64,000 bases of DNA from Synechococcus sp. KORDI-100 (lineage in GTDB: Bacteria; Cyanobacteriota; Cyanobacteriia; PCC-6307; Cyanobiaceae): the NCBI RefSeq assembly GCF_000737535.1, contig NZ_CP006269.1:744001-808000 (forward strand), written 5' to 3'. Position numbers and translations under genes: made by a program. The notes under the pieces are model-generated. The model was not told the origin of the DNA. It saw nothing but the letters and a program-made list of their open reading frames with translations, and did not search any database. Positions 1-64,000 of this stretch are shown here, piece after piece; positions within the stretch are counted from its first letter, which is position 1, and the number at the start of each line of letters is the position of its first letter.

Positions 1-360
1 GAGATCCCAGTAGGTCCAGTGCCAGATCGCGGCCAGCATCAGAAGGCCACTGAAAATGATGTGGGCTGCTGCGACCCCTTCAAAGCTCCAGAAACCAGGA
101 TCGACACCTGTTTCTCCTGTGATGCTCCAGCCGCCCCAGCTGCCTGTGACCCCGAGTCGGGACATGAAGGGCATGACGAACATCCCCTGACGCCACATCG
201 GATTCAGAACCGGATCTGAGGGGTCAAAGATGGCAAGTTCGTAGAGGGCCATGGAGCCGGCCCAGCCGGCGACCAGGGCTGTATGCATGAGGTGCACGGC
301 CAGAAGTCGGCCCGGATCGTTGATAACGACGGTGTGCACCCGATACCAGGGCAATCCCAT
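1..360 (-). CDS. psbB: Photosystem II CP47 chlorophyll apoprotein (N-terminal part, runs off window)
   Basis: Inner-antenna chlorophyll-binding subunit of photosystem II in the thylakoid membrane. The minus-strand reading begins [12 protein letters not shown] with ATG at 358-360 and continues open to the window edge. It contains the CP47 N-terminal features: [17 protein letters not shown] (first chlorophyll-binding helix), a WRQGMFV stretch and the start of the second helix ([19 protein letters not shown]). About 120 of roughly 510 residues are present. It is divergent from the ferredoxin gene at 541, so 361-540 should hold both promoters. Identification is certain from sequence. Confidence 0.97.
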
Positions 361-540
361 GGGACAGGTTTGAGGAACAAGGCTGCATCGGCAGCCAGAC
401 CAAGCGATGGTAAGGGTTATCAGCTGTGCTTCGTCGGCTTCGGTCGCGGGACGAAACGTGCCGTGACACGGATTTCAGAAGCCCCTTATTCACAAAACGC
501 AATCCTTCCACTCATAGTGGTGCCCGTTTAACCGTCCTGC

Positions 541-984
541 ATGCCCGTCATTCGATTCGTGCGCGAGGGTCGCGATGTTGAGTGCTACCCCGGAGAAAAT
601 CTCAGAGACGTTGCACTGCGGGAAGGGATCGAGCTCTATGGCCTGAAGGGTCAGCTGGGCAACTGCGGGGGCTGCGGACAATGCATCACCTGTTTCGTGT
701 CCGTGGTTGACGAGGAGAAAAACGATGCCCTGACCGCCCGAACCGTCGTTGAAGACAACAAGCTCCGCCGACGACCGCAGGACTGGCGTTTGGCTTGTCA
801 GGCTCTCGTGGAGCGTTCGGTGCTGATCCTCACCCGCCCACAGGTGCGCCTCCCCAACGCGGAAGCCCGTTTGACAGCAGCACGCCAAGCAGCTCTTCCT
901 GTGGGTCCGACAGCCTGGCCTGCCGCAGCCATTGAGGAGCAGGACGAGGATCCAGAAGCTGCTACCGCCGGTGAAGAGGACTGA
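541..984 (+). CDS. [2Fe-2S] ferredoxin-like protein
   Basis: Small plant/adrenodoxin-fold ferredoxin, 147 residues. The cluster-binding region is NCGGCGQCITC at residues 41-51. Ligands are probably Cys42, Cys48, Cys51 and Cys86 (C-x5-C-x2-C-x34-C), a spacing closer to adrenodoxin-type than to the photosynthetic PetF C-x4-C-x2-C. Cys45 is an extra cysteine inside the motif. The acidic, Ala-rich tail after about residue 110 is an extension beyond the ferredoxin fold. It lies between divergent psbB and downstream psbM, which suggests a link to photosystem II, but its redox partner is unknown. Confidence 0.85.
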   Translation: MPVIRFVREGRDVECYPGENLRDVALREGIELYGLKGQLGNCGGCGQCITCFVSVVDEEKNDALTARTVVEDNKLRRRPQDWRLACQALVERSVLILTRPQVRLPNAEARLTAARQAALPVGPTAWPAAAIEEQDEDPEAATAGEED

Positions 985-1043
985 GCCCGGTGGGCTGATC
1001 GACACGTGTCGGTGATACCTTCGCGTGGCTCGTCCCAGCGGCC

Positions 1044-1151
1044 ATGGAAACCAACGATCTCGGATTCGTCGCCAGCCTTCTCTTCATCCTGGTTCCGGGG
1101 ATCTTTTTGCTGATTCTCTACATCCAGACCAACAGCAGAGAGCAGGGCTGA
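1044..1151 (+). CDS. psbM: Photosystem II reaction-centre protein M
   Basis: A 35-residue single-span thylakoid protein that sits at the photosystem II dimer interface. It reads METNDLGFVAS, then a hydrophobic helix (LLFILVPGIFLLILYIQT), then a short polar tail NSREQG. The FILVP...FLLILY..T pattern is diagnostic of PsbM and the length is typical. It lies 59 bp after the ferredoxin stop on the same strand, so co-transcription is plausible. Its stop codon is two bases from the stop of the convergent universal stress gene. Confidence 0.93.
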   Translation: METNDLGFVASLLFILVPGIFLLILYIQTNSREQG

Positions 1152-1153
1152 GG

Positions 1154-2002
1154 TCAGTTCTGTTCAGCCTCACGGACCAGGAGAACAGGTGCAGGAGCAT
1201 GAACTCTGATGTAATCGCTCACTGAACCTCCCAGCAGCTTGTCCAGGTCGACGAGACCTCTGGCCACAAGCGGTCGACGGTCCTGAGAGGCGATCACAAC
1301 CAGATCCGCCTGGGTGTCCTGTGCTGCACGACAGACCTCGCGGCCGATATCGGCACCGGTTGCGTGAAAAGTTTTCAAGACGATGCCAAAACTTCGAGCC
1401 CGCTGCACGGCTGCGTCGAGAACCTCGTCCGCCTTGGTTCGTCCGCCGCGAGTCGGTGTGATGTCCTGACGGCTGACATGGACGCCGGTCAGGATTCCGC
1501 CGGGAATGTCCCGAACCAGTTCGCAGGCCACCCGCACGGCGTCGTCCCCAACACCAGTGCCGTCGACGGTGACCATCACCCGATTGACGTGGCGGACGTA
1601 GAGGTCATCACGCACCAGCAGCATCGGACGGGTGGACAGCTGAAACACGTACTGGCTGGTGCTGTTGGCGAGAATGGACTGAAGTCGTCCTAGTCCTCGC
1701 GAACCCATCACGATCAGGTCGCAGCTGAGCTCCTCAGCAACATTCAGGACGGTTTGCTTGGGATCGCCCTCGCGAACCAAGCTGTTCACCCCGTTCGGAT
1801 TCAGGGCCATCCTTTCGATAGCGCTATTCAGCAGCTGTTCAGCGTTGCTGCGGTGATCATCCGCCTGGGATTTGCTCTGTTCCTGAACGACATGCAGGAG
1901 ATTGACCTTGGCTCGCCCGAAACTCGGGATGTCCTGCAGCATCCGCACCATCTCCTCGACATGCCCTGTCCCTGAGTCGGCAACCAGCAGGTTTCTGAAC
2001 AC
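1154..2002 (-). CDS. Tandem universal stress protein (UspA family)
   Basis: 282 residues built from two UspA domains, about 1-135 and 140-280. The first domain contains the nucleotide-loop type sequence DLIVMGSRGLGRL and ends STSQYVFQLSTRPMLLV. The second contains DLVVIASQDRRP and ends VSDYIRVHAPAPVLLV. The G-x2-G-x9-G(S/T) ATP-loop is better preserved in the first half than in the second, so only one domain may bind ATP. It is probably a cytoplasmic stress protein; no specific substrate can be inferred. It is convergent with psbM and divergent from the thioesterase gene. Confidence 0.88.
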   Translation of the reverse strand: MFRNLLVADSGTGHVEEMVRMLQDIPSFGRAKVNLLHVVQEQSKSQADDHRSNAEQLLNSAIERMALNPNGVNSLVREGDPKQTVLNVAEELSCDLIVMGSRGLGRLQSILANSTSQYVFQLSTRPMLLVRDDLYVRHVNRVMVTVDGTGVGDDAVRVACELVRDIPGGILTGVHVSRQDITPTRGGRTKADEVLDAAVQRARSFGIVLKTFHATGADIGREVCRAAQDTQADLVVIASQDRRPLVARGLVDLDKLLGGSVSDYIRVHAPAPVLLVREAEQN

Positions 2003-2046
2003 GGCAGTGCGGCAGTCTTTGCGGAAGCCTATGGGCCTGATCCTGA

Positions 2047-2505
2047 ATGAACAGCAAGCTGAGGGAGAGCGTTACGCCAAATCCCTGGCGCCTCTCAAAG
2101 CGTGTTCTGCCGCAGCACACCGACCATGCAGGCGTGGTCTGGCACGGCACGTATGTCGCCTGGCTGGAGGAGGCACGCGTCGAGGCTCTAGCCCTGGCCG
2201 GTGCCCAGTACGGAGAGATCGCGGCCGGTGGGATTGAGATGCCGGTGGTGTCGCTTCAGATCGACTACCGGCGCAGCCTGAGACATGGCGACATCATTGA
2301 TATTGAAAGCGTCTGTGGCTCCCAGCGCGGCGTCCGCTGGCCCTGGTCCTTCCGCTTGATGTGCAATCGCGACCTGGTCGCGGAAGCGGCCGTCGACTTG
2401 GTGATGCTGGCTGCTGAGGGCCGCGTTCTCAGGCGTCCTCCGCCGGAGTTGATCGCTGTCATGCAGCGCTTGATTCTTGGCCCGGCAGGTGAACCAATAG
2501 ATTGA
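2047..2505 (+). CDS. Hotdog-fold acyl-CoA thioesterase (4HBT/YbgC family)
   Basis: 152 residues. The motif HTDHAGVVWHGTYVAWLEE is the 4-hydroxybenzoyl-CoA thioesterase family signature. It contains the catalytic Asp in D-H-A-G-V-V and the conserved W-H-x-x-Y-x-x-W-x-E-x-A helix. In cyanobacteria one such enzyme hydrolyses 1,4-dihydroxy-2-naphthoyl-CoA in phylloquinone synthesis, so that is a possible role, but it could be a general acyl-CoA thioesterase. It sits upstream of dprA on the same strand, and the first in-frame dprA codons begin at its stop. Confidence 0.85.
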   Translation: MNSKLRESVTPNPWRLSKRVLPQHTDHAGVVWHGTYVAWLEEARVEALALAGAQYGEIAAGGIEMPVVSLQIDYRRSLRHGDIIDIESVCGSQRGVRWPWSFRLMCNRDLVAEAAVDLVMLAAEGRVLRRPPPELIAVMQRLILGPAGEPID

Positions 2506-2581
2506 AGTAGTACATCTGTACCAAATTACGCGGGGCTGGTGGTGGCTATGGAGTCGTTGTCCCGGCATCGGCGCGGCACGA

Positions 2582-3622
2582 ATGGGGATGCTCGAGGCCA
2601 TGGCTCTCGAGCATGGCGTTGGTCTCGATGAACTCTGGACTTGGCCTGTCGATCGGTTGCAGCAGGAGCTCGCCTGGCCCGAGTCTCTGCTGAAGCAAGT
2701 CGATCGCTTCCGCCGGCGTCGAGGGGTCGCGCCCGACCTGAGCGTTCCTGGCAACGCCATTCTTCCGGGTGATCAGGGCTGGCCAGCGTTCCTCAGTGCA
2801 TTGCAGAGGCCACCACTGGCATTGTTCCATCAGGGCCGTCCGGAGCCCTTGGCGTTGATCGCCCAGCAACGCTGTGTTGCCGTGGTTGGCACCCGATCGG
2901 CATCGCCCCATGGTCTTCGCGCCGCAGCTGAACTCAGTCGCTCCCTGGTGCAGGCTGGCTGGCCTGTGCTGAGCGGTCTGGCTGAGGGCATCGATGCTGC
3001 CGCCCATCGCGCCTGTCTGGATGCAGGCGGATGTCCGATCGCGGTGCTTGGGACCTCTCTCGACCGGGTCTACCCAAGCCACCACAACAGGCTGCAGGCA
3101 TCCATTGGGGAGAGGGGTTTGCTGCTGAGCGAGCAACCGCAAGCAGCGCCGGTCCGTCGCGGTCACTTCGCAGCCCGAAACCGTTTGCTGGTGGCCCTCT
3201 CCTCTGCCGTGGTCGTTGTGGAGTGTCCAGAGCGAAGCGGAGCTCTGATCACGGCCCGATGCGCGGCTGAGCAGCAATGTCCTGTCTGGGCCGTTCCCGG
3301 TGATGCCGGGCGCTGGTCTGTCAGGGGTAGCAACGCGTTGCTGCTCGGCAAGGCTGCCCCGCTGCTGTCTCCACAGCAGCTCATCGATCACCTCGGGGCT
3401 GGACCCCTGCCAGCCCCATCAGCAGTTATGTCGGATCGCCCAGCTGTGAGCCGCTGTGATCAGATGCTTCTCGAGGCCATGGGACATGGGGCGTCTCTCG
3501 AGGAGCTCAGTCGCGTTCTGAACCGACCAGCTGCAAGCCTGGCCAAGAACCTGCTGGCCCTTGAACTCGAAGGTCGTGTGCTGTGTGAATCTGGACTTCG
3601 CTGGCGTCCGATCCTGGGATGA
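2582..3622 (+). CDS. dprA: DNA-processing protein DprA (Smf)
   Basis: DprA protects incoming single-stranded DNA and loads RecA during natural transformation. The Rossmann-like core is clear: VAVVGTRSASPHGLRAA, SGLAEGIDAAAHRACL, VLGTSLDRVYPSHH, and ARNRLLVALSSAVVVVECPERSGALITA. A C-terminal winged-helix region (MLLEAMGHGASLEELSRVL) follows. The first standard start is ATG 2582, but the same frame is open from 2501 and encodes WWWLWSRCPGIGAAR, the typical N-terminal HhH/SAM region. No ATG, GTG or TTG lies upstream in frame. CTG (2516) or ATT (2501 or 2525) may be the true start. It overlaps prmC by four bases. Confidence 0.93.
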   Translation: MGMLEAMALEHGVGLDELWTWPVDRLQQELAWPESLLKQVDRFRRRRGVAPDLSVPGNAILPGDQGWPAFLSALQRPPLALFHQGRPEPLALIAQQRCVAVVGTRSASPHGLRAAAELSRSLVQAGWPVLSGLAEGIDAAAHRACLDAGGCPIAVLGTSLDRVYPSHHNRLQASIGERGLLLSEQPQAAPVRRGHFAARNRLLVALSSAVVVVECPERSGALITARCAAEQQCPVWAVPGDAGRWSVRGSNALLLGKAAPLLSPQQLIDHLGAGPLPAPSAVMSDRPAVSRCDQMLLEAMGHGASLEELSRVLNRPAASLAKNLLALELEGRVLCESGLRWRPILG

Positions 3623-4512
3623 GGACCGTCCAGATCACCGAAGGCGGGCAACTTCTTGCCTGGCGACGTCGTCAGCTTCAGAGCGGTGGACGGTCCGTGG
3701 ATCTCGACTGGCTGCTCGATCTTGCTGGAGGCCTGGCCTGGTCCGATCTGCAAAAACTGCTTGTGGACAGCGACCGGTCCGTGGCTTTGCGGGTTTCCCT
3801 GTCTCAGCTTGAGGCCCTTTGGCAGCGTCACCTTCGAGAGCATCAACCGCTGCAACACCTGGTGGGTCTGTGCCCCTGGAGGGATCTGCTTCTCGAGGTG
3901 AGCGAGGCCGCTCTCATCCCCCGCCAGGAGACGGAGCAATTGCTGGACCTCGCCATCAACCTCCCCATCGACACATCCGTGCTGCGATGGGCGGATCTCG
4001 GCACCGGGTCCGGGGCGATCGCCGTCAGCCTGGCCCGTGCCTACCCAGGGGCGGCAGGTCATGCCGTTGATGCTTGCGAGGCGGCGTTGGCGTTGGCCTG
4101 TCGCAACCTGATGCGCCTGTCGCCAGACCACAACTGTCGCTTGCACCAGGGCCACTGGTGGGACCCGTTGAAGCCCTGGTGGGGTCAGTTCGACCTGGTG
4201 TTGAGCAACCCCCCTTACATCCCCAGCAGCGTGATCGACACCCTTGCTCCAACGGTCCGCGACCACGAGCCCAGGCTTGCTCTTGATGGTGGTGCGGATG
4301 GCCTGGGTTGCGTCCGCAGCATTGTTGGATCGGCTCAGGATGCCCTGGCCCCTGGCGGTTGGTTACTGATCGAGCATCACCACGACCAGAGCGACGCCGT
4401 CCTTCAGCTGATGAGGAGCGCCGGGCTTGAACAGCTCACAGCGGCAGCTGATCTTGGACGCATCCAGCGCTTTGCCATCGGTCGGCGTCCCCTTCAGGAG
4501 GCACCGGGATGA
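3619..4512 (+). CDS. prmC: Release-factor glutamine N5-methyltransferase PrmC (HemK)
   Basis: 297 residues. PrmC methylates the GGQ glutamine of peptide release factors 1 and 2 using S-adenosylmethionine. The N-terminal helical domain (about 1-95) precedes a Rossmann methyltransferase domain. Visible motifs are LIPRQETEQLLDLAI, WADLGTGSGAIAVSLA (SAM-binding motif I) and the catalytic substrate-Gln loop DLVLSNPPYIP. The start ATG overlaps the dprA stop (ATGA) and its own stop overlaps the next start in the same way. The three genes are therefore probably translationally coupled. Confidence 0.95.
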   Translation: MRTVQITEGGQLLAWRRRQLQSGGRSVDLDWLLDLAGGLAWSDLQKLLVDSDRSVALRVSLSQLEALWQRHLREHQPLQHLVGLCPWRDLLLEVSEAALIPRQETEQLLDLAINLPIDTSVLRWADLGTGSGAIAVSLARAYPGAAGHAVDACEAALALACRNLMRLSPDHNCRLHQGHWWDPLKPWWGQFDLVLSNPPYIPSSVIDTLAPTVRDHEPRLALDGGADGLGCVRSIVGSAQDALAPGGWLLIEHHHDQSDAVLQLMRSAGLEQLTAAADLGRIQRFAIGRRPLQEAPG

Positions 4513-5090
4513 CCATGCCCCCCCCGGTGTTGGAGGCCGCCTCTCTGGCGTCACTGCTTCAGTCAGGCCGGGCGGCTGTGATTCCAACCGACACGGTTGT
4601 GGGACTGGCGGTGCGACCGGATGACGCCGGCCAGATCTGGACGTTGAAACGGCGGCCGGCCGACAAGCCCCTGATCCTGATGGGAGGGGATGTCGATGGC
4701 CTCCTGGGGTTTGTGGAGGAGCGTTCCCATGCGGATGCACGGTCATTGGCCGAGCGTTTCTGGCCCGGGGCCCTGACGCTTGTCCTGCCGGCCCGGGGCC
4801 GCGTCGTCGACCTGCTGAATCCAGGAGGCTGCAGCCTGGGTATCAGGATCCCAGCCTGTGGACCCACCCGTGAGCTGCTCAGGCTCGTGGGTCCGCTGGC
4901 CACCAGCAGTGCCAATCTCTCCGGACAGCCGGCCGCAGGCTCAGCGGATGAGGCGGCCGCCATGTTTCCAGGCGTGCCGCAGCTTGGCCCCCAACCCTGG
5001 CCCAAGCCGTCCGGTCTAGCGAGCACAGTGGCGAGTTGGTGCGGAGATGGTTCCTGGCAGGTCTTACGACAGGGTGCTGTGATGCTTTGA
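4509..5090 (+). CDS. tsaC: L-threonylcarbamoyladenylate synthase (Sua5/YrdC/TsaC family)
   Basis: 193 residues, a single YrdC domain without the Sua5 C-terminal extension. It makes threonylcarbamoyl-AMP from threonine, bicarbonate and ATP for the t6A37 modification of ANN-decoding tRNAs. Diagnostic stretches are AVIPTDTVVGLAV near residue 25, the KRRPADKPLILM basic loop, FWPGALTLVLPA, LGIRIPACGPTRELL and GPLATSSANLSGQPA. It is the last gene of the overlapping dprA-prmC-tsaC run. The adjacent tRNA-Thr would be a substrate of the pathway, although the proximity may be chance. Confidence 0.93.
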   Translation: MTMPPPVLEAASLASLLQSGRAAVIPTDTVVGLAVRPDDAGQIWTLKRRPADKPLILMGGDVDGLLGFVEERSHADARSLAERFWPGALTLVLPARGRVVDLLNPGGCSLGIRIPACGPTRELLRLVGPLATSSANLSGQPAAGSADEAAAMFPGVPQLGPQPWPKPSGLASTVASWCGDGSWQVLRQGAVML

Positions 5091-5105
5091 GAACGGTTCT
5101 GCTGC

Positions 5106-5279
5106 GTGATCACCCTCATCGGCCTCTGTCTTCTGTTCATGACTCTTCTCCACTGGGTCATCAAACCTCTGGAGGTTTTGCTCACGCCGTTTCTGGAGCT
5201 TCAGTTCATCGGTGGTGTTGGCCTTCTGCTGCTGGTGTGGATCTTCGCGACCTCAACAGAGCAGAAGCCGCGGGTCTGA
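5106..5279 (+). CDS. Small two-helix membrane protein (uncharacterised)
   Basis: A 57-residue reading frame starting GTG at 5106, 15 bases after the tsaC stop and ending just before tRNA-Thr. It starts VITLIGLCLLFMTLLHWVI, then has a turn (KPLEVLLTPFLELQ), a second hydrophobic stretch (FIGGVGLLLLVWIFA) and a polar end TSTEQKPRV. Codon usage and the amphipathic layout look like a real membrane peptide rather than noise. I do not recognise a family. The start could be a few codons different. Confidence 0.6.
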   Translation: MITLIGLCLLFMTLLHWVIKPLEVLLTPFLELQFIGGVGLLLLVWIFATSTEQKPRV

Positions 5280-5286
5280 TGTCAAA

Positions 5287-5358
5287 AGCCGGCTAACGGA
5301 TTTGAACCGATGACCTTCGCTTTACAAAAGCGCTGCTCTACCGCTGAGCTAAGCCGGC
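5287..5358 (-). tRNA. trnT: tRNA-Thr (anticodon UGU)
   Basis: The minus strand folds as a 72-nt cloverleaf. The acceptor GCCGGCT pairs with AGCCGGC (positions 5352-5358 and 5288-5294), followed by discriminator U. The D-arm is AGCTCAGCGGTAGAGC, the anticodon loop is TTTGTAA with UGU, and the T-arm contains GGTTCAAATCC. No CCA is encoded. The LuxR-type gene on the same strand stops inside its first bases (5349-5351), so the tRNA 5' end overlaps that CDS by 10 bp. Confidence 0.95.
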
Positions 5359-5558
5359 GTCGAACGCATCGTAAGCATCCACAGCGCCAGCTCCACCCTG
5401 TTGTTGCAACCTGTCTTGGCGAGTGCTCTGCTGATGTGCGTTTCCACCGTGCGATGGCTGATCACCAGTCGTGTGGCGATGGAACGGTTGCTCAACCCCT
5501 CGAGCAACAGGGCACTGACGCGTTCCTCGGCCGCTGTGAGTGGACTGCTTGCAGGCAT
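5349..5558 (-). CDS. Small LuxR-type helix-turn-helix regulator
   Basis: About 69 residues (start MPASSPLTAAEERV), essentially one GerE/LuxR DNA-binding domain with no receiver or ligand domain. The signature is LTAAEERVSALLLEG, LSNRSIATRLVIS, HRTVETHISRALAKTG. An upstream start at 5636 would add about 26 residues but overlaps the minE 3' end. It lies 31 bp after minE on the same strand and its TAG stop falls inside tRNA-Thr. Target genes are unknown; proximity suggests co-transcription with the min genes. Confidence 0.8.
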   Translation of the reverse strand: MPASSPLTAAEERVSALLLEGLSNRSIATRLVISHRTVETHISRALAKTGCNNRVELALWMLTMRSTPA

Positions 5559-5589
5559 GGCTGAGCAACAACTGCTCAGAGTGTTCCCC

Positions 5590-5862
5590 TCAGGACGATG
5601 TGCCGATCGTGCGGCGGATCGGAAGGTTGGCCACAAGTGCAGTCACCCGGTCCTCGGTCTCAAGGCTCACGTCCCCTTCCTCCACGTCAATCTCGACGTA
5701 GCGGGCCACCACTTCAAGAATTTCCCTCCGCATCTGCTCGAGCAGTTCCGGATTGAGATCACTTCTGTCATGGGCCAGAACGAGCTGAAGCCGCTCCTTG
5801 GCGGTGCTGGCGCTGCTGGGCTGACGGCCAAGCAATTTGTCGATCAGATCCTTCAACGTCAT
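5590..5862 (-). CDS. minE: Cell division topological specificity factor MinE
   Basis: 90 residues. MinE drives pole-to-pole release of MinD from the membrane so that the Z-ring forms at mid-cell. The N-terminal amphipathic, MinD-interacting part ([15 protein letters not shown], then [16 protein letters not shown]) and the C-terminal topological domain ([23 protein letters not shown]) are both complete. It follows minD by 4 bp in the same operon. Length is normal for the family. Confidence 0.96.
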
Positions 5863-5866
5863 CGGT

Positions 5867-6679
5867 TCAGAAGATCTTGGTTTGCATCAGCTGGCGCACC
5901 TTGGCACGCAGTCCACGACGGGCTTTGGCCGGATCCATGAGAGGGATGTCTTCCCCCTGGAGCCGTCGGGCGACGTTGTTGTAGGCCTGCGCAGCCGGCG
6001 ATGAGCTTCCTCCAAGAGTGAGAGGTTCCCCGCGGTTCGTGCTCACGATCACCTGTTCATCTTCGAACACAAGGCCCAGGAGGGGTAGCGCCAGGATGTC
6101 GGTGACGTCGTCGACGGAGAGCATCTCCTGGGTCGACATCATCTTGGGACGCACGCGGTTGAGCACCAGCTGAACCGGGCTGACCCCCTGGGTGCCGAGC
6201 AGGCCGATCACGCGGTCAGCGTCCCGGACTGCAGCCACCTCTGGGGTGGTGACGACCAGCGCCTCTCTGGCTGCAGAGGCGGCGTTCTTGAACCCATCTT
6301 CAATACCGGCCGGACAGTCGATCAGCACGTAATCGAATTTGGCCTCGAGCAGCGAGACGATGGCCTGCATGTCCTTGGGGGTGAGCCACTCGAGCATGCG
6401 GGGGTTCCCAGCTGGCAGGAGGGCGAGATTCGGCTCCTGCTTGTGCTTCACAAGGGCCTGTTCGAGTCGGCAGGATTCGGCCAGAACCTCCTGGGCCGTG
6501 TAGACAATTCGATTCTCCAGACCCAGCAACAGATCGAGATTGCGAAGGCCGAAGTCGGCATCGAGAACCACCGTGCTGCGGCCAAGACGCGCGAGCGCAA
6601 TGCCGAGATTCGCTGTGGTGGTGGTTTTGCCGACGCCGCCCTTGCCGGAACAGATCAGGATTGTTCGGGACGTCGACAA
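5867..6679 (-). CDS. minD: Septum-site determining ATPase MinD
   Basis: 270 residues, a ParA/MinD-type ATPase that recruits MinC to the membrane. Visible motifs are the deviant Walker [18 protein letters not shown] near the N-terminus, switch regions [16 protein letters not shown] and [14 protein letters not shown], and a C-terminal amphipathic membrane-targeting helix ([17 protein letters not shown]). It lies between minC and minE on the minus strand, in the order minC, minD, minE. Confidence 0.97.
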
Positions 6680-6738
6680 CGGAGTCTCACCTTGGTCTGG
6701 CCAGGATAATCAGACCCCTTCAGCTGACAAGCAACGAC

Positions 6739-7413
6739 TCAACGGTCGCCGAGTCGTTCGGCTGGCGCCGGCTCGATCACGATGTCGTCTCCATCGAGGC
6801 GGGCCTGTTCAGCCAGGCCGAGCTGGGGAACGTCTTCGGGCCCCCTGGCGACGATGTCAGCAATGCGCAGCTGGAGTGGTCGTAACTGGAGAGCGACGAT
6901 CCTCGTGTTGCGATCGCCCTCCCGACCTGCATGGGCAATGCCTCTGAGGCGGCCCCAAACCATCACATGCCCTGCAGCGGAGAGCGTGGCGCCAGGGTTC
7001 ACATCCCCCAGCACAAGAATGTCCCCGTCACCCCGCAGGTGATCTCCGGATCGCAGGGTGCCTTGATGAAACAGCAGTTTCTGGGGCGATGAGCCGTCGG
7101 GATCTGGCGCCGTTGGGGGCAGCGTCAACCCATCGATCAGGCGGGCCGGCAACCCCAGGGCGTTGGCACTGACCACGGTCTCTGGCATCAGGGCGGATAG
7201 CATGTCGAGGCTGATTTCGTGCTCGGCCAAAACGTTCAGAAGTCTCTGAAGGTCGCTGCAATTCAACTGCCAGTCACCACATTCGATCTGAATGGTTCCA
7301 GCCTTGAGGCTCTGTAACTGAGCAGGCAGAGCATCGAACCAGTGCTGAACGTGCCGATCAGGCAGTCGAAGGGTCTGCATCGGCCTTGTCAACGGCGCTT
7401 CTCCCCCATTCAA
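6739..7413 (-). CDS. minC: Septum-site determining protein MinC
   Basis: 224 residues. MinC inhibits FtsZ polymerisation. The N-terminal domain (about 12-105) is divergent. The C-terminal right-handed beta-helix domain that binds MinD is clear: GTLRSGDHLRGDGDILVLGD, VNPGATLSAAGHVMVWGRLRG and AHAGREGDRNTRIVALQL. The start may be MQTLRLPD at 7380 rather than MNGGEAPL at 7413. The HD-hydrolase gene stops 3 bp upstream of the longer start, so the genes are probably in one transcript. The gap of 59 bp to minD is the largest within the min set. Confidence 0.94.
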   Translation of the reverse strand: MNGGEAPLTRPMQTLRLPDRHVQHWFDALPAQLQSLKAGTIQIECGDWQLNCSDLQRLLNVLAEHEISLDMLSALMPETVVSANALGLPARLIDGLTLPPTAPDPDGSSPQKLLFHQGTLRSGDHLRGDGDILVLGDVNPGATLSAAGHVMVWGRLRGIAHAGREGDRNTRIVALQLRPLQLRIADIVARGPEDVPQLGLAEQARLDGDDIVIEPAPAERLGDR

Positions 7414-7416
7414 CGG

Positions 7417-8667
7417 TCAGAGTCCTTCCCGGTCCATGGCAAGAAGAAGGTCCTGATGGATCTCGCCGGGATGAATCAGCCATGCGGTTGCTGCCGGCGT
7501 GACGAGGCTGCTGACCAGGGGTGAGGCCTTTTCAAGAGCCAGGAGATCACAACCATCCCAGAGCCTGAGGCCACCGCGATAGGGGTGGTACCCGCGCAGT
7601 TCCTGATGCCGCAGACCGCAGCAGAGGGTGGCATCAAAGCCGATCTCCTCGGATAACCGATTCGCGATGGCCAGGGCTGTGAGCTGGTTCTCGCTACTGA
7701 GATGTTCCACGGCGATGGCTTTCAACAGGCGACGATCCAGAAAGCGGCTGCAGAGATCGGCCAGTGGTTCACGCCCCTCCTCTTGCCAACGCTGCAGGTG
7801 ATATCCCGTGCGCAGATCATCGTTGGCCAGAAAAATCTTCAACGTCATCTCGTCCGTTGTCCAGAGCCAGTGATGCATGACGTCATCCGCCCAGACCTGC
7901 TTCGGTCCAAGACGTCGGGCTGTCTGCACGAGTCGTTCCAGCAGCCAGTTGCACACCACGTTGAGTCGATGGTTGTACACGCTGCGGTACATCAGGTTGC
8001 GCACGACCAGGTAGTGCTCCACTGCCGTCAGTCCCTTGGGGTGGATGGCCAGATCGCCGTCGGGAGCCAGGGTGATGCCGGCCAGGATCCGGTCGAGATC
8101 CAGTTGTCCGTAGCGAGTCCCGGTGCTGTAGCTGTCCCGGAGCAGATAATCGAGTCGGTCACAGTCCAACTGGCTGCTGACCAACGTCTTGATCACAGGT
8201 CGTTGCGTCTGTCCGTGCTCCAGCAGATCCGCGACGGACTCGGCCGTTCCCTCGGCGAAGCGCTCAAGGGGATCCCGAATGCCTGGGTGCTCGCGAATCA
8301 CCCGGGCTGACCAGGCCTCATGGTGATAGCCGAACATCTCCTCCCCTGTATGGCTCAGAGGGCCGTGGCCGATGTCATGCAGCAGGGCCGCGGCATAGAG
8401 AATTCCCTGAAGTTGCTCCAGTCCGGGATCACCCCCGCGCAATTGAAGGAAGGCACGCCTGGCGAGGTGGAACACCCCCAGGGAATGGGTGAAGCGACTG
8501 GATTCGGCCCCGTGGAATGTGAGGAAAGCAGGGCCGAGTTGTCGGATTCGCCGCAATCTCTGGAAAGCGGGTGAGTCCACGAGGGCGATCACCATCCGCT
8601 CCGCCGGGTCGTCGGCGTTCATGCCGATTCCGCCGTGGAGTGGATCGTGATACGTGCGCTGGCTCAT
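7417..8667 (-). CDS. HD-superfamily phosphohydrolase (dGTPase-like)
   Basis: 416 residues from MSQRTYHDPLHG. The metal-binding HD motif is present: H in SRFTHSLGVFHLARRA, HD in AALLHDIGHGPLSHTGEE, and D in SSQLDCDRLDYLLRDS. The family includes deoxynucleoside triphosphate triphosphohydrolases and nucleotidases; the exact substrate here cannot be read from sequence. The ATG (8665-8667) overlaps the ctpA TGA (8664-8666), implying translational coupling. An in-frame upstream ATG at 8712 would overlap ctpA and is less likely. Confidence 0.87.
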   Translation of the reverse strand: MSQRTYHDPLHGGIGMNADDPAERMVIALVDSPAFQRLRRIRQLGPAFLTFHGAESSRFTHSLGVFHLARRAFLQLRGGDPGLEQLQGILYAAALLHDIGHGPLSHTGEEMFGYHHEAWSARVIREHPGIRDPLERFAEGTAESVADLLEHGQTQRPVIKTLVSSQLDCDRLDYLLRDSYSTGTRYGQLDLDRILAGITLAPDGDLAIHPKGLTAVEHYLVVRNLMYRSVYNHRLNVVCNWLLERLVQTARRLGPKQVWADDVMHHWLWTTDEMTLKIFLANDDLRTGYHLQRWQEEGREPLADLCSRFLDRRLLKAIAVEHLSSENQLTALAIANRLSEEIGFDATLCCGLRHQELRGYHPYRGGLRLWDGCDLLALEKASPLVSSLVTPAATAWLIHPGEIHQDLLLAMDREGL

Positions 8668-9944
8668 GCCTCGCTGCTGTTTTGCTTCGTCTCCAGCTGC
8701 GACTCCATCCAATTCACGGCTTCTGTGATCCAGCGATCACCCTCTGCACCGGGGTTGAGGGGTTCTGGTCCGTCGAGGATCCGCTCAGGCTCGATGCCTT
8801 CGCCCTGGATGTCCCGACCGCTGGGCGTGACGTAGCCCGCGACCGTGACGGCAAGACCGCTGCCGTCACTGAGGTTGGTGAGGGTTTGGATCAGTCCTTT
8901 GCCGAACGTCCGGCTGCCCATCAGGGACGATCGACCGTTGTCCTGGAGGGCGCCAGCCAGGATCTCACTGGCGCTGGCGGTTCCACCGTTCACGAGCGTG
9001 AGCATCGGACCGTCGAAAACGGTTCCCACGTTGGCCCGGATGGTGTCGTTGATGCCCTCGCGATCGCGGGTCTCGACGATGGCCGCCCCGCTGAGGAAGT
9101 CATCGGCCACCGCCAGCCCTGAACTCACCAGCCCACCGGAATTGTTGCGGAGATCGAGCACGAGCCCTTCAACATCCTTCGCCTGCAGTTCCTGCAGAGC
9201 TTCCAGGACCTGCTCCGGCACCCCTTCTGTGAATTGGGTGATGCGGATGTAGCCCAGGGTGTGGGAGTCATTGCGCAGGCGTCGCGTACGGACCGGGCGC
9301 AGATCCACATGGCGGCGTTCGAGATCAAGTTCCTGTTCCAGGCCATCCACACCCTGGATCGTGAGCACGACCTGGGTTCCGACATCACCGCGCAGGGCCT
9401 CAGCCGTTCCCTCCAGTCCGAGCGGTTCAACGGGTTGGTGGTCCACCGCGAGAATCCTGGTTCCACTGCTCATGTCTGCATCGGCTGCCGGTGAGCCCTC
9501 GAGGGCGGAAATCACAACGACCTCCCCGGTCGCCTCACCGGGCCCCAGTTGCAACCCCACGCCGCTGAGGTTGCCGCTGGTGCTGTCTTTCAAGGCTGCA
9601 TAGTCGTCAGGTCTGAGCAGGCGCGTGTAGGGGTCCTCCAGGACGGCGAGCATCGTTTCGATGGCTCTGTAGGCGTCTTCGCTGCTCACGATCGACTTCT
9701 CGAGGGCTTTTTGCCGTTGTCGACGCCAGCGCACATGATCCAGTTGCACCGGATCGAGATAGCCCTGATTGACCAAACGCCAGCTGTCGACCACAAGTTG
9801 CTGGGCGTCACTGAGGGCGTTGACGGCCTTGCCCCCTGGCGTGAGGCTGATGATCAGCAGCAACGTGACTGCGATCAGCGTTCGGACAGCCGCACATCCC
9901 AGACGGCGCAGTGGTTTTGAATATTCGTTAATAAACGGATACAT
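8664..9944 (-). CDS. ctpA: Carboxyl-terminal processing protease (S41 family)
   Basis: 426 residues. There is an N-terminal membrane/signal segment (LIAVTLLLIISLTPGG, about 23-38), a PDZ domain (LSGVGLQLG through ILAVDHQPVEPLGLEG) and an S41 peptidase domain. The domain carries VLDLRNNSGG, the nucleophile region NGGTASASEILAGALQDN, and the catalytic Lys in GSRTFGKGLIQ. CtpA enzymes in the thylakoid lumen or periplasm trim C-termini, classically the D1 precursor. Cyanobacteria often have several paralogues, so the D1 role is not proven for this copy. It is divergent from petB. Confidence 0.9.
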   Translation of the reverse strand: MYPFINEYSKPLRRLGCAAVRTLIAVTLLLIISLTPGGKAVNALSDAQQLVVDSWRLVNQGYLDPVQLDHVRWRRQRQKALEKSIVSSEDAYRAIETMLAVLEDPYTRLLRPDDYAALKDSTSGNLSGVGLQLGPGEATGEVVVISALEGSPAADADMSSGTRILAVDHQPVEPLGLEGTAEALRGDVGTQVVLTIQGVDGLEQELDLERRHVDLRPVRTRRLRNDSHTLGYIRITQFTEGVPEQVLEALQELQAKDVEGLVLDLRNNSGGLVSSGLAVADDFLSGAAIVETRDREGINDTIRANVGTVFDGPMLTLVNGGTASASEILAGALQDNGRSSLMGSRTFGKGLIQTLTNLSDGSGLAVTVAGYVTPSGRDIQGEGIEPERILDGPEPLNPGAEGDRWITEAVNWMESQLETKQNSSEA

Positions 9945-10011
9945 AGCGTTCCTCCCAGCGCATTGTCCGAAACGTGCTCAGTAGACTTTCGCAACCCGAG
10001 CCCGCTTGTGC

Positions 10012-10668
10012 ATGGCGAACTCATCTCCGGTTTACGACTGGTTCCAGGAACGTCTGGAAATTCAGGACATCGCTGATGACATCAGCTCCAAGTACGTGCC
10101 CCCCCACGTCAATATTTTCTATTGCCTGGGCGGGATCACCTTGGTCTGCTTCCTGATCCAGTTTGCGACCGGGTTTGCAATGACGTTCTATTACAAGCCC
10201 ACCGTTGCTGAGGCCTATACCTCTGTCCAGTACCTGATGACTGACGTCAGCTTCGGCTGGCTCATCCGCTCCGTGCACCGCTGGAGCGCATCGATGATGG
10301 TTCTGATGCTGATCCTCCACGTCTTCAGGGTTTATCTGACGGGAGGTTTCAAGAGACCCCGTGAGCTCACCTGGGTGACCGGCGTCACGATGGCTGTGAT
10401 CACCGTCTCCTTCGGTGTGACCGGATATTCACTCCCCTGGGATCAGGTCGGTTACTGGGCCGTCAAGATTGTTTCTGGCGTCCCCGCAGCCATTCCAGTT
10501 GTCGGGGATTTCATGGTTGAACTTCTCCGCGGTGGTGAAAGCGTCGGACAGTCCACCCTGACCCGCTTCTACAGCCTTCACACCTTTGTGATGCCCTGGC
10601 TGCTCGCGGTGTTCATGCTGATGCACTTCCTGATGATCCGTAAGCAAGGCATTTCTGGTCCGTTGTGA
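10012..10668 (+). CDS. petB: Cytochrome b6
   Basis: 218 residues from [10 protein letters not shown]. Haem-binding core subunit of the thylakoid cytochrome b6f complex. Four transmembrane helices are visible, with haem-ligand histidines in [41 protein letters not shown] and [17 protein letters not shown]. The Cys35-equivalent for haem cn is in [11 protein letters not shown]. petD follows 38 bp later, the usual petBD operon. The 67 bp upstream separates it from divergent ctpA. Confidence 0.98.
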
Positions 10669-10706
10669 TCTCTACTCCTAACCTTCACTCAACACACGTC
10701 TGAATC

Positions 10707-11189
10707 ATGCACATTCTCAAAAAGCCAGATCTCAGTGACCCGAAGATGCGAGCCAAGCTCGCCAAGGGAATGGGTCACAACTACTACGGTGAGCCAGCCT
10801 GGCCCAACGACCTTCTTTATATCTTCCCAGTCGTCATTCTCGGCACCATTGCGTGCATCGTTGGGCTTGCGGTTCTGGATCCTGCCATGCTGGGCGACAA
10901 GGCAGATCCTTTCGCAACCCCGCTGGAAATTCTTCCCGAGTGGTATCTCTACCCTGTCTTCCAGATTCTTCGTGTTGTCCCCAACAAGCTTCTGGGAATT
11001 GCGCTGCAAACACTGGTTCCCCTCGGTTTGATGCTGGTTCCCTTCATTGAAAGCTTCAACAAATTCCAGAACCCATTTCGACGTCCCGTCGCCATGGTTG
11101 TGTTTCTGTTTGGGACAATCACAACGATTTACCTGGGAATTGGAGCAGCTCTCCCCATCGATAAATCACTAACACTTGGTCTATTCTGA
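10707..11189 (+). CDS. petD: Cytochrome b6f complex subunit IV
   Basis: 160 residues, three transmembrane helices, completing the split cytochrome b with PetB. Recognisable features are [40 protein letters not shown], the Qo-site PEWY loop ([17 protein letters not shown]) and the terminal [18 protein letters not shown]. It is second in the petBD operon. A hairpin with a T-rich tail follows at 11236-11270. Confidence 0.98.
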
Positions 11190-11235
11190 CTTACACAGAA
11201 ATCGAATTTATAGTCAGTTAATCCATCACGTTCAA

Positions 11236-11270
11236 CCTTCAGAATTCAATTCTGGAGGTATTTTATTTAG
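11236..11270 (+). terminator. Probable intrinsic terminator after petBD
   Basis: A nine-base-pair stem CCTTCAGAA/TTCTGGAGG (11236-11244 with 11250-11258, one G-U pair) has a five-base loop. It is followed on the plus strand by the T-rich run TATTTTATTT. It sits 46 bp after the petD stop and abuts the stop of the convergent invertase gene. Confidence 0.7.
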
Positions 11271-12730
11271 ACAGCAAGTTCATTCCCTGGATCCAGATGA
11301 AGCATCAGCACATCATCTGGGTTCACTCTCAGGAAATGATGCATCAGCAGGAAGCCAACAATCGTCCAGGTTTGATAGGTCCTTGACTGTTGTCCCATCC
11401 AGGTTCCTGTTGGGCCATCGAAATATTCGGCCCACTGTTGGCGGGGCAATTGATTGAGATGGCTCCAGTAACACTCCTCGATCAAGATGTTCATCTGACC
11501 CATCAAAAGAACATCGGCATGCGGATTCAGCCGTTCGTGCAACAGGACTGAGGCCCCAAAAAACCACAGCAGACTTGGCCAATGTCCACCGTTGTGGTAG
11601 CTCCATGGCCAGTTTTTTGGATCTGATCCTGTTTTGTTCTGCCATTCGTTGTCGTCCATCGGTGGGTGACAGATCCGCATCGGCATCTGTGCCATGAGGT
11701 CGTTGCGGTTGTGTTGAACGAGGCGAAACAGAGCCCGCTGCTGTGGGGCTGTCAGCAAGCCGAACAGGGACGCCAAAGAATTTCCAAGGCTGTAAAAGCG
11801 GAAATCTGGGCGGCCGGTCCGCATGTTGCCGATCATGTAACCACCTCGGTTGTCCAACCAGTCCTGAAGCCAGTCGGGAATCACCTGGGGCTGCACATTG
11901 AATTCGTTCTGGTACTGGTTCTCTCCGTACTGTTCCGTTGGCCGGCGCCTCAGCACCTGCATGGTCTTGCTCGTGACCCAGTAGTGCTTGAGCAGGTACT
12001 GGCGCAGGTCGTGCATCCACTGGCGGCTGAGCCTGAGCCGCTGATCGAGCAGGGCGCTGTTCTCTTGGCGGCGGTGCAGTTCCATCAGTTCGATGCAACT
12101 GCGTAGCGCAGCGAAGAGGAGAACCTCCACCTCCAACGGCGCTCCCCAGACATCCATGGGACGATCAATCATGAAGGCGCAGTCCGGCACGAACAGCACA
12201 GGAGTGCCTTCAAAGCTGGGATGCAGCACAAGATCCAGAAGGAGCTGCAACCCTCGCTGCACCCGCTGACTGCTGCCGAAGGCCTTGTCTCCGCTGCGTT
12301 TGACGTAGATCCAGCAGAGAATCGGCCACCAGAGGCTGGCGTCCACCGACGTGATCCGTCCGATGGAGCGCTGGCCGTAATCGGCAATCAGCTCGCCCTC
12401 CTCTTCCACGAAGCTGGTTGGAAACACGCCTCGCGTCTGCACCGTGGTGCTCTGCAGATCAAGGCAGACGCTGAGAAACTGCTTCACCACCGGGAAGCGG
12501 TTCTGCAGCAGGAGGTAGATCATCACGGGCACGTTGTCCCGCAGAAAGATTTCGCCGTAGTTGAGTGCTTCGTCGTGGTTCGGATGCTCCAGTGCTGCGA
12601 CGCTGCCCGCTAGCTCACCCCGGATCGCGACAAGGGTGCGTTCAAAGTGCTCCTTCGCCTTCTCCACCACCTGGTCTTCTTTGGAGCTGGGTCGGAACCT
12701 CTGGTTTTGCTGCGTGAACCGTGCCGGCAT
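11267..12730 (-). CDS. Alkaline/neutral invertase (glycoside hydrolase 100)
   Basis: 487 residues, cytosolic family that hydrolyses sucrose to glucose and fructose. GH100 features are an (alpha/alpha)6 barrel with EIFLRDNVPVMIYLLLQ, TRGVFPTSF, DYGQRSIGRITSVDASLWWP, GAPLEVEVLLFAALR, RPDFRFYSLGNSLASLFGL and PWSYHNGGHWPSLLWFFG. There is no signal peptide. In marine Synechococcus sucrose is a compatible solute, so this enzyme probably recycles it (inference). It is convergent with petD with only the terminator between them. Confidence 0.92.
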   Translation of the reverse strand: MPARFTQQNQRFRPSSKEDQVVEKAKEHFERTLVAIRGELAGSVAALEHPNHDEALNYGEIFLRDNVPVMIYLLLQNRFPVVKQFLSVCLDLQSTTVQTRGVFPTSFVEEEGELIADYGQRSIGRITSVDASLWWPILCWIYVKRSGDKAFGSSQRVQRGLQLLLDLVLHPSFEGTPVLFVPDCAFMIDRPMDVWGAPLEVEVLLFAALRSCIELMELHRRQENSALLDQRLRLSRQWMHDLRQYLLKHYWVTSKTMQVLRRRPTEQYGENQYQNEFNVQPQVIPDWLQDWLDNRGGYMIGNMRTGRPDFRFYSLGNSLASLFGLLTAPQQRALFRLVQHNRNDLMAQMPMRICHPPMDDNEWQNKTGSDPKNWPWSYHNGGHWPSLLWFFGASVLLHERLNPHADVLLMGQMNILIEECYWSHLNQLPRQQWAEYFDGPTGTWMGQQSRTYQTWTIVGFLLMHHFLRVNPDDVLMLHLDPGNELAV

Positions 12731-12799
12731 GGACCCCTTCCCAGGCCTGATCTGCCGAACCTAGTCATGTCAATGGTTTTCGGCAGTGGAAGCAACTCT

Positions 12800-13636
12800 T
12801 CAGGTTTGGCAGTCGCTGCACCAGTGGGTGCTGCGTCCGGACAGCTTGTCCCGTTTCAGCGGTGTGCCGCAACGACGGCAGGGTTCCCCTCCACGGCGGT
12901 AAACCCAGGCCTGCCCTCCATAATTGCCGTTGACGCCCTCCAGATCACGGAAGTCGCTGAATGTGGTGCCTCCAGCGCCGATGCTGGCGTTCAGCACCTC
13001 AACCAGGCAGCGTTTGAGTGTCTCGAGCCGCGTCAGAGAGAGGTGACCGGCTGGAGTGAGCGGTCGGATTCCAGCCATAAAAAGACTTTCATCGGCGTAG
13101 ATGTTGCCGACGCCAGCCACAAGACTCTGGTCGAGCAGCGCACTTTTGATCGGCCGCGCCGACCCTTTCAGCCTGCGCTTGAGATAGGGAGCCGTGAAGG
13201 CCTCACTGAAGGGTTCCGGCCCCAGTTGCCTGAGGCCCTTGATCACCGTTTCGACCGGTTCGCCTGGCGGAACCCACCACATCTCGCCAAAACTCCGCAC
13301 GTCCACGAAACGCAGTTCAGCTCCTTCAGGATTCCAGAAGCGCACGCGTGTATGAGGACAGGCGTCGCGCGCTTGGTCATGCCACTGGAACTGACCGGTC
13401 ATCCTGAGGTGAACGCCCCAGATGCCTCGATCCGGCTGAAGCGCTGCCATCAGATATTTGCCCCTTCGCGTCCAGTCTCCGATCAGGGAGCCTCTGAGGG
13501 CGTGCCGAAACAAGTCAGGATCATCCGGGCTTGCGATTGCCCGCGCCCGGCAGACCTCAACTTCGGACACAACAAATGACTTGAGACGGTCCGCCAGTCC
13601 CCGGCGGACCGTCTCGACCTCAGGAAGTTCGGGCAA
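12800..13636 (-). CDS. mutM: Formamidopyrimidine-DNA glycosylase (Fpg/MutM)
   Basis: 278 residues. Base-excision repair enzyme for 8-oxoguanine and FaPy lesions. The catalytic N-terminus PELPEVETVRRGL has Pro2 as Schiff-base nucleophile and Glu3. The helix-two-turn-helix contains SALLDQSLVAGVGNIYADE. The C-terminal zinc finger is intact, with CRRC and CSDC pairs near residues 255-277. It follows psaE by only 5 bp on the same strand, an arrangement that would link repair to photosystem transcription. Confidence 0.96.
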   Translation of the reverse strand: MPELPEVETVRRGLADRLKSFVVSEVEVCRARAIASPDDPDLFRHALRGSLIGDWTRRGKYLMAALQPDRGIWGVHLRMTGQFQWHDQARDACPHTRVRFWNPEGAELRFVDVRSFGEMWWVPPGEPVETVIKGLRQLGPEPFSEAFTAPYLKRRLKGSARPIKSALLDQSLVAGVGNIYADESLFMAGIRPLTPAGHLSLTRLETLKRCLVEVLNASIGAGGTTFSDFRDLEGVNGNYGGQAWVYRRGGEPCRRCGTPLKRDKLSGRSTHWCSDCQT

Positions 13637-13641
13637 AAGCC

Positions 13642-13851
13642 TTAGGCCGGCTCCAGCTCGGCTTCAGCAAAGTTGTTGGTGTTGACGCCGCCATCTGTGC
13701 CGTCGAGGCCGTTGTAGTTGACCTTCTCGAATCGAACCACCACCGGATACCGGATGCCAGAGGTGTCGATGGAAGCCACAGTTCCGACTTCGTTGAACCA
13801 GTAGGACTCGGGACGCTTGATGCGCACCTTTGCGCCGCGGGAGATGGCCAT
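13642..13851 (-). CDS. psaE: Photosystem I subunit IV
   Basis: 69 residues, stromal/cytoplasmic photosystem I subunit that helps dock ferredoxin. The SH3-like sequence starts [18 protein letters not shown], has [18 protein letters not shown] and [14 protein letters not shown], and ends [16 protein letters not shown]. The ATG at 13851 fits the family length; an ORF extension to 13902 is not homologous. mutM follows 5 bp downstream and the unknown gene at 13922 is divergent. Confidence 0.97.
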
Positions 13852-13921
13852 CGCTGGGCAAGGAAGGTTGCATTCGGGAGCGTATCGCTCCGCCATCGCC
13901 ATAGACGGACAGCGTCACAGA

Positions 13922-14992
13922 ATGTCGTCCCTGTCGCCGCCGTTCAACTCGTTGACCAGCTCTGTTGCACCCGACCAACCCATGCTGCAGCTGGATCTTC
14001 CCGATCCGGAACGGGATGACATCAGCACGATGGAATTTCTGGCCAGGCTGGAGCAGGCCTGGGCCGTGTGCGACCGCTTTGATCTCCAGACCGAGATCTG
14101 GCGGGGTCGCATTCTGCGAGCGGTCCGTGATCGCGAGAAACGTGGGGGAGAAGGACGTGGCGCCGGATTCCTGCAGTGGTTGCGAGAACGTGAAATCAGC
14201 AAAACGCGGGCCTATGGCCTGATTCAACTGGCTGAGTCCGCCGATGATTTGGTTGGAGGAGGCACGCTTGAGCAGAGCAGCGTCAACCAATTTTCAAAAC
14301 GTGCCTTCCTGGAAACCGCCCAGGCTGCGCCAGAGGTCCAGTTGATGATTTCCGAGGCCGCCAATGAGGGTCAGGAGATCACCCGTAAACAGGTGCGTCG
14401 TCTCTCCGATGAATTCACAGCTGCAACCAGCCCACTGCTGCCGGAGGAGATTCGTCAGCGCACCCAGGACAACCTGCTGCCCCCAAGAGCGGTTGCGCCG
14501 TTGGTGAGAGAGCTGGCGAAACTTCCCGAACCCCAGCAGGACGACCTTCGCAGGGTGTTGAAAGAGGAGCCGGAACTGGATCGGATCAAGGACGTCACGA
14601 GCACGGCACGCTGGATCACCAAGGCCACCGAAGCCGGCGTCGCTGTGCGGGCGTTCCAGCAGGGCGAGCTGGACCTGGAGAAGGCGATGCAGGAGGCCCA
14701 GCGTCTGGATGCTCTGGGACTGCTGGCGGATGCGGTGGGTCAGGCCCAGGCCCTGGAAGCTGCTGTTCTCAAGCTGCACACATCCTGGCGTCGGCTTGGT
14801 GGACTACAGGAGCGCCTGTGGGTGGAGAGCGGAAGCAGCACGCCCTACCTCCGGGATGTTCTGGATGCGATGCAGTCCCTGAGTGGATCCACCATGCGGG
14901 TGTCCCTGGGAGACCTTGCGGGGGGGCGACGGGTGCGGCTTCAGCTCGTGGAGGAAGCTCCGGACCAGTTGGAACCACCTCCCCTGCCCTGA
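13922..14992 (+). CDS. Uncharacterised protein with HTH-like segment, divergent from psaE
   Basis: 356 residues from MSSLSPPFNS. I do not recognise a named family. Residues about 30-110 are helical and contain FLQWLREREISKTRAYGLIQLAES, a stretch like the KorB/ParB helix-turn-helix (short helix, IS-K-T-R-A-Y turn, recognition helix). The central part is charged and helical (ITRKQVRRLSDEF, LREL/LEKAMQEAQRL). A final domain ends GDLAGGRRVRLQLVEEAPD. No membrane segment is seen. A DNA-binding or chromosome-associated role is possible but unproven. The 70 bp between this start and psaE must hold both promoters. recQ starts 48 bp downstream. Confidence 0.75.
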   Translation: MSSLSPPFNSLTSSVAPDQPMLQLDLPDPERDDISTMEFLARLEQAWAVCDRFDLQTEIWRGRILRAVRDREKRGGEGRGAGFLQWLREREISKTRAYGLIQLAESADDLVGGGTLEQSSVNQFSKRAFLETAQAAPEVQLMISEAANEGQEITRKQVRRLSDEFTAATSPLLPEEIRQRTQDNLLPPRAVAPLVRELAKLPEPQQDDLRRVLKEEPELDRIKDVTSTARWITKATEAGVAVRAFQQGELDLEKAMQEAQRLDALGLLADAVGQAQALEAAVLKLHTSWRRLGGLQERLWVESGSSTPYLRDVLDAMQSLSGSTMRVSLGDLAGGRRVRLQLVEEAPDQLEPPPLP

Positions 14993-15040
14993 CTCCACAT
15001 CTGGTGTTCGATAGAATGAGTCCACTACTGGTGGTGGATC

Positions 15041-16522
15041 GTGGATCCCCTGGAACAGTCGCTCCATCGCCATTTCGGCTGGTCCGCATTCCGTCCGGGA
15101 CAGCGTCCGGTCGTTGAGGCTGTTCTCAGCGGACGCGACGCGCTCGCTGTTTTGCCGACCGGTGGAGGAAAGTCCCTCTGCTACCAGCTCCCTGCCTTGA
15201 TTCGCGAGGGGCTGGTTGTGGTGATCTCGCCTCTGGTGGCCCTGATGGAAGATCAGGTTCTGCAGCTGCAGCGACGCGGCATCGCTGCAGCCTGCCTGCA
15301 CTCCGGCCTGGACCCGCAACGCCGACAGCAGGCTCGGATGGATCTTCAGGAAGACCGTCTGCGTCTTCTTTATGTTGCGCCTGAGCGACTCCAGGGTGAG
15401 GCGACCCGGGGAGTTCTTGAAGACCATGCCCGCTCAGGTCGTTTGGTGGCCCTCGCTGTGGATGAAGCCCACTGCATCAGCGCCTGGGGCCATGATTTCA
15501 GGCCCGACTACCGCCGGTTGGGTCGGATCCGGGGGCTCTGCCCAGGTGTCCCGATGCTCGCCCTCAGCGCGACCGCGGCTCCACGGGTTCGAGCCGACAT
15601 CATCCGGCTTCTGGATCTGCGTGCACCTCTGGTCCAGGTCAGTTCCGCCAGGCGGACCAATCTCACGTACGCCATGCGGCGACGTCCCCGGGATCCGATG
15701 CCCGCCGTTCTCGAGGCTCTCGAGACCTCACGCGGTGCGTCTCTGATCTACGCCCGAACGCGTCGATCCGTCGAGCGCTGGGCGGAGCGTCTGCAGGACG
15801 TCAACGTGCCTGCCACGCCCTATCACGCCGGATTGGAGCCGGCGGAACGTCAGGCCGCCCTCAACAAATTCCTCGAGGAGGAGCGTCCCGTTCTGGTGGC
15901 CACGGTGGCGTTCGGGATGGGTGTCGACCGCAGCGATGTCGGCCTTGTCCTGCACCTGGATCTTCCGGCGACACCTGAGGGTTACCTGCAGGAATCAGGC
16001 CGCGCTGGAAGGGACGGATGTCCTGCGTCCTGCCTGGTGCTCTTCTCTCCTGGTGATCGCACCAGCCTGGGATGGGCCATGCAGTCCGCCAGTCGCCGAT
16101 GTGAGTCCACGGATGAACGGCACCGTCTGGATTTGTCTCAACAGCAATTGCGGCGGATGGAGGCGGTGGCGGAAGGGGAGATGTGTCGTGAACAGGCCTT
16201 GCTCCTGGCCGTCGGGGAGTTGGTTGGCCCCTGCGGCCGCTGTGATCGCTGCCTGACAAGCCCCAAACGCCGTGACTGGTCTGCACAGGTGCACACCCTG
16301 CTCTCCCATCTGGCTGATCAGGATGGAACGGATATCCGCCGCCTTGGAGAACAACTGCAGCTCATGGAACCAGGCCGCAGCGAGCGCTGGACCTGGTTGG
16401 CGAGACGCCTCGTGCAGGACGAGCTGATTCGGGAAAGCAACGACGGCGTGCAGCGGCTGTATCTGAGGGACAGCGGGCGTCGCTACCTCGACGATCCATG
16501 GCCCCTCGATTACGCCGCCTGA
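15041..16522 (+). CDS. recQ: ATP-dependent DNA helicase RecQ (short form)
   Basis: 493 residues, start GTG. Superfamily-2 3'-5' helicase. Motifs in order: motif 0 FGWSAFRPGQRPVVEA, Walker A LPTGGGKSLCYQLPAL, VISPLVALMEDQ, DEAH box AVDEAHCISAWGHDFRPDYR, motif III LALSATAAPRV, motif V ATVAFGMGVDRSDVGLV and motif VI QESGRAGRDG. The four-cysteine zinc site is reduced but visible (CREQALL...CGRCDRC). There is no HRDC domain, so the protein is shorter than E. coli RecQ (about 610 residues). The role is recombination and replication-fork repair. Confidence 0.95.
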   Translation: MDPLEQSLHRHFGWSAFRPGQRPVVEAVLSGRDALAVLPTGGGKSLCYQLPALIREGLVVVISPLVALMEDQVLQLQRRGIAAACLHSGLDPQRRQQARMDLQEDRLRLLYVAPERLQGEATRGVLEDHARSGRLVALAVDEAHCISAWGHDFRPDYRRLGRIRGLCPGVPMLALSATAAPRVRADIIRLLDLRAPLVQVSSARRTNLTYAMRRRPRDPMPAVLEALETSRGASLIYARTRRSVERWAERLQDVNVPATPYHAGLEPAERQAALNKFLEEERPVLVATVAFGMGVDRSDVGLVLHLDLPATPEGYLQESGRAGRDGCPASCLVLFSPGDRTSLGWAMQSASRRCESTDERHRLDLSQQQLRRMEAVAEGEMCREQALLLAVGELVGPCGRCDRCLTSPKRRDWSAQVHTLLSHLADQDGTDIRRLGEQLQLMEPGRSERWTWLARRLVQDELIRESNDGVQRLYLRDSGRRYLDDPWPLDYAA

Positions 16523-16525
16523 ATC

Positions 16526-17518
16526 TCAGGCCTTGGGCTGACAGCGATCCTTCATCAGATCTTTCTCAAAGCCGGACTGTGGCGCAGACCAGGTCTTCCA
16601 GGCTCCGTCCGCCCCTGTGACATTCATCTTGCCTGCAGAGCAATTGATGGCGAGGTAGAGAGCCTGGCCCTGAGGGTTGAGCGTTGGGGCCACGTGAGCA
16701 CCATCCATCGATTGCCAGTTCGCCCAGTCGATCTGCAGCGGGCCGTAGGCCCTCCAATCTGCTTTTTTGGCGATCACGGTGACGGTGGAGCCAGTCGATG
16801 CCGTCGCCTTTGGAGCCGCTTTTGGCTGTGGTGTCGGCTCGGTCGTCGTCACCACCTTGACGTCGGACTTGGGCTGGGCCTGTGCCGTTGGAGCACTGGT
16901 GCTGACCTGGGCAGGGGTAGTTGTAGTGGCAGTGCTGGAGGCGCTGGCAGGAGCTTTCAGATACAGCCGAGTGCCGATCTCGACTTTGTTGGGATCCTCC
17001 AGTTGGTTGATGTTGATCAAGCTGGCGACGGGAATTTCGTAAGCGCGTGCGATCTGGGTGAGCGTCTGCCCTTTGGCCACCGTGTGTTCACTGGCGCCTG
17101 CCACCACGGTGATCGGTGCAGGTTTCGGACGCTTTGCCGGCACAACCGCGCTGGATGGCAGTGTCAGGGTCTGACCCAGTTCCACATGGTTGGCATCGGC
17201 CAATCCGTTCAGGGCCATGAGATCGCGAGGGCTGACGTTGTAACGGCTGGCGATGCCGGACAGGGTTTCACCCGAGCTGACCAGATGGCGACCGGAGCCT
17301 GCTTGAACGGTGGAGCCAGGAACGGTGAGCCTGCTGCCGATTTCGACATGGTCGGGGTTGCTGATGTCGTTCATCCGCATCAGCTTCGTTAAGGAAATGT
17401 TGTATCTGGCGGCGATATCAGACAACGTTTCACCCGGTTTGACGGTGATCGTTCCAGCGACACTTTGAAGCGGGAGGAGAGCCGTCAGAGCAAGGACGGC
17501 GAGACTGGGTAAACGCAT
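16526..17518 (-). CDS. Secreted triple-LysM protein
   Basis: 330 residues. A signal peptide (MRLPSLAVLALTALLPLQSVAG) precedes three LysM peptidoglycan-binding repeats at about 23-67, 75-120 and 143-190, each of the form V-x-x-G-x-T-L-S-x-I-A-x-R-Y. A Thr/Ala/Pro-rich linker (about 195-245) leads to a C-terminal domain with WRAYGPLQIDWANWQ and a cysteine pair (INCSAGK, KDRCQPKA). This is a periplasmic or cell-wall protein. The C-terminal domain is not one I can name. It is convergent with recQ. Confidence 0.88.
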   Translation of the reverse strand: MRLPSLAVLALTALLPLQSVAGTITVKPGETLSDIAARYNISLTKLMRMNDISNPDHVEIGSRLTVPGSTVQAGSGRHLVSSGETLSGIASRYNVSPRDLMALNGLADANHVELGQTLTLPSSAVVPAKRPKPAPITVVAGASEHTVAKGQTLTQIARAYEIPVASLININQLEDPNKVEIGTRLYLKAPASASSTATTTTPAQVSTSAPTAQAQPKSDVKVVTTTEPTPQPKAAPKATASTGSTVTVIAKKADWRAYGPLQIDWANWQSMDGAHVAPTLNPQGQALYLAINCSAGKMNVTGADGAWKTWSAPQSGFEKDLMKDRCQPKA

Positions 17519-17615
17519 TCTTGTCCGATTGCTCAGTCGAATGTAGGACGAATTTCAGAATGCGCCAGTGTTCTAGACCGACTGCTGCGGCAGGGAAGTA
17601 TGCGTCCTGATCAAT

Positions 17616-18995
17616 TCAGCCCGCCAGGCGCCGCAGAACATTCAGATCAAGTTTGTAAGGGGGATATCTCACTTTGAAATCAAATCGAAAAGGTCGTCGA
17701 AGCACAGCTTTCTGATGGCTGAACGTGTCAAAGCCGCTCCGGCCGTGATAGCTCCCCATTCCACTGCCACCGACACCGCCGAAGGGCATGTCGGGGATGC
17801 CCGCCTGCATCACGACATCGTTGATGCAAACACCACCCGAACTGGTGCAGCCCAGCACCAGCTTCTGCTGGGCATCACTCCCCCCGAAGACGTAGAGAGC
17901 CAGTGGCTTTGGTTCGCGACGGATGGCAGCGAGGGCAGCATCGAGGTCCCCGAGGTTCAACATCGGCAGCAGGGGCCCGAACAGCTCATCCGTCATCAGT
18001 GGATCGTCCCGATCATCAACCCGAATCACGGTGGGGGCGATGCGTCGCTGCTCACGGTCGACTTCTCCTCCCAGCAGGATCCGGCCCTGGGCCCTTGCTC
18101 CCTCCAGCAGTGCCTCCAGCCGCGAAAACTGGCGCTCGTTCACGATCTTCCCGAGCTGATTTGATTGCAGTGGATTGTCCCCGTACATCTCCGCCCGTGC
18201 TGCTCCAAGAGCCTTCAGCAACCCGTCCCGCTGATCCTCGGAGACAAGCAGGTGATCTGGGGCGATGCAGGTCTGGCCTGCATTGAGCCCCTTCCCCCAG
18301 ATCAGTCGTCTGGCGGTGACCTCGGGGTCGGCCCCCGCCAGCACGATGGCGGGACTTTTGCCTCCGAGTTCCAGGGTCACCGGGGTGAGGTTGGCGGCGG
18401 CGCCTTCCAGCACTTTGCGACCGATGGCACCGCCGCCGGTGAAGAAGATGTGATCGAAGGGCATCGACACCAGCTCGGATGCCACGCGGCCGTCTCCGAG
18501 CTCCACCCTCACCACATCCGTCTCGAAGTGGAGCGGGATCAGCCTGGCGATCAGGGCTGCCACGGCAGGTGCATGTTCTGAGGGTTTGAGAACCGCGGTA
18601 TTGCCGGCTGCCAGTGCGCTGATCAGGGGTTGAAGCGTCAGAGAGAAGGGATAGTTCCAGGGGCCGATGATCAGCACACAGCCCAGTGGCTCCGGGACAA
18701 CGGCCGCTTTCCCCGGTCGCTGAGCCAGGGGCACCGGGATGGGTTTTGGACGCATCCAGCGGCGCAGGTTCTTCTCGGTCAGCTTCAGCTCCTGAAGCAG
18801 GGCTACCACTTCGAAGAAGGCTTCCGTTGAGGGCTTGCCAAGGTCTGCTGCCAGGGCTTCGAGAACCTCCTGTTCATGGGATTCCACCAGCTCTCTCAGC
18901 CGCCTCAGCTGCTCAACGCGCCAGGGGTGAGACCGGGTCTGACCGCGACCGACCAGATCACGCATCTGCTCTAGGTGGGAGGTCGACAGGGACAC
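17616..18995 (-). CDS. Aldehyde dehydrogenase (class-3/fatty-aldehyde type)
   Basis: 459 residues, NAD(P)-dependent ALDH of the ALDH3 type. Visible elements are IIGPWNYPFSLTLQPL, the Asn-containing PWN loop, HIFFTGGGAIGRKV, the general-base Glu in VTLELGGKSPAIVLAG, the nucleophile Cys in GLNAGQTCIAPDHLLV, and ELFGPLLPML. The related cyanobacterial enzyme oxidises medium- and long-chain aldehydes from lipid turnover and apocarotenal cleavage; specificity here is inferred. Its start is divergent from the GH13 gene at 19050. Confidence 0.9.
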   Translation of the reverse strand: MSLSTSHLEQMRDLVGRGQTRSHPWRVEQLRRLRELVESHEQEVLEALAADLGKPSTEAFFEVVALLQELKLTEKNLRRWMRPKPIPVPLAQRPGKAAVVPEPLGCVLIIGPWNYPFSLTLQPLISALAAGNTAVLKPSEHAPAVAALIARLIPLHFETDVVRVELGDGRVASELVSMPFDHIFFTGGGAIGRKVLEGAAANLTPVTLELGGKSPAIVLAGADPEVTARRLIWGKGLNAGQTCIAPDHLLVSEDQRDGLLKALGAARAEMYGDNPLQSNQLGKIVNERQFSRLEALLEGARAQGRILLGGEVDREQRRIAPTVIRVDDRDDPLMTDELFGPLLPMLNLGDLDAALAAIRREPKPLALYVFGGSDAQQKLVLGCTSSGGVCINDVVMQAGIPDMPFGGVGGSGMGSYHGRSGFDTFSHQKAVLRRPFRFDFKVRYPPYKLDLNVLRRLAG

Positions 18996-19049
18996 AGGGC
19001 TGACGAAAAGGCCTGACGGGTCTAGCAGTGGTGCAGCAGTCTCCGGGTG

Positions 19050-20753
19050 ATGGCCGCTGTCCAGCCCTGGTGGTCAGGAACAGTCATCTATCAGCTGATC
19101 GTGCGCAGCTACGCCGACGGCAATGGAGATGGTATCGGCGATTTCAAGGGCCTGAGCGGACGTTTGCCCTATCTGCGCTGGCTCGGTGTGAAGACCCTCT
19201 GGCTGACGCCTGTCTATCCATCACCCCTGCGGGATGGGGGATATGACATCACCGATTTCACAGGCATTCATCCGGATCTGGGTGATCTGGCATCGTTCCA
19301 TCGCTTTCTCACGGCGGCTCATGGCCAGGGGATGCGCGTCATCCTCGACCTGGTTCTCAATCACACCAGTGATCTCCATCCATGGTTCCAGCGAGCGCGC
19401 TGGGCTCCGAAGGACAGCCCTGAGCGCAATGTCTACGTCTGGAGTGACGATCCCCAGCGCTACAGCGATGCGCCAGTCCTCTTCCGACATTTCGAGTCGT
19501 CCAACTGGGAGTGGGATCCGGTTGCAGAGCAGTACTACCTGCACCGCTTCCTGCGTCATCAGCCCGATCTCAACTACGCCAATCCATGGGTGCAGGAGAC
19601 GATGCTGGAGGTCGTCGATTTCTGGCTGGACCGTGGGGTGGACGGCTTCCGACTCGATGCTGTTCCCTTTCTCTGTGAGGAGGAGGGGACCCGCTGTGAG
19701 GGATTGCCGGAGACCCATGCCTTCCTGAAGCGTCTGCGCCAGCGGGTCGATGACCACGGTCGAGACGTGTTGCTGCTTGGGGAGGCGATTCAACCGGTGC
19801 AGGAGGCAGCGCCCTACCTGGCCAAGGATGAACTGCATGGGGCCTTCAATTTCGTTCTCACCGCCCACCTGTTTGCAGCGGTGGCCAGTGGCAGCACCCG
19901 CGCCCTTGGAAACTGTCTGCAGGACGCGCAGGACGTCGTGGAGGGCTGTGGCTGGGCGCTGCCCCTGCGCAACCACGATGAGCTTTGGCTCGGGGATGGA
20001 CACCTGATCCCGCAGGAGGTCATCCAGACCATCCGTGTCGGCTTGCCTCAGGGGCAGGGGCACTGGCTGAACTGGGGAATCAACCGCCGGCTCGCCCCCC
20101 TGCTCAACGGCGACCCGCGTGCCAACCGGCTTCTGCATGGACTTCTGTACAGCTTGCCGGGGATGCCCTGTCTCTATTACGGCGACGAACTCGGGATGGG
20201 GGATTGGCCTGGACTCCGGGATCGCGATCCCAACCGCACCCCCATGGCCTGGACGCCAGCTCGGAACGGTGGTTTTTCGGCAGCCCCCGATCCGCTGCTC
20301 GTTCTGCCGCCGATCACAGCGCCCGGATACGACTACCGCGTGCTCAATGTCGAAGTTCAGAAACAGTTGCCCGGGTCGCTGCTGAACTGGCATCGCCGCA
20401 TGCTCATTTGCCGGAGGCTGCTGCCGGCGCTGCAGTCCGGCAGCTTCCGGTTGCTGTCCTGCGCCCACCCGGGGGTGATCGCCTACGTGCGCTCCACCGA
20501 GGCGATGACCGTTCTCGTGGCAGGAAATTTCACGGCAGCGGGTGCTGCAGTCGGTCTCGACCTGTCGGATTGGCAAGGTCAGCGCACCCGTGAAGTGATG
20601 TGGGGCTGCGAGTTCCCCATCGCCCATGACGATTGGTATGTGTATCTCCAGCCCTATGGCTTCAACTGGTGGTTGATCGGCGAGGTGGAGGTAGAAGGGT
20701 CGGAAACGTCTTCTCAGCCGCCGAAAGCAACGGCTGGCGAGCCATCCGTCTGA
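19050..20753 (+). CDS. GH13 enzyme, trehalose-synthase-like alpha-glucosyltransferase
   Basis: 567 residues from ATG 19050 (a GTG one codon earlier is possible). GH13 (alpha-amylase clan) barrel: VIYQLIVRSYADGNGDGIGD, VILDLVLNHTSD, nucleophile Asp in DGFRLDAVPFLCEEEG, acid/base Glu in VLLLGEAIQ, and LPLRNHDELW. The opening and the VPFL-E-EGT sequence resemble GH13 subfamily 16 trehalose synthases (maltose to trehalose). The C-terminus is shorter than in fused TreS-maltokinase proteins. The last 13 residues are read antisense to glpD and look like arbitrary tail sequence. Substrate should be treated as probable. Confidence 0.87.
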   Translation: MAAVQPWWSGTVIYQLIVRSYADGNGDGIGDFKGLSGRLPYLRWLGVKTLWLTPVYPSPLRDGGYDITDFTGIHPDLGDLASFHRFLTAAHGQGMRVILDLVLNHTSDLHPWFQRARWAPKDSPERNVYVWSDDPQRYSDAPVLFRHFESSNWEWDPVAEQYYLHRFLRHQPDLNYANPWVQETMLEVVDFWLDRGVDGFRLDAVPFLCEEEGTRCEGLPETHAFLKRLRQRVDDHGRDVLLLGEAIQPVQEAAPYLAKDELHGAFNFVLTAHLFAAVASGSTRALGNCLQDAQDVVEGCGWALPLRNHDELWLGDGHLIPQEVIQTIRVGLPQGQGHWLNWGINRRLAPLLNGDPRANRLLHGLLYSLPGMPCLYYGDELGMGDWPGLRDRDPNRTPMAWTPARNGGFSAAPDPLLVLPPITAPGYDYRVLNVEVQKQLPGSLLNWHRRMLICRRLLPALQSGSFRLLSCAHPGVIAYVRSTEAMTVLVAGNFTAAGAAVGLDLSDWQGQRTREVMWGCEFPIAHDDWYVYLQPYGFNWWLIGEVEVEGSETSSQPPKATAGEPSV

Positions 20754-22273
20754 TCCAGCACCTGATCGACGAAGGGCTGAAGCCGTTCGGCCTCAGCAGC
20801 ATCGACCATCGCCAGCCGGCAGCGACGGGCGAGCACATCCTCCCGGCTGCGAGCGTGCTCGTGTTGAACGGCATGACGCACCTCCGCCAGACAGAGCGGA
20901 ATCACATCGCTGAGAGGCTCGCGCTCCGAGGCGTCGGCGGCTTCGATCAGGGGCAGGGCATTCAGGCCGTGGTGGCCCTCTAGATGGAGGATCTGTTGGT
21001 TCTGCAGCTGACCATCCGGGAGCACCCGTTTCAGCCGTTGGCGCTGCGCCTCCAGGCCGGCGAGGGTGCCGGCGTGATTCCCTGCCGCCCCCTGCAGTGG
21101 CAGGGGACAGGCCGCCGGCATGGGGCGGTCGAGTTGTGCTTCCACGGCGGCGAGGGTGTCGAGTGCCATCGGCCGGCAGGTGGTCCATTTCCCTCCCATC
21201 ACACTGACCAAACCACAGGGCAGGGTCTCCAAGTCGTGTTCCCGCACCACACGGCTGCTGTCGAGTCCTTCTCCGGCAGGCTTCAGCAAGGGTCGCCCGC
21301 CAGCCCATCGACTCGTCACGTTGATCGCTGAAGCGCTGGGGAACCAGCGCTTCACGTACTCCAGCAGATAGCGCTCTTCGCTCTCCGAAGGCGTGGTGGC
21401 CTCCTCCTGAGGACAGGCCTCATCCGTGGTTCCCACCAGAGTTCTGCCGAAGAAGGGCAACATGAACAGCACCCGGCCGTCATCGGTGGATGGCACCAGC
21501 AAACCGAGACCGCCCGGGCAGAGCTGCTCCTTCACCACGAGGTGAGTTCCGCGGCTGGTGAGCATCCGTGGCGTCACGTCGGGATCCGCCATCTGCCGGA
21601 TGGCATCGGCATGAATGCCGGTGGCATTCACGATCACCCGCGCCGACCAGCGGCGTCGCTGACCGGATGAGTCCTCGCTGACGGCGGCGCACAAGCGTCC
21701 GTCAAGGTTCTTCTCCAGAGCGATGACACGGCAGTGGTTGTGCAGAACCACCCCAGCCCGTTCGGCGGTCAGCGCCAGGAGCAGATTGAGTCGTGCGTCG
21801 TTGAACTGACCATCGCTGTAGGCGACAGCACCTGAACAAGGCCGCAGCAGCGGCATGGCCTGCTGCAGCTTGGCCCGCGACAGCAAGCGGCTGGAGCCGA
21901 TGCCCTGGCGCCCGGAGAGCGCGTCATAGAGCCCGAGTCCAAGCCGGTAGTAGGCCTGGCCCAGAACATGGTCCGTGGGCAAGGCCAGTTCCAGGCGATG
22001 GGCCAGAAACGGAGCCTGCTGGAGCCAATGCCCTCGTTCCAGCAGCGCTTCCCGCACCAGCTTGAGCTGGGCCAGGTCCAGGGTCTTGAACGCCAGTTCC
22101 AGATAGCGGACCCCGCCGTGCAGCAGCTTCGTGCTTCGGCAACTGGTCCCGCCACCGATGTCCCCTCCCTCCAGAAGTGCCACCGAAAGACCACGACGGG
22201 AGGCCTCGTAGGCCACGCTGGCGCCGCTGGCTCCGGCGCCGATCACCAGCAGATCGAAGGGTTGCTCAGCCAT
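20714..22273 (-). CDS. glpD: FAD-dependent glycerol-3-phosphate dehydrogenase
   Basis: 519 residues, membrane-associated flavoenzyme oxidising glycerol-3-phosphate to dihydroxyacetone phosphate with electrons to the quinone pool. The Rossmann FAD motif is DLLVIGAGASGASVAYEASRRG. Other family motifs are GGTSCRSTKLLHGGVRYLE, NATGIHADAI, LMLPFFGRTLVGTTDE and SVMGGKWTTCRPMA. The C-terminal DAO-C region contains EVRHAVQHEHARSREDVLARRCRLA. It overlaps glpK by 8 bp (glpK upstream) and is convergent, with 40 bp overlap, with the GH13 gene. Confidence 0.95.
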   Translation of the reverse strand: MAEQPFDLLVIGAGASGASVAYEASRRGLSVALLEGGDIGGGTSCRSTKLLHGGVRYLELAFKTLDLAQLKLVREALLERGHWLQQAPFLAHRLELALPTDHVLGQAYYRLGLGLYDALSGRQGIGSSRLLSRAKLQQAMPLLRPCSGAVAYSDGQFNDARLNLLLALTAERAGVVLHNHCRVIALEKNLDGRLCAAVSEDSSGQRRRWSARVIVNATGIHADAIRQMADPDVTPRMLTSRGTHLVVKEQLCPGGLGLLVPSTDDGRVLFMLPFFGRTLVGTTDEACPQEEATTPSESEERYLLEYVKRWFPSASAINVTSRWAGGRPLLKPAGEGLDSSRVVREHDLETLPCGLVSVMGGKWTTCRPMALDTLAAVEAQLDRPMPAACPLPLQGAAGNHAGTLAGLEAQRQRLKRVLPDGQLQNQQILHLEGHHGLNALPLIEAADASEREPLSDVIPLCLAEVRHAVQHEHARSREDVLARRCRLAMVDAAEAERLQPFVDQVLDQTDGSPAVAFGG

Positions 22274-23771
22274 GCCATCCCAGACTGCGGGTCACGGCGT
22301 CATTCCAGCGCTCACGCCAACGGGCGCGTTGGCGTGTGTCGATCTGCGGCTCAAACAGGCTGGCTCCATCACCCCGACGCCGCACGAGCTCGTCGATGTC
22401 TGTGACAACACCCGCCTGCACACCAGCGAACAGGGCAACGCCGCGGGCAGTGCTTTCCAGATTGGCCGCCCGTCTGACAGTCAGCCCTGTGCAGTCGGCC
22501 TGTGCCTGCAGCAGGGGGTCTGAGGCCGCAGCACCGCCATCGACCGCCAGTTCACCGAGTTCGGCTCCAATGGCGCTCTCCGCAAGGTCCACCAAGGTTG
22601 CGACCGAGAGCGCGATGCCCTCAAGGGCAGCTCGGGCGATATGGCTGCTGCTGCTGTCCCTGGTCAGACCAATCATCATTCCGCGGGCCAGCGGATCCCA
22701 GTGGGGCGTGCCCCAGCCGGTGAATGCCGGCACCAGCATCACGCCACCGGAATCGGACACCTGCCCTGCCAGGCGATTGACCTCAGCGGCAGACTCGATG
22801 ATCCCGAGACCATCCCGCAGCCACTGCACAACGGTGCCGGCATTGAAGAGGCTGCCTTCGAGGCAATAGGTGGGCGTGCCGCGCTCATCAGTCCATCCCA
22901 GTGTGCTGAGCAGGCCTGAATCGCATCGGCGGATGTTGTCGCCCGTGTTGATCACCAGGAAGGCTCCAGTGCCGTAGGTGCATTTCGCTTCGCCGGGTTT
23001 CAGACAGAGCTGCCCAAGCGTCGCGGCCTGCTGGTCGCCGAGCAAGGCCTGGATCGGCAATCCTGCGAACGGAAGTCCGCCGGCAATGTTTCCGAACTGT
23101 CCGCGACAGGGCAGCAACTCCGGCAAAGCGCTGAACGGCAGGCCGGTCCGCTCGCAGAACGTCTCCACCCAGCAGCGCTGCTTGAGATCCATCAGCAAGG
23201 TCCGGCTGGCATTGCTGACGTCCGATCCATGGCGCTGGCCTCCAGTGAGCTTCCACAGCAGCCAGCTCTCCACCGTGCCGAAGCAGAGGTCATCGCTGAC
23301 CGCGGCCGCGGCGGCATCCTCGTCATGCGACAGCATCCAGTGGATCTTGCTGGCGCTGAAGTAGGGGTCGAGCAGCAGGCCGGTGCGTTCCCGCCAGTCC
23401 TTTTCGAATCCGGCCTCCTTCCACTGGCGGCAGATCTCGGTGGTGCGGCCGTCCTGCCAGACCAGGGCCGGCCCACAGGGCTGGCCATTGCTGCGCCTCC
23501 AAAGCACCGTCGTTTCGCGTTGATTCGTGATGCCACAGCTCACGACCGCCCGGCGCTGGTCGTCGCTCAGCCCATCGTGCAGATCAATCAGAGCCTGGCG
23601 TTGACTGCTCCAGATCGCGTCCGGATGCTGTTCCACCCAGCCGTCCGCCGGGTATTGAATCGGCAGCGGCGAACAGGCGCTCGCCACAAGCTCACCGGCC
23701 GCGGTGAAGACAGCGGCTCGAGAACTGCTGGTTCCCTGGTCCAGAGCGAGGAGAAGAGGCTGGTCCGCCAT
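22266..23771 (-). CDS. glpK: Glycerol kinase
   Basis: 501 residues, FGGY carbohydrate kinase that phosphorylates glycerol to sn-glycerol-3-phosphate. The phosphate-1 motif is LALDQGTSSSRAAVF. GWVEQHPDAIWSSQ and CGITNQRETTVLW are glycerol-kinase specific. The phosphate-2 region is KCTYGTGAFLVINTG, followed by VPAFTGWGTPHWD and the adenosine motif AVDGGAAASDPLLQ. First gene of a two-gene glpKD operon. No glycerol facilitator gene is adjacent. Confidence 0.96.
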   Translation of the reverse strand: MADQPLLLALDQGTSSSRAAVFTAAGELVASACSPLPIQYPADGWVEQHPDAIWSSQRQALIDLHDGLSDDQRRAVVSCGITNQRETTVLWRRSNGQPCGPALVWQDGRTTEICRQWKEAGFEKDWRERTGLLLDPYFSASKIHWMLSHDEDAAAAAVSDDLCFGTVESWLLWKLTGGQRHGSDVSNASRTLLMDLKQRCWVETFCERTGLPFSALPELLPCRGQFGNIAGGLPFAGLPIQALLGDQQAATLGQLCLKPGEAKCTYGTGAFLVINTGDNIRRCDSGLLSTLGWTDERGTPTYCLEGSLFNAGTVVQWLRDGLGIIESAAEVNRLAGQVSDSGGVMLVPAFTGWGTPHWDPLARGMMIGLTRDSSSSHIARAALEGIALSVATLVDLAESAIGAELGELAVDGGAAASDPLLQAQADCTGLTVRRAANLESTARGVALFAGVQAGVVTDIDELVRRRGDGASLFEPQIDTRQRARWRERWNDAVTRSLGWHG

Positions 23772-23821
23772 GGCCGGTTGTTTTCTTCCCTGCTAGCGAG
23801 AGGGCTGCAGAGTGAAAAGGT

Positions 23822-25263
23822 GTGGCGGCAGTAACGGCCTTCAGTGATCCTCCGGCCTGGGTGTCGGACGCTGTGATCTACCAGATCTTTCCGGACCGTT
23901 TTCGCCGTAGCGGGATGGTTGACGCTCAGCGCGATCTGCCGCTCCAGCCCTGGGGAACCGATCCACGCGACGAGGGCTTTCAGGGTGGGGATCTCTATGG
24001 AGTGATCGAGGCGCTGGAGTCGCTGCAGGCGATGGGCGTCAGTTGCCTTTATCTCACGCCGATCTTCAGCTCAGCCGCAAACCATCGCTATCACGCCTTC
24101 AACTATCTCGAGGTGGATCCATTGCTGGGGGGCAATGCGGCCCTCGATGCCCTGATCGCCGCTGTGCACGGGCGTGGGATGCGTCTGGTGCTCGATGGCG
24201 TGTTCAATCACTGCGGACGCGGTTTCTGGGCGTTCCACCATCTGGTTGAGAACGGAGCGCGTTCGCCGTATCGAGACTGGTTTCATGTGAATCAGTTGCC
24301 GCTGAAGCCCTACCCAGCAGAGGGTGAGGACTGTGGGTATGAGTGTTGGTGGTCGCTGCCGGATCTGCCGAAGTTCAACCACGCCAACCCCGCCGTCCGT
24401 GAGCATCTGCTGTCGGTGGGTCGCCACTGGCTGGAGCGGGGAATCGACGGCTGGCGTCTCGATGTGCCGGCCGAGGTTCCAGCTGATTTCTGGGTGGCGT
24501 TCAGGGAGGTGGTCAGAGATGTCAACCCGGATGCATGGATCGTTGGAGAGATCTGGGGGGATGCCCGCGCCTGGCTCAATGGAGAGCACTTTGATGGTGT
24601 GATGAACTACCGACTGGGGTGGAGCAGTCTGTGCTGGGCTGCTGGTGAGCGGTTGCGGCAGGGATATCGCAATCGTGAGTACCCGCTGAACCCGCTCTCT
24701 GGCGAAGAGCTGATTTCAATCTGGACCACCACGGCGGGCTGGTACCGGCCCAAGGTGAATCGCTCTCAGATGAACCTGCTGGACAGCCACGATGTCCCCA
24801 GGGCTCTCCACACCCTCGATGGTGATGTCGAGGCGCTCAAGCTGGCGCTCCTGATGCTCTTTCTGCAACCCGGTGCTCCCTGCGTCTATTACGGCACGGA
24901 GAGCGGTCTGGCCGGTGGTCCGACGACCGAGCAGTCCAGTGGACCGGAGCCCGGCTGTCGCGAGGCCTACCCATGGGACCAGCCCTGGACAGCGGATCTT
25001 CGGCCTTACCTGAAGGATCTGGCCGTGTTGCGGCGGGAGCATCCAGTCCTGAGTGATGGCTCAATGCAATGGAGCTGCTTCGGTGATGACGGACTGGTCG
25101 GTCGTTCCGGTTCCGTTCAGGTGTGGATCAACCGCAGCCGCAGCCAAGAGCTTCCGATCTCCTCGGGGTCTTCCACGATCAGGATTCTTTGGTCCTCCGG
25201 ATCATCGCTGACGCCGTCCGGGGCTGTTGGAACTCAATCTGCGGTGCTGCTGATGAGTGATGA

Positions 25264-25282
<19 letters not shown>
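23822..25282 (+). CDS. GH13 alpha-amylase-family enzyme (cyclomaltodextrinase/neopullulanase-like)
   Basis: 486 residues, start GTG. Catalytic barrel: WVSDAVIYQIFPDRF, LYLTPIFSSAANHRYHAFNY (characteristic of the GH13_20/21 group), LVLDGVFNHCGRGFWAFHHL, nucleophile Asp in GIDGWRLDVPAEVP, acid/base Glu in WIVGEIWGDA, and LLDSHDVPR. The N-terminal domain of maltogenic amylases is missing, so it is a short form. Its final six residues and TGA stop are encoded by the complement of the tRNA-Thr acceptor and T-arm. Possible role: maltodextrin or cyclic dextrin hydrolysis in glycogen turnover. Confidence 0.88.
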
Positions 25283-25335
<53 letters not shown>

Positions 25336-25345
25336 ATGTGGAAGG

Positions 25346-25427
25346 TGGGCCGGGTTGGATTTGAACCAACGTAGGCAGAGCCAGCGGATTTACAGTCCGC
25401 CCCCATTAACCACTCGGGCACCGACCC
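25346..25427 (-). tRNA. trnY: tRNA-Tyr (anticodon GUA)
   Basis: 82-nt class II tRNA on the minus strand with a long variable arm. Acceptor GGGTCGG (25421-25427) pairs with CCGGCCC, with A as discriminator. Anticodon arm GCGGA-CTGTAAA-TCCGC with GUA. Variable arm TGGCTCTGCCTAC. T-arm GTTGGTTCAAATCCAAC. It is probably co-transcribed with the tRNA-Thr 10 bp downstream. Confidence 0.96.
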
Positions 25428-25506
25428 GAACCACACCCGAAGAACTTACCAGCTGACGAGATCGGCAGGATCAATACGACAATTGATGTGATTCGGGACA
25501 CGGTCC

Positions 25507-25950
25507 GTGCACCTGCTGCTTCTCAATGGCCCCAATCTGAATCTGCTGGGGCAACGGGAACCTGACATCTACGGACAGACCACCTTGGCCTCGATCGAGA
25601 CGGCCTTGCAGTCGGAGGCGGAACGTGAGGGTGCTCAGCTGGAGTGTTTTCAAAGCAATTTCGAGGGTGCGCTTGTGGAGAGGGTCCAGGCGGCGATGGG
25701 AGTGACCCAGGGAATCCTGATCAATGCAGGGGCTTACACCCACACCTCCATCGCCCTGCGTGATGCACTCTCAGGGGTGGCGATCCCCTACGTGGAGTTG
25801 CATCTGAGCAACACCCATGCCCGTGAACCCTTTCGCCATCAGTCGTTTCTGGCGGCCGGTGCTGTTGGAGTGGTAAGCGGTTTCGCAGCGCAGAGCTATT
25901 CCCTCGCCCTGCAGGGGCTGTTGCACCATCTGCGCAACGGCAGGCCATGA
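25507..25950 (+). CDS. aroQ: 3-dehydroquinate dehydratase, type II
   Basis: 147 residues, start GTG. Third step of the shikimate pathway. Signature [22 protein letters not shown] carries the catalytic loop (Arg in GQRE, Tyr in DIYG). [16 protein letters not shown] and [19 protein letters not shown] supply the active-site Asn, His and Arg residues; the last includes the N-x-H-x-R-E-x-F-R motif. Length is typical of the dodecameric enzyme. It overlaps miaE by 4 bp (ATGA). Confidence 0.96.
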
Positions 25951-26591
25951 CCACGACAGCGACCCCGGAGAAGTCCACGGCATCGATTCGCTGGCTGGCA
26001 TCCGCCACGAGTCAGAGCTGGCTGGATCAGGCCAACGCTCATCCCATCGAAGTGCTGATTGACCATGCGCATTGCGAGCGCAAGGCTGCTGGGGCAGCGG
26101 TTCAGATGATGTTCCGCTACCTCTGCGAACCAGGGCTGGGAGAGGCGCTCAGTCCCCTTGCGCGGGAAGAACTGGAGCATTTCGAGCAGGTCCTGACGGT
26201 GCTTCAGTCCAAAGGCCGTTATCTGGAACCCCTCCCGGCGCCGGCTTACGGCGCTGAACTCGCTCGGAGCATCCGCAAGGGAGAACCGGAGCGGATGCTC
26301 GATTCGTTTCTCGTGGCCGGCTTGATTGAGGCGCGGAGTCACGAGCGCATGGCTCTGTTGGCTGAACACAGCTCCGATCCACAACTCAGAGAGCTCTACG
26401 GCAATCTCCTCACCAGTGAGGCACGACATTTTGGGTTGTATTGGACGTTGGCTGAAACCCGTTGGCCACGAGATCAGATTTTCAGCCGCTTAAAAGAACT
26501 TGCGGAGGTGGAGACATTGGCGTTGACCGGCCAGCTCAGCAGACCCGAAGATGTCAGGATGCATTCAGTAGGAATCGTCGTTCCAGACTGA
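25947..26591 (+). CDS. miaE: tRNA-(ms2io6A)-hydroxylase-like di-iron protein
   Basis: 214 residues. MiaE is a ferritin-like di-iron monooxygenase that hydroxylates the isopentenyl group of ms2i6A37 in tRNAs reading UNN codons. Iron-ligand helices are visible: [35 protein letters not shown] (E-x-x-H), [13 protein letters not shown] and [14 protein letters not shown] (E-x-x-H). Translation is coupled to aroQ by a 4-bp overlap. tRNA-Tyr, a substrate class for this modification, is encoded close by on the other strand. Confidence 0.92.
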
Positions 26592-26618
26592 TTTTTTATT
26601 CAGAACATTGACAAGGTT

Positions 26619-27719
26619 GTGAATCATCTCGATCCAGATTTCAAAACTCTGACATTCAGACAAAGGGAGCTGGTCCTTCGCAGTCTTTATCTTCTCACTC
26701 GTCATTCCGATTTAGAACGACCTTCCGGGTTAACGCAATTGGCGTTGATCCATGCCATTGGCAGCGCGTTGCTTGGCATTGAAATGCAACTCGAAGATGC
26801 TCATATTGATGAGTCCTCACTGGATGCACTTCAAATTGAGATTCAGGATGTTCCGATGACGATTCGGCAACGCTTGTTTCAGCTTTTCACCCTGGTTGAG
26901 CTTGTTCTGGATCCACTGCCATTGAAGGCAACGGCGACATTGCGTTTTGCGGCTGCGGTTTTAAATGTTGATGATAAATTCATCCAAGTAGCAAGAAATT
27001 ACAGCCAAGGTTCATACGCCATTGCAGCGTCTGATCTGCACCGAAAGGGTTACCTCGGTAATCCTGCATTGGTTCGAAAGGGTGGTGAGATGATGCGTTG
27101 CAATAAAACATTGCTGGATCCGTTTGAAGAGAATGAAGACGATCCAGAGCTGTTGGCTCAATGGCAGGGACTGGAGCACTGTGCCTCCGGATCCCTGGGC
27201 CGTGAAATCTGGGAGTACTACATGGGGCGCGGGTTCGTGTTCACTGGCCAGCGGGGCAGTGTGAATCCCACCATCGCTCAGCACGATTGGATACACCTGC
27301 TTGCGGACTACAGCACAACGATTGAAGGGGAGCTGGAAGTCTTTTCCTTCATTGGCTCTGCCATTCCAGATGTCAATGGTTTTTCTTTTCTTGTGGCCAT
27401 TGTCAGTCTGTTTGAAACAGGCCGGCTTGAGTCCTGGGGAGGAGGAGTTCTCAATGCAGACTGCGGACATCTCGAGATCCCAGGAATGCCAGAGCGCCTT
27501 GCTGATGCGATTCGTCGCGGCCGGATTTGTAATCGTGATGTGATGTATGGAATCGATTACTTCGATTACAAAGATCTTCCAATTGATGAAGTCCGTGAGT
27601 TGATGAATATTCCAATCAAGGACAAAAAATTGAATTCACCGGGGGTTTGGCATCCCGAGGGCATAACCGCTTATCAGAGAGAACACGGTAACCCGAAGTT
27701 TCAACCGGCCCTTGCCTGA
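26619..27719 (+). CDS. Two-domain protein with Coq4-like HDxxHx11E motif
   Basis: 366 residues, start GTG (start position uncertain). Residues about 1-140 are helical and unassigned (LVLRSLYLLTRHSDLERP, VELVLDPLPLKATATL). The C-terminal part resembles Coq4-type proteins: RGFVFTGQRGSVNPTIAQ, then HDWIH followed by 11 residues and Glu, matching the HDxxHx11E metal motif known from Coq4. The tail has a Coq4-like run of short helices (IDEVRELMNIPIKDKKLNSP). Coq4 acts in ubiquinone synthesis, but cyanobacteria make plastoquinone, so the role here is unknown. This is the first gene of the AT-richer accessory stretch. Confidence 0.65.
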   Translation: MNHLDPDFKTLTFRQRELVLRSLYLLTRHSDLERPSGLTQLALIHAIGSALLGIEMQLEDAHIDESSLDALQIEIQDVPMTIRQRLFQLFTLVELVLDPLPLKATATLRFAAAVLNVDDKFIQVARNYSQGSYAIAASDLHRKGYLGNPALVRKGGEMMRCNKTLLDPFEENEDDPELLAQWQGLEHCASGSLGREIWEYYMGRGFVFTGQRGSVNPTIAQHDWIHLLADYSTTIEGELEVFSFIGSAIPDVNGFSFLVAIVSLFETGRLESWGGGVLNADCGHLEIPGMPERLADAIRRGRICNRDVMYGIDYFDYKDLPIDEVRELMNIPIKDKKLNSPGVWHPEGITAYQREHGNPKFQPALA

Positions 27720-27771
27720 ATCATTGGCACCAAAGGAACAAAATGCCGCGTCGATACAAAGTGTTGATGCT

Positions 27772-27802
27772 TGACCCGGCTTCCGCGGGGTAGTCTAGAT
27801 TA
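27772..27802 (+). promoter_or_regulatory. Candidate sigma70-type promoter before the CMD gene
   Basis: TTGACC at 27772-27777 and TAGATT at 27797-27802 with a 19-bp spacer, 20 bp ahead of the ATG at 27823. The -35 box is good and the -10 box is plausible, but the spacer is longer than ideal. An alternative is TCTAGA with a 17-bp spacer. Confidence 0.3.
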
Positions 27803-27822
27803 AACCAACAAGCATTCTCCTG

Positions 27823-28191
27823 ATGGATCTGCACGACAACGCTGTTACCGGAGATGATGATCTGTGTAATGCGTTATCCGCCGTTAATCCTGCGTTCGGA
27901 GATTTTTGCGTTCGCGTCGCGGCCGAGGCATGGGGGAAGCCTCTTATTGATCAGAAAACAAAGGCTTTGCTGGCGGTCGCTTTGGATGTAGACAATCAAT
28001 CGTTCCATGGCCCGGGTGTACCTTTTGAGGCCCATGTCACCATGGCTCTCAAACAGGGAACCACATTTGCAGAGCTTGAGGAACTGTTGCTTTGGACATG
28101 TGTTTACTGCGGTTTCAACAAAGCTGCAGGAGCCTTTGGTCGGCTGAATGAACTCAAGGAAAAGTACAAAGATAAATTTCCTTCTGCATAA
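27823..28191 (+). CDS. Carboxymuconolactone decarboxylase (AhpD-like) family protein
   Basis: 122 residues, one CMD domain. Conserved elements are FGDFCVRVAAEAWGKPLIDQKTKALLAVAL, FEAHVTMALKQGTTFAELEELLL and the CxxC site WTCVYCGFNKA. The cysteine pair resembles AhpD peroxidase-type members rather than the true decarboxylase, but the His usually three residues after the second Cys of AhpD is a Lys here. The family role is peroxide or alkyl-hydroperoxide handling, or gamma-carboxymuconolactone decarboxylation; the substrate is unknown. A paralogue lies at 63227-63610. It is convergent with the DJ-1 gene. Confidence 0.85.
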   Translation: MDLHDNAVTGDDDLCNALSAVNPAFGDFCVRVAAEAWGKPLIDQKTKALLAVALDVDNQSFHGPGVPFEAHVTMALKQGTTFAELEELLLWTCVYCGFNKAAGAFGRLNELKEKYKDKFPSA

Positions 28192-28215
28192 ATTCCATTC
28201 AGCCAATACGCTCAA

Positions 28216-28830
28216 TCAGGATTTCTCGATCTCCTTAAGGTAAATATCAATCAGCTCGTCAGTAAAGGCAGGGTGTTTGGCAGTGATCAGGTCGCCATCC
28301 ACCACACTGCCGACTGTTCCGTCATCACCATACTGAACAAGGCCACCTGCGTTTTCAACATCGCAGAGAATGTTGTGAGCGCAAGTCACTTTTTTGCCCT
28401 CCAGCAATGTGCGGTCGGCACATAACAGCCAGAGCGAGTGGCAAATCGTTCCAACCTTCACGCCTGGCGTCGCAAAGATCTTTCTCATCAATTCAACAGC
28501 AGGAGCATCATTTGGTTTGCCTTTCTCAGGTTTAACAGTGTAACGAAGACGATCGGTGGCGTAGGCACCAATCAATAAAAATCCAACATAATCACTGGGA
28601 TTTACATCTTTTACGTCTTTCGATACGGTCAAATGTTCTTCAACCCAGCCATTGTCTGGATTGGAACCGAATTGAAGTGTGGGATTTCCCCAGAGGTTGG
28701 ATATATATTGAATATCGTATCCGGCAGCAGGGAATCGTCTGTTGAACAGTCGATATTCAGTCATATCGAAGTGGTCTTCAATGAAGACGCCGATTTTTCC
28801 CTTCGAATTACCGTGTGCGCTGAGCAACAT
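28216..28830 (-). CDS. DJ-1/PfpI-family protein
   Basis: 204 residues from MLLSAHGNSKGKIG (an ORF extension to 28887 is unlikely). Class I glutamine-amidotransferase-like fold. The acidic Glu of the site lies near KIGVFIEDHFDMTEY, and the nucleophile elbow is VGTICHSLWLLCADRTLL with Cys in T-I-C-H-S. A late segment reads LITAKHPAFTDELIDIYLKEIEKS. Family members act as glyoxalase III/deglycases, proteases or chaperones; this cannot be separated here. It is convergent with the CMD gene at 24 bp and divergent from the SnoaL-like gene. Confidence 0.85.
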   Translation of the reverse strand: MLLSAHGNSKGKIGVFIEDHFDMTEYRLFNRRFPAAGYDIQYISNLWGNPTLQFGSNPDNGWVEEHLTVSKDVKDVNPSDYVGFLLIGAYATDRLRYTVKPEKGKPNDAPAVELMRKIFATPGVKVGTICHSLWLLCADRTLLEGKKVTCAHNILCDVENAGGLVQYGDDGTVGSVVDGDLITAKHPAFTDELIDIYLKEIEKS

Positions 28831-29145
28831 GAGAGTCGAATTGCGAGAGATGCTGCATCGGCCTTTGAATGACAAGACCCCTGCCAATGAATGCTAAAGC
28901 GACCTGATAACAGGACAAGCTAAGGCTGTTATTTTTTTTATTTTCTCGCCAAATTTTTTTGGTAGTCCAGGCCAGATTCGCCCAACTCATTTTTATGGCT
29001 TCTTAATTGGTATTCCGGCAGCTGTGGCTACGCTGTTTAAGATGACGTTCTTGGTGGCAGATGTTGCCTTAACTGACGTTCTGTCAACGCTTCGATCACG
29101 GCCAAGGTTGTTGGCTGTTCAACTTGCACCTTTTCTCAACGCACA
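28831..29145. other. AT-rich divergent intergenic region
   Basis: 315 bp between the DJ-1 gene (minus) and the SnoaL-like gene (plus). It contains T-rich runs at about 28931-28950 and 28962-28971 and no reading frame with credible codon usage. It must contain the two divergent promoters. No operator symmetry is obvious by eye. Confidence 0.5.
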
Positions 29146-29715
29146 ATGGCACGTCAAAACTACTACGAAGGGCTGTCGGCGGATTATTCCCGGCCCGGTC
29201 TTGTCGAAAAAGATCACCAGGTCAAATTAATCCAGCGGTCTGAAGAGATTGGCAATCTCCAAGAAGCTGAACTGCCAGCCATTGGCCCGGATTACACGTT
29301 GGAACAGATCGAAGCTGAGAACCGTGAATTCTGGCCAACCCACTGCGAAGCACTTCGCCAGGGACGAGGCGATCTTCTAACAAAAGAATATCGTCCTGAT
29401 CTTGTTTATCACTGCCAAGATGGGCCCTATCATGGCATCAAAGAGCAGGCCCAGCGCGAAAAACATTGGTGGGCCATCATTGCTCAGCCTGGTGTCACGA
29501 TGTGTTGGCCGATCGTGCAATTCTGGGGTGAGTTCACTCACTTCGAGTGGATCTGCTTCGATGATGAGACCCATGAGCAGATTGCGAAGGGTAGTGTTTG
29601 CTGGGTGCGTCGCGGACATCGCGGTGGTTGCTATTACAAGAGCGAGCAACTCACCTTTACTCGTGATGTATTCGCATCAGATGATTTGTTGAAGTTAATC
29701 CTAACTAACGCCTGA
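29146..29715 (+). CDS. SnoaL/NTF2-like fold protein
   Basis: 189 residues. An N-terminal extension (MARQNYYEGLSADYSRPGLV) precedes an NTF2-like cone. Features are helical YTLEQIEAENREFWPTHCEALRQG, strand LTKEYRPDLVYHCQDGPYHGIKE, and sheet FEWICFDDETHEQIAKGSVCWVRRG. The His and Asp/Glu residues typical of SnoaL-like pockets are present (VYHCQDGP, THFEWICFDDE). Function is unknown; the fold is used by polyketide cyclases and small-molecule isomerases. A possible distant relative is the tandem-domain protein at 44024-44821. Confidence 0.7.
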   Translation: MARQNYYEGLSADYSRPGLVEKDHQVKLIQRSEEIGNLQEAELPAIGPDYTLEQIEAENREFWPTHCEALRQGRGDLLTKEYRPDLVYHCQDGPYHGIKEQAQREKHWWAIIAQPGVTMCWPIVQFWGEFTHFEWICFDDETHEQIAKGSVCWVRRGHRGGCYYKSEQLTFTRDVFASDDLLKLILTNA

Positions 29716-29767
29716 ACTCAAGACAGACTAAATTAAATGGTTTAAATTACCAACAAAAATATGAATT

Positions 29768-29796
29768 CAAGGGGCCTCATAGATAAAGGCCCCTTG
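29768..29796. terminator. Hairpin between convergent genes
   Basis: A perfect ten-base-pair stem CAAGGGGCCT/AGGCCCCTTG (29768-29777 and 29787-29796) lies between the SnoaL-like gene end (29715) and the TPR/oxygenase end (29807). The minus-strand side runs into AATTCATATTTTT, and the plus side has no T tract. It is probably a bidirectional transcription end. Confidence 0.55.
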
Positions 29797-29806
29797 TCAT
29801 AGCATG

Positions 29807-31219
29807 CTAGGAAAAATTAAAAGCGATACAGATGCGTTCTTCAGATATACTGGTCTGAGGAATCGTTTCGTGGGGAAGAAAGCTCGGAAACAACACAACC
29901 CTGCCAGCCTTCGGCGTGATCTTCAATGGAGATGGTGTTGAGAACATCAGGTTGCCATCAGGAGAGTCATCCGATGATGTGATCTTGTCGACGCAGAGAT
30001 AAAGCACACCACTGATCTTGGCTTCCGGGTGGATATGGCGTTTCTGATATCCCCCTTGTTTCAGGATCACAGCCCAGCCGCTGATCGATTCAGGATCCGG
30101 TTCGAGCGGGATTGGAAAGGACAGCTGTTTTGACAAATAGCCGTCAAGAGCCATTTTCAAGCTTTTGTTCAGTGCCAGTACGCACGCGGTTTGAGCTCCG
30201 GCAAGCATTTCGTGGGTTTGAAACCCGTCTCGGGTTGGTTTCCCTGCCCGGTTCCAAACCAAGCTGTCGAGTGTTCGGATCTCTTCGACCAAGGTTTTCA
30301 ACACCACATCATGCTGATCGAAAAGTTGTGATGTTTGAACCAAATGGGTTGGGCTAAAGCCTGCTGGATCACCAAATTCAGCTTGCCATTTTGACGGCAA
30401 TTCACAGATGGCTGCCGTCCAACGAATGTGATCAATCGTTTTTCGATATTGCTTCAGTCGATCAGAGGCGAGCTGCCAATGTTGGGATTCGATCGCCGCA
30501 TAGCAGGCCTCCAAAGGATTCAGGGTTGCTGACGCGCCATGTTGGGAACTGGCATCGAGTTCTTGCAGTGCCTTTTTTGCCTCTGGCGCGTGGGGCACAA
30601 GTTGCTGGCAGACAAGAAAGGCTTGGCGTGCTTCATCAACTCGCCCCAGGGTTTGAAAAAAGCGCCCGAGATTGTAGTGACCCAGAAATTGCTGGGGATG
30701 TTGTTGGATCACCTGTTGATACAGCGTTTCTGCTGTTGCGTAATCACCCTGCTCCATCTGCACAATGGCCAGATTTGTGATCAGGGATGGGTCATTGGGG
30801 TTGGCACGAAGCGCTTGCTGAAGCAGTGTTTTGGCATCCGAGAGTTGCCCTGCCCGGAGGTAGGCCTCGCTGAGAGGAAGCGAGACGTCGGGCCGTTGCA
30901 ATTGGCTGGTTTCGAGATCCTTCAGCAATCGAATCACCATGCGGTAATCAGAGATCCGGAAGGCTGATTGAGCCAACATGCTTTTCAACGGATCAGGGAG
31001 AATCGCTGGATCGCGTTTCGAAAAACTTGTTTCAAACAGCTGGATCAGCTCTCGGTCGCGCTTCTGCATCTGCAAAAGCCTGGTGATATTCAGGAAGACG
31101 CCAGGATTGTTGGGGTTCTCCTGAAGAGCTCGCCGAAAGGCCCGCTCTGCGGAGCCAAGATCTCCTCGCATGGCAGCCTCCACGCCTGCACGGTTGTGAT
31201 CTTGGCCGGCTGCTGTCAT
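29807..31219 (-). CDS. TPR protein with C-terminal 2OG-Fe(II) oxygenase-like domain
   Basis: 470 residues from MTAAGQDHNRAG. Residues about 1-240 form tetratricopeptide repeats (SAERAFRRALQENPNNPGVFLN, DAKTLLQQALRANPNDPSLITN, TAETLYQQVIQQHPQQFLGHYN). Residues about 370-470 match the 2OG-FeII_Oxy_5 type: RHIHPEAKISGVLYLCVDK, GNLMFSTPSPL, GRVVLFPSFLPHETIP and ERICIAFNFS. Candidate iron ligands are the His/His-x-Glu cluster and the distal His. The substrate is unknown; TPR-linked oxygenases often act on proteins. A perfect terminator hairpin lies 12 bp before the ATG. Confidence 0.85.
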   Translation of the reverse strand: MTAAGQDHNRAGVEAAMRGDLGSAERAFRRALQENPNNPGVFLNITRLLQMQKRDRELIQLFETSFSKRDPAILPDPLKSMLAQSAFRISDYRMVIRLLKDLETSQLQRPDVSLPLSEAYLRAGQLSDAKTLLQQALRANPNDPSLITNLAIVQMEQGDYATAETLYQQVIQQHPQQFLGHYNLGRFFQTLGRVDEARQAFLVCQQLVPHAPEAKKALQELDASSQHGASATLNPLEACYAAIESQHWQLASDRLKQYRKTIDHIRWTAAICELPSKWQAEFGDPAGFSPTHLVQTSQLFDQHDVVLKTLVEEIRTLDSLVWNRAGKPTRDGFQTHEMLAGAQTACVLALNKSLKMALDGYLSKQLSFPIPLEPDPESISGWAVILKQGGYQKRHIHPEAKISGVLYLCVDKITSSDDSPDGNLMFSTPSPLKITPKAGRVVLFPSFLPHETIPQTSISEERICIAFNFS

Positions 31220-31230
31220 GGTCGTACGGC

Positions 31231-31265
31231 AAAAAAAGGGGCCAACCACCGGAGGTGGCTGCCCC
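31231..31265 (-). terminator. Intrinsic terminator after the AGE-STAS gene
   Basis: On the minus strand GGGGCAGCCACC-TCC-GGTGGTTGGCCCC forms a strong stem, followed directly by a seven-T run (31231-31237). It lies 18 bp after the AGE-STAS stop. The T tract ends 12 bp before the start codon of the next gene on the same strand, with no Shine-Dalgarno sequence in between. Confidence 0.85.
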
Positions 31266-31282
31266 TGAGTGGTTGCTGACAA

Positions 31283-33445
31283 TCAGCCAATCACTGCAAA
31301 CTCTTCGTCGAGCTCTGCATCCTTGAGCCCCTGCGTGATCTCGGGGTTCAAACCCTTGAGTTGCAGACTGAAGTTCGCACCGCGCTGCTGCTTGGTGAAC
31401 AACAGGTAATTCCAGCCGGTGTCATCAACCGACTTGAGATTGGACATGTCGAGGATCATCCCATTCATGCCGGGAACGCGTTCGACGGCGCGCTTCAGGA
31501 AGGGAAGTTTGCACTTGGTTAGATCACCATCCAGTGTGAAGGTGCCAATGGAGTTTTCGTAATTGGTCAGTCCGGCACTGAATCCAAGCCCTGCTGGTTC
31601 AATGCGCACGCGAACTCTCACGGCTTTGTCTGTTTCAGGCAGGTTGACGATCAGTTTTTCACGATCAAAGTCGGTGTAATTCTTGTCGTCAATCCAGACT
31701 TCTGCAAGCTCGATGCTGCCAGGGGGCAGCAGGTCTGGAGCGACACGCAGCTTGTTGTCCGGCCAAGCATGGGGCTCTGGCTTGAAGAAGAAGTCCATCG
31801 GCATCTTGTTCACGAGCAGGTTGGAGTAGATCGCTGCCAGGAAACAGAGTTCGAAGGAGTGATAACCAGCCATGGAGTGGCTTCCCTTACCGCGCTCGGA
31901 TCCGAGTGAATAGGGCTGACCGTTGGCAAGAACGTTGAAGTAAACACCGCCTTGCTCATAGTCAAGGAACCAGCCGTTGTAGAAGGCGCTGCCTTCTCGG
32001 GCGAAGCGCAGATATTCAGGCTTGTCGTCATAAACGCCAGCCATGATGTAATACGCAAGGATTCCTTGTTCCTGCTGCCACCAGGCCTTGCGGTCGTGCC
32101 AAACACGGCGATAGTGCTCTTCGCCATCTTTGAGCGTCCGCTCCATCATGTCGTACCAACCACCGCGCTGGTTATCGCAACCGGCAGGGGGAATAGCATC
32201 AGCAATCTGATGGGCGAAGGTTTTGTAGCTGTCCTTCGGCATCAGGCTCTGCATCCGGGTCAGGTTCCAGGCCACCTTGAGGTTGTGACCCACAACGCAA
32301 CGGGCCTGGTGGATGCCCCACTTGAGATCATGGGTCCAGTCGTCGAAGAACTTCTCGTTCATGAACGGGCTGTAGCCGTAATCCGGGAAGTGATCGCAGA
32401 TGGTGTCGAAGGTGTCCTCAAGGAATGTGGCGTAGCCCTGCTCACCCGTCGCCAGGTAGAGATTGATCAGATAAGCCGGTGCGTGGTCGCCAACGGAGTT
32501 CCAGTTCTTCTTGGCCTTGTTCACACCCAGTGAATCCGCCTTGGGGTCGAACGTGACCGGATCCACGTGAGAGTAATAACCGCCGTATGGACCATGGTCC
32601 TTGTAGTAGCGGTTCAGGAAGGAAATGGTGTCGTCAATATCCGTCCGGATGGTTGGCGATCCTGTCAGGCGATAGGTCTGGGTGGGACCAGCCAGTGCAT
32701 AGATCTGCTCGTAGCAGGGAATGGCATTACCTCCTTCATCTCCCCCAGCCGTGGAGCCCATGTACTTACGCAGTGAGCCATCACTTTGGATGTCAATTTG
32801 GCTGTACCAGTAGCAGATCCCTTCGGATTTGTTTTGATGACGGAAATGGCGTTGCATGTACTCTGTCCCGTTGATGGACGCCTCCAGGGCACGCTCATCA
32901 CCGGTGATCATGTAAGCCGTGGCAAAGCCGTAGATCAGGCGGGAGATGGTATCCAGGTTCTGAACCCCATCCTGTTTGTCGCCTTCGGCGCTGAGGTCGG
33001 TGCGGAAGTTCTTGAAGTCGATGGTTTCCCCTTCTTCCACGGAGAATTGGGATTCCAGATAGAAGTTCAACAATTGCTGGATCTGATGAATCCACCAGTT
33101 CTGCTCCTCAATTCGTAGATCATCCTTCGTTTGACCAAACAGGAGCATGTGTTTGGCTTCAAACTTCAGCCCGCTTTCCTCGGGATAAAAAATTCCGTAG
33201 GCGTGAACGAAGCGATCCTCAACGAGTATCTGCTTTATGTCAGGAGCAACCTGGAAAGGTTCGCCAAGGTTGCGAACGATTTCGGCGTAACAAGCGTCAG
33301 TAATCTTGACTGAATAGATGCGACCGTCAGATGTTTCCAGCTCGACCATTCCCTTGCAGTCGAAAATCTCCGGGTAGGAAACGCTGCGGATGTAGCCTGC
33401 AACTAGGTCGGAGAAAGGAAAGTTGAGTTGATTGGAGGTGGTCAT
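31283..33445 (-). CDS. N-acylglucosamine 2-epimerase-like barrel fused to a STAS domain
   Basis: 720 residues, probably three parts. Residues about 1-110 are a beta-rich unassigned domain (RSVSYPEIFDCKGMVELETS). Residues about 150-590 form an AGE-type (alpha/alpha)6 barrel: NLDTISRLIYGFATAYMITGD, GGYYSHVDP, WGIHQARCVVGHNLKVAWNL, WHDRKAWWQQEQGILAYYIM and GGVYFNVLANG. The H-x-x-x-A-W and WWQQ-E type residues of AGE enzymes are present. Residues about 625-720 are a STAS domain (MILDMSNLKSVDDTGWNYLLF), with Thr676 aligned to the SpoIIAA phospho-serine. No secretion signal is seen. The fusion is unusual; sugar substrate and regulation are unknown. It is downstream of glgX on the same strand. Confidence 0.8.
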   Translation of the reverse strand: MTTSNQLNFPFSDLVAGYIRSVSYPEIFDCKGMVELETSDGRIYSVKITDACYAEIVRNLGEPFQVAPDIKQILVEDRFVHAYGIFYPEESGLKFEAKHMLLFGQTKDDLRIEEQNWWIHQIQQLLNFYLESQFSVEEGETIDFKNFRTDLSAEGDKQDGVQNLDTISRLIYGFATAYMITGDERALEASINGTEYMQRHFRHQNKSEGICYWYSQIDIQSDGSLRKYMGSTAGGDEGGNAIPCYEQIYALAGPTQTYRLTGSPTIRTDIDDTISFLNRYYKDHGPYGGYYSHVDPVTFDPKADSLGVNKAKKNWNSVGDHAPAYLINLYLATGEQGYATFLEDTFDTICDHFPDYGYSPFMNEKFFDDWTHDLKWGIHQARCVVGHNLKVAWNLTRMQSLMPKDSYKTFAHQIADAIPPAGCDNQRGGWYDMMERTLKDGEEHYRRVWHDRKAWWQQEQGILAYYIMAGVYDDKPEYLRFAREGSAFYNGWFLDYEQGGVYFNVLANGQPYSLGSERGKGSHSMAGYHSFELCFLAAIYSNLLVNKMPMDFFFKPEPHAWPDNKLRVAPDLLPPGSIELAEVWIDDKNYTDFDREKLIVNLPETDKAVRVRVRIEPAGLGFSAGLTNYENSIGTFTLDGDLTKCKLPFLKRAVERVPGMNGMILDMSNLKSVDDTGWNYLLFTKQQRGANFSLQLKGLNPEITQGLKDAELDEEFAVIG

Positions 33446-33506
33446 TGGAAGTGGAGATGCGTGGGAGAAATATCAGAGAAAAGAAATTTAGAGTGTCAGG
33501 ATGAAG

Positions 33507-35675
33507 TCATGTGGTTTCTCGAGAAAAAAGAACCACAATGCTTCGCCCTGTTACTACGTATCGCCCATCGTTGATTTTGACCTGCTGGTCATAGTCAACG
33601 ATGTCTTCAGGAGAGCGCAACGATGTATCGATCGTTCTGTACCAATTAAGTCCTTCGAACTGAGGGATCTCAAAGTCGATGGCATCCCAGTACATGTTCA
33701 TCATCACGTGAATATTATTGGTGCCGTCCGTATCATCTGCAGTATCTCCCAAGGTGAAGGCCAAGCAGCGAGCCTGTGGATCATTCCATCCTGGTTGATT
33801 CACAACTGGACCATGCCAGTGAATATCACTGATGTTAAAGCGGTTAGTTTTTCCAGCAAAGTAACGGCCACTAAAATGGTTTTTGAACTTCAATCGCTTT
33901 TCAATCAGTTTCGACCAAAAGCGGATCATCTCCTGACTATCTGGAGAGTTTATTTTGTCCCAATTGAACCAATTGATCTCATTGTCGTGGCAATATGTAT
34001 TGTTATTTCCTCCTTGGCTGCGCTTGAATTCATCGCCTGCGACAATCATTGGCACACCCATGGAAATCATCATGATGGTGGCGAAGTTCTTAACCTGTCG
34101 TGCACGTAGATCGTTAATCCATTGGTCTTCTGTCTCTCCCTCAACCCCGCAATTCCAGCTCACATTATCGTTGATTCCGTCATTATTGCCTTCACCGTTG
34201 GCCCAATTGTGCTTTTCGTTGTAGGCAGTTAAGTCATAGAGGGTGAAACCATCGTGGGCTGTGATGAAGTTGATGCTGTTCACCGGTTCTTCGCGGTGCC
34301 ATTGATAGAGATCGGAGCTTCCAGTAATTCTTGATGCAACTTCACTGATCAGACCGGGGTCACCTTTGACGAAACCGCGGATCGCGTCGCGGTACTTGCC
34401 ATTCCACTCAGCCCAGCGAGCTCCAGGGAAATAGCCGATTTGATAAAGCCCTGCGGCATCCCAGGCCTCAGCAATAACCTTGCTTTTTGCGAGCACATCA
34501 TCCAGTTCAATGGCCCAGATCACTGGCGGATGTTCCATCGGTGCACCCGACTCGCCTCGACTGAGTACAGATCCTTCATCAAAACGGAAGCCATCAACAT
34601 GCATCTCTTCCACCCAGAAACGAAGAGAGTCCAGAATCAGTTTTTCTCCGACGGGATGATTGCAGTTGAAGGTGTTACCACAGCCTGTGTAGTCGTAATA
34701 GAACTCCCTCGATCCATCAACTCCGGTGAGGTAGTAGTAGGTTGAATTATCAATTCCCTTGAAACAGAATGTCGGCCCCTGATGATTCCCTTCATCAGTG
34801 TGGTTGAAGACCACATCCAGAATTACCTCAATCCCTGCTTTGTGCAGGGCTTTGACCATATCTCTGAATTCCTTGATGTGTTGTCCATCGTTGTTGGAGA
34901 CGCAGTAAGCCTGGTGAGGTGCAAAATAACCAACGGTGCTGTATCCCCAGTAATTCACCAGTTTTTTACCGTCGTGCTCACGCAGCACATCGGTATGGTC
35001 GAAGCAGAGAGGCGGCAGTAGTTCAACAGCCGTGACGCCTAATTGCTTGAGATAAGGAATTTTTTCGATTAGGCCTAGAAATGTTCCTGGGTTTTTGACT
35101 CCACTGGTTGGACTTTTGGTGAATCCACCCACATGCATTTCATAGATCACAGACTGCGCCATGGGAGTCTGAAGTGGTCGATCACCTTCCCAGTCGTAAT
35201 CATCGATATCGATGATTACGCTGCGCATGCTGGTGTGAAGGTTGTCTCCGGGGAAACAGGCGTCACCTCGTTTCCACCGCGAGAGATTGTTGGCCTTGGC
35301 GTATGGGTCAATCAGAACCTTCTCGGGGTCAAAGCGGTGACCATTCCATGGTTCGTGGGGGCCATCGACGCGATAGGCATAACCCATCCCATGGCGGGCG
35401 CCTTCAATGAACACATGCCAGATATTGAAACTGTGATTTTTCTGGGAATCGAGTTCGATCACTCGAACCGGGTCAGCATCTTCTGGGCTGTTAAACAGCA
35501 AGAGGGTCACTGCCGTTGCGTTTGCGCTGTAGAGCGCAAAGTTCACCCCCGATTCCGTCACTGATGCTCCAAACGGATGGGAGGAGCCAGACCAGCGGCG
35601 CAACGCAGTGCCGGTTGGTTCCAGTGGATAACCACCTAACGTCGTCGTGATGGGGGCAGTCGCAAGTGACGTCAT
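33507..35675 (-). CDS. glgX: Glycogen debranching enzyme (isoamylase-type, GlgX)
   Basis: 722 residues. It hydrolyses alpha-1,6 branches of limit-dextrin glycogen. A CBM48 N-terminal domain (SSHPFGASVTESGVNFALYSANA) is followed by the GH13_11 catalytic domain: VIYEMHVGGFTKSPTSGV, VILDVVFNHTDEGN, nucleophile Asp in VDGFRFDEGSVLSRGESG, acid/base Glu in VIAEAWDAAGLYQIG, and NFITAHDGFTLYDL. The C-terminal beta domain is complete. It is 61 bp upstream of the AGE-STAS gene on the same strand. A second copy elsewhere in the genome is possible. Confidence 0.93.
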   Translation of the reverse strand: MTSLATAPITTTLGGYPLEPTGTALRRWSGSSHPFGASVTESGVNFALYSANATAVTLLLFNSPEDADPVRVIELDSQKNHSFNIWHVFIEGARHGMGYAYRVDGPHEPWNGHRFDPEKVLIDPYAKANNLSRWKRGDACFPGDNLHTSMRSVIIDIDDYDWEGDRPLQTPMAQSVIYEMHVGGFTKSPTSGVKNPGTFLGLIEKIPYLKQLGVTAVELLPPLCFDHTDVLREHDGKKLVNYWGYSTVGYFAPHQAYCVSNNDGQHIKEFRDMVKALHKAGIEVILDVVFNHTDEGNHQGPTFCFKGIDNSTYYYLTGVDGSREFYYDYTGCGNTFNCNHPVGEKLILDSLRFWVEEMHVDGFRFDEGSVLSRGESGAPMEHPPVIWAIELDDVLAKSKVIAEAWDAAGLYQIGYFPGARWAEWNGKYRDAIRGFVKGDPGLISEVASRITGSSDLYQWHREEPVNSINFITAHDGFTLYDLTAYNEKHNWANGEGNNDGINDNVSWNCGVEGETEDQWINDLRARQVKNFATIMMISMGVPMIVAGDEFKRSQGGNNNTYCHDNEINWFNWDKINSPDSQEMIRFWSKLIEKRLKFKNHFSGRYFAGKTNRFNISDIHWHGPVVNQPGWNDPQARCLAFTLGDTADDTDGTNNIHVMMNMYWDAIDFEIPQFEGLNWYRTIDTSLRSPEDIVDYDQQVKINDGRYVVTGRSIVVLFSRETT

Positions 35676-35850
35676 TTCTGATCAGAAAAATGATTGAGTT
35701 GAATCTGTCTTTTGGAGTTGGTTCAGATGTTGCCAATCAGGGCGCCATAAATGTTGAAGACCTGTCCCTTAATTTCCCTATAGCACTGGATTGACATGGA
35801 GAGTTTTGGGAGGCCGAGAACTGTTTTGATACCCTGACCGACGGCTGCCA

Positions 35851-38800
35851 TCAAATGGATTGAATGACATCGCTATCGATCAATTCTTGTGAATTAATGT
35901 CGACGATCAAGCTCGTCGCTCCATTTTTTAGGGTTAATACGCTGTCGTCCCCTTGGGCTGTGATGGTGTATTTGTCGTTAGGGACTTCGATCATATCCTG
36001 TTCAATATCCAGATCAGAAATTGTATTGTTTCCTTTTTTATTTTTAATCACGAAAGTATCATAACCTCGCCCACCTTCCAAGGTGTTCTCTCCTGCCCCT
36101 CCGTTGAGCCGATCTTCACCCTGATTTCCTCGAAGGATATCATCACCCTTGCCTCCGCCGATAACATCTCCGCCTTGTTTTCCTTCTAACGAATCATTGC
36201 CCTGGCCTCCAGTGATCGTATCAATCCCTGGTGTTCCTTCGAGATTATTATCGTCGTTTGATCCATTGAATCTCTCGCCGTGAGTGAGCGTTGTTCGACG
36301 TGCTCTAAAGACCTGGTTTGTGCCTTTCTGGAAAGTATCTGAGTCGATGTAGAAGATGAAATCCCGCCCATCGATTGTCTCTCCCATTAAACCCCCGTTA
36401 CCTCGTTCATCAGGTTTAGAGGAATGATCAAAGAACGTGCCGTTAATGCTTTTCAGTTGTTCGTTGATATTGAGGCTTGATTCAAGTGTTGGGATATCAG
36501 CGCTTGATTTCATGCTGGACATGCTTTTGCTTGTATGTGATTCATGGCCACTGCCACCGGTGTAGTAAAAACTTTTGATTGCTGGATCTTTCCTTGTTGA
36601 GTTTGCGTCCGTTTTTACAGCGATGAGATTCGCAAAGCTGGATTGAATCACTTGGTTATCAACTTCATCTTGTGTTTGCAGATTTTCAGGTCTTGGATTA
36701 ATGTATCCAGACGATACGTCAACGTTTCCGCTGTAGTCGCCAAATGGCTGAAAATCATCCTCAAAGAGTTCCGTTGCTGCATGCATCGCTTTGCCGTCCA
36801 TTCGATCCACATCTTGGACGGCGCTATCACCAATGTCCGCGCCTTGATCGTTTTGGATGACTTCAAAGATGCTTCGTCCGCTAAAGCCATGCACATATCC
36901 ACTGCCACCATCACCCTGTCCGACAATAAGGTCAACAAAATTGTCGCTATTAATATCACCGGCTGCGATGTTGATCGTGGTTTTCCCTTTACCTTGGAAT
37001 GGATAAATACGTCCCATCAGTGAATAGTCAGCCCCGCTATACATTTCGATCACAGGCTTCATCATTGGACCGCCGATTCCAGCGATAACGTCGGCAAAGC
37101 CGTCACCGTCGATATCACCAACCGCAATGGAGGTTTCACTGTCGTTTGCGATCTCAATGTCTTGGAAGGGAGTAATGTCCTTCAGGATGTAAACATCGTC
37201 CGTCCCGTCAATGGTGAGTTGTGGTTCGGCTTGGATTGTTGATTCAGGATTCGTTGCGAACGTAATATCCGCGCCACCGTAGAAGCTTTCTGAGCCAAAA
37301 ACTTCGCCTTTCGCACCTTCGAATCGCCCCGTGCCATCAATCACGGTGTACAGCTCTTCACCATCTCCGTCAGAATCAACATCATCAACACCATGCGACT
37401 CGCTTGTAATTAAAGAGTCTTGACCATCCTCTGTTGCAAAGACAAAGCTGCCTTCTGGATAGCTACTTGGGATGGTTTCGCCATCGGCGCCCGTGATTTC
37501 ACTGGGATCTGTGTTGGCATTCCAGCCGGCGTAGCTGCCATCATCGTTGAAAACATCTTCGAGATATGTCGTCCCTTTAAATGTATTGATGCCCCATGTA
37601 CCGGGCCCACCGGTCCCTTTGTGATTATCAGGGTTGTCTGTTTTCTTCTTCCAGTACACATCACTTTCTAATGTGAGTTGTGACAGGTTTGCTTCTTCAT
37701 TAATCACCGTCTTCGTCATATCGTCTTCAGCGACTGGCGCAAAGCCGGCAAACTTGTAATGACCCGTAGCTGCCTGCTTTACGGCATCTCCATCAAACAC
37801 ACGAATGGTGTAATCACCACTTGTTGAATTTTGGATCGTAACAATGTCCGTAATGTTATCACTAGATCCTTTGGTTCCGCTGGGATAATTGACGTCATTG
37901 TCTAAAGCAGCGTTGCCAAAAAACTTTCCATAGTTAATATCTCCAATCGCGACATTAATGTTCTTGTTATCTTCTTCGTCTGCGTAAGGAGTTAGCTGGT
38001 ATTGCTGTCGTGTATCGCTGCCAAGTCTTAGGCTGACGCTGTTTCGTGCTTGATCACTCGCTATAAAAGTTGAATCGGTATTCAGGATAACCTTCACGGC
38101 TTGCATCATACCGGCATCCTCATGAAAGAGGATGTGACAGTGATTGACGTAGGCGCCCGGGAAATCCTCAAAGCGCATCCGGATTTTTGTTGAAAATGGC
38201 TGAACATTCTCGGTATCAGACGCTGCTGCTTGGCCATAGGGATTATCTGCAGTTTGCGTACCATCGATATAAGCACCTCCAAGCAACACAGTGTCAGCGA
38301 GTTGATTGCTTGGATACGCCGTAATCTGGTCTGTCGTTAAACCGTTGATCTCAGTAACGATGAAATCATTTTGGTGGATGTGGAAAGGGTGCCATTCTCC
38401 CCATTGGCCTACTTTCCCATACGATTCATTGTTAATGGTCCATTCTTCTGTGGTCCCAAGCATCGGCATGGCCACGACAGTTTGTTCTTGGGGCGTGTGG
38501 CCGAAATATCGTCCATTAATACGGTAAGCACCTTCAAAATCAGCTGGATCGTTATCACTTGGCGGATAGCTGCCCACTCCATTATCACCAAACATGTAAT
38601 ACTCATCAGGCATGGCTGCCCAGACAAATTCGCGTGTTTTAAGTTTTCCCTTCTCAAGTTTTTTGGTCGTTGTTGTCATCCAAGCGTCGATTTCTTCTTG
38701 CTCTTTTGTGATGTAATTCCAAGGTTCTGGTGCTGCGGGCCGCTCATCAATCTCTTCACCTGTAACGTTGACCGTTGCCAACACCTGAGGTCCCCAGACA

Positions 38801-40227
38801 AGGTGACCGTCGTTAAAGCCGTAATATGTCGATTCTCCAACATCTTCGCTGACAGTTGATGTGGAATCCGTATTTGATATCTCGGGCGCGAGGTCACCCA
38901 AGATTTCATTGGTGCCGTTGCTGAGGAAGTAATATTTGCCTGGTTTGGTGAACGCATGTTGCAACGTCATCCGCGCACCGGGTGCGATGGCGGGCGTTTC
39001 AGTTTGTTCGGAAAGCCCTTCCTCCGCAGCGCCCGAAACATCTCCGTCGACGGCGACGAGTTGGAATTCTTCGAGGCTTAATTCATCTTCATGCTCACGA
39101 ACAAGCTGAATCACATGATGTGAATTGACTGCGAAGTTGAGGAAGCCAAACAGGTTCCATTCACCAACTTTGGCATCAATTGTTGGATTGTATTGGCCGT
39201 TAACAGTATGGATAATGTTTTCAATGGGTGCGCCATTCATCCCAAATCCATAGTAAGGGCCAAAGGCAACGGGGTTGGATGCTACAAGTTGCGGGTCATA
39301 GTTATTTGGCATGTAGTTGTAAGCGATATAGTCCGCTTCTGACACGTTGTATGTTGCATTTCCTTCAGCATCGGTGCTGACTACTTCCGCAGGGGTAGCG
39401 ACGCGATAAGAGGTTCCATCTGGATCTTGGTTTACAGGATCAGTGGGAGATGCAGCACGCTCCTCTTGGTTGAGCCCAAAAGTCTGCAAACTCATCCAGT
39501 AAACTGGATCTGTCACCGGGTTGAAATTATCTAAGTCGTCGGTTTCTTCTGTTGAGGGCTGAATGAGAAGAGGGCCAGCCAAGCCTTTTGAGACCTGAAC
39601 ATTTGTGGCTCCGTGAAGATGCGGGTGATACCAGTCTGGTCCTACAAAGTGATCATCAGGAACTTTGATTTCTGTATCCCAGCTGGTGCCTGAATCAATG
39701 GTTACCAGTACGTTGTCGCTGTTTCCTTGCGCAGAAACGTGAAGGCCGTGGGTATGCAGATTCGTATCGTCAAAGTAGATTGATGCCGAATCTTCTGGTA
39801 GGTCATTGATGAGTCGTACTTTAATCGTGTCACCAGGATCAACGACGATTAACGGCCCCTGAGAGCTTCCTGTGCCGCCGTTATAAAATTGAAAATTATC
39901 ATCGTAGGAGGAATCATTGCTTGTGTTATCCGCAATGAGCTTTCCTAAACCAGGAATGAACAGTTCATTGAATGCAGAGAGGTTGAGCTCAAGCTCAACA
40001 ACGTCGCTCTCTGGTCCCCAGGACGAGTAATACAATCCATTGGGGTCTTCGTACGTATAGTTTCCGTTTTTATAATCGGCCTGTCCTTTTTGCCATTCCT
40101 GCCAGGCACTGGTGTATGGGATCGTTACGTCTGGATGAGGTAAGACTTTCAGATAACCGTCACCATATCCTGGGCTCCAAGAGTCGAAAAGGGATTGCCC
40201 AATGGTGTAGAAATCCTTGAGAGCCAT
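35851..40227 (-). CDS. Giant RTX multicopper oxidase
   Basis: 1458 residues from MALKDFYTIG. All four copper-binding motifs are present: H158-T-H160-G, H201-P-H203-L-H205-G, H613-PF-H616-I-H618, and H696-C697-H698 with H702 and M707 (type 1 copper). The oxidase spans about 80-715. Then come an unassigned beta-rich region, FG-GAP-like repeats with DIDGDGFADVIAGIGG and GDINSDNFVDLIVGQGDGG (about 1020-1115), and RTX nonapeptides (GGQGNDSLE, GGGKGDDIL, GGAGENTLE, about 1323-1393). There is no Sec signal; C-terminal RTX repeats imply type I secretion. Likely substrates are Mn(II), phenols or Cu(I), undecided. Confidence 0.9.
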   Translation of the reverse strand: MALKDFYTIGQSLFDSWSPGYGDGYLKVLPHPDVTIPYTSAWQEWQKGQADYKNGNYTYEDPNGLYYSSWGPESDVVELELNLSAFNELFIPGLGKLIADNTSNDSSYDDNFQFYNGGTGSSQGPLIVVDPGDTIKVRLINDLPEDSASIYFDDTNLHTHGLHVSAQGNSDNVLVTIDSGTSWDTEIKVPDDHFVGPDWYHPHLHGATNVQVSKGLAGPLLIQPSTEETDDLDNFNPVTDPVYWMSLQTFGLNQEERAASPTDPVNQDPDGTSYRVATPAEVVSTDAEGNATYNVSEADYIAYNYMPNNYDPQLVASNPVAFGPYYGFGMNGAPIENIIHTVNGQYNPTIDAKVGEWNLFGFLNFAVNSHHVIQLVREHEDELSLEEFQLVAVDGDVSGAAEEGLSEQTETPAIAPGARMTLQHAFTKPGKYYFLSNGTNEILGDLAPEISNTDSTSTVSEDVGESTYYGFNDGHLVWGPQVLATVNVTGEEIDERPAAPEPWNYITKEQEEIDAWMTTTTKKLEKGKLKTREFVWAAMPDEYYMFGDNGVGSYPPSDNDPADFEGAYRINGRYFGHTPQEQTVVAMPMLGTTEEWTINNESYGKVGQWGEWHPFHIHQNDFIVTEINGLTTDQITAYPSNQLADTVLLGGAYIDGTQTADNPYGQAAASDTENVQPFSTKIRMRFEDFPGAYVNHCHILFHEDAGMMQAVKVILNTDSTFIASDQARNSVSLRLGSDTRQQYQLTPYADEEDNKNINVAIGDINYGKFFGNAALDNDVNYPSGTKGSSDNITDIVTIQNSTSGDYTIRVFDGDAVKQAATGHYKFAGFAPVAEDDMTKTVINEEANLSQLTLESDVYWKKKTDNPDNHKGTGGPGTWGINTFKGTTYLEDVFNDDGSYAGWNANTDPSEITGADGETIPSSYPEGSFVFATEDGQDSLITSESHGVDDVDSDGDGEELYTVIDGTGRFEGAKGEVFGSESFYGGADITFATNPESTIQAEPQLTIDGTDDVYILKDITPFQDIEIANDSETSIAVGDIDGDGFADVIAGIGGPMMKPVIEMYSGADYSLMGRIYPFQGKGKTTINIAAGDINSDNFVDLIVGQGDGGSGYVHGFSGRSIFEVIQNDQGADIGDSAVQDVDRMDGKAMHAATELFEDDFQPFGDYSGNVDVSSGYINPRPENLQTQDEVDNQVIQSSFANLIAVKTDANSTRKDPAIKSFYYTGGSGHESHTSKSMSSMKSSADIPTLESSLNINEQLKSINGTFFDHSSKPDERGNGGLMGETIDGRDFIFYIDSDTFQKGTNQVFRARRTTLTHGERFNGSNDDNNLEGTPGIDTITGGQGNDSLEGKQGGDVIGGGKGDDILRGNQGEDRLNGGAGENTLEGGRGYDTFVIKNKKGNNTISDLDIEQDMIEVPNDKYTITAQGDDSVLTLKNGATSLIVDINSQELIDSDVIQSI

Positions 40228-40378
40228 CCTGAATGTTTTAGGCACTACTTCTAAGGTATTCACGGCAACTGATCTGGACCATATGTTTGCCTCTGCTCAC
40301 CAAAAAACAGAAACGATCAGGTTCCGTCTAAAGAGTTTCTATCGCTCTTCTGACTATGGGCTTTTTGTTGCTAGTGCC

Positions 40379-40404
40379 CAAAAAAAGGTGGGAGATGTCC
40401 CACC
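40379..40404 (-). terminator. Intrinsic terminator after the VOC gene
   Basis: The minus strand carries GGTGGGA-CATC-TCCCACC (40387-40404) followed by a run of seven T bases reading towards 40380. It ends the VOC transcript and lies about 150 bp upstream of the oxidase start, so the oxidase gene needs its own promoter between them. Confidence 0.85.
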
Positions 40405-40457
40405 CCTATGTTGCTTGTCTTGTGGACTTAATCAAAAGATGCGAATCAACGCCGTGA

Positions 40458-41213
40458 TCAACCTTGCGGCCAGGTATGTGCGGTTTTGTTCAGCTTGTTG
40501 TATTGCTCCATGGCCTTGATAAAGTTTTCACGACAGACAGACCTTACTTGATTGAATTCCAGTTGTTCGCCATTAGGCCCCTTGGCGTAGATCAACGCCC
40601 AGCCCTCAAAAGATCCCGGGAATTCAGTCATTGCATAACTGGCAGGTGCTTTATCCAGGTCATCTCTTGATTCAACATCAATTTTACGGTTGATGGCCAC
40701 TTCTGTTAAACCTTTTTTATGAGATTCTTCAACCAACTTATTCGCGAATTCTGTCATATCGACGTCTGATTTAACGTGAAATGACAGGTGTGGAACATTG
40801 CCAAAGCCAACACATGACGTAATTGATTTAAAGATGTTGGGTGCATATGGACCACCTTCCGCTTCTGCGCCGCGGAAATGAAGTAGCTCCAGATTGGTGT
40901 TGCCGAATTGAATGAAACGAACGTCCAGATTATCTTTACCGCTGCGGAGATCAGGAACTCCGTAGTACTCAGGCGAGTGTTCACCGTCTTTGCTGTTCAT
41001 TTCATCCAATTGGAACAGTAGATTATGCATTTCTGAACCATAGAAACCGTCTCCTCCAACAGCCAGTCGGCCTCCGAGAATGTCAATGTAAAAAGTAAGT
41101 GACTTCTTTAAATCGGGAGTGGTCATCCCGAAATGCTGAATCCCCTGCAGCATATGCCCCAATGCTGAGGGAGATTCATTGGTGTCCGGAGAATAGAGCT
41201 CCATGATGTTCAA
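40458..41213 (-). CDS. VOC-superfamily (glyoxalase/extradiol dioxygenase-like) protein
   Basis: 251 residues (the start could be MELYSPDTN, 9 bp later). Two beta-alpha-beta-beta-beta VOC modules: IQHFGMTTPDLKKSLTFYIDILGGRLAVGG, and later PHLSFHVKSDVDMTEFANKLVEES with FEGWALIYAKGPNGEQLEFNQV. His and Glu positions in the I-Q-H-F and G-E-Q-L-E-F elements are plausible metal ligands. Family members include glyoxalases, fosfomycin-resistance enzymes and ring-cleavage dioxygenases; the substrate is unknown. It lies between the oxidase and TolC genes on the same strand. Confidence 0.8.
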   Translation of the reverse strand: MNIMELYSPDTNESPSALGHMLQGIQHFGMTTPDLKKSLTFYIDILGGRLAVGGDGFYGSEMHNLLFQLDEMNSKDGEHSPEYYGVPDLRSGKDNLDVRFIQFGNTNLELLHFRGAEAEGGPYAPNIFKSITSCVGFGNVPHLSFHVKSDVDMTEFANKLVEESHKKGLTEVAINRKIDVESRDDLDKAPASYAMTEFPGSFEGWALIYAKGPNGEQLEFNQVRSVCRENFIKAMEQYNKLNKTAHTWPQG

Positions 41214-41313
41214 ACTGATTCATACCAATACTAATCAGGCTGAAGCAATGCGAACTCTCCGTGCAGGCGTCTGTATGTCAGTGAATCAATACATGCTCGC
41301 AAAGGTCTTTGAA

Positions 41314-42924
41314 TTAACCTTCTTTTAGGGTTTTGACAGCTTCATCGAGCATCTTTGAAACCCCAACTGGCCAGATTGATGTGTAGCGATAAAGCTTTGC
41401 TAAAGAATTGTTATATACGAAAATTGATTTTGTATAAGCCTCCGACGCTAGTGATACAGCATTTGCTGCTGCTGTGAACGCTGTAGCGTCGATTAAATTT
41501 TGTTGGTACAGAATTTTACTGGTATCTCTTGCCTTCTTTGCGTTGATCAATGCTGCCTTGGAGGTGTCTAAACTCATTTTGGCAGTTGTATATTCAGCGA
41601 ATGCTGTCGCCGTTTGAGAGGCAACCATATCTCTCGAAGCTTGCGCTTTGGCGAGTGACTGTTTAGATGCATACTTTGCACTACGAGACTTTGCATCGTT
41701 GACTGTCCCGTCAAAATTCCAACTAAAGATCAATCCAATGTTTGCACTTGGACCCCAGCTCCAGGTCTTATTATTCTTTTTAGCATCTGATGCACCGTAT
41801 ATCCCGTTTTGGGAATTGTAATCCACGTAGCCATAGAGTGATAACTTTGGAAGGTAAGAATAACTGAATGATGTCGCCAGATAGCTCTGGGATTTCGCTA
41901 TTGTTTGAGCAGCCAGAATTTCTTCACGATGAGCAAGAGCATGTTCAATAGTTGGCATTAGTTCCATGTCCCAACTTCCCAGAGGTCGCATCTGAAAATC
42001 ATCAGATGGTTTGATTAATGTTCCAATCGGCAAACCCATTGCCTTTGCCATGTTTGCTCCAGCACGAATCAGCTTGACGTGCATACTGATGAGTTGCTCT
42101 AGCTGAGCATATAACGTTGCTTTCGACTGTTGGACAGCATTTTGGTTGATCAACGTTGGATCTGCATTGTATTTTGCTTGTGCTTGGGAGAGTTGCTCAA
42201 CGTTTGCACGATAATCGAGTTCTAACCCATCCAAAAATTTGATTTCACTGTAAAGGGCAAAGTATCCTTCCTGGACAGCGAGTACTGTGTCTCGTACGGT
42301 CATATTAAAAAGTAATTCTTCTGCTTTCGCAGCCTCAGTTGAACTGTTGATAACAGCTCCTCGGGGCATATCAAAAAATGTCCATCGACCAGCTACTGCA
42401 GGAACAAAAGTATCGATAATGGTGTACTCATTTGCTTTTGTTTTTTCTAAGTATGTTTTGCCGTCCGTTGTTTCAACTGTCGTGTATGCACGAGCTTTAG
42501 AGGATGTGTAGCGTTGACCAATCGTCGGCCAAGTGGGAACGATATTGACGTCTCCATATGGACCTGCTCCGGATGCTGTTGGCCACCATAAGCGCTTATC
42601 ACTTATAGCACTCCACTGTTTTGATTGAACCGAACGATAAGCCGCCTGAATTGTGGGGTTATTAGCGATGGCATAGGAGATTGCTTGATCCAAGGTATAT
42701 GGCTGTGAGCGACCATCGAAGTCTCGTCTGATCGCTGCAAGCTGATCACTTGTTTCTTGAAATGTTTCATCTCCATATTCCAGAGAGTCAAAGGTCGTTT
42801 GCTCTGAGGGATCGGAGTAAGTTTGGGCCAAAAAACCGTTCTGGGATTGGTTGGCGTAACCCTGTGGTATGGCGAGTAGTCCTAAAAACTGTGTGGTTGA
42901 TAGAAATGCAATTATTCGTTTCAT
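41314..42924 (-). CDS. TolC-family outer membrane channel protein
   Basis: 536 residues from MKRIIAFLSTTQFLGLLAIPQGYA (signal peptide). Two outer-membrane efflux protein repeats form the TolC barrel and coiled tunnel: YTLDQAISYAIANNPTIQAAYRS, LFNMTVRDTVLAVQEGYFALY, and later LGLIFSWNFDGTVNDAKSRSAKYASKQSLA with ASRDMVASQTATAFAEYTTA. It is the outer-membrane part of type I secretion or RND efflux. No HlyD or ABC partner is in the window. Its position two genes upstream of the RTX oxidase suggests it could export it. The start is 146 bp from the divergent EthD gene. Confidence 0.9.
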   Translation of the reverse strand: MKRIIAFLSTTQFLGLLAIPQGYANQSQNGFLAQTYSDPSEQTTFDSLEYGDETFQETSDQLAAIRRDFDGRSQPYTLDQAISYAIANNPTIQAAYRSVQSKQWSAISDKRLWWPTASGAGPYGDVNIVPTWPTIGQRYTSSKARAYTTVETTDGKTYLEKTKANEYTIIDTFVPAVAGRWTFFDMPRGAVINSSTEAAKAEELLFNMTVRDTVLAVQEGYFALYSEIKFLDGLELDYRANVEQLSQAQAKYNADPTLINQNAVQQSKATLYAQLEQLISMHVKLIRAGANMAKAMGLPIGTLIKPSDDFQMRPLGSWDMELMPTIEHALAHREEILAAQTIAKSQSYLATSFSYSYLPKLSLYGYVDYNSQNGIYGASDAKKNNKTWSWGPSANIGLIFSWNFDGTVNDAKSRSAKYASKQSLAKAQASRDMVASQTATAFAEYTTAKMSLDTSKAALINAKKARDTSKILYQQNLIDATAFTAAANAVSLASEAYTKSIFVYNNSLAKLYRYTSIWPVGVSKMLDEAVKTLKEG

Positions 42925-43070
42925 TTTCGATGGAATCTTGAAACTTCTGAAATCTAGAGAGTTTTTATTATTTTGCAGTGCTTTTGTCATGAATTGCACG
43001 TATTGGCGCACGACCCAATTGCTCAATTTTTTCCATCGCATTTATCATGGATATGTGTTGCTCTCTAATC

Positions 43071-43970
43071 ATGGCCTTTGCTGACGCTCGCGAGGAGGTG
43101 GTTTTTTATGTTCCCCTCTGGATCCGCAACGGTATTTCTCTTGAGCAATTTGACAACTACTGGCGTGATGTTCATGGTCCTGTTTGTGCTCGTCTTCCTG
43201 GTCAGATGGAGTACTGGCAGTATCACTTGTCTGCCTATGACGGGGGCATTTTCCCTGAGATCAAGAACATAACGATCAATACAGATCCAGCTGACCAATT
43301 TCTTGGAATTGCTGAGTTAACATTTTCGACGGTTGAGGATCGTGCTACTTGGTTTACAGCCTCAGCAATTTTAATGGATGACGAACATAATATATTCAGC
43401 AAAGCCATTGGCTACACAACCTCAATGGGAAATACACGCACCGTTTTAAGCCGTTTGTCAGAGCCCTATCCCAATGGTCCGTTGTCTGAAATGCGTTATC
43501 ACATTCTTCTGCGTAAGGAGGATGCTGTTTCCGTTGAAGACTTCAGAGATTATGTTAGGGAAACTTTAATTCATGCCATCTCTAAGCGTCCTGAAGTTGT
43601 TCAACTGCGTTATCACCTGTTTGATGCGATTGATCTGTCTCGCCCAGACGCACAAGGTGTCGAACACGTTGAAAAAGATGGCAAGGACTATCACGCCGCT
43701 TTTGAGATTTCGTTTGCGAATGGTTTAGATCGTGAGAGTTTCTTTGCTTCCAAGGAATTCACCCAAGCCCTCACCGACGGGGCTTTGATGATCGACATGA
43801 TCAAGCCTTGTGCCGAGCGATTTGCAGCGACGTTTGTTCGGGATCACCAGATGACGCTTGCTGGTCAACGTGGATCATCTGTCGCCCAGTTGGTTGCCGA
43901 ATTGGGAGCTCTCAATCAGATTCGTGATGATATCGGTTCTCTGATGTTGACGAATAAGCTGGAAGGCTAA
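43071..43970 (+). CDS. EthD-like dimeric alpha/beta barrel protein (two domains)
   Basis: 299 residues from MAFADAREEV. The first domain (about 5-140) carries the EthD signature QFDNYWRDVHGPVCARLPG and a late WFTASAILMDDEHNIF. The second (about 145-270) has MRYHILLRKEDAVSVEDFRDYV, RPEVVQLRYHLFD and SFANGLDRESFFASKEFTQAL. Family members act on small quinone- or ether-like molecules, but true activity here is unknown. It is divergent from TolC and followed by a terminator. Confidence 0.75.
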   Translation: MAFADAREEVVFYVPLWIRNGISLEQFDNYWRDVHGPVCARLPGQMEYWQYHLSAYDGGIFPEIKNITINTDPADQFLGIAELTFSTVEDRATWFTASAILMDDEHNIFSKAIGYTTSMGNTRTVLSRLSEPYPNGPLSEMRYHILLRKEDAVSVEDFRDYVRETLIHAISKRPEVVQLRYHLFDAIDLSRPDAQGVEHVEKDGKDYHAAFEISFANGLDRESFFASKEFTQALTDGALMIDMIKPCAERFAATFVRDHQMTLAGQRGSSVAQLVAELGALNQIRDDIGSLMLTNKLEG

Positions 43971-43994
43971 ATAATTAGCAATTAATTCAGTATT

Positions 43995-44030
43995 GCTGCT
44001 GAAGTCATCTCTTCAGCAGCTATTTATTTG
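43995..44030 (+). terminator. Intrinsic terminator after the EthD-like gene
   Basis: A perfect ten-base-pair stem GCTGCTGAAG/CTTCAGCAGC (43995-44004 and 44011-44020) is followed by TATTTATTTG on the plus strand. It lies 24 bp after the EthD stop and next to the stop of the convergent SnoaL-like gene. Confidence 0.8.
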
Positions 44031-44821
44031 TTAAACCAACTGGTGAAACCTGTTTGTGAGGCGTCTGGATATACTCGCCATTCGACAATTTTTCCGTTTT
44101 CAAAACGGTAAATATCTGTGCATGGGACCTGGACGAATTTTTCTGTTAATTTATTGACGTAATTGGCGTCCATTTCGATGATCACGGTATCGTCGTCTGC
44201 TTTCCAGAGACCGCGCTGATTATGAGTCGTTAATTTCAGTATTTTGTAGATGTATTGAAGTGTTTTTGATATTTTGCCTGGCCCGACGACTGGATCGTTG
44301 GCACCAACCTTGTAAACCACATCCTCGCCAAAGAAACTTTCAAACAGTTTCCAATCTTCTTTTTTGAGTGCTGAATACATTTCAGCTACTTTTTTTCTGA
44401 TATCTTCATGGCTGATGCCTGAGCCTGTGTCGTCTTGTCTGTCTGATGGAAGTGGCTCGTTGTAGACAGGACTGATGTCCATAAAAATTCTGAGCTCTTT
44501 AACTTTGCCGTTTTCATCGAATTCCAGTGCATCGCAGCATGGCAGCGTGTGTTGTGCTCCATTGGCACATGTGTAGCTGATTTCCATCTGAAGGTATAGT
44601 CGGCCTCCGGATTCGTGATGATTGACGATATTGTGCTCTACAGATGAAACACGCTTTAAAAATTCTTTGGAGTCGTCGATGATTTCCTGTGGCGTATGTG
44701 CGGCTGAGTTATTGGCGAATTTGTACAGACATTCATCAGAAAAGTGTGCGGCAAAGCGTTCGACTTGCATAGATTCTCCTGCCGAAAATAGTCGCTTGGC
44801 TTGCTCTAAGTTTTTCGACAT
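44024..44821 (-). CDS. Tandem SnoaL/NTF2-like protein
   Basis: 265 residues with two NTF2-like domains, about 1-125 and 135-265. Each has a helix-helix-sheet layout. First: EQAKRLFSAGESMQVERFAAHF, SDECLYKFANN, LPCCDALEFDENGKVKELRIFMD. Second: VAEMYSALKKEDWKLFESFFGEDVVYKVG, VPCTDIYRFENGKIVEWRVYPDA. The repeated D-x-x-x-F-x-x-G-K-x-x-x-x-R element shows an internal duplication. Function is unknown. It is convergent with the EthD gene and separated from the SulP gene by about 94 bp. Confidence 0.75.
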   Translation of the reverse strand: MSKNLEQAKRLFSAGESMQVERFAAHFSDECLYKFANNSAAHTPQEIIDDSKEFLKRVSSVEHNIVNHHESGGRLYLQMEISYTCANGAQHTLPCCDALEFDENGKVKELRIFMDISPVYNEPLPSDRQDDTGSGISHEDIRKKVAEMYSALKKEDWKLFESFFGEDVVYKVGANDPVVGPGKISKTLQYIYKILKLTTHNQRGLWKADDDTVIIEMDANYVNKLTEKFVQVPCTDIYRFENGKIVEWRVYPDASQTGFTSWFNK

Positions 44822-44915
44822 AACGCTACTGGTCTATTCGGATATCTGAATGCTAGCTACGGTTTTGCAATTGCCATTGTGAAAATATTGTTGAGAAGTT
44901 GCCAGGCCTGTGCTG

Positions 44916-46610
44916 TTATTTTTGACTGGTGTTGATCAAAAGGTTGGCCTGCTGTAGCGCTTCGAGACGGCTTGGCAGGAGGTTCCCGACACCGAACTGT
45001 TTTAGTCTTCTTTCCACTTTTCCGGTTGCGCCCGTTACGTAGGCCTGGCGATCACTGGTTTTGGCTTCTTGAACCATTCGCTCGATGGCAAGTGTGGCTG
45101 TGACCCCTAAATGAGGGACATTGCTGATGTCTAAGATTAGAACTTTATAGTTTTCAACTAATCCCATTCGGTCTGAAATTCCCTTGGCTGCGCCGAAGCT
45201 GAGGGGTCCTCGCAGGCTGAAGAGCATCACGCCGCCATGGCATTGATTGAACTGAAACTGCTCTTCCTCGTTGAGATCATTTGTAAGCTGAGCTGAGCTA
45301 TTCTGGTCTAGGGGATTATCAGCTTCGATGTTTTCAAGCTGAACCTGAGTGATGGAGTCAACAGTCAGTAAATTGGCAATAAACATGCCGATCAGAACGC
45401 CCCATATCAAGTCCCAGAAGACAGTCATTATCAGTACGCTGTACATCAGCACAGCTGTTTTCCCTGATAATCGGTGGGCTCGCAGTAAGAATCCCCAATC
45501 GATAATGTCGAGCCCAACTTTGATCAGAATTCCAGCGAGCAGAGCTGTTGGAATTTCACTGGCCAGCGGTCCTGCTCCCAGCAGAACAACCAGCAGAGCC
45601 AGTGAGTGCGTCATCCCTGAAAGGGGGGTTTGCCCCCCCGATTTAATGTTGATGACGGTGCGCATCGTGGCTCCAGCCCCTGGCAGCCCTGAAAGGAACC
45701 CCGCTGCTGCATTGGCGATTCCCTGTCCGATCAGTTCACGATTTGAGTCGTGTCTGGTCTGAGTGATGTTGTCGGCAACAAGCGATGTGAGCAGGGAATC
45801 AATGGCTCCGAGCAGGGCCAGCACCACGCCGGCTCGGATCAGTTCTGGAAGGTATTGGGTGAAATTAGGGATTTGAATTCGCAGCCCTGCTTCGGGGATA
45901 TCGCCAATCCTGTTAATCGCTTCCAGGCCCATCGATTGCAATCGTTCGTCGTTGAACAGCACCAACGACAGAGGGGTGACCAGCAACAACGCCAGCAGTG
46001 GTGATGGCAACCACTGTCTGATCCGTGCCGGAGTTAAAAAGACCACGGCCAGGGTCATCAACCCCACGGCAATTGCAGCTGGGTTGGGTTGAAATCCCTC
46101 GATCAACCCTTGCAGTGACGACAGCACCCCTCCGCGGGTGCTGATGCCGAGAAAGGGCCCGATCTGTAAGACAAGAATGATGAATCCGATGCCGGACATG
46201 AATCCGGATACAACCGAATACGGAACAAGGGTGATGTATCTCCCCAGCCGCAGAACCCCAAGAAGCGCTTCAAACAATCCGCCCAGGACAACGGCCGCCA
46301 TCACCAATGGCAGCAGCTCACCAGCATTCAGGTCTGTTGAAACGCCAACGGCAGCCAGGCTGGAGACCACTCCAGCGACGGTGACACTCATCGGGCCTGT
46401 GGGCCCGCTCACCTGCGATGGAGTCCCTCCGAAGAGTGCCGCCAGAAATCCGGCGACGATGGCGCCATAGAGCCCGTAGATCGCACCTCCTGGTCCCAGG
46501 GCCGCATTACCGAAGGCGAGGGCGAGTGGCAAAGCCACCACAGCTGCTGTGATGCCACCCAGCAAGTCGCCACGAAGATTGCGCCCGTGAAGGCCGTGGA
46601 TCAGCGGCAT
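44916..46610 (-). CDS. bicA: SulP-family anion transporter, BicA-like (possible Na+/bicarbonate symporter)
   Basis: 564 residues with a transmembrane SulP core and a C-terminal STAS domain (LSFGAAKGISDRM, LDISNVPHLGVTATLAIERM). The opening NLRGDLLGGITAAVVALPLALAFG, the GGTPSQVSGPTGPMSVTVAG motif, SVVSGFMSGIGFI, DSLLTSLVADNITQTRHDSN and GLPGAGATMRTVINI all follow the BicA bicarbonate transporter pattern. Bicarbonate import for the CO2-concentrating mechanism is the best guess; sulfate or other anions cannot be excluded. It follows a thioredoxin-like gene by 1 bp. Confidence 0.85.
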   Translation of the reverse strand: MPLIHGLHGRNLRGDLLGGITAAVVALPLALAFGNAALGPGGAIYGLYGAIVAGFLAALFGGTPSQVSGPTGPMSVTVAGVVSSLAAVGVSTDLNAGELLPLVMAAVVLGGLFEALLGVLRLGRYITLVPYSVVSGFMSGIGFIILVLQIGPFLGISTRGGVLSSLQGLIEGFQPNPAAIAVGLMTLAVVFLTPARIRQWLPSPLLALLLVTPLSLVLFNDERLQSMGLEAINRIGDIPEAGLRIQIPNFTQYLPELIRAGVVLALLGAIDSLLTSLVADNITQTRHDSNRELIGQGIANAAAGFLSGLPGAGATMRTVINIKSGGQTPLSGMTHSLALLVVLLGAGPLASEIPTALLAGILIKVGLDIIDWGFLLRAHRLSGKTAVLMYSVLIMTVFWDLIWGVLIGMFIANLLTVDSITQVQLENIEADNPLDQNSSAQLTNDLNEEEQFQFNQCHGGVMLFSLRGPLSFGAAKGISDRMGLVENYKVLILDISNVPHLGVTATLAIERMVQEAKTSDRQAYVTGATGKVERRLKQFGVGNLLPSRLEALQQANLLINTSQK

Positions 46611-46611
46611 C

Positions 46612-47007
46612 TCAACGAAGGCCGCTCCAACTGGCCAGGTCCGCCAGAGATTGGATGCCTTCCCGACGGGATCCGTCAGGCATCACCCAGGTGGGGTAGG
46701 CACGAATTTTCGCGGTTGTGCATTCGGCGGCTTGTTCAGGAAGCTGCTTTGGCTTGCGGCATTCGATGTAGGGAACCTCAGCGCCGGCTTGCTTACCGAA
46801 CAGGTTCATCTGGCGGAAACAAGCCGGACAGGTCCAGGCCCCGTAAAACGTCGCTCCAATGCTGCGGAGATGATCGGCCAGCTTGATGGCCTCCACACTC
46901 GAATCCCGCAGGGGTTCCCCAATTGTTCCCTTCCAGCCAGCGGAGACAGAGATGACACCGCCCAGGCTGAGTCCGAGAAGCAATGCTGCTGGTGTGATCA
47001 GCCTCAT
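46612..47007 (-). CDS. Exported or membrane-anchored thioredoxin-like protein
   Basis: 131 residues from MRLITPAALLLG. An N-terminal hydrophobic signal or anchor (LITPAALLLGLSLGGVISVSAG) precedes a thioredoxin fold with the CxxC site GATFYGAWTCPACFRQMNLFG and a cis-Pro segment AYPTWVMPDGSRREG. It resembles the thioredoxin-like domain partnered with VKOR in cyanobacteria. Two extra cysteines (IECRKP, AAECTT) suggest further disulfides. It is translationally close (1 bp) to the BicA-like gene downstream. Confidence 0.8.
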   Translation of the reverse strand: MRLITPAALLLGLSLGGVISVSAGWKGTIGEPLRDSSVEAIKLADHLRSIGATFYGAWTCPACFRQMNLFGKQAGAEVPYIECRKPKQLPEQAAECTTAKIRAYPTWVMPDGSRREGIQSLADLASWSGLR

Positions 47008-47138
47008 CCCGGCTCGTGCGTTGTGGACTGAAGCTAGGTGGGAGATGCACGTTCGGGCTTCCCTCCATGGCGAATCCACACGGGTGCGCGACGGACTGGG
47101 ACACTGCAAGACGAACGCCGAGTGGTTGAACGGAGGCC

Positions 47139-48083
47139 ATGGCCGGCAGCGGATACAAGGACTATTTCCAGGTTCTCGGCGTTGAACGCAGCGCTGATGC
47201 CGGGGCGATCAAACGAGCATTTCGCAAGCTGGCGAGGCAGTACCACCCGGATGTCAATCCCGGCGACAAGGCAGCCGAGGCGAAGTTCAAGGAGGTCAGC
47301 GAGGCATACGAGGTGCTTTCCGATCCTGAGAAGCGCCGTAAGTACGAGCAGTTCGGCCAGTACTGGAACCAGGCAGGCGGCATGGGCGGGGGAGGTGTTC
47401 CTGGCATGGATGTTGACTTCGGTCGCTACGGCAATTTCGACGACTTCATCAATGACCTGTTGGGGCGCTTCGGCGGTCCTGGTGGGGGATCGGGTTTTCA
47501 AGGTGGTGGTTTCCCGCGGGGTGGGCAGGCCTCGCGGGCGCCGGTGAATCTCGATGCTGAAGCGACGGTGAGCGTCAGTTTTTCCGAAGCCTTCCGGGGC
47601 ACGGAACGCACCTTGTCCGTCAATGACGAGCGGGTCCAGGTCAGGATTCCGGCGGGTGTGCGCAACGGTTCAAAGCTGCGTCTCAAGGAAAAGGGGAACC
47701 TGCAGCCAGGGACAGGCCGCCGCGGCGATCTGTACCTCAATCTCAACGTCCAGTCCCATCCTGTCTGGCGACTCGATGGCGATCAGTTGCGTGCCGACTT
47801 ACCGGTAAGCATCGATGAACTGGCGCTGGGTGGAACCGTCAGCGTGATGACGCCAGACGGTGAGGCCCAGGTGAATGTTCCCGCCGGAACAGCACCAGGC
47901 CGCAGCCTTCGTTTGAAAGGAAAGGGCTGGCCAAGCCGTACCGGCCGTGGTGATCTGCTTCTCACGCTCACCCTTGCCTTCCCCAAAAGCTGGTCGGCTG
48001 CGGAACAGCAGCTGCTGGAACAGTTGCGTCAGAGCCGTTCTGAGGACCCCCGTCAGGCCTGGATGCGGTCCGCCGCTCTTTGA
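47139..48083 (+). CDS. dnaJ: DnaJ/CbpA-type Hsp40 co-chaperone
   Basis: 314 residues. The J domain (KDYFQVLGVERSADAGAIKRAF through YEQFGQYWNQAGG) has the HPD tripeptide in RQYHPDVNPGD. A Gly/Phe-rich linker (FGGPGGGSGFQGGGFPRGG) is followed by two C-terminal substrate-binding domains (VSFSEAFRGTERTLSV, LNLNVQSHPVWRLDGDQL). There is no Cys-rich zinc domain, so it is class B (CbpA-like). It stimulates DnaK ATPase. hemB begins 67 bp downstream. Confidence 0.95.
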   Translation: MAGSGYKDYFQVLGVERSADAGAIKRAFRKLARQYHPDVNPGDKAAEAKFKEVSEAYEVLSDPEKRRKYEQFGQYWNQAGGMGGGGVPGMDVDFGRYGNFDDFINDLLGRFGGPGGGSGFQGGGFPRGGQASRAPVNLDAEATVSVSFSEAFRGTERTLSVNDERVQVRIPAGVRNGSKLRLKEKGNLQPGTGRRGDLYLNLNVQSHPVWRLDGDQLRADLPVSIDELALGGTVSVMTPDGEAQVNVPAGTAPGRSLRLKGKGWPSRTGRGDLLLTLTLAFPKSWSAAEQQLLEQLRQSRSEDPRQAWMRSAAL

Positions 48084-48150
48084 ATCCCCTCTCACAGCGC
48101 CAGATCAAACCGGTGCCAGATCTACGATCGACAGCTGGTTCTTGGGATTG

Positions 48151-49152
48151 ATGGAGCTCACTTACCGCCCCCGCCGTCTGCGTCGCACCCCTGCCCTCAG
48201 GGCGATGGTGCGTGAAACCAGTCTCTCGGCTGCCGACTTCATCTATCCCCTGTTTGTGCACGAAGGAGCCGAAGTTGAGCCCATCGGTGCGATGCCCGGT
48301 GCCAACCGCTGGAGCCTTGCGGAGCTGACAGGGGAGGTGAAGCGGGCCTGGGATCTCGGTGTTCGTTGTGTGGTTCTGTTCCCGAAGGTGGCCGAAGGCC
48401 TCAAGAGCGAAGACGGTGCGGAATGCTTCAACGAAAACGGCTTGATCCCCCGGGCCATCCGCCAGCTCAAGAGCCAGCTGCCGGAGATGGCGATCATGAC
48501 GGATGTCGCGCTTGATCCTTACTCCTGTGATGGGCACGACGGCATCGTCAGTGAACGAGGGGTTGTGCTGAATGATGAAACGATCGATCAGCTCTGCAAA
48601 CAGGCCGTTGTTCAGGCAGCAGCGGGGGCTGACCTGATCGGGCCGAGCGACATGATGGACGGGCGCGTGGGTGCTCTACGGGAGGCCCTCGACGATGACG
48701 GTTTCGAGCACGTCGGGATCATCAGTTACACCGCCAAATACTCCTCCGCTTACTACGGACCATTCCGTGAGGCACTGGACTCCGCCCCCCGTGCTGCAGG
48801 CAGCAAGCCGATCCCCAAAAACAAGGACACGTATCAGATGGATCCGGCCAACGCCCGTGAAGCCATCACTGAAGCCCAGCTCGATGAGCAGGAAGGCGCC
48901 GACATCATGATGGTGAAGCCTGGCCTGGCCTACCTCGACATCATCCACAGATTGCGGGAGGAATCGGAGCTCCCAATCGCTGCTTACAACGTGAGTGGTG
49001 AGTACTCCATGGTGAAGGCGGCTGCCGAGCGGGGCTGGATTGATGAACGGGCTGTGGTCCTTGAGACCTTGCTCAGCTTCAAGCGCGCCGGCGCTGACCT
49101 GATCCTCACTTATCACGCCTGCGATGCAGCCACATGGCTTCGCGACGGATAA
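48151..49152 (+). CDS. hemB: Delta-aminolevulinic acid dehydratase (porphobilinogen synthase)
   Basis: 333 residues from MELTYRPRRLRR. It condenses two 5-aminolevulinate to porphobilinogen for haem, chlorophyll and bilin synthesis. Schiff-base lysines are in YTAKYSSAYYGPFR and MMVKPGLAYLDI. The metal site is DVALDPYSCDGHDGIVSERG, Asp-rich as in Mg-type enzymes, rather than the three-Cys zinc type. The substrate motif is IGPSDMMDGRV. An ATG far upstream at 47947 is in frame but covers dnaJ, so 48151 is chosen. Confidence 0.97.
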   Translation: MELTYRPRRLRRTPALRAMVRETSLSAADFIYPLFVHEGAEVEPIGAMPGANRWSLAELTGEVKRAWDLGVRCVVLFPKVAEGLKSEDGAECFNENGLIPRAIRQLKSQLPEMAIMTDVALDPYSCDGHDGIVSERGVVLNDETIDQLCKQAVVQAAAGADLIGPSDMMDGRVGALREALDDDGFEHVGIISYTAKYSSAYYGPFREALDSAPRAAGSKPIPKNKDTYQMDPANAREAITEAQLDEQEGADIMMVKPGLAYLDIIHRLREESELPIAAYNVSGEYSMVKAAAERGWIDERAVVLETLLSFKRAGADLILTYHACDAATWLRDG

Positions 49153-49208
49153 GCCGTTTCGGATCTCAGCTCCCCAGAATGGAATCCCTCCGCAACGCCT
49201 GATGCTCG

Positions 49209-49589
49209 ATGGCAACGGTTGATCGATTAGGCCACGTCGCCATCCGTGTCGACGACGTTCCCCGTGCGGTGGAGTTCTACACCGGCCTTGGAATGCGCCT
49301 GGTCTGGGAAGCGGAGGATTGGTGTTACCTGGAAGCGGGCCCCGGACGGGATGGTCTGGCCCTTCTGGGCCCGGATTACAAAGCCGCCGGTCCGCACTTC
49401 GCCTTTCACTTTCGCAATCGTGATGAGGTGGATGTGGTGCACGCCCGCCTGAAAGAGGCAGGAGTGTTCGTGGGTGCCGTCCACGATCACCGCGACGGAA
49501 CGGCATCCTTTTATCTCAAGGACCCCGACGGCAACTGGTTGGAAATGCTGTATGAACCTCCCGGTGGAATCCCGTCCAACTGCAGCTGA
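49209..49589 (+). CDS. Glyoxalase/VOC-family protein
   Basis: 126 residues, one VOC module pair. LGHVAIRVDDVPRAVEFYTGLGMRLVWE supplies the metal His, and the final strand FYLKDPDGNWLEMLYEP supplies the Glu. It looks like a small glyoxalase I-like or bleomycin-type member; the substrate is unknown. Its 3' end overlaps mutS2 by 38 bp in another frame. Confidence 0.87.
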   Translation: MATVDRLGHVAIRVDDVPRAVEFYTGLGMRLVWEAEDWCYLEAGPGRDGLALLGPDYKAAGPHFAFHFRNRDEVDVVHARLKEAGVFVGAVHDHRDGTASFYLKDPDGNWLEMLYEPPGGIPSNCS

Positions 49590-51996
49590 AACCGTTGTCG
49601 TCCTGAACCGGGCGCTGCGGGAAACCCTTGAGCTCCTGGAATGGCCGCTGCTCTGCGAGCACCTTTCGACCTTCGCTGCCACAGCGATGGGGCGCGAGGC
49701 GGCGCGCAACCTTCAACTCCCGGACGATCTGAACAGCAGTCGCACGGCGTTGTCCGAGACCGTGGAACTGCTGACCTTGGACGAACTCCAGGAGGGAGGC
49801 CTCAGTTTCCGTGGCGTGAGGGATCTGCGGCCTGTCGTGTTGCGTTGCAGTAAGGGGGGAGTCGCCTCCGGAGAGGATCTGCTGGCGGTGGCTGAGACCC
49901 TCGCCACGGCAAGGCGTCTGCGCAGACAGGTCGTGGATCCTGAGTTGCGTCCGGTCTCCACCGCTCTGGTTGGAACGATGGTGACCCTGCCGGAGCTGGA
50001 ACAGCGCCTCAAGTTCGTCCTGGAGGAGGGTGGTCGCGTGGCGGATCGAGCCAGTGATCGTCTGGCAGGGTTACGGCGGCAGTGGAACGAGGGCCGCCAG
50101 GAACGTCGGGACAAACTGCAGGAGCTGATGCGGCAGCTGGCACCGATCCTGCAGGACACGGTGATTGCACAACGGCATGGACGGCCTGTACTGGCGGTGA
50201 AGGCCGGCGCTGTCGGTCGGGTTCCAGGGCAGGTCCATGACAGCTCGGCCTCCGGCAGCACCCTGTTTGTGGAACCGCGCTCCGTGCTCAACATCGGCAA
50301 CAGGTTGGTTGATCTGGAAGGGCGCATCCGAGAGGAAGAGCAGCGGGTGCTGAGCGAGCTCAGTCAGGAGGTCGCTCAGCATCAGGAGCCGCTCAATGTT
50401 GTGAGCGCTGTGTTGCAACGTCTCGACCTGGCCCTCGCCCGAGGTCGTTACGGCCGTTGGCTCGGGGCTGCTGTGCCGATCCTGAATGAGCAGCCCGAGG
50501 CACCGTTTCGCCTTGATCATCTGCGTCATCCGCTCCTGGTTTGGCAGGAGAAGCGGTCTGAGGGGCCGGCGGTTGTTCCGATTTCAATCGAGGTCAGCCA
50601 GAACATGCGCGTTGTGGCGATTACCGGCCCGAACACAGGTGGCAAAACCGTCACGTTGAAAAGCATCGGTCTGGCAGCTCTGATGGCCCGTGCAGGCATG
50701 CTGCTTCCCTGTTCCGGCCAGCCAGCCCTGCCCTGGTGTGCTCAGGTGCTGGCGGACATCGGCGACGAGCAGTCCCTGCAGCAGAGCCTGTCCACATTCA
50801 GTGGTCATGTGAAGCGAATCGGTCGCATCCTCGATGCCTTGCAGAAGGGGCCGGCACCGGCGCTTGTGCTCCTCGACGAGGTTGGCGCCGGAACCGACCC
50901 AAGCGAAGGGACAGCTCTGGCAACAGCGCTGCTTAAGGCCTTGGCAAATCGGGCCAGGCTCACGGTGGCGACCACCCATTTCGGTGAGCTCAAGGCGCTC
51001 AAATACAGCGACAGCCGCTTCGAAAACGCTTCCGTGGCCTTCGATGCCGAAACCTTGTCGCCTACGTATGAGTTGCTGTGGGGCATTCCGGGTCGCAGCA
51101 ACGCTCTGGCGATTGCCAGCCGGCTTGGCCTCGATCAGCAGGTGCTGGCTCAGGCGCAGGAGCTGTTGGCTCCGGCTGGCGACGGCGAGGTGAACAGTGT
51201 GATCCGCGGTTTGGAGGAGCAGAGGATGCGGCAGCAGTCGGCTGCCGAAGATGCTGCGGCTCTTCTCGCCCGCACGGAACTTCTCCACGATGAACTCCTG
51301 CAACGCTGGCAGAAGCAGAAGCAGCAATCGGTCGAGCGGCAGGAAAAGGGTCGTCAGAGGCTTGAACAGTCGATTCGGGACGGGCAGAAGGAGGTGCGAT
51401 CCCTGATCCGACGGCTACGGGATGGACGGGCCGACGGCGAAACGGCTCGGCAGGCAGGTCAGCGGCTGCGAAAGCTCAAGGATCGTCATCGCCCGGAACC
51501 GGAGCGACGCCAGCATCCAGGCTGGCGTCCCCAGGTGGGAGATCGCATCCGGCTGCTGGCTCTCGGCAAAGCTGCTGACGTTCTTGAGATCTCCGATGAC
51601 GGTCTGCAGCTAATCGTGCGTTGCGGTGTCATGCGCAGCACGGTGGAGCTGAGCGCTGTGGAGAGTCTGGATGGTCGCAAGCCCGCTCCTCCGCCTCAAC
51701 TGGTGGTGAAGGTTCAGAGCCGCCGCGGTGGCAGTGGTGGTGGCGGTGGAGCTCAGGTCCGCACGGCTCGCAACACGGTTGATGTTCGCGGGTTGCGGGT
51801 TCACGAAGCCGAGGCTGCTGTGGAGGACCATCTCCGAGGTGCCGATGGCCCGGTCTGGGTCATCCACGGCATTGGTACGGGAAAGCTCAAGCGAGGTCTG
51901 CGTGCTTGGCTCGAGACGGTGCCCTATGTCGAGCGGGTCACGGATGCGGATCAGGGTGACGGCGGACCGGGTTGCAGTGTGATCTGGATGACATAA
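49552..51996 (+). CDS. mutS2: Endonuclease MutS2
   Basis: 814 residues from MNLPVESRPTAAE. MutS2 suppresses homologous recombination and, in some bacteria, rescues collided ribosomes. A MutS-like core without the mismatch-recognition domain carries Walker A AITGPNTGGKTVTLKSIGLA, Walker B LVLLDEVGAGTDPSEGTALA and helix HFGELKALKY. A long coiled coil (about 515-640) is followed by a C-terminal Smr nuclease domain (VDVRGLRVHEAEAAVEDHL, WVIHGIGTGKLKRGL). An in-frame ORF start at 49474 is inside the glyoxalase gene; 49552 is preferred. Confidence 0.95.
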   Translation: MNLPVESRPTAAETVVVLNRALRETLELLEWPLLCEHLSTFAATAMGREAARNLQLPDDLNSSRTALSETVELLTLDELQEGGLSFRGVRDLRPVVLRCSKGGVASGEDLLAVAETLATARRLRRQVVDPELRPVSTALVGTMVTLPELEQRLKFVLEEGGRVADRASDRLAGLRRQWNEGRQERRDKLQELMRQLAPILQDTVIAQRHGRPVLAVKAGAVGRVPGQVHDSSASGSTLFVEPRSVLNIGNRLVDLEGRIREEEQRVLSELSQEVAQHQEPLNVVSAVLQRLDLALARGRYGRWLGAAVPILNEQPEAPFRLDHLRHPLLVWQEKRSEGPAVVPISIEVSQNMRVVAITGPNTGGKTVTLKSIGLAALMARAGMLLPCSGQPALPWCAQVLADIGDEQSLQQSLSTFSGHVKRIGRILDALQKGPAPALVLLDEVGAGTDPSEGTALATALLKALANRARLTVATTHFGELKALKYSDSRFENASVAFDAETLSPTYELLWGIPGRSNALAIASRLGLDQQVLAQAQELLAPAGDGEVNSVIRGLEEQRMRQQSAAEDAAALLARTELLHDELLQRWQKQKQQSVERQEKGRQRLEQSIRDGQKEVRSLIRRLRDGRADGETARQAGQRLRKLKDRHRPEPERRQHPGWRPQVGDRIRLLALGKAADVLEISDDGLQLIVRCGVMRSTVELSAVESLDGRKPAPPPQLVVKVQSRRGGSGGGGGAQVRTARNTVDVRGLRVHEAEAAVEDHLRGADGPVWVIHGIGTGKLKRGLRAWLETVPYVERVTDADQGDGGPGCSVIWMT

Positions 51997-52036
51997 AGGA
52001 TTCGCTGATCAACTCTTCAGCGGGCTCTCATTGGAT

Positions 52037-52056
52037 TCCCCCCGAATGGGGGATTT
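52037..52056 (+). terminator. Weak hairpin after mutS2
   Basis: A short stem of about 6 bp, TCCCCC with GGGGGA, has a small loop and only three Ts afterwards. It lies about 40 bp downstream of the mutS2 stop. It may be a weak terminator; evidence is modest. Confidence 0.35.
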
Positions 52057-52123
52057 AGAGACGATCAATCAACGCGACAGTGTGCATATCTGAAGCGAGA
52101 GCTTCTCAATCCCCCTTCAATTC

Positions 52124-52279
52124 ATGCACGATGTTGTTCAAGGATTCGCAGGAGTCTACCTTGGTGCTGTCGCTGGCTCGCTGTTGGCAGCAGGGTCATT
52201 CCTGGCCATCGAAACCCAGATGCCAGCCTTGATTCCCGCTGATTCAACGGCCGTGGTGGATCGAACTGTGCAGGGTTAA
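52124..52279 (+). CDS. Small hypothetical membrane peptide
   Basis: 51 residues reading MHDVVQGFAGVYLGAVAGSL, then a hydrophobic LLAAGSFLAI stretch and a polar end ADSTAVVDRTVQG. It shows one probable transmembrane segment and reasonable codon usage. It lies alone between mutS2 and the 52.7-kb region. I do not recognise a family. Confidence 0.5.
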   Translation: MHDVVQGFAGVYLGAVAGSLLAAGSFLAIETQMPALIPADSTAVVDRTVQG

Positions 52280-52441
52280 TGCATCACTAATCCTGCGTCA
52301 ACGTCGGGAAGCCTGATGCCGCTTGGGCAGGCGGCTGAAAGCCATACAAAACCCATCTGGGGAAGGCAGGGCGGTTTGATTGTGCCGATCCATCTCCCGA
52401 CAAAACTTTGATCACACGTCACCAATCTGGGTGTTTCTTTC

Positions 52442-52702
52442 TCAGCAATGTGAGGCCGCCAAAGGGTTGGTCATGTGATCACATACTGCAGAGAATTGTT
52501 TCCATTCGATCTCTGCAAATTTTGGGAAGAACACCACAGCCTCAATGCCGTCACGAACAAATGAACTCGAGTTCACAGGCCACTGGCGAGCGTGTCTGTT
52601 GTTGATCCAAGGGCCCCACCACTGGGCCGGCGCATCAAAAGGTCGAGGATCGCTGGCACTGCCTCCGAAACGCTTGTGGACCCAGGCGATGGCATGGGTC
52701 AA
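52442..52702 (-). CDS. Hypothetical protein (doubtful)
   Basis: 86 residues starting MTHAIAWVHKRFGGSASDPR with an aromatic run AQWWGPWINN. No domain is recognised. The surrounding 52280-52748 region has no other credible gene, which slightly favours this frame being real, but composition alone is not decisive. It could be spurious. Confidence 0.3.
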   Translation of the reverse strand: MTHAIAWVHKRFGGSASDPRPFDAPAQWWGPWINNRHARQWPVNSSSFVRDGIEAVVFFPKFAEIEWKQFSAVCDHMTNPLAASHC

Positions 52703-52748
52703 GTGATGCGTCTCTGGTTAAGGACGTCAAAGCGATGAACAACCTTGC

Positions 52749-52985
52749 ATGGACGGCAAAAAGACAGTGCGCGACATGGTGAATGTCCACCTGCCGATTC
52801 TTCTGCAACTGATCAGCACGTTGTCCCTGGTGGTGATCGCCTTCAGCGCAACCTGCATCAGCAGCTCACTGAAGGAGATCAGTGGACAGGGGGAGATGGC
52901 GACGAATGCCTCAGCATCAGATGCCACGGCAACACAACCCTTGGCAGGAAGGCTCCTGCCAGACCTGCTTCGGCTTAATCAATGA
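52749..52985 (+). CDS. Small single-span membrane protein
   Basis: 78 residues. A charged N-terminus MDGKKTVRDMVNVHLP precedes a hydrophobic helix ILLQLISTLSLVVIAFSATC (about 17-36), followed by a Ser/Ala/Thr-rich hydrophilic tail. The last 11 bp overlap the 3' end of the convergent ABC ATPase gene. Function is unknown. The helix and clean start make it likely real. Confidence 0.5.
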   Translation: MDGKKTVRDMVNVHLPILLQLISTLSLVVIAFSATCISSSLKEISGQGEMATNASASDATATQPLAGRLLPDLLRLNQ

Positions 52986-54204
52986 CAGGGAGTTTGGGCC
53001 CAGGCTCGGAGGCAGGCTGGCGGGGAAGTCTGATTGCCTCGCCATCGCGATCAAACAAACGCCACCCGCTCGGATCTGGATCCAGATGCAGGCGCTGCCC
53101 AGCTGTGATCTCCAGATCAGGATCAGCGCGGACCTGAACCAGATGATCGCCTTCCGACAATTTGCAGGTCAGCAGTTGTTCATTGCCCAGCACCTCGCTG
53201 TGGCTCACGAGCGCCGGAAGATTGCGGTTCGTGGCTGGAGCCAAACGCCAGCTTTCCGGTCGCAGGCCGGCCGTGAGGTTTTGATTCTCAAGAGACGGAA
53301 GCACATCGGCAAGGGGGCCTTCGACGGACAGGCGATGGTCTCCCAGGAGTAAGCAGGCGCCGCTGCCGACCCGAACGGGCAACAGGGTCATCGGTGGACT
53401 TCCAATGAACTGAGCCACAAAGAGGTTGGAGGGCCAGCGGTAAAGCTCCATCGGTGTTCCAAGCTGCTGAAGTCTTCCCTGGTTCAGAACTGCAATGCGA
53501 TGGCCCATGGTCATCGCCTCCACCTGGTCGTGGGTTACGTAAACCGTGGTGGTTCCCAGCTGGCGCTGAAGTTCAACGATGCGGGCGCGTGTGCTGTTGC
53601 GCAGCTTGGCGTCCAAATTGCTGAGCGGTTCGTCCATCAGGAACACCGATGGCTGGCGGGCCATGGCGCGGCCGAGAGCAACCCGTTGTTTCTGACCACC
53701 GGAGAGTTCCTTGGGCAGCCGATTCAGCAATGCCGATAGTTCAAGAGCTTCGGCCACATTCGCCACCCGCTTTTCGATCTGCCGTTCTCGTGGTGACCGA
53801 ACGCGCATCGACGGCGGCAAGGAGCGGCTGGCTCGATGCAGTTGATCCTGGATGTGTTGAGTCAGGCTTCGGCGCTGACTTCGGCGTAACCCGAAACTGA
53901 GGTTGTCCCCAACACTGAGATGGGGATAAAGGGCGTAACTCTGGAACACCATGGCCACGTTCCGGCGTGCCGGCCGCAGTCGGCTCACAGGCTGCTGGCC
54001 GATCCAGATCTCTCCAGAGCTTGGTTGGTCTAATCCGGCCAGAAGGCGTAGCAGGGTGCTTTTGCCACAGCCGGACGGTCCGACGAGCACCAGGAATTCT
54101 CCGTCTTCGATGCTGAGATCCAGCTGACGAATCACGTCGACTGGCTTGTCACCTCGCCGTCCGGGGAACGTTTTGCTCAGAGCTTCGAAACGGACGCCGG
54201 CCAA
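52975..54204 (-). CDS. Sugar-type ABC transporter ATP-binding protein (UgpC/MalK/GgtA family)
   Basis: 409 residues. The nucleotide-binding domain has Walker [19 protein letters not shown], signature [18 protein letters not shown], Walker [18 protein letters not shown] and switch His in [15 protein letters not shown]-terminal TOBE/OB regulatory domain (about 260-400) is present. There is an insertion of about 40 residues between the Q-loop region and the signature motif ([20 protein letters not shown]). In cyanobacteria such proteins power glucosylglycerol, sucrose or trehalose uptake; permease genes are not in this window. Confidence 0.9.
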
Positions 54205-54261
54205 CCGAAGAACTGCATCGGCCTGAGTTTAAGTTGGAGACTCAGGCCACCCGGTGGTGCC

Positions 54262-55251
54262 GTGCAGTTCATCGACCAGGCGCGGATCACAGTTCGGGGA
54301 GGGCGTGGCGGTGACGGCATCGCCGCCTTCCGGCGTGAAAAGTATGTGCCTGCCGGTGGTCCCTCCGGTGGGGACGGAGGTCATGGTGGACATGTGGTGC
54401 TGCAGGCGGATTCGAATCTGCAGACCCTCCTGGATTTCAAATACAAACGATTGTTCGCTGCCGACGATGGTCGGCGTGGCGGCCCCAACAAGTGCACGGG
54501 GGCTTCCGGTCGTCAGCTGGTTGTGAAGGTCCCCTGCGGCACGGAGGCACGTCATCTCACCACCGGAATTCTTCTGGGAGATCTGCTTGAGCCTGGTCAG
54601 CAACTCACGGTGGCCTTTGGTGGACGCGGAGGGCTAGGGAACGCCCACTACCTCAGCAACAGAAACCGGGCTCCGGAAAAGTTCACCGAGGGCAGGGATG
54701 GTGAGGAATGGCCTCTGCAGCTCGAGCTCAAACTGCTGGCCGAGGTCGGCATCATCGGTCTGCCCAATGCCGGCAAGAGCACACTGATTGCCGTGCTTTC
54801 AGCCGCACGTCCCAAGATCGCGGACTATCCATTCACCACGCTGATTCCCAATCTGGGAGTGGTTCGACGTCCCAGCGGTGATGGCACCGTCTTTGCAGAC
54901 ATTCCGGGTTTGATTGCAGGAGCTGCTCAGGGTGCTGGGCTCGGCCACGACTTTCTCCGGCACATCGAGCGGACGCGCTTGCTGATTCATCTTGTGGATG
55001 CCGGAGCCGAGGATCCAGTTGGTGACTTGAGGGTGGTGGAGAAGGAACTCCGTGCCTATGGCCATGGCCTGGTGGATCGCCCAAGACTGCTGGTTCTGAA
55101 CAAGCAGGAACTGGCGTCTGATGATCAGTTGCAGCGCGTGGTTGCCGACCTGGAGGCCACAAGCGGGCGAGTCCCCATCACGATCTCTGCCGTCATGGGT
55201 CGAGGTCTTGATTCCCTGCTTGATCAGGTCTGGTCAGCCCTTGGGGTGTGA
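54262..55251 (+). CDS. obgE: GTPase Obg/CgtA
   Basis: 329 residues, ribosome-assembly GTPase. The Gly-rich Obg fold ([49 protein letters not shown]) precedes the G domain: G1 [16 protein letters not shown]2 [12 protein letters not shown]3 [21 protein letters not shown]4 [10 protein letters not shown]. The C-terminal extension of longer Obg proteins is absent. It is divergent from the ABC ATPase gene. Confidence 0.97.
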
Positions 55252-55343
55252 TGGTCGGTTGCAGGCTGCACACCGTTGCTTGTGAGTTGGGAAATGTCTC
55301 GCCATAACGGGGGAACAGAACAACCGTTCAAACCCCTCCCGTC

Positions 55344-55526
55344 ATGACCTTCTATACCTGCTTCGACGACAAGGGAACGGTCATCGCTCGATGCCAAACC
55401 CAAGAGGAGATTGCCGTTCTTCGGCGCATGGGTCGTCCGATCGCTGATGTGAAGGCGATGAAAAATGAAGAGGCTGTCGTGTGCAGCCTCACCGGAAGTC
55501 CGAGCGACTACAACGACGACTTTTGA
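55344..55526 (+). CDS. Small conserved-looking hypothetical protein
   Basis: 60 residues, MTFYTCFDDKGTVIARCQTQ, then EEIAVLRRMGRPIADVKAMK and an acidic end SPSDYNDDF. It is soluble, with three cysteines and no membrane segment. Its isolated position between obgE and the CP12-like gene and its balanced codon usage suggest a real small protein. I do not recognise a named family. Confidence 0.65.
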   Translation: MTFYTCFDDKGTVIARCQTQEEIAVLRRMGRPIADVKAMKNEEAVVCSLTGSPSDYNDDF

Positions 55527-55563
55527 GTCAGCTGTCGTTCAAGTCAGCGTTCGATTTGGTTGA

Positions 55564-55782
55564 TCAGTCGTCGTAAACCCGGCATTCATCAGCATCCGGA
55601 TTCGCTTCGCAGTGCAATTCGAGTGAAGTCGGATCGTGGCTGTCGCCAGGATGATGCTCCTTGTACTCCTCGAGCGAGTGGAGTTCCTTTTCGAAGTGGC
55701 GCACCTTGGCGTCGTCACCAGCGGCTTTCGCCGCCTCCAGTTCGGATTTGTCCTTCTGGATGTGCTCGTCGATGGATTTCAT
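55564..55782 (-). CDS. cp12: CP12-like regulatory protein (C-terminal-cysteine type)
   Basis: 72 residues from MKSIDEHIQKDK. CP12 binds GAPDH and phosphoribulokinase in the dark to switch off the Calvin cycle. The C-terminal half is typical: LEEYKEHHPGDSHDPTSLEL, then HCEANPDADECRVYDD with the redox cysteine pair about eight residues apart and the terminal C-x-V-Y-D-D. The N-terminal cysteine pair of canonical CP12 is missing and the AWD_VEEL core is degenerate. An upstream in-frame Met at 55806 is less likely. Confidence 0.87.
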   Translation of the reverse strand: MKSIDEHIQKDKSELEAAKAAGDDAKVRHFEKELHSLEEYKEHHPGDSHDPTSLELHCEANPDADECRVYDD

Positions 55783-55911
55783 GGAAACACGCCACGGCCT
55801 GGACACACATTACGGCGGTCTGCCGGGTCGAACAGCGATGGTTCCGAATGCAACATTCCCTGAGGCCAACGTGGTCGCCTGGCCGCGCTCGCATGGCGGT
55901 TGTCGGCAGCC

Positions 55912-57810
55912 TCAGGGAGCGAGTTCGCTCAGGTCCAGCCAGCGCTCCTCTGCGTCTCCGATCGCACGGATCAACGTCGCCAGCTCAACGCTCAGTTCAG
56001 TCATGTCGCCATCGCTCTGAGACAGCTGTTGCTCCAGCGAAAGGCGTCGCTGCTCCAGTTTCGGCAGCTGCTGATCGAGTTGTTCCAGTTCCTTGGATTC
56101 CTTAAACGAGCGCCGACGCGGTCCTGTTGTGGTGGCTTTGTCTGAGGGGTTTTTCCGGCTTGCTTCCGGTTTCTGCGCGGTCTGCCGACGCTCCCGTTCT
56201 CGCTGCTGTTCGAGGAATTCGCTGTAGTTGCCTTCGAAACGGAGCAAACGCCCACGTTCGAAACAGAACAGGCGGTCAACGGTGCGGTCGAGGAAATAAC
56301 GATCGTGAGAGACCACGATCACGCAACCGCGAAAGTCTTCAAGAAAGTCCTCCAGCACGCTGAGGGTCTGGACATCCAAATCGTTGGTGGGCTCGTCCAG
56401 CAGCAACACGTTCGGCGCCTGGACCAACATCCGGCAGAGCGTCAGCCTTCGTCGCTCCCCTCCCGACAACTTGGACAGTGGACTGTGTTGCTGCGCCGGG
56501 GGAAACAAAAAACGTTCCAGAAGCTGTGAGGCGGTGAGTTGTTCGCTGCCGAGGTCGATCCGGCTTGCGGCCTCCTCAACAAACTCGATCACCTTGCGTT
56601 CAAGACCTTTGCCTTCGGTGAACACGTCGGTGTGCTGATCGAGGTAGCCGATGTGAACCGTCTCACCAAGGCGCAACGACCCATGGGTGGCTGTGCGCCG
56701 GCCGGCGATCAGATCCAGCAGCGTTGATTTCCCGCTGCCATTCGGCCCGATGATTCCCACACGATCCTCAGGACTGAAGCTGTAGCTGAAGTCGTCGAGC
56801 AGCTGGCGGCCCGTCGGCTCTCCGCTGGTGGTCACGCCGAGGCCTTCCGCTTCGATCACAAGCTTGCCGATGCGACGGCTGACGCTGGCCATCGCAAGCG
56901 CCCCCTTCGCCACCCTGGGCTTCTGCTCCCGCATGGCCTCGATCCGTTGAAGTCTTGCCTTCTGCTTGGTGCTTCGCGCTTTGGGGCCCTGCCGCAACCA
57001 GGCCAATTCCCGACGCAGAACTCCCTTGAACTTGGCTGCTGAAGCGACTTCCGAGGCATCCTGCTCCGCTTTTCGCTGCAGGTAGCTGCTGTAGTTGCCT
57101 TCGTAGGTCCGTGCCTGGCCGCGGTCCACTTCAACCATCCGCTGTGTGACCCGATCCAGCACGTAGCGATCGTGCGTCACCAGAACGAGCGCGCCTGGGT
57201 ACCGGTCCAGCCAACTCTGCAGCCACTCCACGGCGGCCGCATCCAGATGGTTTGTGGGTTCATCCAGAAGCAGCACATCCGGACATGCGACCAGTGCCGA
57301 CGCCAGGCTGACCCTCTTTCGATACCCACCGGAGAGGGCCTCCACAGGGCGTTGCAGGTCGCTGATTCCAAGCCTCTGGAGAACTTCGCGGCACTGTTGC
57401 TCCAGGCTCCAGGCCTCTTCGTCGTCCATGCGCTGGCTGAGCTGCCCCAGCTCGGCCAGCAGGGTTTCATCGTCCGGATGCTCTGCGATCGCTTCACTCA
57501 GGGCGCTGAACCGCACCAGGAGGTCGCGTTTGGCACCGCAGCCCTCCAGAACCTGTTCCAGCACTGTGAGGCCCGGCGTGATGCGGCTGTCCTGGCTGAC
57601 GAGCACCACGCGCAGGCGTGGCGAGCAGCGCCGTTCGCCCTCTCCCAGCGGCTCACTGCCAGCCAGCACCTTCAGCAATGTCGATTTGCCGGCTCCATTC
57701 GGTCCGATCAGTCCCAGGCGTTCACGCTCTCCGATATGAAGATTCAGATCGGAGAACAGGGTGCGGATGCCGAAGTCCTTGGCGGCTCCCACCAGGCTGA
57801 TCAGACTCAC
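55912..57810 (-). CDS. uup: ABC-F family ATPase (Uup-like)
   Basis: 632 residues, GTG start overlapping the DUF2301 stop (GTGA). Two ABC ATPase domains without transmembrane segments: first Walker A LGLIGPNGAGKSTLLKVL and signature VEALSGGYRKRVSLA; second VGIIGPNGSGKSTLLDLI and SKLSGGERRRLTLCRM. An inter-domain linker with basic helices (RELAWLRQGPKARSTKQKAR) and a C-terminal coiled coil are present. Uup proteins act at the ribosome or in DNA-transposition stability rather than transport. The longer ORF to 58311 is another gene's territory. Confidence 0.92.
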   Translation of the reverse strand: MSLISLVGAAKDFGIRTLFSDLNLHIGERERLGLIGPNGAGKSTLLKVLAGSEPLGEGERRCSPRLRVVLVSQDSRITPGLTVLEQVLEGCGAKRDLLVRFSALSEAIAEHPDDETLLAELGQLSQRMDDEEAWSLEQQCREVLQRLGISDLQRPVEALSGGYRKRVSLASALVACPDVLLLDEPTNHLDAAAVEWLQSWLDRYPGALVLVTHDRYVLDRVTQRMVEVDRGQARTYEGNYSSYLQRKAEQDASEVASAAKFKGVLRRELAWLRQGPKARSTKQKARLQRIEAMREQKPRVAKGALAMASVSRRIGKLVIEAEGLGVTTSGEPTGRQLLDDFSYSFSPEDRVGIIGPNGSGKSTLLDLIAGRRTATHGSLRLGETVHIGYLDQHTDVFTEGKGLERKVIEFVEEAASRIDLGSEQLTASQLLERFLFPPAQQHSPLSKLSGGERRRLTLCRMLVQAPNVLLLDEPTNDLDVQTLSVLEDFLEDFRGCVIVVSHDRYFLDRTVDRLFCFERGRLLRFEGNYSEFLEQQRERERRQTAQKPEASRKNPSDKATTTGPRRRSFKESKELEQLDQQLPKLEQRRLSLEQQLSQSDGDMTELSVELATLIRAIGDAEERWLDLSELAP

Positions 57811-58448
57811 GGGGTGCCGCTGGCCAGTTGACCCTCCAGATAAGCAAACACGCTTTTGTCTCCGACATCGGCTGCAGCATCGATGCCGAACTTGCGCATC
57901 GCCATCACAACCAACAGCAGGGACGCCAGACCCATCAGCGCGAGACAGAGCTCTGAGCCCATCAGGGTTGTCAGCCGTCCCAACAGCGCGATCGGCAGCA
58001 GCAGGGTGAGTCCGATCGCCTCGAGGCGCTGGAAACAGAAGAATTCCTTGAAGCCGATGCCCGTCAGAGCGGCGAACTGGGGGCCAACAGCCAGGATCCA
58101 AAGGGGCTGGGAGGCCAAGCTGCTGAGCGCTTGCCTGGGCCCGGATGTGACCAGCAGTGCCAGCCAACCGATGCAGCCGAGCAGCAAGAGCAGCTTCAGA
58201 GCCTGGTGCAGGGGTTTCAAGTAGATGTGAATCCACTGCAGGGCCAGGCCAAGGCCGAGCGTCAACGGCAACAGCCAGAGCCAGGCCCAGGAACCGCCGA
58301 TCAGCCACCACTGCAGCAAACCGGCACTCATGGACAGGCCGCAGGCCAGGAGAGCCAATCGGTATCGCTGCACCTCAAGACGATCGTCGTCTGTGATGGT
58401 GTACGGGCCGTAGACGCCATCAAACTGAGGATCGGCCGTCGTCATCAC
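57807..58448 (-). CDS. DUF2301-family integral membrane protein
   Basis: 213 residues with about six transmembrane segments (LLACGLSMSAGLLQWWLIGG, WLWLLPLTLGLGLALQW, LLLLGCIGWLALLVTSG, LTLLLPIALLGRL, LCLALMGLASLLLVVMAM). The segment FAALTGIGFKEFFCFQRLEA is characteristic of the DUF2301 family of cyanobacteria. Function is unknown. It is linked to the GST gene upstream (ATGA overlap) and the ABC-F gene downstream (GTGA overlap). Confidence 0.85.
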   Translation of the reverse strand: MMTTADPQFDGVYGPYTITDDDRLEVQRYRLALLACGLSMSAGLLQWWLIGGSWAWLWLLPLTLGLGLALQWIHIYLKPLHQALKLLLLLGCIGWLALLVTSGPRQALSSLASQPLWILAVGPQFAALTGIGFKEFFCFQRLEAIGLTLLLPIALLGRLTTLMGSELCLALMGLASLLLVVMAMRKFGIDAAADVGDKSVFAYLEGQLASGTP

Positions 58449-59413
58449 TGCGGCATGGGGCTGTTCACCAGTGTGCTCAGATCTGGCCCTGCCGGAACGA
58501 TTCCCCCAGGATTCAGTGGGAACAGAGCTCCGAAATAATCACGGCGCCAGGCTTCAGCATCACAACTGTCGGCCACCCCGGGCAGGGCAAAGAAGCGCCG
58601 TCGCCAATCCCAGATGCTGGGGTAGAGCCAGAGAGGACGGTTGCAGCCGAAGAGGGGCGAATAGACCGATTCCCAGCGGATCAACGTCGGAAACAGGCAA
58701 ACATCGGCAAGGCTGAGGTGCTCTCCGCAGAGCCATGGCCCTCGCTGGCTCAGATGCTGTTCCACCTGGTCGAGAGCATGGGTGAGAGCCGTTTCGGCAC
58801 GGTCGTAGGCCGCCTGATTCCTGGCGAACCCGCAGCGGTAGACACCGTCATTCAAGGCCGGCTGCAACAGGGTCTGCCAGGACAGAATCGATTCCGTCAG
58901 GGCGGGGGGTGCCAGATCGGGAGCCTCCTGCGAGGCAGGCCAGCGGTTCAACAGCTCCACAAGCTGTGCGCTTTCATTACCAAGAATCCGTGGTCCCTCC
59001 GGATCCACCAGCACCGGCACGGTGGCGCGGTACGAGGGAGGTGCTCCGCAGTGCCGATAGAGCTCGAGCAGGCTGGAGTTGTCAAGCCAGGCCGGTTCGA
59101 GCCGCCAGCGCCCAGCCTTGTGATCAGCCGTCGCAATCAACAGCTTGAGGCTGTCCTCGAGCCCCCGGAGTCGATGAACGAGCCAGGTGCGATGGGCCCA
59201 GGGACAGCTGCGACCCACGATCAGGCGGGGCAGACGCTCCCCTGGCCGTTCGATAAGTGGCGGCTGTTCCGGCAGGACAGCTTGCAGGTGGTCGCTGACC
59301 GGTCGTTGGTAGTTGCCCTCCCCATCGCTTGGACCCAGCCCACCCATCAGCAAAGTCCACTGACCGTGCCAACCAGCCCGGGCTGCCATCACGATGATTG
59401 GCGGGATCGGCAT
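58445..59413 (-). CDS. Glutathione S-transferase, glutathionyl-hydroquinone-reductase-like
   Basis: 322 residues (a start at M9 is possible). The catalytic motif is VGRSCPWAHRTWLVHRLRGL, with Cys in the C-P-W-A box typical of Xi-class GSTs (Ecm4/YqjG), which reduce glutathionyl-hydroquinones. The C-terminal helical domain contains ALDQVEQHLSQRGPWLCGEH and LADVCLFPTLIRW. A shorter than usual N-terminal thioredoxin region is seen. First gene of the GST-DUF2301-ABC-F run. Confidence 0.85.
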   Translation of the reverse strand: MPIPPIIVMAARAGWHGQWTLLMGGLGPSDGEGNYQRPVSDHLQAVLPEQPPLIERPGERLPRLIVGRSCPWAHRTWLVHRLRGLEDSLKLLIATADHKAGRWRLEPAWLDNSSLLELYRHCGAPPSYRATVPVLVDPEGPRILGNESAQLVELLNRWPASQEAPDLAPPALTESILSWQTLLQPALNDGVYRCGFARNQAAYDRAETALTHALDQVEQHLSQRGPWLCGEHLSLADVCLFPTLIRWESVYSPLFGCNRPLWLYPSIWDWRRRFFALPGVADSCDAEAWRRDYFGALFPLNPGGIVPAGPDLSTLVNSPMPQ

Positions 59414-59493
59414 TGCATTGCCCTTTTGATTCAGTCTCTGCGCTCATACCCCTGTCGTGCCAGCGTTGCGTCATGCCACGTCCGGGTTCCTGA

Positions 59494-60411
59494 ATGACGG
59501 CTTCTGACGTTCTTCTGATCGCCGCCACCCACGGCAACGAGGTGAATGCAGCCTGGTTGCTTGAGCAATGGCAGCAGCAACCCGCCCTTCTGGATCATCA
59601 CGGTCTGGGATTGCAGCGCGTGATTGGCAATCCTGCGGCCCGGAACGCCAACCGTCGCTACATCGATCGGGATCTCAACCGCAGCTTCCAGCAGGAACGG
59701 TTGGATGATCCAAACGAACAGGACCATGAAACGGTTCGGGCCCGTGAGTTGGTGCAGCGCTACGGGCCCAGCGGACAACAGTCTTGTTGCGTTGCCCTCG
59801 ATCTGCACAGCACAACAGCGGCGATGGGCTCCTGCCTTGTTCTCTACGGGCGGCGCCCAGCTGATCTGGCACTGGCGGCGATGGTGCAGGGAAAACTGGG
59901 ACTGCCGGTCTATCTGCACGAAGCGGATGCCGCTCAGACCGGTTTTCTGGTGGAGCGCTGGCCCTGTGGGTTGGTGATTGAAGTCGGTCCTGTGTCTCAG
60001 TCACTTCTCGATGCGCGCATCGTGCGTCAAACCCGACTCGCTGTTGAGGCATGCCTGTCAGCCCTCTCAGAGATCCGGCATGGTCTCGGTCGACTTCCTC
60101 GCCAGTTGGTGGTGTTCCGCCATCTCAGCAGTCGGGACCTGCCTCGCCATCAGGGGGGGCAACCTGCGGCGCTGGTGAATCCCGCTGTCCTCGGCAGAAA
60201 CTGGCTGCCGTCGCCATCCACCGCGTTACTGTTCCAAACCGCCTCAGGTGGCGATCTGCCCGTGGCCCTGCCTCCAGAAGCGTCGGCTGCCGTTTTCATC
60301 AATGAGGCGGCTTATGCCGAAAAGGGCATCGCGTTGAGTCTTACCGCACGCGAGGTTTGGCCAGTCGAGCCGACATGGCGGCCAGCTCTGGAGCAGCTGA
60401 TCGGGAGCTGA
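59494..60411 (+). CDS. Aspartoacylase/succinylglutamate-desuccinylase family (putative aspartoacylase)
   Basis: 305 residues, zinc-dependent carboxypeptidase-like fold. Zinc ligands are His and Glu in [20 protein letters not shown] and His in [14 protein letters not shown]. Other family motifs are [21 protein letters not shown] and [10 protein letters not shown], with catalytic Glu. Family members deacylate N-acyl-amino acids. It lies two genes upstream of psbA on the plus strand. Its stop codon directly abuts the stop of the convergent secreted protein gene. Confidence 0.9.
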
Positions 60412-60783
60412 TCATCGCGGGATGCCGTTGTAGACCTCCGCAAGAACCGAGCGTCCATCGGCGGAAATGATCAGTTCTGTTTCCACCGTTGGGCTCTGAT
60501 CCATCTCCTGCCATCCGGGTGATCCGCCTGGAATCACGAATGTGTAGCCATCATCGAGGCTCACAAGGCATTCGCCACCTCCAGCGCTGGTGTTGTACAT
60601 GCACTTGGCGGCGCGGTAATTGCTGAGTCCGCCGTTCATCCGTTCAGCGCGCATGCGGGCCACATTCACGGCACGCTGTTGTGCGTCACCCACCTGGGCC
60701 AGGACCGGCAGCGAAGGGTTCAGGCCGATGGCAAGGGGGGGTCCAGCCAGTGCCAGGAGCAGCGGTAGATGGCGCATCGTCAT
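60412..60783 (-). CDS. Secreted hypothetical protein (paralogue of next gene upstream)
   Basis: 123 residues from MTMRHLPLLLALAGPPLAIG (signal peptide). The mature part contains RMRAERMNGGLSNYRAAKCM, ECLVSLDDGYTFVIPGGSPG and SADGRSVLAEVYNGIPR. Cysteines flank a likely disulfide. It matches the upstream neighbour segment by segment, so the two are a tandem duplication. The start overlaps that neighbour's stop by 4 bp (ATGA). Function is unknown. Confidence 0.7.
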   Translation of the reverse strand: MTMRHLPLLLALAGPPLAIGLNPSLPVLAQVGDAQQRAVNVARMRAERMNGGLSNYRAAKCMYNTSAGGGECLVSLDDGYTFVIPGGSPGWQEMDQSPTVETELIISADGRSVLAEVYNGIPR

Positions 60784-61181
60784 GGGTCTTGCGATGTCGA
60801 GGGAATGTTGTCCTGTGTGTCTGTTAGCAGCGGTCCGTTGTAAGGGACGTCCAGGATTCGATCGCCATCTGCGCTGACGCGTATTTCGGTGAGCACCGTT
60901 GGTTGTGGAGGAGTCTGCTGCTGCCATCCCGGCGCACCACCCTGAAATCGGAACACGAAACCGGATTCGGTGTTGGAGACCAGGCAGCCCTCACCCCGAA
61001 GGACATACATGCAGCGATCAGCCCGATAGCGACTGAGGCCCCCGTTGAGTCGCTCAGCTCGCATCCGAGCCTGATTGGCGGCTTTGGTCTGTGCGAACGG
61101 GTATTGGAGCGACTGGGCCATCGCCACCGAACCGGTGATCGCCACTCCAAGGCTGAACAGCAGGGCCTGAGTCGAGCGCAT
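60780..61181 (-). CDS. Secreted hypothetical protein (paralogue of next gene downstream)
   Basis: 133 residues from MRSTQALLFSLGVAITGSVA (signal peptide). The mature part carries RMRAERLNGGLSRYRADRCM, EGCLVSNTESGFVFRFQGGAPGW and SADGDRILDVPYNG, shared with the downstream gene. Its cysteine pair is equivalent in both copies. No domain name can be given. It and its paralogue form a coupled pair next to the aspartoacylase gene and within 1 kb of psbA. Confidence 0.7.
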   Translation of the reverse strand: MRSTQALLFSLGVAITGSVAMAQSLQYPFAQTKAANQARMRAERLNGGLSRYRADRCMYVLRGEGCLVSNTESGFVFRFQGGAPGWQQQTPPQPTVLTEIRVSADGDRILDVPYNGPLLTDTQDNIPSTSQDP

Positions 61182-61285
61182 TGGAAGAGCCGCGGGATTA
61201 CCCAATCTGGGTCGGATTGTTCGGTCTGCGGCGTCAGTCTGCTGACACAGTGATGACAGGATCCTTCTCGCTGGACGGTGCTGCC

Positions 61286-61636
61286 CTAACCGCAGGCCCA
61301 GCGTCCCTCGCCTTCCTGGCTGCATTCGAGATTGCTTGTCTGGCCATCCTTCCAGTACAGGCGAAGACGGTCGTCGTTGGTTCCCAGTTGCAGTGTCAGG
61401 GAATCGATCGGTCCGGCCGGCGTTTTGTCGTTGGTTGCCGGGGGATCCGGGAGTTTTTCCTTCAAATCCCTCTCGAGCGCGTCGATGCGCAGCTGCAGGC
61501 GCTCCATGTCGGCTTGGAGCGAGGCGTTTGATTCGTCAGGACCTGGTTGCTTGAAAGTCTGAGCGCAGGCGCTGAGCCAGGTGACGAAGAGTGCTGTCAA
61601 TCCGATACGAACGAAGGAGGCAACGCTGGAACGCAT
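61286..61636 (-). CDS. Small lipoprotein
   Basis: 116 residues with a lipoprotein signal (RIGLTALFVTWLSACAQTF, lipobox L-S-A-C at about 21-24). A short coiled region ADMERLQLRIDALERDLKEK follows, then a beta-type tail SLTLQLGTNDDRLRLYWKDGQ with two cysteines (LECSQEG, WACG). It is probably anchored in a membrane facing the periplasm. No family is recognised. Confidence 0.75.
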   Translation of the reverse strand: MRSSVASFVRIGLTALFVTWLSACAQTFKQPGPDESNASLQADMERLQLRIDALERDLKEKLPDPPATNDKTPAGPIDSLTLQLGTNDDRLRLYWKDGQTSNLECSQEGEGRWACG

Positions 61637-61669
61637 GATCCTGGATGGTCTTGCGTCAGGGTCCCAGCT

Positions 61670-61810
61670 TCAGCCTGCTGGGACCAGTCTCTCGCTCCAG
61701 TACACAACGGCACCCTGTGCCTCCAGTTCATGGCGACGGTGACGGGCACGGCACAGGGGAACGGTTTCCTCGAGCCTGCGGCCAGCTTGCAGCCAGCGAA
61801 TGAGAACCAC
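61670..61810 (-). CDS. Candidate 46-residue protein upstream of psbA
   Basis: A minus-strand frame starting GTG 61808-61810 reads VVLIRWLQAGRRLEETVPL, then CRARHRRHELEAQGAVVYW and ends SERLVPAG. It shows an amphipathic helix followed by basic residues, with good codon balance and no overlap with known genes. The start codon is GTG, and it ends 34 bp from the lipoprotein start. Existence is only supported by reading-frame quality. Confidence 0.4.
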   Translation of the reverse strand: MVLIRWLQAGRRLEETVPLCRARHRRHELEAQGAVVYWSERLVPAG

Positions 61811-61993
61811 GACACTCCCGGGTCAACCGGAGAATCTTAAATCTTCCTGTGAGTCTCAATGGACTGATTTGGTTGTGACGGTTGATCGCGCAATGTCCCA
61901 ACACACAGCGCAAACTTCCTTTACATTGGCACGAGGCAGGGCATCCCTGCCCTTCCTTAAACCGTTCCTCCGGGAACATTTCTTTCCGTTCTC

Positions 61994-63073
61994 ATGACCA
62001 CCACCCTCCAGCAGCGCTCCGGCGCTACCAGCTGGCAAGCCTTCTGCGAGTGGGTCACCTCCACCAACAACCGTCTGTACGTCGGTTGGTTCGGTGTGCT
62101 GATGATTCCCACCCTGCTGGCTGCCACCATCTGCTTCATCGTTGCCTTCGTCGCCGCACCTCCGGTCGACATTGACGGCATCCGTGAGCCTGTCGCTGGT
62201 TCTCTGATCTACGGCAACAACATCATCTCCGGTGCTGTTGTTCCGTCCTCCAACGCCATCGGCCTGCACTTCTACCCCATCTGGGAAGCTGCTTCCCTCG
62301 ATGAGTGGCTGTACAACGGCGGCCCCTACCAGCTGGTTGTCTTCCACTTCCTGATCGGCATCTTCTGCTACATGGGCCGCGAGTGGGAACTCTCCTACCG
62401 CCTCGGCATGCGCCCCTGGATCTGCGTTGCCTACAGCGCTCCTGTGGCTGCTGCCTCCGCCGTGTTCCTGGTGTACCCCTTCGGTCAGGGTTCCTTCTCT
62501 GACGGCATGCCCCTGGGCATCTCTGGCACCTTCAACTTCATGCTGGTGTTCCAGGCCGAGCACAACATCCTGATGCACCCCTTCCACATGATGGGCGTCG
62601 CAGGTGTCTTCGGTGGATCCCTGTTCTCCGCCATGCACGGTTCACTGGTGACCTCATCCCTGGTGCGTGAAACCACCGAGACCGAGTCCCAGAACTACGG
62701 CTACAAGTTCGGCCAAGAGGAAGAGACCTACAACATCGTGGCTGCCCACGGTTACTTCGGTCGCCTGATCTTCCAATACGCATCCTTCAACAACAGCCGC
62801 AGCCTCCACTTCTTCCTGGCTGCCTGGCCGGTTGTGGGCATCTGGTTCACCGCCCTCGGCGTGTCCACCATGGCCTTCAACCTGAACGGTTTCAACTTCA
62901 ACCAGTCCATCCTTGATGGTCAGGGCCGCGTCCTGAACACCTGGGCTGATGTGCTGAACCGCGCCAACCTCGGCATGGAAGTGATGCACGAGCGCAACGC
63001 TCACAACTTCCCCCTCGACCTGGCTGCCGCTGAGTCCACCCCTGTGGCTCTGCAGGCACCTGCAATCGGTTGA
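61994..63073 (+). CDS. psbA: Photosystem II D1 protein (D1:2-type, Glu130)
   Basis: 359 residues, reaction-centre core that binds the primary donor, pheophytin, QB and the Mn4CaO5 cluster. Five transmembrane helices are clear. Residue 130 is Glu ([15 protein letters not shown]), as in the D1:2 high-light/stress isoform; D1:1 forms carry Gln. Mn ligands are present (His332 and Glu333 in [15 protein letters not shown], with the DLAAAE processing site). QB region: VCAY-type and [15 protein letters not shown] strong terminator follows at 63132. Other psbA copies probably lie elsewhere. Confidence 0.98.
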
Positions 63074-63131
63074 TCTGGAATCAACCTGTTCGCTTTAGAA
63101 CAGCAAAAACGATTCAGATCAACTGAATCGG

Positions 63132-63161
63132 AAAGCCCTCGCCTCACGGCGAGGGCTTTTT
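63132..63161 (+). terminator. Intrinsic terminator after psbA
   Basis: AAAGCCCTCGCC and GGCGAGGGCTTTTT form a perfect 11-12 bp stem with the loop TCAC (63144-63147), followed by T bases. It lies about 60 bp after the psbA stop. Confidence 0.93.
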
Positions 63162-63226
63162 GTTGGTCTGCTCTCGGCGGCGCCATCACTCAGGGTTCAC
63201 CACCGCCAGGCTTGCTCAGCCGCGAT

Positions 63227-63610
63227 TCAGCTGGCTGCATCAAGCTCATCGAATGCTTCCTTCGTGGCCAGCAGAGCGTTGGTTGCAGCAGGAAAGCCAC
63301 AGTAGGCAATCATCTGGGTGATGATTTCAAGAATCTCAGCTCGGCTGCTGCCTGTGTTGAGAGCACCTTTGACATGAACCTTGAGTTCTGGCAACGCAAA
63401 CCCCTGGACTGTTAAAGCGGCAACAGTGCAAAGTTCGCGCGTTTTGTCGTCGACGACATCTCTTCGATAAAGCTCGCCAAAAGGAAACTCAACATTGACT
63501 TTGGCAAATTCAGGATAGATGTCATGAATAGCGCCTATCCACTTGTCAGCTGCATCTCCGAAGTGAGACCGCATTTCCTGCATGCCTTTGACGTATTGAG
63601 CGGACGACAT
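63227..63610 (-). CDS. Carboxymuconolactone decarboxylase family protein (single-Cys type)
   Basis: 127 residues. Domain: WIGAIHDIYPEFAKVNVEFPFG, RRDVVDDKTRELCTVAALTVQG, LPELKVHVKGALNTGSSRAEI, EIITQMIAYCGFPAATNALL. The AhpD-type CxxC of the paralogue at 27823 is reduced to one Cys (MIAYCG), so a peroxidase mechanism via a Cys pair is not possible here. Substrate is unknown. It is convergent with psbA. Confidence 0.85.
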   Translation of the reverse strand: MSSAQYVKGMQEMRSHFGDAADKWIGAIHDIYPEFAKVNVEFPFGELYRRDVVDDKTRELCTVAALTVQGFALPELKVHVKGALNTGSSRAEILEIITQMIAYCGFPAATNALLATKEAFDELDAAS

Positions 63611-63691
63611 GACTGTTCAAAAAGTTCTTCTTACCCATAGCAAGGCAGGGAAGAACACGATCTGTTCAACCGTTTGTAAACGAACACATCC

Positions 63692-64000
63692 ATGGCTTCT
63701 GGTCACTCGTGGGGTGGCCAGCTGGTTGGGTTGACCTGTTTTTCTGAGTTTGTTGCTGCGTTCAGCGATTTCGCTACCACTGGAGAGCATCCAAATCCTG
63801 CGTCAATGACGTTTGGCGATATCTTCCGCATCATTATTGCTTTGTTTATCCCACCGCTCGGGGTGTTCACCCAGGTGGGCTTTACAGCTCCTTTTTGGAT
63901 CAATCTTGTGATCTATTTATTCGCCGTTGGAGGATTGGGCTTTCCTTTACTTTTTGGTCTATGGCCAATTGCCGTCATTCATTCTATTTGGGTGATTCTT
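63692..64000 (+). CDS. PMP3/YqaE (UPF0057)-like membrane protein (partial)
   Basis: A plus-strand frame starting ATG 63692 and still open at the window end (103 codons). An N-terminal soluble part MASGHSWGGQLVGLTCFSEF is followed by the PMP3 core: FGDIFRIIIALFIPPLGVF, then WINLVIYLFAVGGLGFPLLF and PIAVIHSIWVIL. PMP3 proteins are small plasma-membrane proteins tied to cation and membrane-potential homeostasis. The N-terminal extension of about 40 residues is longer than usual. Confidence 0.8.
   Translation, partial: MASGHSWGGQLVGLTCFSEFVAAFSDFATTGEHPNPASMTFGDIFRIIIALFIPPLGVFTQVGFTAPFWINLVIYLFAVGGLGFPLLFGLWPIAVIHSIWVIL

Follow-up and report, generated by a model that had tools for sequence, protein, structure and literature searches.

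The question raised by this locus is what a STAS domain does at the C-terminus of an enzyme resembling sugar epimerases, and whether it places that enzyme under the control of a kinase. The locus lies in the window, that is, the whole 64,000-nucleotide stretch of Synechococcus sp. KORDI-100 DNA that was analyzed. An earlier note, made from the sequence alone, had described a barrel of the AGE type fused to a STAS domain and proposed that the enzyme is controlled by an anti-sigma-type kinase or targeted to a partner. A literature search on AGE enzymes in combination with STAS domains returned one paper, which was unrelated.

Domain composition of the fusion protein

The gene is a single open frame on the reverse strand (31283..33445), with an ATG start and its stop codon at 31283–31285, and encodes a protein of 720 residues; all of the domains and residues described below are on the same strand. 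An AGE barrel and a C-terminal STAS domain are indeed fused in this one protein, as fold matches and family profiles confirm. Because single-sequence searches with the window protein are weak, the domain assignments rest on its relatives. In a single scan, GTDB genomes yielded 54 loci with identities of 33–89% (53–89% for full-length relatives); the family alignment comprises 43 proteins. A whole-protein model built on this alignment has a mean pLDDT of 85 and a pTM of 0.84.

Residues 107–549 (31799..33127) form an (alpha/alpha)6 barrel that matches the AGE superfamily over its full length. When the modeled barrel was compared with solved structures, N-acylglucosamine 2-epimerase, cellobiose 2-epimerase, YihS and mannose isomerase were found at Z scores of 25–31, with 367–395 residues aligned, rmsd of 2.4–3.5 and the full domain covered; the next-best folds had Z of about 21. 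A search of the PDB with the family profile ranked AGE enzymes first (best E 9.6e-8), while phmmer with the single window sequence found no match there, so that the profile search alone succeeded. Similarly, Pfam GlcNAc_2-epim (PF07221) does not match the window protein by itself and matches 26 of the 43 family members at E 0.01 or better, several of them over the cut-off. Profile–profile alignment (hhalign) of the barrel with cyanobacterial AGE proteins was collinear (E 4e-7). By fold and family-profile comparison, the AGE assignment of the earlier note is confirmed.

The N-terminal domain, residues 1–106 (33128..33445), had been noticed previously and called unknown. It is present and has an OB fold: searching with the full-length model hardly covered the OB and STAS parts, and the OB part, then folded alone (pLDDT 83), had only OB folds among its top PDB matches (Z 8–9). 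A beta-rich linker, residues 550–617 (31595..31798), seen by DSSP in the model and shared in the alignment by fused and unfused proteins, leads to the STAS domain, residues ~618–720 (31286..31594). With the window protein alone the Pfam STAS match is below the gathering cut-off (E 0.0046); of the 43 family members that were scanned, 18 have a match to Pfam STAS, and relatives exceed the cut-off (e.g., 2.5e-10 in genome G025). A STAS profile finds SpoIIAA at E 2e-11, alignable across the whole domain, and the beta-alpha topology of STAS domains is present in the model of the window protein. The STAS similarity, which was to be checked by HMM search, is secured by these relatives and by the SpoIIAA match, and the phylogenetic tree described below agrees with it.

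Active site of the barrel

Arg169 (32939..32941) corresponds by hhalign to the conserved N-terminal arginine of AGE enzymes, and His387 (32285..32287), in the GHxxE motif, and His529 (31859..31861) correspond to the first and second catalytic histidines. All three residues are invariant in 43 of 43 relatives, and the paired histidines have a catalytic role in AGE enzymes (PMC5726027). The glutamate of GHxxE and the arginine of an HxxR motif, both taken as reference from the cyanobacterial AGEs compared, are in contrast replaced by Lys390 (32276..32278) and Glu532 (31850..31852), according to hhalign and again in 43/43; possibly these two residues form an inverted ion pair. Because of both replacements throughout the family, we describe the window protein as a putative AGE-fold enzyme with a signature of its own rather than a standard GlcNAc or cellobiose epimerase. 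It further differs from the superfamily in its added OB and STAS domains and is ~17% identical to it. With its glutamate and arginine changed, the barrel may catalyze another reaction, or no reaction at all.

Gene arrangements and the icfG-type module

Two gene arrangements are found among the relatives. In the first, an unfused enzyme of 605–613 residues, which has no STAS domain, is encoded in an operon with the order enzyme-STAS1-GlgX-STAS2-kinase, often with a PP2C gene. In the second, the enzyme-STAS fusion usually follows a GlgX of another subtype than that of the icfG-type operon (65–85% vs ~45% identity), and kinase, phosphatase and free STAS genes are all absent within the fused loci. 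In the window, the glycogen-debranching enzyme GlgX directly upstream (33507..35675, reverse strand; TIGR02100 over the cut-off) is an accessory second copy, and the fusion frame begins 61 bp downstream of glgX. Genomes with the enzyme have at least two GlgX copies, and each of the four genomes without it that were checked has one. Directly downstream, a protein with TPR and 2OG-Fe(II) oxygenase domains was identified by Pfam (29807..31282, reverse strand); where the sequence extends far enough downstream, it adjoins almost every fused locus of picocyanobacteria.

The icfG cluster of Synechocystis (slr1852–slr1862) encodes Slr1855, annotated as a GlcNAc 2-epimerase, together with Slr1856, GlgX1, Slr1859, IcfG and Slr1861 (PMC8670252, PMC12329169). 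The fused loci share with it an Slr1855-like enzyme, GlgX and STAS, and some of them also carry slr1852-like (81–87%), CMD-like and DJ-1-like companions. Since these companions are retained, the fused locus can be regarded as the icfG module minus kinase and phosphatase. It differs from the cluster in that enzyme and STAS are joined, STAS1, the Slr1861-type kinase and the IcfG phosphatase are missing, and the phospho-serine is lost. The fused locus is, then, the previously described icfG-type module in altered form, a likeness that rests on gene content and order and not on Synechocystis sequences.

The enzyme occurs in 10 of 101 genomes of the family to which the window genome belongs (4 fused, 6 unfused). 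One freshwater genome (G110) has both the fused protein (L016) and an unfused operon copy (L043); the match to the latter was reported with two TGA codons, yet the frame at L043:6004–7836 is open. Modules of the order enzyme-STAS-GlgX-STAS, resembling icfG, were also seen beyond cyanobacteria, in a deltaproteobacterium (L037) and in Treponema (L038). Four contigs labeled 'uncultured proteobacterium' (L003, L010, L021, L042) have Synechococcus-like loci, and the bin is probably mislabeled or mixed.

Origin of the fusion and selection on the STAS domain

In the core tree, a branch with full support (100/100) separates the fused enzymes from the others. The fused STAS domains likewise group together in the STAS tree (100/100), where they join STAS2 (Slr1859-like) of the operon with a support of 99/94, and not STAS1; this tree has ~100 columns, and its finer branching is unsure. 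The trees indicate that the fusion arose once, with a STAS domain of STAS2 (Slr1859-like) descent. Gene order had suggested fusion with the neighboring STAS1 (Slr1856 type), which is ruled out by the placement of the fused domains with STAS2.

The ratio of STAS to enzyme divergence is 3.4–3.6 in the fused proteins and 1.8–2.1 in unfused operons. It is also raised in filamentous fusions that keep the phospho-serine, so the faster divergence tracks fusion and not phosphosite loss. As dN/dS of the STAS domain in close pairs is 0.02–0.18 (several pairs have saturated or uneven dS, and just the low ratio is used), the domain is under purifying selection; a value well below 1 rules out a decaying remnant. 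Phe683 and Gln686 are invariant across STAS2 and all fused STAS domains, and Phe683 is missing from STAS1, which fits a contact surface that was kept and does not involve phosphorylation.

Purifying selection and the conserved Phe683 and Gln686 also speak for a STAS domain that serves as a tether or scaffold, docking the enzyme onto GlgX, the TPR protein, another STAS domain or a transporter and leaving its activity unchanged; binding or targeting of a partner was the alternative offered by the earlier note. STAS domains bind partners, and most fused loci have GlgX as a direct neighbor. The partner, however, is a candidate only, and docking is hard to tell from allostery by sequence; we consider a pure tether rather unlikely, although it deserves to be kept in mind.

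The phosphosite and the kinase

The STAS fold of the window protein is shared with the anti-sigma factor antagonists SpoIIAA and RsbV. As the earlier note had it, the D-S-S-G of SpoIIAA aligns with D674-D675-T676-G677 of the window protein. The note took Thr676 (31418..31420) for the phosphorylated residue, and here the alignment disagrees: Thr676 matches Ser59 of SpoIIAA, whereas Ser58, the phospho-acceptor, is matched by Asp675 (31421..31423). That the first position of the pair is the relevant one agrees with SypA, whose phosphosite is the first Ser (PMC10120452), and with Ssr1600, in which the first Ser matters more (PMC12329169). Thr676 is variable as well, with Thr in 16, Ile in 6 and Ala in 1 of the 23 proteins of the picocyanobacterial-Acaryochloris branch, and both points rule it out as the phosphosite. 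A partner-switch antagonist would have Ser or Thr where this protein has Asp675.

The Ser58 column holds Ser in 46/46 other STAS sequences (21/21 STAS1, 13/13 STAS2, 5/5 of the family-wide (U) STAS and 7/7 fused proteins of filamentous cyanobacteria and Prochloron) and in 0/23 of the picocyanobacterial-Acaryochloris branch, where Asp is found in 20, Gly in 2 and Asn in 1. An Asp of the kinase interface (position 643), which we assigned by matching to D25 of Ssr1600, is present in 39/39 free STAS proteins and in 0/23 of that branch. The phosphosite was probably lost once, in an ancestor, and the change was inherited, so that 23 of 23 should not be read as 23 independent observations. The window STAS domain thus differs from SpoIIAA and RsbV in the Asp for Ser58, in the absence of the interface Asp and in its attachment to an enzyme.

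A search of the genome for a kinase and a phosphatase, as had been proposed, found one small RsbW-type kinase of the family-wide type, possibly PmgA, with N-box and G-box residues, and one SpoIIE-type phosphatase, neither of them in the fusion locus. A further STAS protein, not fused and with its DSSG intact, is encoded in the genome, which thus has an ordinary partner switch in addition to the fusion. The other fused-only picocyanobacterial genomes checked likewise have a single small RsbW-type kinase of the family-wide type, and no second small kinase was found in them. In the picocyanobacterial genome where a fused protein and an unfused operon occur together, the operon kinase is present too. 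Acaryochloris has Asp at the phosphosite although its genome encodes several RsbW-type kinases, which counts against the reading favored below. Neither the RsbW-type kinase nor the PP2C that would be expected at the locus of a partner-switch antagonist is seen in the fused loci.

These data bear directly on the suggestion that an RsbW-type kinase phosphorylates the STAS domain, on Thr676 or nearby, and so controls the epimerase or a partner. The operons of unfused relatives do include such kinases, filamentous fusions keep the serine, and the window genome retains kinase, phosphatase and DSSG protein. The link of the family to partner switching accordingly stands, with unfused relatives in icfG-type operons. 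Kinase control of this particular protein is unlikely, however, because the acceptor position is occupied by Asp675, Thr676 is off-site and replaced by Ile or Ala in 7/23, the Asp of the kinase interface is gone and neither kinase nor phosphatase is encoded at the locus; we hold phospho-regulation of the window fusion to be improbable. Phosphorylation elsewhere in the STAS domain is possible, as is a sigma-antagonist function without phosphorylation. That the fusion is a regulator of a sigma pathway, its STAS domain binding an anti-sigma factor constitutively or never and its barrel serving as a sugar sensor, is very doubtful: the STAS proteins of the icfG cluster count as putative anti-sigma antagonists (PMC12329169) and the replaced glutamate and arginine would suit a sensor, but the two catalytic histidines and the arginine never vary, the residues lost are those of the kinase interface, and the gene is strongly linked to glgX and to further genes of metabolism.

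Proposed function

The reading that we favor, with somewhat more confidence than doubt, is a GlgX-coupled sugar epimerase or isomerase in which a partner-switch regulator has turned into a hard-wired, kinase-independent domain. An icfG-type metabolic enzyme (Slr1855-like, OB plus AGE barrel) gained an Slr1859-type STAS domain by a single fusion. The accessory GlgX most likely releases maltodextrins from a glucan with alpha-1,6 branches, and the His/His/Arg site of the barrel would epimerize or isomerize a reducing-end or free sugar at C1/C2, which is the substrate that we infer. In the ancestral operon the STAS domain was a protein of its own and the substrate of an RsbW-type kinase; its phospho-serine is retained in the fusions of filamentous cyanobacteria and Prochloron. 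In picocyanobacteria and Acaryochloris the phospho-serine changed to Asp (rarely Asn or Gly), along with loss of the kinase-contact Asp and of kinase and phosphatase from the locus. We infer that the STAS domain of this branch is no longer phosphorylated and acts as a structural or allosteric domain, fixed in a phosphorylated-like state, rather than as a switch.

A bolder proposal, which we offer tentatively, is that the STAS2 phosphoprotein Slr1859 acts on the enzyme Slr1855 and not on a sigma factor, in a metabolic partner switch linking carbon signaling to glycogen-derived sugar. The fusion would then reveal the partner, and picocyanobacteria would have frozen the phospho-mimic state. For Slr1856 and Slr1859, the STAS phosphoproteins of the icfG operon, no known target is listed (PMC12329169), and the natural fusion of a STAS2-type domain to the enzyme of that operon points to a specific candidate. 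The natural series of free with Ser, fused with Ser and fused with Asp may also illustrate how, as genomes are streamlined, a switch based on phosphorylation is built permanently into an enzyme.

Surrounding genes

The earlier note had also mentioned, in the same window, a SulP transporter that carries a STAS domain itself, and this was found at 44916–46610. SulP transporters resemble the fusion in having a C-terminal STAS domain on a larger protein; unlike the fusion protein, SulP is a membrane transporter, and the two are unrelated outside STAS. It belongs to an accessory block (~29800–46610) in which EthD, SnoaL, glyoxalase, SulP, multicopper oxidase and TPR-2OG genes surround GlgX and the fusion, and which stands before DnaJ-like (47139), HemB-like (47947) and MutS2-like (49474) frames. 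Within the block, a 1470-residue protein (35851–40263, reverse strand) has multicopper-oxidase domains with FG-GAP and RTX repeats and adjoins an outer-membrane efflux protein (41314–43041); it looks like a type I-secreted oxidase. Parts of the block recur in relatives, and EthD also adjoins the unfused operon in genome G035. A second set of companions (a ThDP enzyme, a 137-residue glyoxalase, SnoaL, NTF2-like and ThiJ-like proteins) occurs at fused and unfused loci alike (L113, L114, L011, L017–L019, L024, L041 and L120), and its recurrence beside the enzyme suggests an undescribed pathway.
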